DNA of 64,000 bases from Dichotomocladium elegans. Lineage: Eukaryota > Mucoromycota > Mucoromycetes > Mucorales > Lichtheimiaceae. Below are positions 1-64,000 of this stretch, piece by piece. The translations under genes and the position numbers were made by a program. The notes beneath the pieces were generated by a model that saw nothing but the letters and a program-made list of their open reading frames with translations, was not told where the DNA came from and searched no databases. The first letter of the stretch is position 1; each line of letters begins with the position of its first letter. The DNA lies in NCBI GenBank assembly GCA_025716815.1, contig JAIXMN010000007.1, forward strand, positions 1,009,501-1,073,500, written 5' to 3'.

Positions 1-76
1 AGTGGAAGCTTGATAAATAGATTTTTCGAGCAAGCCGGGTTCGCTGACTGTATTGCTGAGCGACGCCTCTCACTAG

Positions 77-1024
77 CTACGAACATTTAGCCCATTAATA
101 CTTTTCCATGACCACCAATTTATCAAGGAAGAAACCGGAACGCCAGAGCAAACCTGCACTCTGGGTAGGGAACGGCTCCATGCGCAGCTGATTGAGGCCC
201 GCAAAAAGCGGATTCATCATATGTTAGAAGAGAACGGGCGTTTCTGGGCCGATATTCGAGGCATGAGACGCATACTTTTTTTTGATTCCGAGAGACCGGC
301 TAACGTCAGAATCTCCATAGCGTACAGCAGTACCAGCGACAGGGACAGTTGTGGCAGCAGGAGAAGTAGTATTAACAGTGGCAGTTACAACATTAAGGCG
401 TCGCCGCTGAATACAGAGCCTTTGTATTCGCGTGCTGCAGGTTTGTCCGCAGCATCTTCTCGTGCACGATACTACGTTCATCCGTATCGGCGGCATCCAC
501 CGTCACATTCGCAGTCGTACAACCATCACCATTGTCAGACAACGAATGATCACTCAGCACAACCGAATTCTTCCAGGAACTGCGCTACCGAGAAATTAAC
601 AATACCTTCCTCTGGAGTTCCCGACAACGCATCGACTTCATCTGCATCCCTTCCACCGTCTCCAATATCTCCGGAACTATCACCAAAAGATTTATCGAAG
701 GGATCTCATCTTCATGGTCCCACTAAGCGACGGCGCGGGAATTTGCCAAAGCATGTCACTGCCACTTTACGCGACTGGCTGGCACACCATAAAAAGCATC
801 CTTACCCGACAGAAGAAGAGAAGACTGCGCTCGCTGCCCAGACAAACCTTACACTCAATCAAATATCGAACTGGTTCATCAATGCTCGCAGGAGAATATT
901 ACAGCCCATGATCATAAAAGAGCAACAGGAACGAGCACTAGGACATATGAAAAATGACGATGACGACGGAGAAAATCAATTGAATGGACTTGACATATTA
1001 CCTTATATTGGAGGTAAGGTGTGA
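77..1024 (+). CDS. TALE-class homeodomain transcription factor (5' end outside the window)
   Basis: The stop is at 1022-1024. The reading frame is open from 77 and reads convincingly upstream of the ATG at 221, so that ATG is probably internal and earlier exons lie outside the window or behind an acceptor between 77 and 126. The C-terminal third carries a homeodomain with basic arm KRRRGNLPKH, the three-residue loop extension around KKHPYPTEEE, and recognition helix NQISNWFINARRR. The WFINARRR helix and the loop define the TALE/KN class (PBX, MEIS, fungal Cup9/Tos8). TALE factors are nuclear DNA-binding regulators. The N-terminal half is rich in Ser, Arg and His and has no recognised domain. 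The tail is acidic (DDDDGE). The class is certain; target genes cannot be read from sequence. Confidence 0.85.
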   Translation, partial: LRTFSPLILFHDHQFIKEETGTPEQTCTLGRERLHAQLIEARKKRIHHMLEENGRFWADIRGMRRILFFDSERPANVRISIAYSSTSDRDSCGSRRSSINSGSYNIKASPLNTEPLYSRAAGLSAASSRARYYVHPYRRHPPSHSQSYNHHHCQTTNDHSAQPNSSRNCATEKLTIPSSGVPDNASTSSASLPPSPISPELSPKDLSKGSHLHGPTKRRRGNLPKHVTATLRDWLAHHKKHPYPTEEEKTALAAQTNLTLNQISNWFINARRRILQPMIIKEQQERALGHMKNDDDDGENQLNGLDILPYIGGKV

Positions 1025-2007
1025 TTAGGTTTCTGTGTGAGAGGTATATAACTCCCATTCATTCATATAAATCGATAAAAGATAGTCATCGTTCCGGTTC
1101 ACCGTCGCAGACGCACAGAAAAGCTCATCAACTGGCGGCTTCGTCAAAGTATGTCCCAGTCGCCCGCCGACGTGCTGCTTTGAATCGGCGGTAAACTTCC
1201 TTTCCTTCCGCGACTTCGTTCTTTTTTCGAGGCCGTCCTCTCATTCAAGAATTCCCATTGTCATTTTCCGAACTTATCTCTTACCTTTCATTGCCCTATT
1301 TCGACTCTCTCCTTGTATCTATACTTCATTATTGTTTTGTGTCCTGACTACACCATTCTATGCCTTACTGTATACAGCTGGATGTCATCCTTGCTTCCTC
1401 TTCCACCGCAAGTTAGGACAGAAACCTTTCCTATGTACGTATTCCATCATTAGCTTTATCTTGATATTAGGAAAAAGCAGGTATCCATGTAATTTGCGTC
1501 ACGTGTATTCAACCTGAATATGACCAGATTCAACACTGTTACGGATGCATACTGCACCTTCTAAATAATGCTTTCTGTGTCTCATGCATTGAGTCTTGTT
1601 GCATGTGTAAATTTTCTAGGAGATAGAGCATAGGGGCAGCTCAAGTGTATATTCTACTAGTGTTCAGAATATTACCATTTCATTTACTTTTATTGCGACC
1701 AGGCTAATCATTTAATTGACCTTTCATTCTTCAATGATTCGTCCTTTGGTTAATTCTCAGAAAGTGAATTTTCTTCTTGTTCAGCATGTCTAAAATATCG
1801 TTCCATGCATATTCGATGTATCCAACATGATACTGCTGATTCTGTGGTAGCAGCAGGAGTACCAGGCGTTGCGTTGAAACAACAAACAAAGCGATGGAAA
1901 AACGTCTACCCGATTGCCTCCCTCCTGCACTAACTCGAATGCATATAAAGGGGCTTGACAACAGCAGCGACTAGATACCCAAAACTCTTTTCCAACAACA
2001 CAAGAGA
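1025..2007. other. Intergenic region with no gene seen
   Basis: Only short open frames without recognisable domains or splice-linked continuity. It holds the 3' flank of the homeobox gene and the promoter of the downstream transporter. Confidence 0.6.
1944..1950 (+). promoter_or_regulatory. TATA-like box of the auxin-efflux-carrier-type gene
   Basis: TATAAAG lies about 60 bases upstream of the start codon at 2008. Spacing fits a core promoter; no experimental support. Confidence 0.45.
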
Positions 2008-3479
2008 ATGCTCACCTTGGTCATTTCCGCTGTTCAGGTCTGTTCTTACTGGTCCCACCTCTGCATTTGCAAATGCATAATATTAAATGTGAAAGCATGT
2101 CGTAGGCTGTCCTGCAAGTCATGGCTATAGTATTTTTTGGCTTTTTACTCACGCAAATGGCCGGCATCTTCAATATGGATAAACAAAAGGTTTGTGGATG
2201 GTGTGGGGTGGGTCAGAAATACAAATCTTATTCACGTCCGGTTTAGTGGCTATCGAAACTTAATCTGTTCCTCTTCACGCCCTGCCTACTTTTTAGCAAT
2301 ATCGCATCCATTATTTCTCTACAGAAATTGATCGCCTACTGGCCGATCCCAGTCTTTTATTTTGTCTTCTCTTCTCTGTCTTGGTTGCTTTCACATGGGA
2401 CTAGCAAACTTATAAGATTGAATCCATCGAAACGCCGATTTGTCACTGCGTGTGCGATGTTCGGTAACACGAACTCGCTGCCGATTGCCATTATCTCCAG
2501 CCTTACAATATCAGAGGCAAGTGCAATTCTTTTATGGGACGCTGCCGACACGGCTGAGGCAGCTACTGCACGGTAAGATCAAACTGATGGTCTGTCAAGT
2601 GGGTTCACTAATAATGCTCATCCTTGTAGTGGAATATCGTACACTTTATTCTACGCGATCTTTGGGAATTTGCTTCGCTGGTCATATGGTTATGGTTTGC
2701 TTCGGAAACAAGATGGTGTGGGCCAGAATCGTATGATAAACCCTCCGCTGGACGCCGGCTGTTATGGCGCAACATACGACGAACTCAACGCCGATCGACC
2801 ATTGAAGCCCGAACGTCTGTCGAGTTCGATCACCATTGCTGTTCCACATGCAACAGAAGATGTCAAAGGAACACCATTACCGGTGTCCTCCTTGGGGGAA
2901 ATCAGCGATCGGAAAATCAATCAGTTTAAGCGCGTCTTGATGAGACTGCACCGCTTCATGTCGCCGCCGCTTTACGCGGCTTTTCTGGCACTTGTAGTTG
3001 GCTTGACACCTATCAAACCGCTCCTGTTTGCAAAAGATTCCTATCTCTATCCATGCCTTACAAAGGCGATTGAAGTGTGCGGTCATGCCGCAGTACCAAT
3101 TATCCTTGTCTGTCTCGGTGCTCAGCTGACCATGATCTCTGCAGAACCGCATGGAAGGGATATGACGGCAAAAGCAGTATTTACAGCTATTTTTGTCCGT
3201 ATGGCATTGATGCCTCTTTTCGTGATACCCATTATCCTTGCATTCGCTGTATACGGGCCGCAATGGTCGCTATTGGCGACAGATCCTGTATTTATCACGA
3301 TGATGATTGTTCTGGGTTGTTCCCCGACGGCGATTAACCTCGTACAGATCACACAGGTCAACGGGGCATTTGAAGACGAAATGCTCCGGGTTTTGTTTTG
3401 GACATACGGTGTTGTTTGCATCCCTGTCTGCACGTTGGTTGTATTCTGCGCACTCAGTATTGTAGACAAACTTGTCTAG
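2008..3479 (+). CDS. Auxin efflux carrier family (PIN-like/ECM3-like) membrane transport protein
   Basis: Four exons: 2008-2037, 2106-2189, 2325-2572 and 2630-3479, joined in frame by GT-AG introns. The first exon encodes only ten residues (MLTLVISAVQ). The protein has hydrophobic segments at both ends and a hydrophilic middle loop, as in the membrane transport (auxin efflux carrier) family. Family-typical stretches are visible: the N-terminal VMAIVFFGFLLTQMAGIF helix, FGNTNSLPIAII in the third exon, and near the C-terminus GCSPTAINLVQITQVNGAFE. Fungal relatives such as yeast Ecm3 lie in the ER or other endomembranes and their substrate is unsettled; a role in auxin transport is not implied. 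The total length (about 400 residues) is normal for the family. Confidence 0.85.
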
Positions 3480-5619
3480 TCCGCTGCAAATTTAAAGTCT
3501 GAAGCTTCACCCCTAGATAACTAGTTTTTTTGTAACTTAGTACCGAATCAATATGCAACCTTCTTAAATACATCTTGAAACACGGCTCATTGTCAATAAA
3601 TATGTACTGGGGCGTGTATTTTGCAGTTGTATTTTTCTATTTAGTATCTCAAGAAGAGTCTTCATCTCGTAGTGCCTGATGCACGACGTCAATCACTGGT
3701 GGCTACACTGGTAAGACATTATTTGATCCGTTTTACATGTGTTGATCGTCTGGGAATTAGCACAAATATTGCTGCCAAAGAATATGTGAGGCTCGGGGTT
3801 ACCGCATGAAATCTTGTTAGAAACAAAGGTCCAGTAAATTCACGTTGCCTAGGACAGATCTTAGTAACAGCTGCTTTAATGGGATAAACAACAGTACCAT
3901 GCAACTATGCGGATGGCCAGGCGGGTAAGGTTAATGCCGAATGTGGGAAGTCTTCATCTGATTGAAGTACATATTGATCTATCTAACTGGTTGAGAGATC
4001 TGCTGTCGCTCATTATCTCTTTTTCTTTGGCAAGTTGTTTATCGTGCGAAGAAATAGGATCTTGATTTATCATGGTTGTTTAGTACACCTTTTTCTCTCT
4101 TGTCTGACAAAATGGGCGGGGATGTAGCCTCGAGGAAGACTATAAATATGGATAGGCTCGAAAAATTCAACAAATTAGTTAATACTTTTATTTTCAACGC
4201 GATCATGGATATCACGTCATCAGTATATAGTATTTGCGGTTCAATAGAGGCAATTTATGCTTGTAATAGGCCGAACCGTTCGCGTATGGATTTGTATGTG
4301 CACAGATAAACGTACAATGTTAGCAGATAGAGTCGATTTGTTGTCACACAGCATGCTGTATTGCTCTCTTCCCACCCGGGTAATCTATAGGGTGCCTCCC
4401 CTCCATTCATCGAACGGAGAGTGGCCCAAGTATCTTGCTTATCGCATCTTAATTCTGCAATAACAGAGCCGGAAAGTTCTTTAGGGGGATTGCAGGACCC
4501 GTCTTTTGCGCTAGCAATTCACTCGTCACTTCTTGTGCCTTCTGCTAAGCATTCCTATGGGTTTATTATTAAGAAAGAAACCATGGGCCCACAAACTGCG
4601 ATTTTATTGGAATATAACATAGCGCATGTAGAGCATTTAAATTCCCTTCCCCTCCCAACAGGTTGCCAGCGAAAAACATCCCACCAATAATCGCTGCCTT
4701 CATCAAGCAACTAGTTGAGCAGCATATGACTTGGATCGATATCAAGCATATGTTATTGATGAGTGAAGTCCGGTACCGTTACAACTACAGTATAGTATAG
4801 TATTACGCGGTGAAAACCTTTCTTCATTGGAGTCCCCGTCTATTGTCATCAATGGAGGAAAGCTTTTGTTTGTATGTGTGAACATGGTGGATGACAATGA
4901 TCCTATTAGCAAAGCACATAGTGAGATGTCATTGAAGCACAAAGAAACATGGCCCTCGCTGCTGACAATGATCCGCTCTGAGGCACTCAGCGATTTTGAT
5001 GCCTCTATTGATGCCAGGATATGACAGAGTAGCCAGCAGCGGATGGCAGCATGCAAACAAACATGCTGGCAAGACACAATGCAAAGTTATTTGCGATGTC
5101 GCGCAATTTCATACGTTATTCCACTGCTAGGCTATATTCATGGCCGTAGGAATCCAATAGTTCATAAATATGTGTACTACACTGAAACTCTCCGTATATT
5201 TTCCTCATGTGGCCATTAGCGGTTAAACACAGCGTTTCTTAAAAGCTGAACATTCTAGCGGTTTTTTTTTTGCCAATGATTAGTCTCCTGACTGCATCGA
5301 CTTCCTGCTACAGTAAATGATCACAACCTCTGCTTTACGTCTTCTCTAAGCTACATATAAGAACCTCCGTACGTATTTAATTCATAGAAGGGAACCACCC
5401 AACAAGATCTCAATGATATCGACATAGGTTGAGAAAAAGAATGCTACTACTGTAGGTGACAGATACGAGCGGAATAGTTCTCGGGACACCGACCGCGTTG
5501 ATTGGATAGCGCTGAAATCGGCTGCTTTATTCAGAGTCCTTCAGGGCGGTCAGTAAAAGCAGAATTCCTTTTCCCTGCCCTTTTCGCTCGCAACAGACAA
5601 AGAAAAGGTCATATACGTC
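3480..5619. other. Gene-poor region holding a probable transposase relic
   Basis: Between the transporter and the deaminase I find no intact gene. The only protein-like stretch is the decayed fragment at 4660-5024, listed separately. The remainder is AT-rich and shows only scattered short frames. Confidence 0.55.
4660..5024 (+). pseudogene. Possible decayed MULE-type transposase fragment
   Basis: Two overlapping frames look protein-coding. The first (about 4660-4795) reads PAKNIPPIIAAFIKQLVEQ followed by HMTWIDIKHMLL. The second (about 4791-5024) contains VINGGKLLFV and NMVDDNDPISKAH and ends at a TGA. From memory, the order IKQLVxxxMTWxxIK then GGKxLFV then NDP resembles the region before the DDE core of Mutator-like transposases common in Mucorales, with a frame break or small intron between the two parts. 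No downstream catalytic core was found, so it would be a truncated relic. It could also be the 3' exons of an unknown gene. Confidence 0.35.
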
Positions 5620-6739
5620 ATGCGATTGATCGTACGCGAAGACTACGAGGAAGTTTCAAGCTATGTCGGCAAGTAAAGACGGCTCTGTCACACATAAACA
5701 TACAGAAGCGCTCGCCATAATCTGACTCCTGCACGCTCAGCAAACTATATCAAAGAAAGGATCAAGCAGTTCAATCCCTCTGCAGACCGGCCTTTCGTCT
5801 TGGGACTCCCGACAGGTTCATCTCCCATAGGCACATACCAGAAACTTGTTGACCTCTACAGAGATGGCGAGCTGAGCTTCGAACATGTGGTCACGTTCAA
5901 CATGGACGAGTACGTAGGCCTACCCCGCGACCACCCCGAATCTTACTACTCCTTCATGTGGAACAACCTCTTTATGCACATCGACATAAAGCCCGAGAAT
6001 ATCAACATGCTCGATGGAAATGCGCCCGATCTTGATGAGGAATGCAAACGGTATGAGGCGAAAATTGCGCGTCTGGGCGGCATCGAACTCTTTCTGAGCG
6101 GTATTGGACCCGACGGGCACATTGCCTTTAATGAGCCCGGCTCGTCGCTCACGTCACGCACGCGCGTTAAGACGCTTGCTTATGAAACAATCATTGCGAA
6201 TGCACGCTTTTTTGACGGCAATGTTGCACGCGTGCCAAAGCTGGCGCTGACGGTTGGCGTCGCGTAAGCAGGACCTACTCCGGCGTGTTTTTCTTTCGCC
6301 GAGTGGGTGAATATTAGTACTAAAATCTCGAACATTGAAAACCTAGAACTGTCATGGATGCTCGCGAAGTACTAGTGATCATCACCGGCGCACATAAGGT
6401 ATCCCGCCTGTTTATTATTCACCGTCCCTGAGAGACCTCGCGTACCCGAGTAGAATATGTCCTCATCCACCTCTTATAGGCTATTGCGCTTTCTAAATGT
6501 ATCGAAGATGGTGTCAATCACATGTGGACTGTGTCCGCTATTCAGTTACATCCGAAGGGTTTGATCGTCTGCGACGAAGACGCGACGCTGGAGTTACATG
6601 TCAAGGTAAATACCAGCATGTCCGGATAGACAAACGGATAAGGGGACTAAGCACTTCATAAATAAGACGGTGAAATACTTCAAGTCAATTGAGCATGTAC
6701 ATTACGCACTCATCGGTACCGAGAACCTCTCACTACAAG
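5620..6739 (+). CDS. Glucosamine-6-phosphate deaminase
   Basis: Converts glucosamine-6-phosphate to fructose-6-phosphate and ammonia, the last step of GlcNAc/chitin-sugar catabolism, in the cytosol. Exons: 5620-5668, 5741 to about 6255, 6347-6398, 6480-6605 and 6667 to about 6739. Diagnostic stretches: [13 protein letters not shown] (phosphate loop), [17 protein letters not shown] (catalytic Asp), [16 protein letters not shown] (catalytic Asp/His region), [52 protein letters not shown] and CDEDATLEL. The first intron starts with GC (GCAAGT), which gives [10 protein letters not shown], co-linear with the animal enzyme; a GT donor there would break the frame. The Gly usually preceding TVMDAREV reads as Ala at the second splice. 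The C-terminal tail beyond [12 protein letters not shown] is variable in the family, and I could not settle its last exon. Confidence 0.9.
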
Positions 6740-8210
6740 GTAATTGGAAACAGAGGACGATCAGCTTATTTGGGTCGATATCTGCTTTCTCAATCATGGG
6801 CTATCGCAGGTGGTGTCAAGCGCCTAAAAAGCCTTACGGAGGACTCTCCTCCAGCTTTAATCGGGCCTTTCGAGTAAGGGAATATAATAATCTATTTCTT
6901 TCAATCCAAATAAAAGCTTTTTATTATATCAACTATTGGGTGCAAATGCTAATGCAAAATATCTATTCAGTAGTAATGTCTCTGACAAAAAAACCGCTTA
7001 CCGCGGTAGATTGTCTATTTCTTGCGCATGCTGGTTCGATCACGCAAGATTATTCAATGTTGCCCCTACCAAGGTAAGTATCAATGAGGTATGGACCATG
7101 CAGTGCCGATATCTTCCCCTCTCCTCAAGGGATTGGAACTTGACTACGTAGACTTTGGAGGTTATCCGATATGATTATGTGAATACTGTAGCATTAGTCA
7201 CGCTAGATGAAATGCAGCGTATTAAAGAAGAATGACATAAGGTACGAAATTTTTCCTGCCCTGTACAGTACGGTCAGCAGGCTTTAAAAGGAGAAACATG
7301 CAAGGCGAAGAGGGGAACCAGTTATGTTCTCTTGGATGTTCTTTTCAACATCTATCTGTCTGCAGTCTTATGCACGGTAACGGGTTTCCTGCGGACTAGT
7401 TTATCGATTCGTCGTGCCAACCTGGTGGCACAGGCTATTGTCGAGAATATGCACCGCTTGGACATGCCCCTACAATCTATGGGAAATGTATTTGTGACGT
7501 TCATAAGCGCAGTGCTATTCTATTACGTGATATTTTGACGACGATCCTGCATTTCAGACCAAGGAGGAAGATGTTCTAAAACCTGTTTCGACCCCACCCC
7601 CAAGCATACAGTCCTTGGGGACTAACATTAGTTACACCTGTAAAGATGAGAAGACTACCACCTTTTCGAGAATCATCCAAAGTGACCTTCCTCTATCTCC
7701 GGTCAATAGTAATTTTCCGTATAACTCATATCCAGAGTTTCATGCAAACCTGGAACACGGCTGTAATTGCCCCATCTACAGTTATCAGTTAGGGAAACGT
7801 TAAAACAAACGCAAGGGCACACGCATATTCGATACCAGGCCCATTAGCCTTGGATAGATGACTCGAGATACGCATCCCTGAGAAGTCTCAAGAGGACACA
7901 AAGTTGCAGAAATAGTCATCATTAGCTGGTAACCAGTGTCCGACACCGGTAATGTTAGATTTTTTTCCCTAGATGCGCTTCATATGATGGAGCGTCAATT
8001 GATGGGCTCCGCAACGGAATGTCCCTTAGTCGCACTCGTATATATAAAAAAAACCAAGTTCAGTCTTCTGCTTTTCTTTCTTCCGTTTAACCCACTTTAT
8101 TTCAAGGATACACACTGCCGACTGACGGTCCGAATCAGCTATCATAGAAACGCTATTAGCGCCTGGAATATACTCATAAATTAAAATATTGCAGGTCCCC
8201 TTTTGCTACA
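6740..8210. other. Intergenic region with unassigned fragments
   Basis: Open stretches at 6936-7151 and 7332-7538 have no recognised domain and cannot be spliced convincingly to the deaminase. No RNA gene was seen. A TATATATAA stretch near 8040 may belong to the hexokinase promoter. Confidence 0.5.
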
Positions 8211-10373
8211 ATGTCTTATTCAGCGCCACCGGGATCACCCTTAGACCGGATCACTGACGCTTTTTCCATCACGGCCGACAAGTTCGAATCTATTGTACAA
8301 GGATTTAAAGCCGAATGTGATCATGGGCTACGGACGGCTTCTGCAACCGGTTTAGCATCTATGATTCCGTCCTTTGTTACAAGAATGCCAACCGGACAGG
8401 AAACAGGCACCTGTCTTTCTCTTGATCTTGGCGGCAGCAACCTTCGCGTCTCACTTGTCCAGCTTCTCGGTCAAGGAAAGAGCCGTGTCACCGAAGTTCG
8501 TCGCGAAATCACACCTGAGTGGAAGACTTCAAGTGTAGACACTTTCTTCGACCGGATCACCGAAGCTATCCACGAACTGATTGGAGGTATGGGAAATCAA
8601 GCTAGCGAGGCTAATGCTGCAACTTCGCGGCAGCGCCGTCGACGGCGACCCATGCCCATGGGTGTCTGTTGGAGTTTCCCTCTGAAGTAAGTAATGGATG
8701 CCACTTCACCGGCCGAAAAGACATTATTGTGCTTGGTACAGTTCGGGTTGAAGCAGTATATCTTTTACTCCTGCAGCATGCATCATATAACGTCACTGGT
8801 GGAGTTGGAAGGAGATGTTAAGGGGGTGTTTATGAACGATAGAAGGAAGAAGAAGAAGAAGAAGAAGAAGAAGAATGTGCTGCTACCCTCCCTTGATCAA
8901 TATGCGTGTTACCCGATAAACGTCATCTAACCTTCAGTATTCTCTGTTTAGCCAAACGGGCATTTCTCGCGGAACGATCTTACGCATGGGAAAGGGCTTT
9001 GCCGTGGATTCCATTGAAGGACAAGATTTAGCCAATCTTTTCCACAAAGCCTTCAAACGCAGAGTGAGTAGACTCTCTCTTTCCTTCTTTTTCTTTCTTG
9101 GCCATATGTCAGCAACGCTTGTGATACTTTTTTGTTCAATCGGGATGGCTTCGCTTGCATACATATGCATGCGCTCGTGCGCAGCGTAAATGCTCCGAGA
9201 TTGTTTATTGAGGATCTATCACAACAAAGCCCGAACTTCTCCTTGTGCAATTCTCGTCATCGATTTAAAAAGCCCTTTTCCTCCTTTGAAGGGCGAGTTA
9301 ATACACCACACGCTATATGGATATAGAGAACACTATGATCAAAATACATAAGCTGATCCAAGTGTATCTTTATTTGTAGAAGCTCAACGTGGTTGTCACC
9401 GCATTGCTGAATGACACCGTTGGCACGTTGGTGGCGCATGCATACGGTCATCCTGGAACTTGTATGGGGTTTATTTATGGAACTGGAGTAAACGCTGCGT
9501 ATCCCGAAAAAGTGTCTCGCATCGCCAAGTTAAAGAATATCCAGCAGCAGTGGCCGGGCAAGGGCGACGATGCCCACAGGATAATGCTCGTCAATACAGA
9601 AATCGACATATTTGGCAGCGAATCCTATTTGCCTCTCACACGATTTGATAAGCTACTCGATGCTCAACATCCACAGCCGGCATTCCAGATATACGAGAAA
9701 ATGATGTCTGGCGCTTACCTGGGTGAGCTCGTCCGGCTGATCATGATAGAACTAGCCAAAGAGCACCAAATGATTTTCGGTGGTCGCGTCCCTGCCACTT
9801 TTTTAGAACCATGGACGCTTTCTACTGAGTTCATGAGCGATTTCGTAAGGTAAAGAACAAAAAAAAAAGAGCAATGTTCCAGTAAAGCCCATCATTTAAC
9901 AGAACCCACTGGTTCATACCATAAGGCTAAGTACAAACGAAGAACGCCTAGAAAACTTTCGAAACATCGTCCATGCCAAGGGCGAAGCAACGACAGACGA
10001 TGCTAACTATGTATCTCTGCAAGATATGGAACGGATAGTAGAGATATGTCATTTGGTTTCCTCTCGTGCCGCAGCTTTGGCAGCAGCAGCCATGGCAGCC
10101 ATCATTGAACACCAGGGCCTGACGGACGAAGAGAATCAGTCGAAACCTATCGTTATCGGAGTCAACGGATCTACGTATGAAAAATACCCAGGGATGCCAG
10201 ATATGATCTATGCTCAGCTCAGAAGCTGGTTTGGCGAAGAGGTTGCGACGAGCCGGATTAAACTTGCTTTGGCGAAGGACGGTGGAAGTGTCGGCGGCGC
10301 ATTGATCGCAATGCTTTATAGCTCAGATCGAAGGTTAGATACAATTACGCCAGACAAAGTTGACTTCTTATAA
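8211..10373 (+). CDS. Hexokinase family sugar kinase (divergent)
   Basis: Phosphorylates glucose or related hexoses with ATP in the cytosol. Exons 8211-8686, 8952-9063, 9380-9849 and 9926-10373, about 500 residues, the usual fungal length. Recognised motifs in order: SLDLGGSNLRVSL (phosphate-1 loop, usually LDLGGTNFRV), CWSFPLNQTGISRGTIL (usually FSFPxSQ), MGKGF (usually TKGF), LLNDTVGTLVAHAY (catalytic Asp intact), GFIYGTGVNAAY, NTEIDIF (the Glu is kept), YEKMMSGAYLGE, GVNGSTYEKYPGM (usually DGS) and AKDGGSVGGALIAML. Catalytic Asp and sugar-binding Asn/Glu residues are retained, but several normally invariant neighbours differ, so this is a divergent paralogue. A regulatory or weakly active role, as in some fungal hexokinase-like proteins, is possible. 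The large first intron carries a polypurine AAG repeat. Confidence 0.9.
8846..8876 (+). repeat. (GAA)n polypurine microsatellite in hexokinase intron 1
   Basis: About ten tandem AAG/GAA triplets within the 265-base first intron. A polypurine tract of this kind can form triplex DNA and vary in length; it does not touch coding sequence. Confidence 0.85.
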
Positions 10374-10908
10374 CCCCTCTCTTTCTCCTTCTCCTCTATT
10401 GCGATTGCAGCGCTCTTGAGAGAGCACACAATCAGATTGCGATATCCTGCCTTCCGCCTCGGATGAGGCGGCTCTTTTGCGCATTAAAGAACAAACTAGA
10501 AAGGACTCGCTCGAGAACCCCACAGCAACATGCTTTGTCATCTGCAGCCAGTGGCAGCAAAAAAAAGCAACTCTAGGGAACTCCTCTCCAGTCCCCGATC
10601 GTGGTCCTCCATATTAATCATTCGACCTGATATATAAATATCTCTTAATAAATGTCAAATTGCTTTTTTTTTTTTTACGAACAAGCGGACTCCTTTTGTA
10701 CATACATCCTGGGCCAAGGAAGCGTGTGGCTCCCTGCCTATCGGTATAGGGCGCAATGAGATGGTCCCCCGACGCATTGAACAGTCACATTTGAACATTA
10801 AGAGTGAGAGAGAATGCCGAGAGTGGGGGCGCGGGGTTTGTTCACTGTAACTTTTCTTACCACCTTAATCCCTTTTCATTCCCTTTACATTCTTCTCAAA
10901 TTTAATAA
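10374..10908. other. Intergenic region, nothing recognised
   Basis: Hexokinase 3' flank and promoter of the Pfs2 gene. It contains poly-T runs and an AT-rich stretch near 10630-10680 but no gene. Confidence 0.6.
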
Positions 10909-13478
<2,570 letters not shown>

Positions 13479-14344
13479 AAGTAGACAATAGTAAATAAAG
13501 CAGCGATGATCTACATACTTGGGGATAAAAAAGAAGTGTATTACAATCAGTATTGTACTCATGTATTCCGGTTTTGATCAACCATCTTTGAACATATGTC
13601 TTTGTGGTCTATCCCAGTGTACACATCGCTAAAAATGTCAGACTGTCGTTGAGCAGTGCGTCTAGGGGAGAATATGAGACACTTATCACCAGTTATTTCT
13701 ATTTATTGACCAATGCCGGATGATGCATGGGTATTTTAATACCGAAAAATGCTTTCGAATTCTTGCGAGCAAGGGTCGGATACATGTGTGCGTGTGTGTG
13801 TGTGTGTGTGTGCGGAAGATGGAGAAGGATGAAGCAGAAATAGGGGGAATCGAATCGCCCAACATGAATAAGAACAATATAATACAACTTTTACAGCAGT
13901 AAAGAGAGATGGGAGGCGCCAAGGATAAACAATAGAAAAAAAAAGGTATACGAATAAGAGGGGAGAAGGCGAGTGTGTGATGTTTATAAAAAGAAACTTT
14001 GCGGACGGGAGCGTGGTGGGAATGGTCGGTCGGTGGCGAGTGAAATCGGTAGGGTTAGCTTGATAATGCCGACGATCCAAGGTTGTTGGCAGACCTTTCC
14101 CTGCTTTCAACGACTCTTGCAACCGGATGTCCGTTCACCCTCTGATGTCGGTAACCATTACTACTTGGGACTGGTGCGCGGTTTCGGTTGCTTGTAGACG
14201 TACTATCGTTCTTTGTAACCATGAAATGAGCACATCCATGCATCCCCCGCTTTCATGATGAACTACTGTTCTTTACCTGTCTGTGGTTCCTCCTATCCGG
14301 TAGATCTCGCGGACCATAGCTACGCATGATTTCCTTTATGACCT
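13479..14344. other. Convergent 3' region between Pfs2 and the cyclin
   Basis: Contains the Pfs2 3' flank, a GT microsatellite, and a stretch (14055-14243, minus strand) reading TSTSNRNRAPVPSSNGYRHQ that could be a distal 3' exon of the cyclin gene but could not be joined in frame. Confidence 0.5.
13788..13813. repeat. (GT)n microsatellite
   Basis: A run of GT dinucleotides broken once by GC, in the convergent 3' region. Confidence 0.85.
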
Positions 14345-15630
14345 CTAGAGACACGCAAGCTCAATAGCCTGTCCTCCTCCCTCTTCTGCACCTCCTATAG
14401 CTTGTTGCTCTCTACCTCCCAGGACATTAGAACGGTCGTCCATAATCTGTGCAAGAACAGATCCACGGTGGTTCGGAATTTCTTGCCGACAGGACCGGTA
14501 CCCAAGTAAAACACATGCGGCTGCTATTATTTGCGGTTCATATATTAAGCAGAGTGGTGTTCGGAGGCTGTGGTGTAGTCGCAGGTTAGCTTCTTTGTTG
14601 CCTGGGAAAGGGTATATGTCTCACTTGCCTGTCATTTGCGAAACCCCAGGCTGCGTGATAAATACGCTCAGATACTAAAATAAAAGAATTCAGCGGATGA
14701 AATGCGCCTGTCTTTTAAATATTCTTACCCCGAAGCTCCTCCAGGAACACAAGCAGCGATGGATAAGGATGTTCGACGGAAAGGTCAAAGCACAGCGCCT
14801 CCAGCAGCACAAGTTCGTACCGAAGAATTTTATCTCGCCATAGCATGAACAGCTGTACCATCATTCGATCAAAATGCATGCTATAAATTCCCGCACAATT
14901 GCTTCTTTAGCGCTCACCTGCTTGTCATCGTTATACTTATCACGATGATGCAGATGGATCAAGCTATACCCAACAACATCACTGACCTTGCGGCTGGATT
15001 CCTCAACTTTACAGGCTAGATACATGCAAGTGGCTGCAATAATCTATTTTGTTCAAGTAAAGAGTATACCATATCAGTTTCAGTAAGGGGATGAACATGC
15101 GTGAGACTTGGCCGGCCGGCCAGAAAAGCATCAACATCCGGTGTGTGTACCTCTAATTCTCTATAAACACCAAATGAATGCCGTGTATAGAATCGATGAA
15201 AAAACACCATGGCTGTGGCAACTGTCAGCTGCGGCCTGAAATGATGCAATTATTTATAGACAGGTTGTTATTACAAAGCAACGGGTGAGTATATTCACAG
15301 ATATACACATACAGAACGTCACTAGAGGAAAAAAAAAAAAAACCTCCACACATACACGACTAGCCGTGCTGTGGATCCCCCGACTTACACATCAAGACGA
15401 CATCCGAGGTGATGAATAAATGTACACCCTTGCGTCCGCTTTCGTCTCTCCTCACTTGCAGACATTTCGCCATTGGCAATGGATGGCAAATACTGGAGCT
15501 CTTGGGCTGTAAACATCCACTGTAAGAGACAATGGTGGATGGCGGTTTAAGTACCACTGAGGCGAGCCCATGAAACCGGCGATGCTGTAAGCAGCGAGGA
15601 AATTGAAGAAGGAGCGGTTACCTGATCCAT
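14345..15630 (-). CDS. Transcription-type cyclin (cyclin K/T/L, Ctk2-like)
   Basis: Regulatory subunit of a transcriptional CDK (Cdk9/Ctk1/Cdk11 class), nuclear. Exons on the minus strand: 15630-15622 (only MDQ), 15519-15389, 15235-15151, 15043-14918, 14852-14729, 14674-14629, and 14567 to about 14345. Cyclin-box signatures: WMFTAQELQYLPS, SASEERRKRTQGCTFIHHLG, PQLTVATAMVFFHRFYTRHSF, IIAATCMYLACKVEESSRKV, WRDKILRYELVLLEALCFDL, EHPYPSLLVFLEEL, AAWGFANDRSL-type second box, and LCLIYEPQIIAAACVLLG. The intron after AAWGFAND has a GC donor (GCAAGT). The 3' end is unsettled: reading through gives a TAG at 14345-14347, but a good-looking stretch (EVIKEIMRSYGPRDLPDRR) continues in another frame just downstream, so one or more further exons are likely. 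Confidence 0.85.
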
Positions 15631-16224
15631 GTCGAGTGTGAAGTATATATATATATTATATATAAAAAAAAAGGGCAAGCTGTATGCAGAGAGAGGGAAT
15701 CTAAAAGTGCCGCGGGCTGGCATTTGGAAAATAATTGGGCTATATGGAGAGACAGCGAGACAGCAAGAGAGGGGAACGGCAATATAATTATGCGTTCTGT
15801 TTGCCCTATGCCATTGAAAACATAGGGATGGTTTGTGATGGGTGAAGATCCCCGTCAATTAGTTTATTAAACACTGTCTGCATAACCCTTCCCCATCACA
15901 TATATATACACGCACGCAATTTCTCTGGCTAACTGCAAACACACGAATCCTGGGAGACAACAGGGTTGGCGATGGAGTCACGTGGCGCCGCATAGTAAAA
16001 AGACCCAATGGCTGCAATTAGAAAACCACAAAAGGGTTCAAGGGTATGCTAAATGGGGCAGCCCTCGCGCTTGATCCGCCACAGTCTCCCCTCCCCTTTT
16101 ATGATTTTGAGCAGGGGGAATAGCATATTTCATAATACCATGCTTAAATACTCGGGACACCCATACCGAAGCATTGCTTTTTATTTCTCAAGAGTTTGTT
16201 CATCTTGCCCAAGGACAACAAAAA
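15631..16224. other. Divergent promoter region (cyclin / secreted DPBB protein)
   Basis: No gene seen. It contains an AT microsatellite at about 15647-15663 in the cyclin 5' leader, and an AT-rich run near 15900. Confidence 0.55.
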
Positions 16225-17326
16225 ATGAAATCATCCTACGCTGTACCCGTTTTGGCGCTTATCGCCGCCTCGTTGTCAGGAACGACGAATGCCGCCGACA
16301 TCCCTCACTCGTCACAGGTCAATGCCAACAGCCGCGTTGGAACCGCTTTTTATGACGAAAATGGCCGTATCCTCGTTCCAAGAGACGCCGGTTGGGACCA
16401 AGCCGAAGTTACGTACGATAGTGAAGGCAGAATCATCGGTATTAAGCAGGCTGTTGCTGCTGCAGCTGAGGATAGTCGTGGTATCACTTACAACAGCGAA
16501 GGAGGAATTGTCCTGCCCGACCAGCATTTTGCTGCCACTGGCGGCGGCGGCAGCGGCGGCGGTTCCAAAGGCTGCGGCAGCAGCCATTGTGTGCCGATGC
16601 CCTACCGCATGGGGTACATGGACGATGGCGAGACGAACAGCGGAAAGCTGAATGTGATAACGTACGATAGCAACGGTGGCATTGTGCTGCCGAACAACGT
16701 AGCCCAACAAAGCGCTACTAGTCAAAAAGCTAAGAAACCTGACGAGGAGGACGACATGATACCCATGCCGTTCACCCGAGGTAGCAAAGTGGCCGTGGAT
16801 CAAGGTCAAACGCAAGCCAACGCCTATTCGGCTACTACGCCGCAAGAGAATCAATACAGGCAAGGCAATGCCTACTTCTATGACTTGGAAGGCCACCGCG
16901 GATCATGCGGCAAGCATGCTAAAAACACAGATCTGGTCGCGGCCCTCAGTGCAGCCGTCATGGGAGCCGACCAGGGAGCGAGCAACGAGAACTGTGGAAA
17001 ACATTTAGAAGTAAAGGGTGCCAGTGGACAAACGGTGGATGTTGAGGTTGTTGACTATTGTAACACGTGCAGCGAAGGCAAGTACCCATCTTTTTCCTTC
17101 CTAATCCTCCCCGACTACCCCGCATACACACTTCTTCCAGGATCCTTCGCTCACCATACCACAATTCACTTTAGGTGATCTTGATTTAAGTCCTGCTGGT
17201 AAGCTTTTTTTATAGCTATTCGGAGCACCGATTTGACAAAGCACGCTAACCATCATTTCCTAAGCCTACGAGCGCATCGCTCAACTCAACGCGCTCAACA
17301 CTACGATCCAATGGCGGTTCACTTAG
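16225..17326 (+). CDS. Secreted double-psi beta-barrel (RlpA/barwin-like) protein with internal repeats
   Basis: Exons 16225-17077, 17175-17198 and 17265-17326 give about 313 residues. The start has a signal peptide (MKSSYAVPVLALIAASLSG), so it is probably secreted or wall-bound. The C-terminal part reads GNAYFYDLEGHRGSCGKHAKN, then ENCGKHLEV, VDVEVVDYCNTCSEG and DLDLSPAAYERIA: the double-psi beta-barrel layout of RlpA-like and expansin/barwin-like proteins, with the conserved C-x-C pair and DLSxxA. Such fungal proteins bind or loosen wall polysaccharide. The N-terminal half is unusual: four units around YDxxGxIxxP (residues about 41-52, 62-72, 87-98, 145-156) and paired PMP motifs (about 124-126 and 180-182), plus a Gly/Ser linker. 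Intron 1 has a GC donor (GCAAGT). The 24-base middle exon encodes DLDLSPA. Confidence 0.85.
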
Positions 17327-18539
17327 GAAAGTTGCTCCGTACATCGGCCCCCTAACCCTCTTTCTGCAGCTTCTATTTAACCAGTTTTAAAAAGGCCCGT
17401 TTAATAAACCCCACCCCCCGGCAGCGTCCAATCTTTTTTCTTTTCTTTTTTTTTTTACTTGAGAGGGACAAAATGGGAAGACTGGGTGTCACCAACACCC
17501 GGACGACCATGGCGGACAAGTTTGTAGAAAATGCTAGTTCGACCCATGCACGCAGAGTTTAGTGAAAAAGTAAAGATGTCCCATGAATCCTGCTTGCGCG
17601 AATTCGGCGAGGTCATGACCTACCATTCCGGATTTAATGTCGATTTGATGAGAGCTCTTGCCGTTCGTAGCACGGCCAGCCATTTGAATTGAGCATTTCT
17701 CTAAAGACCCAAGACAGACGGGTCGCCGACAGGAAATGTTTGATTATTCACCTGCTCAGGAAGACAAGTCCAGTAGACGGTGAAGGTCAATGCCACGGTT
17801 AAGTGGATTTCCAGGAGGGTTTCTTTATCTGGGTCTGCTGCTCCTGGCCCAGCTTACAGTGGAGAGGCAGAGAGAAGGAGTATATTGGACATGTCTCGAT
17901 GTTATCCATCCATCTATCTGCTGTTTCCAGTACGATCCACAAGATGCGATTTATTGATGGCATACCATAGCTTATTAGCGTTGCATTTCGCATGGTTGCA
18001 CTGCCATCATGCAGCCAGACATTCCATCAGCGTATCAGACTCTCACGTAATGCGACGGGTTATTTCGACCCGAAGAGGAGGCTGAAAGGCGCAGATACGA
18101 TGTGCGCCACTGGGAAATTGCTTATTCAGCCGTTCGGCATTGCGGATACCAAACTGCGTCATTTTGGGGGGGGGAAGTGGATCCGAAAATCCAAATATTA
18201 TGAAACCAAAATAATGAACTGCGACAGCAATGTGATACAAAAGATCACCATTTTCGAACAAAATTATATTTTTAATGTATGCGGCCAGGCGGCATCTCTG
18301 AAGGTTTCATGCGTAATAGGATCAATCTGGGCGAGAGATGAAAATGAAGAAAGTTGGGGACGAGAAAAGGTCTTGGTGGCGGGAAAGAAGAGGATTGGAT
18401 ACGTTTGCTCTTTAGTTGCCAATGTTGATCTTGACGGTCTTGACCTTTGGGGCATTGTCGGATAAATAGCTTCGTTAGTCGCCGTCCTAAACTCTAACAC
18501 ACGTCCTCCACCCCATCCCCATTCGCCCATCTGTTCTCG
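17327..18539. other. Convergent intergenic region, no gene seen
   Basis: Lies between the DPBB protein and the 3' end of ALDH. Open frames at 17992-18465 (plus) and 18264-18530 (minus) overlap each other and have no domain or splice support. Confidence 0.55.
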
Positions 18540-20415
18540 TCAATCTACCTGGTAATAGTTTTCCAGAGCATACTCGCCGTTCTCACGCCCGATACCGCTC
18601 TGCTTATAGCCACCGAAAGGAGTGTTGTAGTCCTAGAAAAGACACATCAAGTTAGCCTGTAAATTTAAGTTCAGCACACGTGCCAGTCATTAAATTCATA
18701 CAAGAACATTATAGCAGTTAACCCAGACAGTGCCGGCCTCGAGTTGGTTGGAAACTTTGATTGCCGTAGAGATATTGGTCGTGAAGACAGCAGCAGCGAG
18801 ACCATAGGTTGTGTCATGGGCCAACTCAACTGCTTCCTCGATAGTCTTGAACTTCTGAATGGCAACGACAGGGCCAAAGATTTCCTCCTGCATAATCTTC
18901 ATGTTGCCAGTGACATCTACAAAGCGTGGTGAATGAAAGCACGTACGATCAGTAATCTATGAATGTCGGAGTACATACCAGTGAAGATGGTGGGTTCGAT
19001 AAAGTAGCCCTTATCACCGTGGCGGCTGCCGCCCATTACACAGGTGGCACCCTCCTGTTTGCCAGACTCAATATAGCCCATGATGCGGTCGAACTGGGTC
19101 TGTGAAATCTGGGGACCTTGGAAGGTATCCTCCTTGAAGGGATCGCCGACCTTAGTCTCGGTAGTGTACTCCTTGAAGCGCTGGATGAACTTGTCATAGA
19201 TGCCCTCTATTAAAACGAGTCATGAGTCCTCCCGGTTAGTATACAGCCTGCCATTGTGCATAGTAAAAATAAAAGGCATTACCCTGGACGAAGACGCGCG
19301 AACCAGCGCAGCAGACTTGACCATGATTGAAGAAGATACCCTGGTGAGTCCATCGGACGGCCTGCTCGAGATCAGCATCATCGAAGATGATGTTGGGCGA
19401 TTTGCCACCGAGCTCGAGAGTGACCTTCTTCAGGTTGGTTTCGGCAGCGGCCTTCATGACCATGCGGCCGACGGCAGTGGAACCGGTGAAGGCAATTTTG
19501 CCAACCTTGGGGTGACGGGAAAGTTTGTCACCCGCAATGGCACCGTAACCTGTGATGATGTTAAGGACACCAGGAGGGAAGCCAGCTTCGACAACGAGTT
19601 CACTGAACTTGAAGGCAGAGAGAGGAGTGAGCTCAGACGTCTTGACAACAATGGTGTTGCCAGTAGCAAGAGCAGGGCCGATCTTCCAGGCAAGCATCAA
19701 GATGGGGAAATTCCAGGGGATAATGGCACCGCACACACCAATGGGTTCGTGGCGAGTGTACGAGAGCTTATTGTCGGTCTCAATGACCTTGCCATGAATC
19801 TTGTCGGCGTAGCCCGCAAAGTAACGGACGGTCTTGGCAGCTTCAGCAACGTCCACATTCTTGGAGAAGGAAATACCCTTGCCATTGTCCAAGGTTTCGA
19901 TCTTTGCCAGGGTCTCAAGATTGGCCTCAATCAGGTCCGCGAGCTTGAGCATCAGACGGGCACGCTCACGGCCAGGGGTCTTGCTCCACACGTCGCGGTA
20001 AGCCTTCTCGGCAGCATCCACGGCAGCGTTGACCTGGGGCTCCTCAGCTGGAAATTTCACAAAGAAAATGTTAGACACAGCAAACGGATCAGGGAATTAT
20101 CCATATCAAGGAATACTCACCAGCCTGAACAGCGCAGATAACTTCACCCTATGGTCGAATACAGATAAGAAGAAAGAATGAGCATAGCCCTGCCATGATG
20201 GAAGTGTCGACTGGATATACTTACGGTGGTAGGGTTAATGGTGTCAATAGTACTGTCACCAGCGACGTACTGGTTGTTAATGAAGAGACCAGTCTGGACT
20301 GAAGATCGAAAAAGGAGGCGTGTCAAACGCGATGCTTTCTGATAAAAAAAAAGGTTTACTTACGAGAGAGCTTCTCGCCATTGGAAATGGTATATTCGAC
20401 GACAAAGTTGGCCAT
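18540..20415 (-). CDS. NAD(P)-dependent aldehyde dehydrogenase (ALDH class 1/2 type)
   Basis: Oxidises aldehydes such as acetaldehyde to acids. Seven exons on the minus strand: 20415-20364, 20298-20225, 20148-20121, 20047-19283, 19206-18979, 18916-18702, 18632-18540, about 485 residues. Diagnostic stretches: [17 protein letters not shown] (no mitochondrial presequence, so probably cytosolic), [64 protein letters not shown] (catalytic Glu), [19 protein letters not shown] (catalytic Cys), [22 protein letters not shown] and the terminal [19 protein letters not shown]. All key residues are intact. It shares a divergent promoter region with the elongin-B-like gene. Confidence 0.95.
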
Positions 20416-20983
20416 GGTTAAAGATCACGTCAGTAAGATAAAGAAAAAAAAGAGTAAGCATGACGGTACAGAAAGAGCACGGTCTTTTATAGAAAAAGTT
20501 AGTCGTTCTCACGACCGCTCAGTATATGAGTGACGTGTGTTACACCAATACAAATCCAAACACAGGCACAAAATCTGAATCTTGCGAGGGCCCAGATATC
20601 CGCTCTGCTTCTAAAACGCACTAGAGTCAACCTTCATGTCCGCCTTCACGCTCCGGCCCACTTATTCACTACTTTGTGCACAATCGATGATGCAATCCCG
20701 CGTTAAAAAAGAGGCGTGCGTGTCTCTTTTACGCATTCGGGCGATTGTCATGTACAATCGCCCGAAATGTCCGGGCTGCCAAAGATACCCGCCCTTTTGA
20801 TGTGGCGCCCTACCGCGACAGATTCTGGGATTTCGGAAAATCCACCTTCTATTGGTTGATTTACACAAACTTTTCAATCCCAGCATTTCATTTGAAAGTT
20901 TATCCTCCTCCAGCTGAGTTTTTTTTTTCTACTGTGTGAATGTCCCCTCGCTTGACGCGTAGTCGTTTGCCTTTCCTCTTCCA
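20416..20983. promoter_or_regulatory. Shared divergent promoter region (ALDH minus / elongin-B-like plus)
   Basis: No gene. It separates two divergently transcribed starts by 568 bases and holds a perfect palindrome at 20736-20766. Confidence 0.6.
20736..20766. repeat. Perfect inverted repeat, 13-base arms, 5-base loop
   Basis: Left arm TTCGGGCGATTGT (20736-20748), spacer CATGT, right arm ACAATCGCCCGAA (20754-20766). It could be a dimeric DNA-binding site or a hairpin in a 5' leader. Confidence 0.9.
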
Positions 20984-21487
20984 ATGATCCCTCCGGGAAA
21001 GCCATTGTACATCCGCGCTAGACGAAACAAAACCGTTGTTTTTCTCTGTTATGATTCCACCGATAATGTCGCCTCCTTGAAGCAAAAGCTCTGCGCAGCC
21101 ATCCCGAACTGTGATAAGACCCCGCAGCAGGTGCGGTTTTACATTCGTCGACCTGATGGATCAGGCTATGTTCCGTTAAATGAAACCGACAGCGTCACTA
21201 GTGCTGGTGTGCAGAACGAGACAGATCTCTATTATACTTTCAATAATCAAGGTTGGTAGTTGTCATAGGGGAGAGTTAGATTTGGGGGACGGGTATATGC
21301 GTGTATGTGTGTGTACGTGCGTGGTATAGATTTCTATTTTGTTCGGCATTAAGCATTCATTTGACGTGGTACAGGGACGTGGGAGGAAATTCATACGGCC
21401 GAGTATGAACCTTTGGACGAGATCGGAGAGGAAATAGAAGAAGCAATGCCTAGCACCAAGAGGGAGAAGGGAAAAGGCCGTGCATAA
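20984..21487 (+). CDS. Ubiquitin-like protein, elongin-B-like
   Basis: Two exons, 20984-21251 and 21375-21487, about 126 residues. The N-terminal 90 residues have a ubiquitin fold pattern close to elongin B: LYIRARRNKTVVFLCYDSTD, then a SLKQKLCAAI helix, QQVRFYI, and a hydrophobic end YYTFN. The following GTWEEIHTAEYEPLDEI matches the C-terminal extension that elongin-B-like proteins use to pair with elongin C. Elongin B forms part of the elongin transcription elongation factor and of Cullin ubiquitin ligases. The basic tail (KREKGKGRA) is unremarkable. Another ubiquitin-like family is possible, but the extension favours elongin B. Confidence 0.7.
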
Positions 21488-21903
21488 GGACGAAATCATT
21501 GGGTGTTAATTGTTGAGTAAAACATTTTACTTATCCTTCGCGTCGCAACTGACGAAGGTTTCACTACGATTATTCGACTGAGGGTTACGAATGCCATTGC
21601 CGGTAATTCCCTGCTACCGCATTTGCAAAAATATGTTCTCTTGGATTGGTTTACATTGTGGACCTTGAAAATAGAGTACAATGGATTACTCGATCAGACA
21701 GTAAAATGACTGGTGGGAATGGATGAGGGACATGGTTTTTCCGGAATCATCCGCTTGAGTCAAAAAATTGACCATCCGCCGGGTAATCTTCTCGTAGTTT
21801 CTTTTCCACCATCCAACTCCGCCGGAAGCAACCTGAAAACATTCAAATATCCCCTCTTGTTTCATTCTCGACCTCTTGTTTCTTTTCTCACAACACTCAC
21901 AAC

Positions 21904-24033
<2,130 letters not shown>

Positions 24034-24385
24034 ATGCTGCGACTTACACCCCAAACCCGCCCATTTTCCTCCAACACATTTTCCCCATTCGTCGTTTTCC
24101 CTAGGAAAGGAGCATTCTAATCTCTGTTATATATCAAATCTTTAGAAAGAGTGCATCTATCGATGCATTGTTAATATCAACCCCACTCCACACACATTTT
24201 CTCAACTCATCTTGTACTTATCTACCAACAAATGTTATCTAGAAATAGACCGTTGCTTTTTTTTTTTCGTACTGTCATCTTTTTCTGCCTGACTTTAAAA
24301 AAAGTGGATGTTTATGCACGGGGGAGGTGGTTGGAGGCACTCAAGAATTGCTTATTCTCTTTTTCCGAGCGTACCTGACCACACT

Positions 24386-26453
24386 ATGTCTTTATGCGCA
24401 TTTCGCTCACTTCGCCTGCCGTACCGTCGCCTATGGTATTCGACATCGGCCATCGAATTCAAGCGCCAGCAAGCCCTGGACGGTGGTGGCGCCGCCAAGC
24501 GTGATGCGCAGCATGCCAAAGTAATCGAATATACATGCGTGTCTTTGTCGTCCTTCAAGGCTCATGTCTGTACGAATACAGGGTAAATTAACCGCACGCG
24601 AACGACTTGATCTGTTACTCGATCAAGGATCCTTCCGGGAGTACGATGCCTTTGTGGAGCATGAGTGCGTCGATTTTGGTATGGGGTCAAATAAGGTACA
24701 GCTACTACATATATACGTGCGCTGCGACAGCAAAAGGGGGCGGCCAAGGGAGGTTAGATCACTTTGATGATATTCAAAAAAAAAATAAAGATAGCAGGCG
24801 ATGGTGTAGTGGCAGGTCACGGGACGATTCACGGTCGACGCGTCTTTGTCTATAGCCAAGACTTTACAGTGTTCGGAGGCAGTCTTTCTCGGACCAATGC
24901 AAACAAGATTTTAAAGGTGATGGATCAAGCGATGTTGGTGGGTGCGCCAGTGATTGGACTTCAGGACTCAGGAGGCGCAAGAATTCAAGAGGGCGTTGAT
25001 TCCCTAGCGGGGTATGCGTCCATATTTCAGGTATGAATAAGGGCGGGGGTGGGAATAGACCTAGCCAAAGAAAACTGAGGAAAACAGAAAAATGTATTGG
25101 CGTCGGGTGTGATCCCACAACTGTCATTGATAATGGGTCCCTGCGCTGGCGGCGCTGTATACTCACCCGCGCTCACGGATTTCACGTTCATGGTGAGGGA
25201 CACGTCGCATATGTTTGTGACCGGTCCGGATGTTGTCATGGCGGTCACCAACGAGAACGTCTCCCAAGAGACATTAGGAGGCGCGTCGGTCCATGCGACG
25301 AAAAGTGGTGTTGCACACAATGCATTCTCAAACGATATGGAAGCGATACAAAGGTTGATATGAGTATGATGATCTGAGGAAAAGGGCCTAATGCATCTGA
25401 CTAGGATGCGTGATTTCTTTGATTATCTACCGCTCTCGAACCGCGAGAAGCCTCCTGTCCGTGCATTCGAAGACCCGGTCGATCGTCAAGACGAAGCACT
25501 AGATACGCTTGTCCCATCGAACCCAAACAGGGCATACGATATGCGCGAAGTAATCCATCGAGTAAGAATCGACGAAACGATCCATTATTTGCAAAGATAA
25601 CTTAAAAAAAAAAAATGGAAATAATAGATTGCGGATCGACACTCCTTCTTTGAAATTGGGCCGGACCATGCACCCAATATCCTTGTTGGATTTAGCCGAA
25701 TGGCGGGCCAGACCGTTGGCATGGTCGCCAATCAGCCCCTCGTCTCGTCTGGTGCGCTGGACATGGACGCGTCTGTCAAGGCGGCCCGCTTTATTCGATT
25801 TTGCGATGCATTCGAGATCCCGATCATCTCGTTCGTCGACGTGCCTGGCTTTCTTCCCGGCACAACACAAGAACATAGCGGCATCATCCGCCATGGTGCA
25901 AAACTTGTGTACGCCTACTGTGAGGCCACAGTGCCCAAGTTGACGGTCATTACCCGCAAGGCATACGGCGGGGCCTATATCGTCATGAGTTCCAAAAATA
26001 TGCGCGGTGACTACAAGTACGTTACAAGTCGGTTTTTACAAATACAGATGGATGGTATGTGTACTTACCCAGAAGGGCCCCGGGGGGTGGTTGGAACTGG
26101 TGTTGTTGGGTGTTCATAGCGTTGCCTGGCCAACTGCCGAGATTGCAGTCATGGGTGCGGAGGGGGCAGTCAAGATCATCTTCAGAAATGCGTCGGAGCA
26201 GGAGCTCTTGCAGGCTGAATACAAGGACAAGTTTACGACGCCGCTGGCGGCTGCGCGAAAAGGATATCTTGACGATATCATTGAACCTAGGTTTGTTCCA
26301 ATATACACATACAAGAAAGAAGAGAAACGGAAGCCACCGGATAACTAAGGTGAAAATAGGACAACCCGCACAAAACTCATCGAACAACTTGCTCTTCTCC
26401 GACACAAGTCGCAGCAGAATCCTTGGAAGAAGCATGGGACAATGCCATTATAG
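24386..26453 (+). CDS. Propionyl-CoA carboxylase beta subunit (mitochondrial)
   Basis: Carboxyltransferase half of propionyl-CoA carboxylase, which makes methylmalonyl-CoA from propionyl-CoA in mitochondria. Eight exons: 24386-24520, 24582-24695, 24791-25030, 25088-25353, 25405-25561, 25628-26016, 26120-26290 and 26360-26453. The N-terminus ([19 protein letters not shown]) is a mitochondrial presequence. It is co-linear with animal [138 protein letters not shown] and the terminal [10 protein letters not shown]. This is closer to PCCB than to methylcrotonyl-CoA or acetyl-CoA carboxylases. The biotin-carrying alpha subunit is not in the window. It is tail-to-tail with the CAP-H gene, 173 bases apart. 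Confidence 0.95.
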
Positions 26454-26626
26454 TCAGCGGTTTTATTTTCAAAGTTATGAATGCACGGGGAATGGTAACA
26501 AGCGAATGGGGATGAACACACACACACACAAAGCAGGGAAAGAAGCTACAGGATTTACATTTAATGGCATATGTGCGTGCGGATGTGCTTGTGCGAGGAT
26601 GATAGAGAATATGGAGAGGAATGTTA

Positions 26627-29600
26627 CTAGACGTTTTGTATAACGATGATGTCATTAAGAAAAGCTTCATTCATCGGCTCATCCCCGAGGACAAACCCCT
26701 CGTCGTCGTCGTCGTCGTCGTCGTCTATGTTTTGTCTTGACTTGGCTCGGGATATCGTGAGGTTCTTCTCATTGGCTAAGTGAAGCAGGCATATAAAACA
26801 AAACGGAACTGAGATGTCTTTCATTGCCTTGGGCGTATATAGTTTTCGTAGATCATGTATAATATCAGTGAGTCGTTGTTCGCCTTGTACGCTATGCGCT
26901 TGCACTGTCACAGCCGAATCCGGAGATTGCCGCTATATAAAAATACTTAGCTACCCCCTTGGCACAGAAAGAAAGCTCTCTATTTCCATCGTTCTCACCT
27001 TTGATTTGGTCATCACTTTCCACAAATTATCCTTCAGCTTCTTGACGTCCACTCGCTTTGCTGTTTTTGCGTAATTAACATATAGTGGTTTGGTCTTTTT
27101 AAGCCGGTGACTTGTTATTAACGGGTCACCATATTGGGAAGCATCTGGGTCATCCAAACCGTCATAATAACTGTCTTGATAGAAAGAGGTATCATCGTAC
27201 ATCGACAGTTGTGCTGTTGCAGACAAGGTATTAGTCTTCTTTATCATCTCCCCATGAACATCAACGCATACTCTGGTCAACGGCCGACGCATCAATATTC
27301 TCTTGCTCTTCAACAAGCTGGCTTTCTCCAGGCTTCTGATCTGCCCAGAATTGAGTATCAGGCTCGAATTCAAAGTCATCATACGCTGCATCATTTTCTA
27401 TCACGTTATCTGCGTTTAGCCCAAGGTACATCTGCGAACCTGCGAACTTACCATTCGCCGGAAGTGGTGTCGTTATTTCGGGTGTGTCCTCCTTCTGGGT
27501 GGCTTTTTTGCGGCTTCGCATCTAGCGTAAATGTTTAGTGTAATCCGAGAAGACCATATGATACTTACAACTGCCTTCGGTTTGAGGAAGAGCCTCAGAA
27601 GCTGCTTGGACGAGAAATGCATATCATCCGGTAGCAGATGTGTATTGTTTTCCACAGCAGATTCTTTGGTGGCCGACATGGTAACCCTCACTCGCTTGTC
27701 TGTTGCAAATATCTCGTCCTCATCTGCATCTTCTCCATTGATGAAGTCAATTTGGAAGGCAGGTTTTGCTTTTTTCCGTGATTTTTCAGCATCTTCCCCG
27801 TTTTCATTATCAGGAGTTTCGTTTGGTCTTGCTATACATAGAACCGATATGATTAGATTTTGCCGAAAACACTTTCTCCCTATGTGGCATACCGTTTGAA
27901 ACCGGTCGACGCAGTTTCCAGTGTTCAGGACCAGCCCAATTCTTAGCGAACGTATTGTCAAAGTAGCTGAAGAGATCATCACCGTCCCCAGTAATCATGG
28001 CCTTCAAAAAGGCTTGCTCGTCTACAGCAGGTCGGTCGCTTGACGCGCCATTGTCGTCTTCGTTTTCATTAGCTTCATCATCATTCTCCATAAAGTTGTT
28101 TTCAGCTACGTCCGGAGCATCACCACCATCGTTATCATCATAGTCGAAAAAGTCCATGCCAAGGTCGTCGTCGAAGTCTTGATTCACGTTCAAGGTGGGT
28201 TCGTCGTTTGTTTTCTCAGGAAGATTCTGCATATCGTCGTTAGTGTCATCCTGCTCTTCCAGATTGGGTATGGTAACATCTGTTTTCGAAAAGAAGTTGT
28301 ATCCCTGAAGTGAGGGACATATCTGAAGGTCTTTGAGGACTTCAAAAGGGGGGAGTCGGGCTGAAAGACACAGTTTCAGTACTTATTCATCTTTGGAAAA
28401 TCTTCAGTACCTTTCAGCCTTGATATTTCCACAACAGATTCCTTCCTCGTCTCTTCGGTCGGTTTGGCTATTGTTACGTCGGATTGTTCCTCGGCCATGT
28501 CGATATCCATCGGTTCAGCAATAGGCTTTCCTGTCGGTGTTTCTGGCTCAGCGTCGTCCATTAGAACGTCCTGGTCGCCATGTATTTCCTGATCCGCGTT
28601 ATCCTTCAAAGACTGCTCATCAGCCTCTGTATCGACCAAGTGGTCTCTCTCCTCCTCTTGCGTTTCATTATTATTGTCGTTGTCGTCATCGACGTCGTTG
28701 CCGTCGTCGTCGTTGCCCTGCGGGATTTCGGCAATATCTTCCTTGTCAACATTCGTCTCGGCGTTACTCGCATCGGAAGCGTCGAAAATGATTTTACACT
28801 CTCGATCGAGATGTAGATGGTTTAGCAACAGTCCCCGGGCACCTCCCTCGTCAAAATCAGCAGATGTCTTTTTGAAGAGAGGATCGACGGCGAAGTCCAA
28901 ATCAAACTTTTTGACGGCAATTGAGGAGAAGTCTTTCAACAGCGTACTATCTGCCCGGTTACCCTAATATCATCGAAGCACTGTAAGTGAGTGTAATGTA
29001 TATAATATCATTGCATTACTTACGCGTCTCCGAACTCGTCTTTCACCACCATCTCCACGGTTCAGATCATCGTCATCGTCATCGCCGTTACCTACAAAGA
29101 TGCTTGAGCAAAACGAATCCGACGAAAGCCTTTTTTCCTCGCCGTACTTGAGCTATTTGCTAGACCGCTAAGTAGCTTGCCGGTTTCGGAAGCAACAGAA
29201 TCCACACGAGAAGTATAGATCTTGACACAACCATCAAGCGAAATGGATGCCTTCTGAAAATTGATACTATCGCCATCACGGAGAAACGTCATTTCATGGA
29301 AATAGTCAATCAACGCAAAGTTCCAGCTGTTGTTCGCATTGATTTTCTAAGCGATCCTTTGTTTTAGAAATTCCCCTTTTATCCATGTCTTCCATGAAAA
29401 AGGTACGTACGTTGTCCGTCGCCATTTTAATCCACTCCTCAAAATTCGAGTACATTTGCTCTGGTGTAAGCGATGGAGCAGCGGGTGCTGTCGACGACAC
29501 TTCTATGGGACCGGATCGAGCGATGCCACCAGAACTCATGCTTCCTGAGGAATCGACCTGGCGCGAACGTACGTCTTTTGTCAGGCGCTCGCGCTGAGCG

Positions 29601-29698
29601 CGGTTGTCATCTTTATTTATTGCCGTGGATTTGTTCTGTGCGCGTCGTTCATTGGTTGAGGGTGGGCGATTCGCCGCCTGGAAAGGTGATCGTGTCAT
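26627..29698 (-). CDS. Condensin subunit 2 (CAP-H/Barren/Brn1 kleisin)
   Basis: Kleisin that bridges the SMC2/SMC4 heads of condensin for mitotic chromosome compaction. Multi-exon on the minus strand from the ATG at 29698 to the stop at 26627; I did not fix every border. The N-terminal kleisin signature is LTPEQMYSNFEEWIKMATDN joined by a GT-AG intron (donor GTACGT) to KINANNSWNFALIDYFHEM, then GDSINFQKASISLDGCVKIY and SRVDSVASETGKLLSGLA. Downstream are HLHLDREC, a long Asp/Glu/Asn-rich middle, FFDYDDND, HWKLRRPVSN, AFQIDFIN, LPDDMHFSSKQLLRLFLKP, TKPLYVNYAKTAKRVDVKKL and the C-terminal winged helix with VPFCFICLLHLANEKNLT. The Asp run near the C-terminus is encoded by a GTC/GAC triplet repeat. 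A short intron near 29110-29150 is not resolved. Confidence 0.9.
26700..26725. repeat. (CGT)n triplet repeat coding poly-Asp in CAP-H
   Basis: About eight tandem CGT triplets on the plus strand; on the coding (minus) strand this gives consecutive GAC Asp codons near the C-terminus. Confidence 0.85.
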
Positions 29699-31381
29699 GG
29701 AATTGCGTTATGCTGTGGGAACAGTAAGACGCAAGTGCAAAAAATAATTATAAAAAGGGGCGCACGCTTTGCACGCTACCGATTAGAATATGCGGAGTTT
29801 TAGGTTAAGCGCGTCGTGTCCTTTCAGCACTGCAAGATGGCACACCACGTACATAGGTAATAATTATGGGTAGATTCATTAGCCGCTTGAGAGCAACAGT
29901 AGCCCTTTACATATTCATATTTATCCATACTGTAGGCTAAAAGGTGCTGAGTCAATCTCCAGGTACAGCTACCTATTGCAGCGTTGGATTGTCCGCATTC
30001 TCATTCTTTTGCTGTGCTAGTGGCTGCAGGATTCTTACGCCATGTTAAAATGATACTTGTCGCCGAGATTTCCCTCCCAGCAATGCCGTAGCCTTTGCTC
30101 TTGTCTTTGGTAGCATAACCACTGCGGAGGGCTCCTACCTTGGAATACGTCATTCTGCATTCATATTAATATGAATCCAGACTCATCAAGGAAAACGCAG
30201 TCTTTTTTTTTTCTACAGTCAATGTCTATCATGACCCACACACGCACCCCAATCGAAGCCCTCTTGGATCTTCACCCCACTATTCCTGTCTTCAGGCTGA
30301 AACGAGCCCCTTTTCAACAAAAGACTGCATTTGCTTTCATATTCGAGAGACCATTGCCTCTTTAAAATCTTGATCCGTTACTTAAAGATGCAAGGTGGTA
30401 ATGGATGGATTATGGTCGATTGCATTACATTACATAGAAATGCGTGGAATACTAAGAAATACTGACAGTTTTGGTTCATTATATTGCAATACTAGGTTCC
30501 TTTGCAACAGCTGATGGACTCGACGTCTTTTTAAACGTCAGTTTGAAAAATGAGACCTTGCCTTGATCTGTGTGTAAGTTGCGTTCTACGTGGTACAGTA
30601 ACTACAGCAATATATTGAACTTGGGAAATGGTGTATCCGAGAAGGGGACTTTATGAGAACAGCGCAAAGTACAGCAGAAGTCAACCATTGTCTCTCTATA
30701 TCTCCATCACTTGTAAACGTTAGTTCAGGCCAGGTTCCGTGCTCAAGGGAGGGACATGTGGGATGATAAAATATTGTTGCAAGTTTCCTGAAAAGCAGGA
30801 GTCGAATGAATATAAAGTATGAACGATAGGAGAGAGGCACAACAAATGGTCCGTGCGCATGCAATGACTGGATTCTTCAACTTCCCATATAGACTTGGCG
30901 GTCGGAGCGGGAAAGAGCCTAAGGTCCGTGACATCCCACCCCTTCCAGTTGAGTGGAAAATAGTCAATGACAATGAAACGTAAGTGACGATGAGACAATA
31001 TATCAATTGCTCATTCTTCATGTGGTGTGGTACTAGCAAGTGAAACTCAATTTCCGGCTGACGCCACATCCGCTAATTCATCCGGACCGCGCAACCGCAC
31101 CCACTTTTTTGTTAAGGGAAAGAAACTTGTCTTGAGACACTGGTTCCTTGTTCATCCACAATAACTAATGGAGTCATTTGAGCTCGTTATTCTTATAAAC
31201 AAATGCATACAGAAAGAGGAACAGGAGGGAATATTCCAACAAACTTAATAATGACAAAATAGCGCGGATATTTGGCACTAATTTGGTACGCCAAGAACCA
31301 CAAAACTCCCACTTCTTTGTCTTCCTAATTTTCGAACTTTCGATATCTTATTATTACTTCTTTTTCCTGCACCTGTTCCCA
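29699..31381. other. Long intergenic region, no gene seen
   Basis: It separates divergent CAP-H and the Ysc84-type gene. Overlapping short frames at 30586-31069 on the minus strand lack splice logic and domains. Confidence 0.55.
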
Positions 31382-33218
31382 ATGGCATTAAAAATCAACT
31401 CACCCCTTCCCTCAAGCTTATCATGTAAGTAATTAGCATCTCTAATGTCAGAACTAGAAGCGTTATGGCACTCACACAGCTTCTTTGCCGCTCACTCTTC
31501 AGCTGAATGCCAAAAAGCGGCCCGAATCCTCAACAGCTTTATCAGTAAATCCATTCTATTTCAATACAAGAAACCTGTAACGAGAAATACTAAAGCTGTT
31601 GCAATTCGGTACATTTCGATTAGATCCTGGCCACGGACTAGACACGGTCATTCCACCAGGGATTCTTGCCAATGCGAAAGGTCTCGCGATTTATTCAGTT
31701 CTTAAAGCGGGCTTCCTTTTCTCCGGTCGTGCAGGGTCGGGTCTTGTAATTGCTCGGTATGCTTTCAGCATTACAGCACAAAGATATATGATATTTAATC
31801 CTATGCTATTTTTGTAGTCTTCCTGACGGATGTAGGTTTACATATAATATATTATATACGACAGTTTGAATCTCATGCGAGCATGATGACCTATAGCGTG
31901 GTCGGCACCCTCAGCCATTGTGACAGGTGGCATGGGGTTTGGTGGCCAAGTAGGTTAGTCAGGGAATCCAGTGGTTTTTTAGGGATACCAGTTCAAGAAG
32001 ATGACCTTGCCTTTTTGTTTGAATGAACAGGCGCCGAGTTAACAGATTTCGTGATGGTGTTGAATACAACTGCTGCCGTGAAGACCTTCATGCATCACGG
32101 CAGCATTACACTTGGAGGCAACATTTCAGGTATATGTTTTTGCGGAAGCTGGGCATAAGCATATCTGATGTCCGGATGATGCTGATTTTTTCTTTACGTT
32201 ATTAGTGGCTGCCGGGCCTGTTGGCAGAAATGCCGAAGCATCAGGGACAGCTTCCATAAAGGGCGTCGCTGCTGTCTTCTCATATAGCAAAACCCGCGGT
32301 CTATTCGCTGGTGTTTCAGTCGAAGGGTCTGTAATAATTGAGCGTTTCGATGCGAATACGAAAATGTACGGTCGCAAGGTCTCCACCCGTGAATTACTGA
32401 CCGGCGGAGTCCCTCCACCAGCACAAGCCGACCCACTCTACAGAGCGCTTGACAGCAAGTTTCATGGCGGTCGAAATGGTGATTCCTATAATGGCATTCC
32501 CGGTGGCACCTCGGGCCGCTTTGCATTTATGAATACCACTGGTGCCCATAACGGCAACAGTTATAGCAACAGCGATAGTACCTTTAGAAATAATGATAGT
32601 GGCTACAGCAATTATGAACGTACCTACGGCCGTACAGGTACCATGTACAATCCAGAGCCTATATATGGCGAAACCTTCCATGACAACGGAGGATCAGACT
32701 TTAGTCGCCAGGGAATCCATCGGGCTGCAGCAGAAGGAGAAGCAGGTGGGGCTTTCGGCCGAGGCAGCAATCGCGGGTTAAGGTACGATAGCGGACTTGG
32801 ATACGACAGCGGCCGTGATTATGACGACGGGAGTTACAGCCGATCGCATGGAAACGATGCTCATTCAAGCCATGTATCAAACGATCGTATATGGGAGAAC
32901 AGAGACAAGAATGAAATCCGTGTTCGAGCGTTATTCAACTTTCCTGGACAGCAAGATGGGGACTTGGCTTTCAAAAAAGGTGATATAATCCATGTCACGA
33001 AAAGGACCGATTCTCAACAAGAATGGTGAGACATCTTTTATTGACGTCTTTATTATAATGCTTACTTACGGGACCACTTTACTCTCAGGTGGACAGGCCA
33101 ACTCAATTCCAAAACAGGGATTGTAGGTGTTACCAACATATACAATACTCTGGGGTATTCAACGAAACTGACTCTTTCTCTGATATAGTTCCCGGCCAAT
33201 TTCGTGGAGATCATTTAA
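31382..33218 (+). CDS. Ysc84/Lsb3-type actin-patch protein (YAB/SYLF domain plus SH3)
   Basis: Binds and bundles actin and phosphoinositides at endocytic patches. It begins MALKINSPLPSSLS. About nine exons; notable borders are exon 31818-31831 (14 bases), exon 32206-33025 and the last exon 33189-33218. SYLF-domain signatures: CQKAARILNSF, VIPPGILANAKGLAIYSVL, KAGFLFSGRAGSGLVIARL, WSAPSAIVTGGMGFGGQVGA, ELTDFVMVLNTTAAVKTF, GSITLGGNISVAAGPVGRNA, AVFSYSKTRGLFAGVSVEGS. The C-terminal SH3 is complete: ALFNFPGQQDGDLAFKKGD, then WWTGQLNSKTGIFPANFVEII. The linker between them is rich in Gly, Asn, Ser and Tyr instead of Pro, with repeats such as YDSGLGYDSGRDYDDG. The border between exons 2 and 3 (about 31545-31590) is my least certain one. 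Confidence 0.92.
31818..31831 (+). other. 14-base micro-exon of the Ysc84-type gene
   Basis: It lies between an acceptor (TTTGTAG) and a donor (GTAGGT). It completes the Arg codon, encodes LPDG and starts the Ser codon of the conserved ARLPDGSWSAPSA stretch. Without it the conserved sequence is broken. Confidence 0.75.
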
Positions 33219-33660
33219 TATCTGCTAGCGTCTTATCTTTTCCCAGAATATTTCCGCCAGAACATCAATGTCAGAAGTTTTCTGTTGGTCTTGAACCAAC
33301 AGATAATGAGAGTGATGCAGACAAAGTATCTGTCGCTTCTAGCCAATATAATAGTCGGCATGTTCCGTGTAAAAATAAATAAGGCGGTCAATTCTATATA
33401 CCAGAGCAAGCAAGCTTTGTCCGTGTAAACCCGGCATCTTCCGAACATAGACATGCTTGTATATATATATATGTAATGATCGCTTGGATAACATTTCTCA
33501 TGGCATTGTTTGATGCGACCGCACGTACTCAATGTACAACCAAGTTACTTCAAGGTAGTAAATGTTCCACCAAGCGAAACGGCAGCAGTAGTGATAGAGA
33601 TACAATTGTTTATTTTAAAGCGAATATATTTACAAGAGAAAAGGAGAGGGGATGTTTCTT
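33219..33660. other. Convergent 3' region, no gene seen
   Basis: Between the Ysc84-type gene and the AIM34-like gene. It contains a short AT microsatellite near 33462-33473. Confidence 0.6.
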
Positions 33661-34722
33661 TTAGGATGAGCTTATCAGAAGGTCAGTTAAGCGCTTAATA
33701 CCTTCCTCACCGCCAGCCACCCAGATCAAAAGCCCTGTGCCGATCATTGAATTGATAAACCAGTTTCGGGCGCTACCGACTGAGCTATGAGTGCTCGATT
33801 TATCCTCAGTGATCCCATTTTTCACGCTAGCAGATGATACCTGATCATGCAGCAATGGTGATTTCACGGTGGTGGTGGAGGTGGATGCAAACGGAGAATT
33901 CGCAAATGGCAATTCGCTTGAGCCGGCATCGAATGCATTTACGGTGTCAATGCCCAACAATTGCCGCCGCATACCGCGGTTGTTTGCCTTCTGCTCAAAT
34001 GCCTTCACCCAAACCTTGTTCACATCCTCAGGGATATCTTCCTTTTCTGCCTTGCTCTCAAATGCCACCTCGTCCTTCATGTGCATAATAACAGCGGCTG
34101 ATGGATCATGGCGGTGGGCTGATACTGTCGTCGTAGATGCTTTCTTTGGAACCGAGCCGAGTCGAATCTTTTTCGATGCGGGTTGGCGAAGATGGCTATG
34201 GTTCACCTTGAGTTCAAATGCTTGAACCCAGTTGGCTGCGTCTAATTCATCCTTGACGCTGGCGCTGTTGTCAGCGATGGCGCTGGAATCGATTGCCTTC
34301 TTTTCTGATCGTTCCGCGGGCACGCTTGAGACGCTCTCCTGAAACTCTTGCTCGATCGCGTCAAGGGGCGTTGCCTTTGTGCCAGGCTCGTTCTTTTGAT
34401 AGCTATGATGTTTGGCGATCGCTTCCTCAACCCGATGATCAAGGCTGTTTTCCGATGGCCAAGAGGTAGAATTTTTCCGAAACTGCAGAAGCCGCTGAAC
34501 AAGATCTTGTTTCGTTCCTGCTGTGCTCATGTGATGTTCCCGGACGAGATTCTCAAGCTCATTCTTGCGCAGACGCATAAGACCCGACTTGGTCCACTGC
34601 TCTGGTCCCATTGCGTTTTTTAATTGTGAAGCCGTGGCTTTGACAAGGGTACGTTGTTGCTGCTCCATTGCCAACAGACGGCATGGTGCAGCCAGGAATC
34701 GATTTGAAAGGGTCTTGAACAT
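33661..34722 (-). CDS. SAP-domain mitochondrial membrane protein, AIM34-like
   Basis: Single exon, 353 residues. The N-terminus (MFKTLSNRFLAAPCRLLA) resembles a mitochondrial presequence. A SAP helix-turn-helix follows at about residues 45-80 (LMRLRKNELENLVREHHMST, then GTKQDLVQRLLQF). The middle is polar and holds two related motifs, NWVQAFELKVNHSHLRQ (about 164-180) and VWVKAFEQKANNRGMRRQ (about 237-254). Near the C-terminus is a single transmembrane helix (WFINSMIGTGLLIWVAGG). This order (presequence, SAP, C-terminal membrane helix) matches yeast Aim34, linked to mitochondrial inheritance. The exact function is unknown; nucleoid or RNA binding at the inner membrane is an inference. Confidence 0.75.
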   Translation of the reverse strand: MFKTLSNRFLAAPCRLLAMEQQQRTLVKATASQLKNAMGPEQWTKSGLMRLRKNELENLVREHHMSTAGTKQDLVQRLLQFRKNSTSWPSENSLDHRVEEAIAKHHSYQKNEPGTKATPLDAIEQEFQESVSSVPAERSEKKAIDSSAIADNSASVKDELDAANWVQAFELKVNHSHLRQPASKKIRLGSVPKKASTTTVSAHRHDPSAAVIMHMKDEVAFESKAEKEDIPEDVNKVWVKAFEQKANNRGMRRQLLGIDTVNAFDAGSSELPFANSPFASTSTTTVKSPLLHDQVSSASVKNGITEDKSSTHSSVGSARNWFINSMIGTGLLIWVAGGEEGIKRLTDLLISSS

Positions 34723-37027
34723 TGTTCACTTGTGTAAATGGACGAATGAGCGTATATGTATTTTTATGTTTCCGCGCCGCTTTTCCCCTCCTCCACCATG
34801 AGCAGGGCCCAATAAACAAAACAAAAATTTGAGCCGATGCCCCCCATTGTTCGGATTTTGGCAAGTCACCTCGAACAAGATCCTTCGTCCCTGTACCACA
34901 CACCTCCTTCCTCTCTCAAGCGACAGGCTGTCTACGCTTCCTCGCATCTTCCTTCTCCTTGCTTTGCACCCCTCTAAGCAAAAGCGACGGAAAAAAAGAA
35001 CGTAGGGGAAGATAGAGAGATCCGGTGCACTCACCTGCTACATAACAATTAATGTCAAAATGTAAGATGTTCTTTGTGAAAAGAATAATGACAGCTGCAG
35101 TTACTGGGGGATCCTTTTATTCAGTCTGTGATAAATCTTTCGGATCATTGGTTGGTTCCGTTTCATTACTATCTTGGCACTTTTTGCTATGTCCCTTGTC
35201 ATGCGCAAATCCAAAACGTTTCAAATAAGCACCTATTGAATATTCATGCAGGGCACGGCGTGAATTAGCTTAGTAGCATTCACCCAATAAGATCGGAAAG
35301 AGATGTGGTCCCCCCCTTCCCTGTATTCCCAAATGTGGGGTAGTTATGTGGAAGAAACGATGGGTGACACGGAACAAATACTTTGACTGCCCCCGGTTTT
35401 CCATTACTGAGTCTACCGTTATTTGGCGATAATCACGAAGCCTAAGCATTGTCTGACTCGTTTAAAAAAGACAAATCAGGCCACCGCTGACTTGAGAATC
35501 CGCCGGGTTTGATCCCCCCTTCCAGTACAGTACAAGTTTAAACTTAGTCGCATGACCTGATGCATACGTCAAATGTCTACGTTTCCAATGAGGGGATCAT
35601 GTCGTACAGAAGAATGAGTGGTCAACATAACAAACAAAACAAAAAACGATATCTGTGTACGGCAAACGTTGGGTTAAAACTCTCACGTATTCCCAAATGG
35701 GATAGCAATTAGAACATCGGCTATGACAGAGGGGGATTGGTGGCGTGGGCGGGGGAAGGAAACGGGCGGGAAAGAAAGCGGATCTTTTCGTCTTCCATTT
35801 CCAGGTGTCGTGCGACGAGGCATTTTGGCTGTCCACGTTCTGACCGATGACAAGCCCCCCTACCCCAGGGATCGATTAGACTGTAAAAAAAAAAAAATAC
35901 TTGCTTCTCTCGGGAGTCGGAGCACGGCCGTCCCTTTACCCACTCTCATATGCCCCTTTTCGGCCAACCCCGCGCAATCCTTCCCTCCCTCCCTCCCCCC
36001 ACCCGCGGGAGAGCATACATAATCTGCTTGACTAAATCCGCTATAGCGTGTTCCATGTTCGACCTACTGGTGCAATTTCGTGAATAAAGTCGAAATTGGA
36101 TATTCTCTTAGCATGCTACGGTTTCTGTAACTAGTCATCCGGTTTCTTCGTTACAGTCATCTTCTAAAGAGATTTGGGTACCATGGTTGCTCGATGTACG
36201 TGATTGAAATTACCCCGTACGACAATGGGTCCCCGATGTGGGATGTATCTCTTTTGCAAATCAAATCGTGTCGGAACGAAGAATTAGATCATCGGTTTTA
36301 CAATAATAAGTAGTACACAAACAAGGTTTTTTCCCCATCGACACGACCCCATTTCATCCTTAGCATGCAATAGGAATGAACCGTTTCGTCCATAACCACG
36401 ACAGACAGCGTGTGAAAATACAGTATTAACGCTTGAAATGCCGTTCCCCGACCGGCGCTCATCTTTGGACTATCCACTTCGGCAAATTGAAATCAAAAAA
36501 GGGCCTGGGACAAGGCAGTCTTTCGCCTTGCTCTGCTTGGGCTAACATACATTTCATAGCAGAAGAAATAGCCATAGCGGCAATTATAGGACTCCAACTT
36601 GGACGGTTCCCTCCTTTTCAAGAATGAAAAGCGTTTTTCTAAACCGATACCTCACTGTGATGCGCGCTTTTGCAGCATTCAACTGACAAAGTAACTCTCG
36701 CTTGCTGCGTAAACAGAATAATTGTGGTTTCTATTCCCTCGGCACTGCCACCACCCATATGTTTGGTGGTGCAGGCCTGCACCGATTTCCTATTATTCAC
36801 CTTCTTGAGCCTATTGTTCCCTTAATTCGGCCCACTGAAACGAAACAGACCCCACAGCAAACTCCGACATTGATTTTTTTTTGATACTCACTGCCCAGTA
36901 GATCGGGTTGATGTAAATCAATACGAATGGCATCGATCACTTCTGGCAAAGACGCTTTCGACTCCCTTTCAGAGGCACGATCTCTGTTGAATTCCAACCT
37001 GGGAGAGCGCATGCTTACAGTATAAAA
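34723..37027. other. Long intergenic region, no gene seen
   Basis: Divergent promoters of the AIM34-like gene and ORC3 with over 2 kb between. It contains pyrimidine-rich and poly-A runs (for example 35885-35897), and no frame with a domain or convincing splice structure. Confidence 0.55.
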
Positions 37028-39930
37028 ATGTTTGAAAATTCAGGGATGTTTTTTAGTGCTTCCCCAGACACGTCGCAGCACGACATCGCACTCTGGCGGT
37101 CAGAAGCGGACAAGGGCAGCGCGGAAGGGTATGATTAAAAAGTTCAGCGATCAGTGTTACGGCTGGATCAAACTTTATGACATTTTGATCAGCAGCACCT
37201 ATGAAAGTACAGAAGCACAGAAAGGAAACCATTCTATGCAATGACGGGTTCCAGAGACTGTTCAGTGGCGAGGAATCATCTGTGTGCATGCAAATGCGCC
37301 ATGATTTCTACAAGGCCGCATGGGATAAAGTGAATACCATAATCAATGTAAGCTTTCTTGTCATGGTTATTGCTCTCTGGATGCTGAACAGCGCGCGGAA
37401 ACAATAGAACGTTTTGATTGATACCAATGGCGCAACAATCGATGCGATCGCTACTTTTGTTGACAATGCTCGTGTAGAGGAAAGGTAGAGGGCAACTCCC
37501 CCCAAGAAGAGATGACCCAGCGAAGATTGATAGTAGTACATAGCCCTATTGCATTACCATTCTACGAAATACCGACCGCACTTGTGTTTGCGGGCATCAA
37601 TACACCCGACCACGACGCTCAGTTTGCACAAATCGTCTCCCGTCTGCGATCAAGGAACAACTGGGTTGCACACCTCCAGTCGAAAGACTGCGGAAATATA
37701 CGTACTATGATGCGGCTCATGATTGAGCAGTTTCTCTCTCGCACTCTCGAGCAAGAGGCCGAGATGGACGAGCAGATGGAAGAGGTGAGCTTTGTGGGAC
37801 ACACAGTGTGAGTGAATGCCATAGGAGGAAGAGAGAACTGTTTGGCTTATTGCCTGTGACCAGACATATCAATTCGGAGGCATGAAGATCAACAAGGCAG
37901 CCAAACTTCCTGCGTATGATCTTCAAATTCTTGAAGGATGGTACGAGCACATGGGTCGCAGCAGGGGATCTAACTTGGTCGTCGTGCTTCAGGACCTCGA
38001 GACTTTTGAGTCCGATGTTCTCCAGGATTTTATTTCCATTTGCAGGTAGGTTTTATGCGCGCGGGATAAGATGGTCTAATTGAACTAACTCACCGGCCTG
38101 CGGCGCAGTGAGTACCGGCGGCGCCTTCCAATTGTGTTTGTGATGGGCATTGCCACCTCGAGCGAAATCCTGCATCAGTCGCTGACAAAGTCGTCGATCG
38201 GCCTGCTGCGAGTTGAAAAGTTCTGGCTAGAACAAAGCGAAGTGTGGTTCAATCGGGTGCTCGAAACGGTAAGGCTCGGCAGCATTCACGACGTTGCTAC
38301 TAAGCAAGCGACTTTTGAGCTTACTGTTTCCATCCCCCCCTTCCCTGAAAGATCTTTATTGACACAATTGACACCATGAAGTTTGGGCCTCGACCTTACA
38401 AGTTTCTCCTGGACCATTTTTATCTTTATGATTTTTCTATGGGAAAGGTGACAGCGAGTTTAAAGGTAAAGGTCTCTACTATGGCAAAAGAGGATATGCT
38501 AAGTCCGCGGCATATTATGCTTGCAGTACGCCTTGATGCACCATTTCTATGGCAATCCACTCTCCATCTTTCTGCCGCTGATGAGCTACTCGGATTCCGC
38601 TGAAGTAAACAAGACACTTGAAGAATGGTATGCAAGCGGGATTCTCAGCACGCACCATGCAGCGCATATCCGCATGCTCCCGTCATTTCGTATGCACGTG
38701 GATACGCTTGCCGATCAGGATCCACACAAAGCACTCAGACTCCTAGATGATGATGCATATCTCTTCACGGAAGCGCTCTCAGAGTTTGTGGGCGGACTGC
38801 AGCGGTATCAAGTGGAGTTCCGGTACGGGATTGAGCTCATCCGGGTCCTCGAGGGCCAATTTTCTGGCAATGTGGGACTGAAGAAACCGAAATGGAAGCT
38901 GTTGCAGATGGCTCTGGATTCGAAAGATGGGTTAAGCCATAGTGAGGTCATCTTATGGCCTTCCAGTCTTGTGCGGAAGCTCGACGCAGACAGGCTAGGA
39001 GAACTCTTGCATGACATTTACGCCATTGTCAAGCAGTTCGAAGGTGCGCGTGGCGAGAAGAGGACAGCTGAGGTGGTGCGAGGATGGATTGAGCGGCTCC
39101 AGGCGCTTCAAGGGGGTGATGAGGCTTATCATGCAGCTATGCAAAAAAAGGCAAAAAAGCTGGCAGGGATGGTGATGCCAGACATGGACGAGCCGACCCT
39201 GCGTCGCACAGAGACGGCCAAAAAAGTCCAAAGCGACTCAGTGGACCATCTCAAGCAACAGGGAACCGACCGGACCAGGATAGCAATCGAGGTTGCGGAT
39301 TGGATATCGCAAACCCTAAAGTAAGCGTCATGGGTCATTTGCGTCTTTGTGAAACGCGCTTACACGAGGCCGGGCGGTTAAACGTTAGACAATATTTGCG
39401 GTCCTTTACGGATGTTCCCTTGTACGAGTTGGTGTACTATACGAACGTCAAGCTACACGAGAAATCTTTTTCTGCCCAACCACGGGCAGCCGTACAAACA
39501 GGCCTGGGACAGGCCCACCATTACCTCAATTGCGCATGCTGCAATAAGCTAAAGGACAGCCGGGGCCACATCCTGCCCTCGGAACCGGATGCGTCCATTC
39601 TGTACAAGTTGTACCTCGAGTGCGGGAGGTTGATCAATTTGTACGATTGGTTTGTTGCTTTCGGGTGCATTCTTGAACGAGAGAAGCGGTCGGACCGATT
39701 GGAGGAAAAAGAAGTACAGTAAGTACAGCACACCCATTCCCGCCCACCCGCACACACACACACACACACTCTCTCTCTCTCCTTGGGAGGAGTGAACAGA
39801 AACATCTCAATTTCCCTTCGTCAGGGCACGCTTCGTTCGATCCGTTGCAGAGCTCCAGTTCCTGGGATTTATCAAGCCAACTCAGCGCAAGACCGACCAT
39901 GTCCAACGGCTCACATGGTCGAATGCATAG
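37028..39930 (+). CDS. ORC3: Origin recognition complex subunit 3
   Basis: ORC subunit needed for replication licensing. Exons start 37028-37128 ([19 protein letters not shown]), then 37221-37347 and about seven more, ending with stop TAG at 39928-39930. Orc3 signatures in order: [188 protein letters not shown] and the final [20 protein letters not shown] with [11 protein letters not shown]. These run co-linear with human ORC3, though the insert region is shorter. The last intron contains a CA/CT microsatellite. Confidence 0.93.
39745..39781. repeat. (CA)n(CT)n microsatellite in the last ORC3 intron
   Basis: A CA run passes directly into a CT run just upstream of the final ORC3 exon; the pyrimidine part may serve as the polypyrimidine tract. 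Confidence 0.85.
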
Positions 39931-40226
39931 TGGAAACCCACTTTTCGAATGTGCTCAACAAGCCGCATGACAATGGAAAGTACTCACTTTCTGTCTGTTC
40001 TTGCCGACCCTATTTGTATATTGTGTTTGCGATCACGCCTTCTCCTTCTTCTCACACTTGTATGAATAAAGAACCATCTTCTTCCTGTATACCACCTGTT
40101 CCGTCGAGATGCGCATTAAACATGGTCCCTCGTTCCGCAACAAAGGACCCGCCCGAAGGAAGGTACGACCTCCCCCTCATTCCCAATCGAGACAATAAAC
40201 GCCATACATGGATGAACTGGGTACCT

Positions 40227-40376
40227 TCAAGCTCTCCAATACAGAAATTTTTTGCCGTAGACCGGACCGGTGGGGTCGGCCCAGTTTCCCACGAATCCGT
40301 AGCCGCCTTGACGGATTCCATCGGGTGGATGGGACGTAATGGCCTTGGTACGATCAGCAAGGCGCTGTCGGTAGCC
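40227..40376 (-). CDS. Possible 3' exon of an unrecognised minus-strand gene
   Basis: On the minus strand an acceptor (GTAGACAG) near 40377 is followed by a frame reading YRQRLADRTKAITSHPPDG, then IRQGGYGFVGNWADPTGP and VYGKKFLYWRA before a TGA. The composition (Trp, Gly, aromatic residues, few rare codons) looks like real protein, but I recognise no family and could not find upstream exons. A competing frame over the same bases is open for 102 codons, so the call is tentative. Confidence 0.3.
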   Translation of the reverse strand, partial: GYRQRLADRTKAITSHPPDGIRQGGYGFVGNWADPTGPVYGKKFLYWRA

Positions 40377-40737
40377 TGTCTACGGTTTATTTCTTCTCAC
40401 ACTCGACTGGATGGTTATTCTTTTTTTGGGTGAGGTTAGAGAAGGGGAAACCCGGACTCGGGGCTCGTCTGTTTCACTGCGTAACCTAAGGGGTACTCAG
40501 CAAAGAGCAACGTGCGCACACACACACACAAACAGAAACGCTCATTCGGAATATTATTTATTTTTTTTTCCCTTTCTGATGGTTTATATTGAAGGGGGGG
40601 TGCTGTTATATAATATACATATCCCAGATCCCTGAGGATCGATGAGATGCTGATGGATAACCGAGCGAAAAGATGGATGAGGACTTTTTGCCGAGATGAA
40701 TAATAGGTTGTACAAAGCCAGAGCTTGACAGAATTCC

Positions 40738-40763
40738 GCTCGCTCTCTCTCTCTCTCTCTCTT
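40738..40763. repeat. (CT)n microsatellite
   Basis: A run of CT dinucleotides in intergenic DNA. Confidence 0.85.
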
Positions 40764-42030
40764 TCTGTGTATGTGCGATGCGAGTAGGACTCGAAGCCAC
40801 GTGGTAATGCGGTGTTCCTTCTTCCACCGCGCCCATTTTGTTTCCACCCCCCCCATAATGCGGCACTAAAGCGATTCGTCAGCCGCTTGCTTATCAGCGG
40901 AGCGTATCACTTTGAGGATCGTCCAATGTTTTTTCAACACAATCAACTGTTAATACGTCATTCGGGGCTTCGGGTTATTTTTTTTTTTAACAGCTGAGGC
41001 GGATCCCGCCGAAATGGAGAGCGTTGTTGTCTACGAGGAAAGCAGATGATCGAATAAAAGATGTGCGTGTGTGTGCTTATGTGAGCTTGGATGTCTTGTT
41101 GCGAAGAAAGGGACAAGGAAGAAAATGGAAAAAAGGTGGGGAAGAGAGTTTTTTTTTTTTTTTCGTTGGGTGCGGAAAGATAAAACGAAATCCTTCAATG
41201 CATTGCGTACGATGCACACGCCCTCCCCCCCCTACAACGTTATGTTCGTCGACCCTTCACCCAACGCCTCAATGCCAACAGAGATCTACTTTTGTTTCTG
41301 CTGCTGCTGATAGAAAGGAAAAGGAAGTGGGGGTGGGGGTGGGGGAAAAGGAAGAATTAGAGATAGTAGATAAACGATCCCAAACAACTTGAATTTCCGA
41401 TTTTGATCTAAGGCACGCACACACACACGCGTGCACCCCAATCCCACCCCCACTCGATCGCTTTAGACCCATCGGATGATATACGCATCTCGAGGAAGAA
41501 GAGCATCATCTCCTCTGCTACACCCGTTGTTTTTGTAGTCAGCCTGGCATAGAACAACGAAACGCTTCTGGGAATCGGGCAAATGCAAGGAGGTGCTCCA
41601 ACCTTGATCAAATAGCCCTTTTTCTGTGGAGAATCTGTTGTAGACTTCGGATCGACGTAAATTGTTGCCTAAAGGTTTTGTTTTGCTCCATGCTGGAGTA
41701 AAAAAAAAAAGGACCCCAAGAGAAGCTTGTTGCGGGACAATGACTCACAAAGGCGGCAAACCGCGGGCGACGGGAAATGACCCAAGGACCATAAAATAAT
41801 TGATGATCGTCGTTAAGCTACTTGCGCTTTGATAGTGTGTCGATTGGTCAAACGGATTCCATCGCCGCTCGGTTAAGAGTAAAGCCTTCCCCCTTTTGGA
41901 AGTACAAGAAGGGCATCCGATTACACGCCGTTCTCCTCCTTCCTCCTCCTCCGCCTCCACTCCCACCACCCCCCCTTTTTTTTTGGGTAGTTGCTGAGTT
42001 TCATCCGAGCGCACAATCTCCTACGGAGGC

Positions 42031-42039
42031 TATATATAA
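42031..42039 (+). promoter_or_regulatory. TATA-like box of the PMA1-type gene
   Basis: TATATATAA lies about 180 bases upstream of the ATG at 42215, followed by a pyrimidine-rich leader typical of highly expressed fungal genes. Confidence 0.5.
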
Positions 42040-42214
42040 ACCGATCTTGATCGGGTCTCCTTGGTGCGATTTTTTATCCTTTCTTTCGTTGGTGATCATA
42101 TACTTATTACACTTGTAATTCCCCTCTCTCCCCTTTTATTCTCTACTGCCCTCTTCTGCATTCATTGCACCTCTTCCGTAACAGCAAATACCCCTTTGCT
42201 TTTCCCCGTCCGCT

Positions 42215-45200
42215 ATGGCTGAGAAAATTGAGGATCTCCCCGCTTCCAAGCAGCAGATCAACGGCAACATCACCTCTCTCACCGTTGAGGAGCTCTACGA
42301 CAAGGACAAATTTGACCTCTCCACCATGGAGTCCGGTGACGTCCTTGCTCTTTTGCAGTATGTGTGCCATGTTCATCATTCTTTCCGTCCGTCCCGTCCG
42401 CAAGAGAGAGCGCGCGCGCGCGCGTCTCTCCCCGAGCGCGTGCACGCCCGCTCTTTCTCTCTCTGTCTGTTCCCCGCCCCTTGAAACTCAAACTGTTTCC
42501 TTACCTTTTATAGAACCACGAAAGAAGGTCTGACGTCGGATGAGGCCGCCCGTCGTATCGAGAAATTCGGCTACAACAAACTCGAGACCAAGGAGCAAAA
42601 CCCGTTCCTCCAGTTCTTGAGTTTCATGTGGAACCCCTTGTCCTGGGTCATGGAGATGGCCGCTATCGTTTCCATTGCCCTTGCAAACGGTGAACATCGC
42701 CCGCCAGACTACCCCGATTTCGTCGGTATCGTCCTCTTATTGCTCGCCAACTCTTTGATCGGTTTTTACGAAGAACGCCAGGCCGGTAACGCTGTCAAGG
42801 CTCTCATGGAGTCTCTTGCTCCCGAATGTAAGGTCAAGCGTAACGGCGAATGGAAGACCATGGAGGCCGCTGAACTGGTTCCTGGTGATGTCATCTCGAT
42901 CAAGCTTGGTGATGTTGTCCCAGCCGACGGTCGCCTGCTTTCTGTAAGTTGCACTACAACCGTCCGCCCTCGGGGGTTGTTACGGCTTTTAACTTTTAGT
43001 CCGTCAACTAACCCCGTTTCTATTTCAGGCTCATGGTCAGGTGTCCATCGATCAGGCTGCTCTTACTGGTGAGTCGCTGCCCGTCGGCAAGGAAGCCGGC
43101 GATGAGATCTTCTCTGGTTCCACTGTAAAGCAGGGCGAGGCCGAGGCCATTGTCACTGGCACTGGCGTCAACACTTTCTTCGGTCGTGCTGCTAAGCTTG
43201 TCGGTGAGGCCGGTGACGATGTTGGCCACTTGCAGACCATCTTGACCAAGATTGGTAACTTCTGCTTGATCTCCATCGGTCTTTTCGTTGTCATCGAAAT
43301 CCTCGTCATGTATCCCGCCTTCCACTACACCTATCGCCGTGGTATTGACAACTTGCTCGTCTTGCTTATTGGTTGTATCCCCATTGCCATGTAAGTTGAT
43401 GTGACCGGGGGGGAATACATTTCTCCTTTTACGTTTGGTATCCCGTCCCGCACGTGCTCATCCATGTCCCGTTTCCCTTTTTTAGGCCCACTGTCTTGTC
43501 TGTCACCCTGGCCATCGGCGCTAAGCAGTTGGCCGAGCACAAGGCCATTGTCACACGTATCACGGCTATCGAGGAAATGGCCGCCGTGACCATTCTCTGC
43601 TCGGATAAGACGGGTACTCTGACGTTGAACAAGCTGATCGTCGACAAGCCCACCATCAAGACGTACGCCGAGTACGATGGCGATCAGGTCATCCTCCTCT
43701 CCGCTTACGCCTGCCGTACCGAGAACCAGGACGCCATTGACTTCTGCATTGTCAACTCCTTGCCCGATCCCAAGCTTGCCCGCGAAGGCATTCAGGAGCT
43801 CGAGTTCAAGCCCTTCAACCCTGTCGTCAAGCGCACGGAAATTACCTACAAGCAGCTCGACACAGGCGCCACTCTCCGCGTCACAAAGGGTATGTCTCAC
43901 ACCATCCTCGACCTGTGCACCCGCGACAAGACTGAGGAACAGATCAAGGCTCTCAACGATGATGTCGACGAGTTCGCCCGTCGTGGTCTTCGTGCATTGG
44001 CTGTTGCTGTTGACGAGGTTCCCTCTGGAGACGTCGAGGGCGAGGGAAGAGGTTTCCGTCTCATTGGTTTGCTCCCCATCTACGATCCCCCACGCTCTGA
44101 TACGAAGGAGACCATCGACCGCTCCATTGCTCTCGGCATCCAGGTCAAGATGATCACCGGTGATCAGCTTGCTATCGCCAAGGAAACCGGCCGCCGTCTT
44201 GGTATGGGCGACAACATGTTCTTGTCAAAGACCCTCAAGGACGGCCCTCCTGCAGGCTCCGGCTACACCTCTGTTGACGACATGATTCTCCAGGCCGACG
44301 GCTTCGCTGGTGTCTACCCCGAGCACAAGTACGAGATTGTTGAGCGCCTCCAGAACCTCGGTCACATGACTGCCATGACGGGTGACGGTGTCAACGATGC
44401 GCCGGCCCTTTCGAAGGCCAACGTGGGTGTCGCTGTCGCGGATGCGTCCGACGCTGCTCGCTCTGCTGCTGATATTGTCTTGACCGAACCTGGTCTGTCG
44501 GTCATTGTCGAGGCCATCATTGGCTCCCGCCAGATTTTCCAGCGTATGCGCAACTATGCCATCTATGCGTGCTCGATCACCATTCGTGTGGTTGTCGGTT
44601 TCGCTATTCTGTGCTTCGCCTTTGAGCACGATTTCCCTCCCTTCCCTGTTCTTATTGTTGCGGTGTTGAACGACGGTACGATCATGACGATCTCGACGGA
44701 CCGTGTCAAGCCCTCGCCTTACCCCGATGCCTGGAACCTGAAGGAGATCTTCTGCTATGCGATTGTCTATGGTCTGTACCAGGCCGCATCGACCCTCGCC
44801 TTCGCCAAGGTCATGTTCCACACCACCTTCTTCGCCGACAAGTTCGGCGTTACGCTGCCCGAGGACGTCAACGATTATGTCTATCACTCGATCATCTACC
44901 TTCAGGTGTCGACCATTTCCCAGGCGCTGATCTTCATCACCCGTTCCCGCTCGTGGTTCTTCATGGAGCGTCCCTCGGTTTACCTCATGTGTGCCTTTGT
45001 GATTGCTCAGCTTGTCGCCACCTTCATTGCTGTCTATGCCGATTGGGACTTCACCTACATGCACGGTTGTGGCTGGTCCTGGGCCGGTATCGTCTGGATC
45101 TGGAACATTGTCTGGTTCGTGCCCATGGACTTTTGCAAGTTCGCCATGCAGTACGCCTTCACGCCCAAGAACACGCTCGTCGAGAACAAGACCCCCATGG

Positions 45201-45415
45201 CCGGCCCTGGCTCTCGCCGCGCTTCTGCCATCTCCGCCTCCGGCTCTGGCCGCTACTACGCTAACCGCACCAAGTCCCTCAAGTCGCTTGAGCGCCCTCG
45301 CAACTTTGGCTCGCGTCTTTTGAACATGAACAAGAAGATGAGCATGGACCAGAAGGAAATGCGTCGCTTCTCGTCCGTTCAAACCAACCATGCTGCTCAG
45401 GTCTTGAACTCATAA
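42215..45415 (+). CDS. PMA1: Plasma-membrane H+-ATPase (P3A-type, PMA1)
   Basis: Pumps protons out of the cell with ATP and sets the membrane potential for nutrient uptake. Exons 42215-42357, 42514-42943, 43029-43390 and 43486-45415, about 950 residues. P-type signatures: [20 protein letters not shown] (actuator TGES), [15 protein letters not shown] (phosphorylated Asp), [76 protein letters not shown], and helices such as [14 protein letters not shown] and [16 protein letters not shown]. These motifs are of the plant/oomycete/fungal P3A subfamily. The C-terminal tail (about 110 residues, rich in Arg/Ser) is a likely autoinhibitory, kinase-controlled domain. The coding region shows strong codon bias. 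Intron 1 contains an alternating GC run. Confidence 0.97.
42409..42426. repeat. (CG)n alternating run in PMA1 intron 1
   Basis: An alternating CG tract flanked by GAGAGA on the left and TCTCTC on the right, nearly palindromic. It is a classic Z-DNA-prone sequence. Confidence 0.85.
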
Positions 45416-46231
45416 AAACACACACACACGCGCGCGCATGCACGCACGCGCACACACACTGCATTCCTCCCCCACCACTCCCATCTTGTCTTCACACCAT
45501 CTATACACGCAAATACACACACACACCATCTTTTCTTCCCTCCTCCTCCTCCATTCCCGCCTATAAACGCTTTTTTTTTTCATTATACATTTTCTTTTAT
45601 AATTGTAAATTCGCCAACTTTAAAAAGATCGTAATACAAGTTATATTTTTTTGCGATACACTTGTTTGTTTGTTTGTTTATCCTTAACACCCAGGGCCCC
45701 AATTGTTCTGCTCATGATCAAACTTTTAGGGTCGTGCTCGTTGAATTGATTGTTTTTTGGTAAATTGTCCCCCTGGGACGTTGTTTGTCGTTGGTGTCTT
45801 GATTGAAAAACGTCATGACGCCCCCTTCATATACGTTCGTCCGTCCGTCCGTCCGATTTTTTTCATCACATGCTGTCCGTAACACCTGGGATGTAAATAA
45901 AAAAAAAGGTTTTTATTTTTTCATATGGATTAGAGAAACTCATTGGGACCTTGTATGGGATGGGACTTTTTTTTTTTTTCTTTTTTGAAAAAAAGAACGT
46001 ATTTTTTTGGTCTTTATTTTGGAGGGAGAATACGTGATATACAAACATTGCATATATTTTTTTTTACATAGGAGGGCGGTAGTGAAGCGAACGAGATGTA
46101 CGTACAGAAGAAGGGTGGACAAGGAAAGAGATGATTACATAAAAAAGAAAATTTTGGGAAGGTTGGGGGGGAGGGTGAGGAAGAGTTATTCCCGTATGCG
46201 TGGATGTCGGAAGGTTGGGGATGGATTTTTT
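45416..46231. other. Convergent 3' region of PMA1 and the GATA gene
   Basis: No gene. It begins with a CA/CG/CA alternating run (about 45419-45460) immediately after the PMA1 stop, followed by poly-T runs, a TTTG repeat near 45663, a GTCC repeat near 45840 and poly-T/poly-A stretches. Confidence 0.65.
45419..45460. repeat. (CA)n(CG)n(CA)n alternating purine-pyrimidine run in the PMA1 3' UTR
   Basis: More than 40 bases of nearly unbroken alternating purine-pyrimidine sequence starting a few bases after the PMA1 stop codon. Confidence 0.9.
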
Positions 46232-47110
46232 TCATGACTGGGAAACATGCTGTTGTTGTTGCTGGCAAAGCACGTTCCGTAAGATTTCGCATCGGTGCTC
46301 GAGCATCTCCAGAAAACCATGCATTTGTTGCTTATTCATCTGGCTGATCAGCACGCGGAAGCGCGTGTCATCCACGTTACTGCTATTGCTACTACTCAGC
46401 TGCTGGCGCTTTGACGGCCGCTCTTCTTCGTGCTCTTCATGTGCGAACGACTCCCTCTGAAGGACCTGAGCCGCTGTGCGTTTGTTGTTATAACCCCCAG
46501 CAGGCGACAGCAAAGGCCGCAGAAGGCTGACCATCAACGCAGCTTGCTGCTGCTGCACCGACGGCTGCCGGTCATTACTGTTGTCGTCATCCTGCCTCCG
46601 GGAGGACTGGTCCTGCTGCTGTTGTTGTTGGGACAGTGGAGCTTGCTTTTTAATGGTGGTCTTTTGTCGCATATGCAGCGGACGGTGCTGGTTGTATTGC
46701 TTGTAATAGAGACCGCATGCGTTGCATAGTGAGTGCGCACGATCCGGCGTGCGTCGCCATAGAGGCGTCTTTGTGACATGACAGTTGAAACATTCAAGTT
46801 GGCGTTGTTGACGTTTTGTTGCTGTGCTGTTGGTGTTGCTTGTGGGCATGATGGTCATGGAGGGCGAAGGGATGGTACTAGTCGAGGACGAAGAAAGGGG
46901 TGTGGAAGGCGCCGAAGACGTTGAAGATGTCGGTGACGGATTGTCACAGCAAGGCATTTCTTCCTCAAACTTGACATATTGGTCGAACGGATCCGCAGTG
47001 TCTGGCATGGTACCCTGCAGATTGCTGTAGAGAAGATGTGAAGGGTCGACATACTCCTCGATGGATGATGCGGGTGAGATAGGTAGTGGTTGGAAGAGGT
47101 CAGGGAACAT
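46232..47110 (-). CDS. GATA-type zinc-finger transcription factor
   Basis: Single exon, 292 residues. One zinc finger, [19 protein letters not shown] followed by [12 protein letters not shown], has the C-x2-C-x18-C-x2-C spacing, then a basic patch ([18 protein letters not shown]). An 18-residue loop is found in the White-Collar-2-like and related fungal GATA groups, whereas AreA/Gat1 nitrogen regulators have 17. There is no PAS domain, so it is not a WC-2 photoreceptor partner. The N-terminal half is Ser/Thr/Pro-rich and acidic (probable activation region). The C-terminal half has Gln runs and ends with a possible helix ([19 protein letters not shown]). Nuclear; targets unknown. Confidence 0.9.
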
Positions 47111-48806
47111 GTTTGCTGTTATTATGTTTAAAGAAAGAAGGGAAAGGCCAACAAAATTTGATTGTTGGATCTTATGTATGCGAACTTTTCCCTTGAATAC
47201 CCGAGCGTCTTAAAGCTTGTGTGACATGCCGCCCACCCAAACCGAAATACGTCCTAAAGTACAATACATTGCTATGCTCTTTTCTTTTTTTTTTTCCTAA
47301 AAAAAGAGAGTTGCCCGCCTACGCTGGTACCTTTTGTCTTGGTCTGCTCGCGCCCCTTCCTCCTACTCCACTCCGATACATGGTCCATAACTCATGTACG
47401 TTGCGACAGAATAACCACCACCTCCACTTCCTTCTCCTTGCTTCCTTTTCAACAAATTCTTCTAGACGCGGGTGGATACTCTTACATCCCGTTATCCGAC
47501 TGTCTTGGAAGACTCAACAAATGAGAGTCAGCAACCACCAATGACGGTGCGTCGTCGTTGGTTGTATACAGGTTGTATACTATATTCTCTTATCGGACCA
47601 ATGATAATTCCCCTTTCCGTCTATCGTTATCGTCGCATATGATTGGCGAGACCGATCCCGAGTGATTGACCACCACCGTGCTGGAAAATTGTATTTCCAT
47701 CGGGCTTTTCAGCAACAATCATCTGCATATTCTTTCGATTGGGGGAAAATCAAGGGCGGGGCCGAGTATCTGGGTAAGCTCTCCCCCTCTCTCTTTCTCT
47801 TTCTCTCTCTCTTTCTTATTTTACTTTTTACTCGTCTTCCCCGCCTTTCTTTCTACACTCTGAAAGATGCTTGACTGTCCGTAGTTTTGTCCTCCATTAC
47901 TGAGGAAGCGCATAACTCTGGCTTCTTTCTAATGCAAAAAGTAGACCAGACGGCGAAAAAGAGCTTTGCATCGGTCAGATAGGAGGGTATTCAATGCAAG
48001 AATGGGCGGTGGGGGGTGGGGTGGGGTTAGTGTTCAAGCGGAGCGTAGTGTCGTCAAGCACGTCATCTGGGAGGATCTGAGCTTGATTTGAACCCTCAAC
48101 GTTTAACTGAATCAAACAACTGGGCATGGGGCTCGTTACTTTGTCGCTGAACTTGTGGAATGAGTTCTCCTACAGGCCTGGAGAGAAAGGCGAAGAAGAA
48201 AAAATGGGAAGGCGGGAATATTACCCGCTTGTCTATGGCGCGCAGGACCTTCCAACAAGCTGTCGATAATTCCTTGATCCCCCCCGTCAGAATTAAAAAA
48301 GTTTTGTATGAAAAAAAGGCGGACTTGCGGTGTTCATGGACTGGTGTGGGTTGTTCGCGATGACTCACGTGCTTGAGCTCGCACAGCACGCCTTAGGCAA
48401 TGAACATGACTGGGGGAGGATTCCCTTGTGCGTCCCTCCTTATGGAGTAATTTTGCTGTTGATCTTTGAATGCCACTTTTTAATCCAATGGTGTAACGTT
48501 CCGCTTCCACGTCAAAGGGCAACATGGCTGGCTGAGAGAGTACGCTTCTTTTTTCCCCCACCCCCATTTCGGGCAGGCAGATGCCCTCCCGTTATTCTTC
48601 TGGGAGTGGGTGGGTTGGGGGGTTAAGCCCGCTCCATTCGAAAAAAGACAATGCAATAAGCGTGTCATCCGTTCATCATATTGGTTTTCGAGCTAGACTC
48701 ATTTGAGTCAAACCTATCGCCTAAAAATCCTATGCAGAAAACGCATAACTTTGGTCCCTCGGTCATTTCTTTTTTTTTTTTCTTTTCTACTCCCCACAAA
48801 AACATC
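47111..48806. other. Intergenic region, no gene seen
   Basis: Promoter side of the GATA gene and upstream of the small mitochondrial-type gene. It carries G-rich runs at 48004-48027 and about 48602-48623 but no supported coding sequence. Confidence 0.55.
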
Positions 48807-49196
48807 ATGATCCGCTCCTCAATAATACAACTACTTCGACCACAGCAGAAAAACATCGGTGCCATTGGCATCTCCTGCACCCGCCGTAGAAATGTCTCCC
48901 AACACAGCTGGCCAGCATCGGAGAAATACACAAAGGAATATCTTGAGAAATTGATGGACGACGAGGAGACATCCCAAAGAGAATCCGAACAAGTGGGCCG
49001 CGGATATTGGCAAGATCCCGGCCATTTTCTCGCGGTAAGATAAGAAAGCACCCATCCCAAGCAACGGACCATGTTAACATGCTACTGTTGCTTCTTTGCC
49101 GACCAGGAAGAACATGACAACACAAGGAATGCTATTCCAGATTATGGTAAACCGAAAAAGGCCAAGGATAACAAGCACAGCAGACAATATAAGTAG
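48807..49196 (+). CDS. Small predicted mitochondrial protein of unknown family
   Basis: Exons 48807-49034 and 49107-49196, 105 residues. It starts MIRSSIIQLLRPQQKNIGAI, an acid-free amphipathic stretch like a mitochondrial presequence, followed by CTRRRNVSQHSWPASEKYT, an acidic helical part (KEYLEKLMDDEETSQRESEQ) and GRGYWQDPGHFLAEEHDN, ending in Lys-rich KPKKAKDNKHSRQYK. The GT-AG intron joins exactly in phase. I do not recognise the family. Its small size, presequence and charged tail could fit an assembly factor or ribosomal accessory protein, but that is a guess. Confidence 0.65.
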
Positions 49197-49273
49197 CAAG
49201 AGAAGTATCGTAATAAAAAAAAATCTATCTACATTGTTTCAGGAAGAAAAGGGGGGAAATGCGTTTTTTTTTT

Positions 49274-50893
49274 TCACTTTGGCGGCTCGCTGCAGACGGC
49301 CTTATGACCAGCCTTCCAGTGCTCCTTCTGGCATTCGCGAGAACAGTACGAAACCCGCTGGCATTTGCCGCACTTTTTAAAGTCGCCCGTCTTCTCCTCG
49401 ACCTTGGTACAATGCGTGTTGGAGCATTGCCTATGTCGAACTTTCTCAGGTGCAGCCTCCTTGGCAAGCTGGCGAATAAGTTTCTGTTTGTCCTCGACGC
49501 TCAATTTCTCAAACTTCTCAAGATTTTCGTTTTCTAGCGCCACACGTGCGGCCATCTTGGCGCGCAAAATGCGGACCAGATATGTAAATGCTTCGGTCTC
49601 TCCTCGCACAAGCGCAAGCTCCATGTAATTCTGTGCCTTGTCCATATCGTACAGACCATAGTCCTTCGAACCAAAGATCAAGCCAAGCATCAGCATCGCA
49701 TCCGCATCACCATTGTCTGCTGCATATTCCATAAAGTCGATACCCGTCACAATGTATTCTTCCGTATCGCTGCCCGGGTCACCTGCTTCCTTAGCCATCT
49801 CTGCGTTCTTGGACATCAAAAGATACATGCGTCCGAGAGCATTCGCCGAAGGAGCGTAGCCCCATTGCTTCGCACTCTCAAAGTATTTCATCGCCTTCTT
49901 GATGTCCTTGAACGGAACACTCGCGGGCACGAGTCCTTGGTGGATCAGACCTAGGTTGTGGGCAGAATCGGGATAGCCCTCTTCGTACGCTCGCTCATAC
50001 GCCTCGATGGCCGCCTGCACATTCTTCGTACAGCCGTAGCCGCTCTCATAGAAGAAACCTAGCTTGTGCAGCGCCATCTAATATGAAGATTGTCACCTAT
50101 TAGCATCCTTCTTTTTTCTCCCCCACCCTCCTCGCCCAATAATATTTACTGGATTGTTCAAGTCTGCTGCCTTCTTGTACCACTCGAAAGCCAACTGCTT
50201 GGCATCCTCACCCTCTTTCATGTTCTTGCCAGCCGCAATCTTATCCTCCTGCACGTACAATGAGCCGATCTGTACTGCTGCCATACTGAAGCCTAACCCA
50301 AGGGCCTGCTCGAGAAAAGCCTTAGCGCCCTCAAAATTCGGGCTCGCCAGCGGGCTCATCAATTCCCTCTTCTCTTCTGCATTGCTGTTTCGGACGCCAC
50401 CATAGAGAAAACTACCCAGCAATAAATCCATGATCTGCGTGCTCTCCTTGCTCAAGTCAAGACCCTCTGCCGCCTTGTCAACATTCATGTCCTGCGTCTT
50501 GCTGAGCCGCTCCATCGCCTGCTGCTGAGCAGTCTCAAACAACTCGTATTCCTTGCCAAATTTCTCATTGGCGCGCTTGAGCTAAAATAGCCACATAGGC
50601 ACGCAACAAAACGCGAACATAAACATATGCATTCAGTGATAAAGAGCAACGACGCTCTGTTTCCTTCAAAAGATATTAACCTTGTTTCCAATGCTGTTGC
50701 GCTTCGCGTACTCGGCCGCAAGTTGTTGAGCGGCCACAGGTAATGCCGTCGGAACCTGTTTTGCGAATTCGGGATCGGATTCTTTGTAAAGCGCAACCAA
50801 GAGAGACGACTGCTGCTGAGTCAAACCAAGGAAGGGAGGAATCTCGGCAGCCGGGATTTCGTCAATGTCATTCTGCTCAATCACTTGGGCCAT
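49274..50893 (-). CDS. Sel1-repeat protein with C-terminal MYND zinc finger
   Basis: Three exons on the minus strand: 50893-50681, 50581-50150 and 50077-49274, 482 residues. It starts MAQVIEQNDIDEIPAAEIPP. Sel1-like (TPR-related) repeats are visible as GSLYVQEDKIAAG, AFEWYKKAADLNNP, MALHKLGFFYESGYGCTKN, AHNLGLIHQGLVP, ANALGRMYLLMSKNA and DAMLMLGLIFGSKDYG. The end is a MYND finger with Cys/His spacing (CSNTHC, then CGKCQRVSYCSRECQKEHW, HKAVC). Both are protein-interaction modules; the pair suggests an adaptor, possibly in ubiquitin or chromatin-related complexes. The substrate is unknown. Confidence 0.88.
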
Positions 50894-51398
50894 TGCGATC
50901 GAAAAGGGCTTCAAGTCAAAAGTAAAAAAAAACAAACACACAAAAATTTGGATTTTTTGTCGGACTTGTATCCTTTTCCCTCTCATTCTGTGGATGTTAT
51001 ATCTAATGAGCGGCCTGCCTATAGACCCGTTCCATACTCTTCAGAGGAATAACACGCAAGTAAAAGGGTGATGGCGGTTGAAGGGCCGGGTTGCTCAAGG
51101 AATCTACCATAGCAGTTGTCGGCATGCTTCGTCTTTGCGTAAGGCACTATTCATCCTCCAACGCTTCTACCTTCAGATGGTGGAGAATCCAGGTCTGAGC
51201 GCTATGTCTGATGTTATCGACGAACAATAATGACAACAAAAAAAAAAAATAAAAGATAAGGAGCATGTATGAGATGCATGATATTTCCTATCTTGGGAGG
51301 GGGCCGAAAAAAAAAGGAAGCAGCTTGGGCTAAAAACAGTCAGTCCGCTTCTGCCTTTTTTTCCATTTGCACTCTATTTCACATATAAATCCACATAC
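50894..51398. other. Divergent promoter region, nothing recognised
   Basis: It separates the MYND gene and SYF2. It contains poly-A runs near 51239 and 51309. Confidence 0.6.
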
Positions 51399-52451
51399 AT
51401 GCCTCCCAAACGCAAAGGATCTGCTGCAGTTTCAGCCACCAAGAAGGCACGATCCGAGAAGAAACATGAGACTGAATCATCAGAGCCCACTGATGTTCCT
51501 CCATCCAGCAGCGAGAGCCATGAGAAACCTCAGCAAGAAACGACCAGCAATCTCAACGATCGCAAGGCGAAATTCCAAGCTTTGCAACGACGACGAGTAT
51601 GTGAATGCACGATGCCTTACTCTCATTTGCTCACAATTCAGCTGTAGGCGACTGAAGTGGAACAAGGTAATCGACGCGATCGCAATCTGGAATTTCAGCG
51701 TAGCAAAGAAAACCCCAGATACGAAGCAAAACTGGAGCGAAAGCGAGAGGAAGCTCTCAAGCTTCAAGAGAAGCAGGTAGGGTCTGTTTTCTATTCTAAC
51801 ACCACCTCTTCTTTATATCCTTCATTTCTGTTGTGTGAAGCTGACACCATGAAAACAGAAAGCACGAGAAGCAGGCGAAGACTATGAACGAAAGCAATTT
51901 TGGAAATTCTCCGCCGAGTCAGTCGAGGCTTGGGAAGAGAAGATGAAGGATAAAGCAGAACGGGCCAATGTGGGCTTCACTGGTAAGCAATGAGATAGAT
52001 CAATGCGTGTGTATCTGTTTGATTGCCCAAGTTATTCATCGGTCCGTCCCTGTCCACGCTAGACCACAATCAACTAGCACACAAAAAATACCTCAAACTT
52101 ATCAAGCAGCTTAAGCCGGATCTGCAGCAGTACTATGAAAAGAAACTCGAGGGCATAGAGAACGCTATCCGCAACGGCGAGGACCCTGACAATGTCACAG
52201 CTATTGCTAACAATCTCGATTATGGTTCGCTGGACGACAAGCCGTCCAAGGAAGCCATCGATCGTCTTGTCGCGGGCGTCAAAGAAGAAATTCGCGTCCG
52301 CGAAACGCGGTCTCGTGAACGCAAAGAGATTACAGACGATATCTCATGGATCAACGAAAAGAACCGTGTCTTCAACCAGAAAATTGCTCGTTTCTACGAC
52401 AAGTACACAAAGGAAATTCGCGAGAACCTCGAACGAGGTACTGCTCTGTAA
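51399..52451 (+). CDS. SYF2: Pre-mRNA-splicing factor SYF2
   Basis: Component of the NineTeen-associated spliceosome complex that helps catalytic activation. Exons 51399-51596, 51648-51776, 51859-51982 and 52063-52451, about 279 residues. Family signatures: NLNDRKAKFQALQRRR, NLEFQRSKENPRYEAKLERK, KAREAGEDYERKQFWKFSAE, SVEAWEEKMKDKAERANVGF, DHNQLAHKKYLKLIKQLKPD, IDRLVAGVKEEIRVRETRSR and the nearly invariant end ISWINEKNRVFNQKIARFYD, KYTKEIRENLERGTAL. The N-terminus is basic and low in complexity, as usual. High confidence. Confidence 0.95.
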
Positions 52452-53977
52452 AAAGTTACCTACGACAGTGGATTTTGCTATACATAAAGGATGGGATTCG
52501 ATCAACCAGGATGGATGATGTTGAACACGATTGGGTGTTATTGCATTTATCAGCATTATCCTCATGTTTCAGACTAACCATAAAAAATGCATACACTTTT
52601 TTTTGTTTAACTGCTGCTTATGGCCATAATGTTCTGACTGCCAAGTATATAATCCAGTCATGTTCCTTGGAAAGAACATTTGCATTCATAGGCCAACCCA
52701 TAAACAGCTCTCGCTCCGGAAGGTGCGGGAGAACGTCAGTAATTTTGTTCCAAGTATACGCGATATACACTTCTGATTTTGACGCAAACTATACGTCACG
52801 GCTTCTTTTTCCTCAAGGAAAGGCATGAGGAACAAATTGGTGCGGACAGACAAGTGGACATCTCGCTGCATCGGTAATATTGAACCAAGGCTGGAATGGC
52901 AGTCGAGCCCGTCATTTGGTCGGACGTATGTAAACAGATCAGGGACACCACACTTACAGAAGCACAGCCAAAGAAAAAAACATGCAGGACAGGGGCGGGT
53001 CCCTTTACGACGAGACACCAAGCGTTCAACAGGTGTATAGTTTCGTTGATGACCATCCAATATGGGAGATTCATAATCGCACCGTGCCATCGTAAAAGAA
53101 AAAGCCCTTGAATTCCGGTGTGTCGCCTATACATGCATGGCCTTGATATGATCAATCCCTTGATCATCCTATGAACAGAGGACCACGGTATTACTATGAT
53201 AGCCCTCGTCGCTGATGCTAATCGCATCCCGCTTCTTAACCTGAAATGCGTGGCCAATTCTCAACTGCCACACTCCCATTCTCAAGGATACATGTCTTTT
53301 TTTAACAAAATCCTTCCGGGTGCTTTTATTGCTCTAGATCCTGACGTACAGTACTGGGTCAACGGTTCACACAGATGTACACGACAGGAGGTGCCATGGA
53401 TCCTGTCAAGCATTATCTATGCCCTCTCAACTTTAGGGTCGCACGCAAGAGACCGATCCGTCATCGGGATTTTGGCGTCTGCGCATGCCTCGAGAAACAG
53501 AGACCGGCAACACCATAGCCTGAATCTACATGCATTATTTATAACTGGTTGGAATCAGCTTGCGTCGCAAGTAGGTTTCCGAGATAACAGATGGATTCTC
53601 ACCAACGCAATCGAATGATCTTATGGTCCTTCATGGAAGATACGTATGCCCACCCACCGCACTTTTCCGTCGACGCTATCTATCATACGTAGGTTCAGAA
53701 TAGCCGCGTTCGTCCATGGCATGACCGCGCTCTATCTATGTAAAAGAAAAAAGAACCATGTCAGACTGAAAAGATTGCAAGGACCCAAAAGCTGACATGT
53801 TGTAAAGATGTATTTTTGGTGCGATGGTTTATTTTTATCATGAGTAAGATTTCTTGGACACATGTGGCATCCAAAGAACTGGCGGGGACATGGAGGGGGT
53901 GGACTTTAATTGCAGAATAGAGCGTATTGTAAGTAAAAGATATAGAACAACAAGGGGCAATTTTGCATAAAATGGTG
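52452..53977. other. Intergenic region with unassigned open frames
   Basis: Open stretches of 140 codons at 53196-53618 (plus) and 153 codons at 52796-53257 (minus) overlap or abut and have no recognised domain; neither has clear splice partners. Left unassigned. Confidence 0.5.
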
Positions 53978-54817
53978 TTAACAGTCAAGGCAATGATGGA
54001 GATGACCTTCATCCTCATCGAAATCCTCATCATGATAATCAGCGACGACATCCATTTCGAATTGATCGAGCGCTTCTTTTGGGGATGCCGTCTTGTTGCT
54101 GCTGAGGAATTCTTTGAGGAGCTTCGCGGCTACCTTTTTCCCTCGGAGCCTGTCGCAAGTTGCCTTGAGGCGAATGTTTTCCCGCCGCAAATGCTCAAAC
54201 TGGCGCGAGAGAATTTCGTTTTCTTTTGTGAGCGTTGAAATGAGAGCCCGCATCTCACTGTGCTGTTGGTTCTTTTTCGCACGGTACTTGGCAGAAGCGG
54301 CTTTATTGCGCTGGCGTCGCTCCTGGAGCGAGAGAGAGGACGGAAAGTGATTGGGAGACGATTGACTACTGCTGCTGCTGCTGCTGCTGCTGCTTCCTAT
54401 CCCCCCTTCTCCTCGCCCAAAACCAGTTGGCCGCGGTGTGGCTTCCATGATAGGTCCAGCACCAGTACTACTACTGCTACTATTGGCGTGATGGAGATAG
54501 CTGAGATGGTGGTGGTAGTAATGGTGATGGTTTTGCTCGCTATTGGTTTCCGGTGAACTGGGAACGGACGATGAAGATGATGAGGATGATGCTGAAGCAG
54601 AAGACTGGTAAGAAGACGAAACAAACTCTCCCCTGCCGTTTCTATCGCCAGTGGTTCCATGGAAGCTGGTTCTGCTGTTATTCGGAACGCCTGTTGTTGG
54701 TGTTGGTGTGGTTGTTGCTGCTGCTGCTGCCGCCGCTGCTACTGCCGCCGCTGCTGTTGAAGAAATAATAGATGAAATTGCCATCGGCTTGGGATCAAAA
54801 TCAACAGTAAGCGACAT
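53978..54817 (-). CDS. bZIP transcription factor
   Basis: Single exon from MSLTVDFDPKPMAISSI, 279 residues. The frame stays open upstream, but this is the first plausible Met next to a normal N-terminus. The basic region is ERRQRNKAASAKYRAKKNQQ and the zipper continues HSEMRALISTLTKENEILSR then QFEHLRRENIRLKA, with heptad Leu/Ile. The N-x2-A-x2-Y/F-R-x-K pattern places it with fungal Cys3/MetR/Gcn4-like factors (sulphur or amino-acid control); which of these is not decided. The N-terminal part has Ala, Ser and His homopolymer runs coded by triplet repeats. The tail is acidic (DYHDEDFDEDEGH). Confidence 0.9.
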   Translation of the reverse strand: MSLTVDFDPKPMAISSIISSTAAAAVAAAAAAAATTTPTPTTGVPNNSRTSFHGTTGDRNGRGEFVSSSYQSSASASSSSSSSSVPSSPETNSEQNHHHYYHHHLSYLHHANSSSSSTGAGPIMEATPRPTGFGRGEGGIGSSSSSSSSSSQSSPNHFPSSLSLQERRQRNKAASAKYRAKKNQQHSEMRALISTLTKENEILSRQFEHLRRENIRLKATCDRLRGKKVAAKLLKEFLSSNKTASPKEALDQFEMDVVADYHDEDFDEDEGHLHHCLDC

Positions 54818-56589
54818 GTTCGATGATAGATGACGTAATAAATCGGGGGATGATGGTCTATGCTGTAGGTTTTTTGACACCCTTCTCTTGATGGATGTGC
54901 GCAAGTTGCAGGAATTTTGCCGACAACAAAAAAAGATCAATCCACAGACAAAACATCCCCTTTCTTTTATATTTGGCGCTCCATCACTGCGCAAACCACC
55001 GCCCCCTATAAACTGCGAAGACCTCCTTCTTGGTCGTTTGTGTGTATGTGAGTTAAAAGTACCTTTGTTTTTCCCTCCGTTTTCTCATACTATCATCACA
55101 TTGCCTCTTTTTCTTTATGTTCTCCAGGATTAATTCAAAATTCGGTACACGACCGTGTTTAACAGGAGGCGGCCGGGGGGGGGGAGGAGGAGGTTGGGAG
55201 GGAAGCGTGAGCTGTATTGTTAATTTAGCAGAGTGACTGTATCTATTCTACCCCATCTGATCACAGATACGTTCGTAAAATCGACCGATCAACCCATTGT
55301 CCCACTCCTTTTTAAGGGCGGCAAGCGAACGGCTCATCCCTCGGTTCTGGCGACGGACTGCTATCTCTCTCTCTTTTTTTTTTTTTCGGTAAACAAACAA
55401 GGAATCGCAAGCGAATCGAATTAGTATGATGAAATTAGATTATGTCATCTCCAGCGGCTGTTTCCCAATAACAGCAGCATAGGCAACCTAGAATGCATAA
55501 CGCTCCATTCTGCCACATAATATTAAGACATAAATAGGGACTTGCTTAAATTTTGGTTTTGCCCAGCAAAGATGACGGGACAGCGCTGAAGTTTTTCATC
55601 ATTCTCTTGGGGCAGGAGATATGTACCGGAAAGCAATATCTCGCTTTCTCTTTCTGGATCACGCTGTTATCATAGCTCAAGAAATATAGGACACAATATC
55701 GATAGATATGGTAATCTGTCATCAAGTAATGATTTCAAACGGACACGCATTCTCCCGTCGCAAGAAATAAAAATTAATATCACATGTAACCTCATGACCT
55801 GTCCTTAAATTTCCTCGGAACCTGACAGCATAAGTTTGACTTGGCGAGAATCAGGACCCAACCAACGTCTGCGGTCGACACGTTGTCCCCTAACCCATCC
55901 CAGCCATGAAAAAGTGTGTGAAAGTATATGCGGATGGTGAAGATCGATAGCATCCTGGAAGTGGCGATGACTCGTTTTTTTTCGATTGTGCAAAAGTGCT
56001 TTGACTTTATTCGTCGCTTGGCGGAGTAAGTCCCGGGATGTGGTTGTGGAGGGTTTTCTACGTACCGTTAATTGAGGCAGAGCCAACAGATGGCCACGGC
56101 CGGATATTTCTCTTAAATGCCTCGGGACAGAATAGGTAGCACAGGTTAATCAACATCAAATTTCCGAGAATTGAGTTGCTGCTGGACATTGCTTCTATGA
56201 TGGCCTCCACCCCTTCTTTTCTTCCTTCCAGCACACCACGAAATGATCTTTACTCGACGTTTTCCTAGAAAGAGTCGTCGCTATTCTGAAAACCATTGTT
56301 TTGAAAACTATTGCAACGGGCTGAAAGAGGCAAAGAGGAAAGACCGCGCGTTGTACGCTGAATATTTATCAATCAGCACCATGCTTACGTACTCAAATAT
56401 GGTCGACAGACATGGCGCACAGATACGCAATGTCACACCGAACATTTAGCATGCCATTGTGTGTAACGGAACACAGGGCCTGCCCATTGCATAATATATA
56501 AAGGCTGGTGCTGGCCGAACATTGGCCGCGTCAGTTGTCAACGAACATCACCCACCCCTTCCTTTCATTTTCAACAAGCATACTCCTAA
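54818..56589. other. Divergent intergenic region, no gene seen
   Basis: It contains the long AT/pyrimidine-rich promoter region of the bZIP gene, a strong G-rich block at 55163-55203 and a TATA box for the cellulase. Short frames at 55805-56086 (minus) and 56243-56449 (plus) lack support. Confidence 0.55.
56494..56503 (+). promoter_or_regulatory. TATA box of the GH45 cellulase
   Basis: ATATATAAAG lies about 90 bases before the start codon at 56590, good spacing for a fungal core promoter. Confidence 0.55.
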
Positions 56590-58126
56590 ATGCGTACTAC
56601 CGTCATTGGCTTCCTTGTTGCCTTGGCTGGCACCCAGTCATTGGTTTACGCTGCTGAGAACCCGCCTTATGGCCAGTGCGGCGGTACGTTTCTATCAGCG
56701 CTACGCAGCGAAACAAGCCAAAGCGTGGGGGTGGGGAGGAGACGGGGAGAAGACGGTCACGGACACAGCTTGTCAAATGGTGTTACTGACGCGCGTTTCT
56801 TTTCCTCTTTTTATAGGTAAAGGCTGGACCGGCTCTACCTCTTGCTCGGCTGGTTACGAGTGCAAGGTCCAAAACGACTATTATTCGCAGTGTGTTCCCT
56901 CGGACACGTCAAACACGAATTGCAGTAAGGCTTATGGCCAATGCGGTGGTATGTCTTGATATGCATATGGGGAGAGCATGATGACATCTGACAAGACAAA
57001 ACCTCTCTCCTTCCCAACCCCCCCCCCTCAGGAAAAGCCTTTACTGGATCCACTTGCTGCGTTGCTGGTTTTGAGTGCGTCAAGGCCAATGCCTGGTACT
57101 CCCAGTGCTTACCATCCTATCGCTATCGTGAGTGTTTCTCTCTCCCTGTCTCTTGGTATTGGGCCCGAAACCATTGATCAGAAAAATACTTAGCATTTCC
57201 TCTTTTCCTTTTGTTTTTTTGTTTGTTTCTGTATGAACACAGCTTCCTCAGGCTCCCAAAACAGCGATAGCAAGCCCGTTTCTTCGTCCATTGCTCCTGA
57301 GACCAAGCCCTCTTCGACCTCAGTGAAGGCTTCTACTACCACTACTACTACGAAAGCCGCGCCTACCACAACTACTGCCAAGGTTCCAACGACCACTACC
57401 AAGGCCACTACCAAAACCACTACCACCACCAAGGCTGCCAGCACCACCACTACCACCAAGAGCGGTTCCGGTGGCTCGTCTACGTACGCCCCGATCTCCG
57501 GCGGCGCCTCTGGCAGCGGCACTACAACCCGCTACTGGGACTGCTGCAAAGCGTCTTGCGGATGGAACGGCAAGGCGTCTGTGTCGTCGCCGGTTGGATC
57601 CTGCGCTGCTGATGGTGTGAAACTTGTGGGCGTCGACACGCAGAGCGGATGCAACGGCGGTTCGGCTTACATGTGCAACGACAACCAGCCCTGGGCCGTG
57701 AACGAGAAGCTGGCCTACGGCTTCGCTGCTGCGTCCATTGCGGGATCCAACGAGGCCGGCTGGTGCTGCGGCTGCTACGAACTCACGTTCACATCCGGCC
57801 CCGTCTCGGGCAAGAAGATGGTTGTCCAGGTGACCAACACCGGCGGCGACCTGGGCTCCAACCACTTTGATCTCCAGATGCCCGGCGGTGGCGTCGGCAT
57901 CTTCAACGGCTGTCAGAACCAATGGAACGCGCCTGCAGACGGCTGGGGTCAGCGCTACGGCGGCCTGTCCTCCGCATCCGGCTGCGCCGACTTGCCCAAG
58001 CCGCTCCGCGCCGGCTGCGAATGGCGCTTTAACTGGTTCAAGAACGCCGATAACCCAACCATGACCTTCAAGGAAGTCACCTGCCCTGCTGAGCTCGTCG
58101 CCAAGACAGGCTGCAAGCGCATCTGA
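56590..58126 (+). CDS. Secreted GH45 endoglucanase with two N-terminal CBM1 modules
   Basis: Cleaves internal beta-1,4 bonds in cellulose. Exons 56590-56683, 56817-56948, 57032-57127 and 57243-58126. Signal peptide [23 protein letters not shown]. Two tandem family-1 cellulose-binding modules follow: [24 protein letters not shown] with YYSQCVPS, and [22 protein letters not shown] with WYSQCLPS. Next is a Thr/Ser-rich, probably O-glycosylated linker (TTTTTKAAS type), then the GH45 domain: [18 protein letters not shown] (catalytic Asp in YWDCCK), [17 protein letters not shown], and [19 protein letters not shown] (second catalytic Asp). Both catalytic acids and the Cys pairs are present. Mucoralean GH45 enzymes (Rhizopus RCE, Mucor EGL) share this layout. 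GC content and codon use in the catalytic exon look higher than in the neighbours. Confidence 0.95.
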
Positions 58127-58542
58127 TACACACACACACTCCTTTTTTTTTTCTCGCTCACAAAACCAAGTAGAAAATAAAAACCTGCTTGGGATTCCCT
58201 TCAACATACACATCCATGACCAACGAACATGTGCCTCTACATCAGACAGCTGCTTCCCAGAAAGAAAAAAAAAATTAAGTGATAAACTCATTCACATATT
58301 AAGTAGAATCGTAAGAGGTAGATAAGTTGTACAAGTCGAGAAAGCGGGTTATTTACAAAGGATGGCGCTATGGCGTACAGTAAAAAGGAGAGAGACGCTT
58401 GATGGCAGAGTGGATCCATCTCTACAGACAGTGTGACAAATAAAAGTCACTCCGTATGTGTATGTGTGTTTGTACATGATGAAAGCTGAAGGGAAAACTC
58501 GCTAGGTGCTGCTCCGCTCGAAGATTAGGACGAAGAACATCA
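58127..58542. other. Convergent 3' region, no gene seen
   Basis: Contains the end of the cellulase transcript and of the alpha/beta-hydrolase gene; a short CA run and poly-T follow the cellulase stop. Confidence 0.65.
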
Positions 58543-60248
58543 TCAGAGGTCGTCGTCGTTGGAGCAGGTGTATTCGATGATGGTATCCAGGATTTCCTTC
58601 TGCCACTCATATTTGGCAAGGAAATATCCGTGGTCAAGGCCCGACATGACAGTTGAATCGATGCCATGAGCACAAAGATAGTCGTGAACGCGTTCAGAGT
58701 TGACGATGTTGTCGTGTTCGGACAAAAAAATCTTGGTCTTCTTGGGCATCATCGTAGTTGGGACGTCCTGGGCTTTTTGGGCAGCAAAGGTAGGAGTGAC
58801 GAAGAGCGCAAGCTGAAACCAGTGAAAGTGGCGAGAGATGTAATAAGAGATGTAAAGTTCGGTAGACGCAAAGAATTTGACAATGGACTAAGCATATTTG
58901 AAGGGGTGAATCTTTTTCTGATACATAGCGCGTTCAATCTTTCTTGCCCTTTCTTCGTTACCTCAGCCGCTGTCTTTGGAATACGGTAAACGAAATTGAA
59001 GCAGATATCCCTATAATGGAGCATGAAGCAGATCGGATCGAGCATCACGACCGCAGCCACCGATTTCGGAAGATGCTGGACAGCCCAGGAGATGATCCCT
59101 GTCCCAAGTGAGTGCGCAACAAAAACTGCGTCACTGAAACCATGGCTATGGAGCATGCGGTCCAGGTCGCGGACGGTGTCTTGCATCGTCGGCGAATGCT
59201 CAATGCCACGCATGGCGACATGAGGCAACTCGACGCAGAAGACAGGTGCAGGAGTGAGGCGAAGAAGGTTGTACAAAAAGAACAGATAAGGCATGAATCC
59301 AGGGCCGATGCCATGGACAAAAACGACGGGTTTCTTAGTCCGGTCGCCGTCACGGAACCAGTAACAGAGACTTTCGGTCGTTGACAAAGAGGCAGCACCG
59401 TCATCTCCACTCAACCACCACAATGAAAGTGATGAGGGAATTTCTGGTCCGTATCTGGCAAAGCCAAAGCCCATCTGGAAAAAGAAACGCGATATGCACG
59501 TGGTCATCATGGATATCATCACGTAAAAGGCAAGTGGCCGATGATACGCCTGCACTGGATCGAGTGTCAGCCGCAGTGCTACAATCTCATCGTCATATCC
59601 TGGCTTGATATCCACGTGAAATCTGCTTTGAAAACTGTCAACCATCCAGTACAATTCGTCCGCATTATCCCGGTCTTCAAGGACGTCCTCGAGTGGGGCT
59701 GCAAAAAAAGCCCAGGCGATCCTATTGATCGGGGGAATGAGCGATCTTTCGAACAGAAAACCATCATGCACCTGAGAGGAAATTGAATTGATGATCTACC
59801 ATTCGGCTAGATTCTCGCGGCATATCTCATGCATGGCCGGACGTCGTGTTGCATCATCAGATTTGATGAACCACCCAGTCAACCAGTCTTCCACGTCATG
59901 GATACTGTTAATGCAGTTGTAGAAGAGCTGGCGACGACCCTTGGCATCCGGGGCAACTGAAGGGAGGAGGCATTGCATACGGTTCCAGGTTATTTGAAAG
60001 TATACATAAAAGATCAGCTCGCAGCCCAGCCAATAGTGCAGAAATGTATCGACAAGCGCTAGCCCAGTGCAAAATAAAGGTTCCTCGGCCGCAAAATAAT
60101 AAACGTAATATACGAACGCCAGTGGTGCTATAGCTGTCTGCAACACTGCGGTAATGTATACTCCATGACGGAATACAGCAGAATAGGGTATCATGTGTTG
60201 TTCAGAAGCAAAAAGAAAGGGGAGGAGAGATAAAAGAAAGAGCGACAA
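58543..60248 (-). CDS. Membrane-anchored alpha/beta hydrolase
   Basis: Three exons: 60248 or 60194 to 59800, 59721-58962 and 58812-58543, about 490-510 residues. Starting at 60248 gives MSLFLLSLLPFLFASEQH; starting at 60194 gives MIPYSAVFRHGVY. An apparent in-frame TAG after ENLAEW is removed by a GT-AG intron, which rejoins as NLAEWIAWAFFAAPLEDV, the family-typical order. The N-terminus has two or more membrane segments (VYITAVLQTAIAPLAFVYYV and LHYWLGCELIFYVYF). The hydrolase core shows VVFVHGIGPGFMPYLFFLYN, the nucleophile elbow VFVAHSLGTGIISW, VVMLDPICFMLHY, a late acid (FLSEHDNIV) and GLDHGYFL with the catalytic His. The triad is complete. The substrate (lipid or ester) is unknown. Confidence 0.85.
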
Positions 60249-60704
60249 AGAAGATGAAGGAGGGGAATCGCATAGAAATTTATACTGGTTTCACATGCCG
60301 CTCGCCCCAAAAGCTTGCATCATGGAATGGCTTGCTTTAAGCGGAGTCAAAAACAGACGACAGGACCTCACACACGCAAACACTTCCCCTCACCCCCACC
60401 CCCCCCAGGAAAGGGGAACAGGGGCAGCAACCACTTCCCATATTAATCATTTTGACCCAAACTATGACATAACCAGAAAGAAAAGCTAAATTCAGGAGCG
60501 CAATGCACGCTTTCCACTGCGTTCCTCTCGTCGAGTAACAGCATAGAGAAGGCTTTTCTGGTCGCTATACACTTTTTCCGGAAACATTTTGCGCATGTGT
60601 CGGGTATCAAATTGCTCAAATATTTGTGCAACAAAAAGTATTTTTCTTTTTCCAATAGTCAATTGTTAACTTTGCACATACCGAATGTATTACGCATTTA
60701 TTAA
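60249..60704. other. Intergenic region, nothing recognised
   Basis: Short stretch between the hydrolase promoter and the transposase remnant, AT-rich toward the transposon. No terminal repeat was identified. Confidence 0.55.
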
Positions 60705-61352
60705 TTATATTGGTCTTCTATTCAAGCAATCATCAAACTTTGCAGTAGAATATTTACAAAATCCTCGAATATCTCCTATAAGAACTTGGATTCTGCTTGT
60801 CAAGGTCTCTTCTTCCAAAAGCTGTTCCCGTTTGAGTTTGCTCTTACAAACCGACCAGAATTGTTCAATCGGGTTCAGCTCTGGTGAATATGGAGGAAGA
60901 TATACACATCGATAGCCACGGTTTTCTATGTATTTGCTGGTGTCATCGTGTTGGTGGATAGGCGCATTATCCATCAGAATATAATTCTCCTTGAAGATTT
61001 CGTGTCGGTTTAGCACGTCCATGGTTTGCGAGAGGAAATTAAAGTAATGGCCAGTGACAGTGCCGCGCTTGCCAGTAGTCTTCTTTGCTGATTTGTTGCT
61101 GCCTGCTCTCTTACGCTTTTTCGATGGAGCGACTGACTTTGGACGCCTCACAGATACATTGACGACACCAAAAGGAGAAATCGCACCAAGAATAGTTGTC
61201 GTCACTGCCCTGGTTTTTGGTACTTTGACGGTTGCTCGAGTACCCTTGGCCGACCGCGCATACGAACGCTTCATGTTGATGTGGAACGCTGCTTCGTCTA
61301 CAAACACGCAGTTGCTCAGGTAGTCCATGTCAGTTTGACCGTTATTTGACAC
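60705..61352 (-). mobile_element. Tc1/mariner-IS630-type DDE transposase, probably 5'-truncated
   Basis: The minus-strand frame ends at 60705. DDE_3-superfamily signatures: TDMDYLSNCVFVDEAAFHIN (first Asp), KRSYARSAKGTRATVKVPKT, TTTILGAISPFGVVNVSVRR, GTVTGHYFNFLSQTMDVLN, YILMDNAPIHQ (second Asp) and VYLPPYSPELNPIEQFWS (Glu third acid). The triad looks intact. The codon before MSNNGQ is GTG, and upstream in the same frame there are TGA stops and no recognisable helix-turn-helix, so the N-terminal DNA-binding part is missing or ruined. I saw no clear terminal inverted repeats. Close relatives are abundant in Mucorales. Confidence 0.85.
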
Positions 61353-62283
61353 TCACATTTTTGACAGAGCTGATGCAATTCATTGATACCACGAAAATAC
61401 CAACATTGGATGGCTTTGTCGCAAAGTATTCTGGATCCATTGCTCAATTTTCTGCGGTGACCGGCGCAACAAGTCCTCTAACATTTATACAACTTATGGC
61501 GGAGCAGATTCATCTTACAAGTCCGTAATTCGAGACCGACGCTATCTCTCAAGTTTGTATCCCTTCTTGCCGCATGCTTGTATGCTGCGGATTACACGTT
61601 GATCCAGTTTGTTAATATCATGATATGCTTTCTTTTCCAACTCTAGACCTAGCAAGTATAACCAAGCGACCTGGACTCCGTTATACACAGAGACCAATGA
61701 ACCGGTAATGTTGACAGTGACACTTCAAGTGTAATGCAGGCTACTGCGGATCGCTGTTACTAATATTGAAGTACGTTTTGCACAGCGCACCACAGCCCAA
61801 AGATTTCGGATCGAGTCATACAGAACATTAGGCGCCAGTAGCTCAGCAGCAGGCGCAGCTGTGTCAAATGTACTTCGGGGAATGAAACTTCAACTTTTCG
61901 TGGTGATGCGAACCCTTTGGTTTCTCATCACTATTCTGGTGACCCGTCTCTTGCTGAAAATGATACCGAATCAGATAATGATAAAGTGATCAAAGTCTTT
62001 CTAAAATACGTAAGCTGAAAAAAAGCGATGTGCGACAGGACAAAGTAGGAAGTGTGTACGACTTATGAGCACTTTTAAATAGACCAATGGAGTCATGCCC
62101 AACGAAATGGAAAATCCACACCTCTCCACCTCTCCAACAACTCAAAAGCATACAACTCAAAAGTGCGGCCAGTTTTAGGGCATGCCCAGGCCCGATCGCC
62201 GGTTGCCAGTCGCCAGTTGACAGTTGCCGTAGACACTGCCACAGTAGACATGCATCATTCATCAGCAGCATAGCAATACACAC
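61353..62283. other. Region between the transposon and the broken gene; possible 5' exon
   Basis: A plus-strand stretch at about 61887-62016 reads TFRGDANPLVSHHYSGDPS then LAENDTESDNDKVIKVFLK, ending at a possible donor (GTAAGC). It looks coding and may belong to the downstream gene, but I could not connect it. Otherwise nothing is recognised. Confidence 0.4.
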
Positions 62284-63731
62284 CATGATATCATACCTCC
62301 AAGACAGGCATGTCTTTCTTAATGTCCTCTATGGACTGGAGGAGGTGCACCACGATCGGTCGTTCTACGTACTTGCCGGTCCAGCAAGTCAATACAACGC
62401 TGTGCTGATACCAGCAGCAGAGGCCCATTTTAACTGCAGGTGCACGCGCCACAAGAGCTACTCCACTTCAACGAGTGTAAAGCCGGGACAGGTAGCCTCA
62501 GAGCGAAGCACTCCCGGCACCAGTTCATCGAGGAATAGCATGCACATTGATACCATCCTCACAGAGATCCATATTTTACAAGCAAAATATGCCAGAAATC
62601 GAAGCTCGGACATGTATATCATGCTTGAAGTCCTGCAATCTGTGTAAGTAAAATAAAATAGTAGATATTAGCAACATGAATGTTTGGAATTATTGAGTAT
62701 CTCACTAAACATTTTGTCTTAATTTAGTGTTGAACAATTTGACGACTGGCGTCATGACAACAGTGAAAGTGAAACCACCGTGTACCGAAGATTCGTTGTT
62801 CTGCTGGACAAGCTGTTACGGAACACTAGTATTATGTTGCAAGAGTAAGAGTTTAAGAAGACCATAGTGTGCTTCAGTGACAAAAGTTGGGACTTCTAGG
62901 CTGATTTTATTCTTTGTTTGATAGCGGCGAAAATGCATCCAATGCAACCAAGGACGCAATGATTCTGCTTCAATCTCTGACTAGCTCGATCACAACCACC
63001 AACGAAAGAACTGAAATGAGCATGTATGGCAGGAAGATTGATCTTCTAGCTATCACGGAATCAAGGGAGCAAAATGTGGAGCTCACGTCGGGAGGTCATC
63101 CAATGCTCGCTTGCATTGCTCGCATTGGATGACCTCCTCGAGCGAATGGAAGCGTGAAGGGGCATCAGAATCAATTTCGTTGAAACAACAGTGCAAGAGT
63201 ATTCGTACAAACGCTGCTATCCTATCGAAATTGATGCTGATTGGTGATCTGGGACATCTTGTAGCAATGGATTGGCTTGGTAAGTACAAAAGTATCTCTT
63301 CATTTAAATTATCATGGTAATAGTTTCTAATGAAGTGAATGATTCGCTATAGGAACATCTGGTTACGGATATTCTTTAAAGTTTGTGGAAAAGCCATTCG
63401 TCGCTCAAACGATCAGTTGTCTGGTAATCCCAAAGCAAGCTTCTGAGCTAGGCGGTTTTGAACAAACACTTGACTTCATGTTTAAGTGGAGGGTAATTCA
63501 AGGATACCAGGAAACATGTCAACTTGTGTCACTAATTTTTGTTTATATTGCGTGTGTTAGAACTTTCTACTGGCAACGGCGAAACAAGTTGGAGAACAAA
63601 TGATGAGAAATAATGAAAGCGTGCGCGGGATCGTGGACTTACCACCGAGGAGAAGCAGATACACTGAATTGCCACCGAACATCATAATCACACCTGGAAA
63701 AAGGCGCAGCTTTGATCAGGTCGATGAGTGA
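62284..63731 (+). pseudogene. Disrupted member of a Mucorales multi-copy protein family
   Basis: Plus-strand exons, with a start possibly at 62284 (MISYLQDRHVFLNVLYGLEE): to 62644; about 62729-62845; about 62926-63279; about 63354-63495; and a last exon about 63561-63731 ending TGA. Signatures: EQFDDWRHDNSESETTVYRR, LLDKLLRNTSIMLQ, DGENASNATKDAMILLQSLT, MYGRKIDLLA, SSEWKREGASESISLKQQCK, SIRTNAAILSKLMLIGDLG, GTSGYGYSLKFVEKPFVAQT, FEQTLDFMFKWR. From memory, this xGRKIDLL/ELSSxEWK/KQQxKxxRxNxxIL pattern is a family present in many copies in Mucorales, function unknown. A 47-base hairpin insert at 63091-63137 breaks the frame between ELTS and SEWKREG and brings in a TGA. No other break was seen. 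Confidence 0.6.
63088..63140. mobile_element. 47-base hairpin insert flanked by TCG direct repeats
   Basis: Insert at 63091-63137. Left arm GGAGGTCATCCAATGC (63091-63106), loop of 15 bases, right arm GCATTGGATGACCTCC (63122-63137): a perfect 16-base stem. TCG stands on both sides (63088-63090 and 63138-63140), as a target duplication would. Removing insert plus one TCG restores the conserved reading frame. Confidence 0.75.
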
Positions 63732-64000
63732 GCACGAGGTTAAAGCACATTTGTACACATTTATATCACACAGCTTCATCCATCACATCTATATCCCCAA
63801 AGTATATCTCTTTATGTAGTATCAAAAAACATCAACATCAAGTTCATGTAAATAACAGAAGGAACAAATGGTTTGACTACCTTTTTCTGAACATCGAGCT
63901 ACCATCAGCTATGTACCAAAATCCGCCAACATTATGCATTGGAATGAACAATACGACGAAAAAGTGTGGTTTATTATAATGACCAATGGACGCTGTGCTC
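63732..64000. other. 3' flank of the broken gene, nothing recognised
   Basis: Short open frames only. The window ends here. Confidence 0.55.

Follow-up and report, generated by a model that had tools for sequence, protein, structure and literature searches.

A 47-bp hairpin interrupts a conserved coding sequence

Near the 3′ end of the window, by which we mean the whole 64,000-nucleotide stretch of DNA that was analysed, a coding sequence is split by a hairpin of 47 bases (Table 1). Its two 16-bp arms are exactly complementary, they are separated by a loop of 15 bases, and the entire structure is bordered on both sides by TCG, so that the geometry first reported for it is exact to the base. 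Perfect inverted repeats with arms of at least 12 bases and loops of 3 to 30 occur only twice in the window, and the hairpin is the longer of the two (16 bases, against 13 for the other); inverted repeats of at least 30 bases within 3000 bases, sought across the window with a 14-base seed, are absent. As single-stranded DNA the hairpin has a predicted folding energy of -18.7 kcal/mol (z -8.1), which none of 200 shuffled sequences equalled. A known structured RNA was considered as its identity and rejected, since window positions 62500-63800 gave no Rfam match at the gathering threshold.

The hairpin breaks the reading frame of its host gene. The frame that enters from ELTS runs into a TGA in the right arm, as had been claimed, and the corresponding open reading frame spans 62914-63132. 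Three pieces of the host coding sequence (P0001, P0002 and P0003) gave nothing in Pfam at E 1.

Table 1. Features of the hairpin and of the host coding sequence (window coordinates)
Feature	Position	Strand
Host coding sequence before the insert, ending ..NVELTS; exon start estimated; no Pfam family	62926..63090	+
Left copy of the 3-bp target-site duplication, TCG	63088..63090	+
Complete 47-bp palindromic MITE derivative	63091..63137	+
Left arm, 16 bp, corresponding to the outer end of the MITE terminal inverted repeat	63091..63106	+
38 bp, 37/38 identical to the terminal repeat of the 284-bp family	63091..63128	+
Loop, 15 bases, corresponding to positions 17-31 of the MITE terminal repeat; one difference, G for A at 23	63107..63121	+
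Right arm, 16 bp, corresponding to the MITE right end	63122..63137	+
GCATTGG, 7 bp, which the full MITE copy L003 has at 32 and again at 269; putative deletion junction	63122..63128	+
TGA in the host reading frame, within the right arm	63130..63132	+
Right copy of the 3-bp target-site duplication, TCG	63138..63140	+
Host coding sequence after the insert, beginning SEWKREG..; exon end estimated; no Pfam family	63141..63278	+

The host coding stretch that follows the insert (P0002, 46 aa) has a sole public homologue at E <=0.01, a protein of 63 aa from a 1378-base contig that is 96% identical to it (P0004); the search returned only proteins of 0.55-1.75 times the query length, which placed full-length homologues out of its reach. 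This protein begins MELTSSEWKREG and therefore crosses the insertion site without the insert, reading ELTSSEWKREG at the protein level. Within its own genome P0002 has eight matches, itself included, the others having E values of 1.0e-5 to 0.0065. The stretch around the insertion site is continuous in all five paralogue loci that were fetched (L082-L086), the match at C101:403086 lying outside this set. It reads CVELSSNEWKRSN in L083 and L085, CDLCSNEWKREG in L082, EILSNEWKRTS in L086 and DIGMSSNELKRAS in L084, where it occurs twice, once on each strand; in none of the five are the inserted bases present as normal coding sequence. The conserved coding context attributed to the site in the preliminary description is thus upheld by paralogues from the same genome and by one near-identical public protein, all of which cross it without the insert.

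One of these paralogue loci, L084 (C1:1594158-1597259), is itself almost perfectly palindromic: its two arms, each some 1.5 kb long and 99% complementary to the other, are separated by 21 bases, and both strands carry a paralogue of the interrupted gene. Its right arm reaches the end of the locus, and the palindrome may be longer.

The hairpin matches the ends of a dispersed MITE family

When window positions 63000-63250 were searched against the genome from which they derive (G000; 39.4 Mb, 122 contigs), 34 matches were obtained. One is the query itself and another the hairpin matched to its reverse complement; the remaining 32 lie elsewhere in the genome. These 32 have E values of 2.2e-10 to 2.1e-7 and cover the hairpin only, to within one base; they are the dispersed ends of one MITE family. 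A copy of 284 bp (L003), used as a query in its turn, gave at least 59 matches at about 25 loci, the window locus among them. Seventeen of the copies at these loci are near-full (at least 234 of the 286 query bases), and the rest are interrupted copies and single ends. L003 is bounded by 73-bp terminal inverted repeats that differ from each other at one position, and over its full length it shows 74% identity to its reverse complement. The termini of the family are GGAGGTCATCC (GGAGG).

Twenty distinct elements in the fetched loci have both ends within three mismatches of the 16-base end; elements with more divergent ends, such as the L019 copy with its right-end indel, fall outside this two-ended set. 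A 3-bp direct repeat, for which the chance is about 1 in 64 per element, flanks 13 of the 20, the window hairpin included (TCG, TTA, AAT, AAT, TAT, ATT, ATA, ACA, AAA, TTT, GCA, AGT and TTT), and two of the seven elements without such a repeat have inverted flanks. Sixteen of the 20 are 261-285 bp in length, the remaining four measuring 47, 47, 241 and 534 bp. Three features expected of MITEs are therefore present in the parent family, namely precise terminal inverted repeats, a target duplication fixed at 3 bp, and dispersed copies of uniform size. The MITE end had 0 matches in viral_contigs, a collection from which records of the same or a very near genome may be excluded. Together, the empty site in the near-identical public protein and the 3-bp duplications at 13 of 20 elements support the earlier proposal of a recent insertion with a 3-base target duplication.

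Several members of the family are unusual in other ways. A 534-bp copy with ATT on both sides (L007, C68:677928-678461) carries about 250 bp of other sequence in mid-element. Single MITE ends of 62-71 bp at L009, L010 and L018 stop near the inner edge of the terminal repeat and adjoin unrelated-looking DNA. At L013:1233-2050 (MITE at C33:399065), inverted copies of the flank extend for 267 bp (97.8%) up to the element, and a further 97 bp follow at 91.8%; at L022:1337-1945 (MITE at C52:130250), the inverted flank copies, which likewise extend up to the element, measure 163 bp (98.8%). Neither of these MITE copies has a target duplication, and their inverted flanks possibly stem from fold-back copying primed by the MITE ends.

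In the window hairpin the outer 38 bp of one MITE end run directly into the final nine bases of the opposite end, and those 38 bp depart from the terminal-repeat consensus at one position. The hairpin is almost certainly a MITE derivative, and on the family matches (37/38 bases) a separate class of hairpins or a chance palindrome was rejected. The insert was originally envisaged as a palindromic element of very small size, below that of a MITE; it is better described as derived by deletion from a family of MITEs, about 284 bp long and present at about 25 loci. Deletion in L003 between the GCATTGG copies at 32 and 269 predicts a product of 47 bp, and this product is identical to the window hairpin at 46 of 47 positions. 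L003 also contains direct repeats that are longer than the junction pair (9, 8 and 8 bp, with predicted products of 265, 220 and 111 bp), as well as three further repeats of the same 7-bp length, and no element between 47 and 241 bp exists among the 20 two-ended elements. In addition, CCAATGC and GCATTGG, with 15 bases between them, form an inverted repeat within the MITE end; the one end tested folds on its own at -6.7 kcal/mol (z -2.65), with 3 of 200 shuffles as good.

A second 47-bp hairpin

A hairpin pattern of fixed loop length matched 72 places in the same genome, against 19 for the backward control. Overlapping matches on both strands, which mark a whole hairpin, occur at two of the 72, the window and C68:1791092-1791138 (L006), hairpins with other loop lengths being invisible to this pattern. 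L006 has TAT on both sides, and its arms contain two mismatched positions.

The two hairpins differ in their likely affiliation. L006 shares 16g, 18t, 23g and 27a with the left end of an older-looking copy, L056, while the window hairpin has 23g, lacks 16g, 18t and 27a, and otherwise bears main-subfamily bases, its subfamily assignment resting on three positions. A deletion in L056 at the same repeat pair, present there as CATTGG, again predicts a product of 47 bp, which matches L006 at 45/47 positions and the window hairpin at 44/47; the product predicted from L003 matches L006 at 41/47. The G at position 23 is absent from the other main-subfamily ends compared, for which reason the exact parent copy was not found; L006, L019 and the two ends of L056 all have this G.

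L006 bears features of a different MITE subfamily, which makes it probable that the collapse took place on two occasions; the 47-bp hairpin would then have two origins in two subfamilies, a proposal that few positions underlie. The collapse of MITEs is of a kind already known; it is the probable repetition of that collapse to exactly 47 bp, in two subfamilies, that is of interest here. Each of the 47-mer sequences was found once, both with the fixed-loop pattern and with exact 11-mer ends.

Origin of the hairpin

The reading that we favour, with a probability of roughly 0.65, is that the hairpin is an internal deletion of a MITE, made in place after insertion of the full-length element. A full-length MITE would have been inserted by transposase at TCG in the host exon, and 237 bp between the two GCATTGG copies would later have been lost, through slippage of a replicating polymerase on the palindrome or through microhomology-mediated end joining, so that 47 bp and both TCG target duplications remained. 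Self-folding of the MITE would bring the GCATTGG copies to within about 22 positions of each other along the stem, by geometric estimate, and may thereby have favoured the deletion. That each 47-mer was found once is easier to reconcile with collapse in place than with propagation of the 47-mer itself. Nevertheless, collapse in place requires two events, insertion and deletion, after divergence from the source of P0004, and a ready-made 47-mer requires one; a full-length MITE allele at the site was not seen; nor was the exact parent found, G23 occurring in no other main-subfamily end compared. Plain slippage, moreover, would not predict the empty interval between 47 and 241 bp (0 of 20 elements), given the equal or longer direct repeats of L003.

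The economy of a single event at the site is what speaks for a hairpin preformed elsewhere from a MITE and then transposed into the exon by the unknown transposase of the MITE, a sequence of events that is conceivable though rather doubtful. It would agree with the complete ends and 3-bp duplications of both 47-mers and with the retention, in the hairpin, of the whole outer 38 bp of one end. Yet there is no sign of spread, the two 47-mers, each found once, apparently belonging to different subfamilies, and two transposase-bound ends on 47 bp have little room for end pairing. Slightly less probable still is the related idea that the 47-bp hairpin is itself mobile, in the sense that a MITE collapsed upon its own terminal fold keeps everything that the transposase needs; several identical copies at unlinked sites would mark such an element, and the two 47-mers were found once each, with marks of different subfamilies. 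The same palindrome could also be derived from one end only, if a MITE end folded at CCAATGC/GCATTGG and a polymerase copied its outer nine bases back. One MITE end can indeed fold in this way, and the position of the L013 and L022 elements at the centre of inverted flank duplications without target duplication indicates that fold-back copying may occur, but a second switch exactly at the element end would be required to keep the TCG duplication, and the letters of the product are those of the deletion, so that nothing specific favours this route, which we consider improbable. The fold-back repair product entertained in the preliminary description thus keeps a possible copying route, through the inverted repeat of the MITE end, but deletion between direct repeats accounts more simply for the retained target duplication. 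Perfect palindromes do arise as artefacts; a fold-back generated in the assembly or library, or an unrelated chance hairpin, is nonetheless very improbable, given the match of 37/38 bases to a dispersed family, complete with the 3-bp duplication and exact ends of that family, and given a second hairpin of the same build, L006, with two mismatched arm positions. Collapse in place of an inserted MITE remains the reading that we prefer.

Transposases and superfamily placement

Among 58 places with exact 11-mer ends, which were read by eye, convergent GGAGGTCATCC pairs within 20 kb delimit MITEs only. The genome has 84 matches to DDE_Tnp_4 and five to Plavaka; at five transposase loci (L087-L091), representing two of the 84 DDE_Tnp_4 matches, two of the five Plavaka matches and one 9-kb stretch, there are no convergent MITE ends within two mismatches. 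An autonomous partner was thus found neither through paired 11-mer ends nor at these five loci.

Plavaka transposase matches with equal scores lie at three places, L087 (C35), L088 (C44) and C92:24794-25108, and L087 and L088 are identical over 3315 bp, which makes them either recent copies or duplicates introduced by the assembly. At L016/L042 (C38:611932-612620), a MITE copy that lacks the 3-bp duplication ends exactly at the start of a DDE_Tnp_4 match. The window itself contains, some 1.7 kb away from the hairpin, a transposase-like open frame of 215 aa at 60705-61352 on the minus strand with a DDE_3 endonuclease domain (E 8.8e-25).

PIF/Harbinger elements have a 3-bp target, TWA, and EnSpm/CACTA elements end in CACTA. 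The MITE family shows TWA in one of its 13 duplications, and its ends are GGAGGTCATCC (GGAGG) instead of CACTA or of the CATCA that is given for PlavakaB (PMC12730594). The 3-bp target duplication itself is shared with PIF/Harbinger, EnSpm and PlavakaB, the last having 2 or 3 bp (PMC12730594). None of the three fits well in ends and target preference, and the family is left unplaced.

Significance and comparison with known systems

At this locus it is possible to name the parent family, the repeat at the junction, the resulting product and a site free of the insert, and one and the same 47-bp outcome seems to have been reached on two occasions. A route that can be tested is thereby outlined, along which ordinary MITEs become hairpins of a size that repeat finders would probably overlook. 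The case also serves as a warning that very small palindromes which break the frame of fungal genes may be transposons in collapsed form. Were the 47-mer mobile, the size limit that it sets for cut-and-paste elements would be very low, and it would rank among the smallest transposable units in any nuclear genome, with repeated origins in different MITE subfamilies. The titles and abstract openings surveyed, a partial sample that carries little weight on this point, contained no description of this MITE family or of nuclear hairpins of similar size in Mucorales.

In its near-palindromic form, precise ends, target duplication of fixed length and dispersed copies, the parent family is like other MITEs; the window hairpin is far smaller, 47 bp against the 284 bp of the parent, its arms enclose only 15 bases, and the mobility of the 47-mer is only putative. 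A likeness is offered by Galileo of Drosophila mojavensis, for which 49 two-TIR and 64 solo-TIR copies are counted among 170 (Table 1 of PMC3573991), and in which reduced copies arose in several subfamilies (PMC3573991). There, too, copies have been cut to two terminal repeats or to one. Galileo is however a P-superfamily element with long TIRs, whereas the terminal repeats of the hairpin are cut to 38 + 9 bp and its target duplication is 3 bp. The double-hairpin elements of mitochondrial genomes are also short hairpin-forming inserts, but they are organellar, whereas the window hairpin lies on a 1.5-Mb contig, has a target duplication and is traced to a family of DNA transposons.
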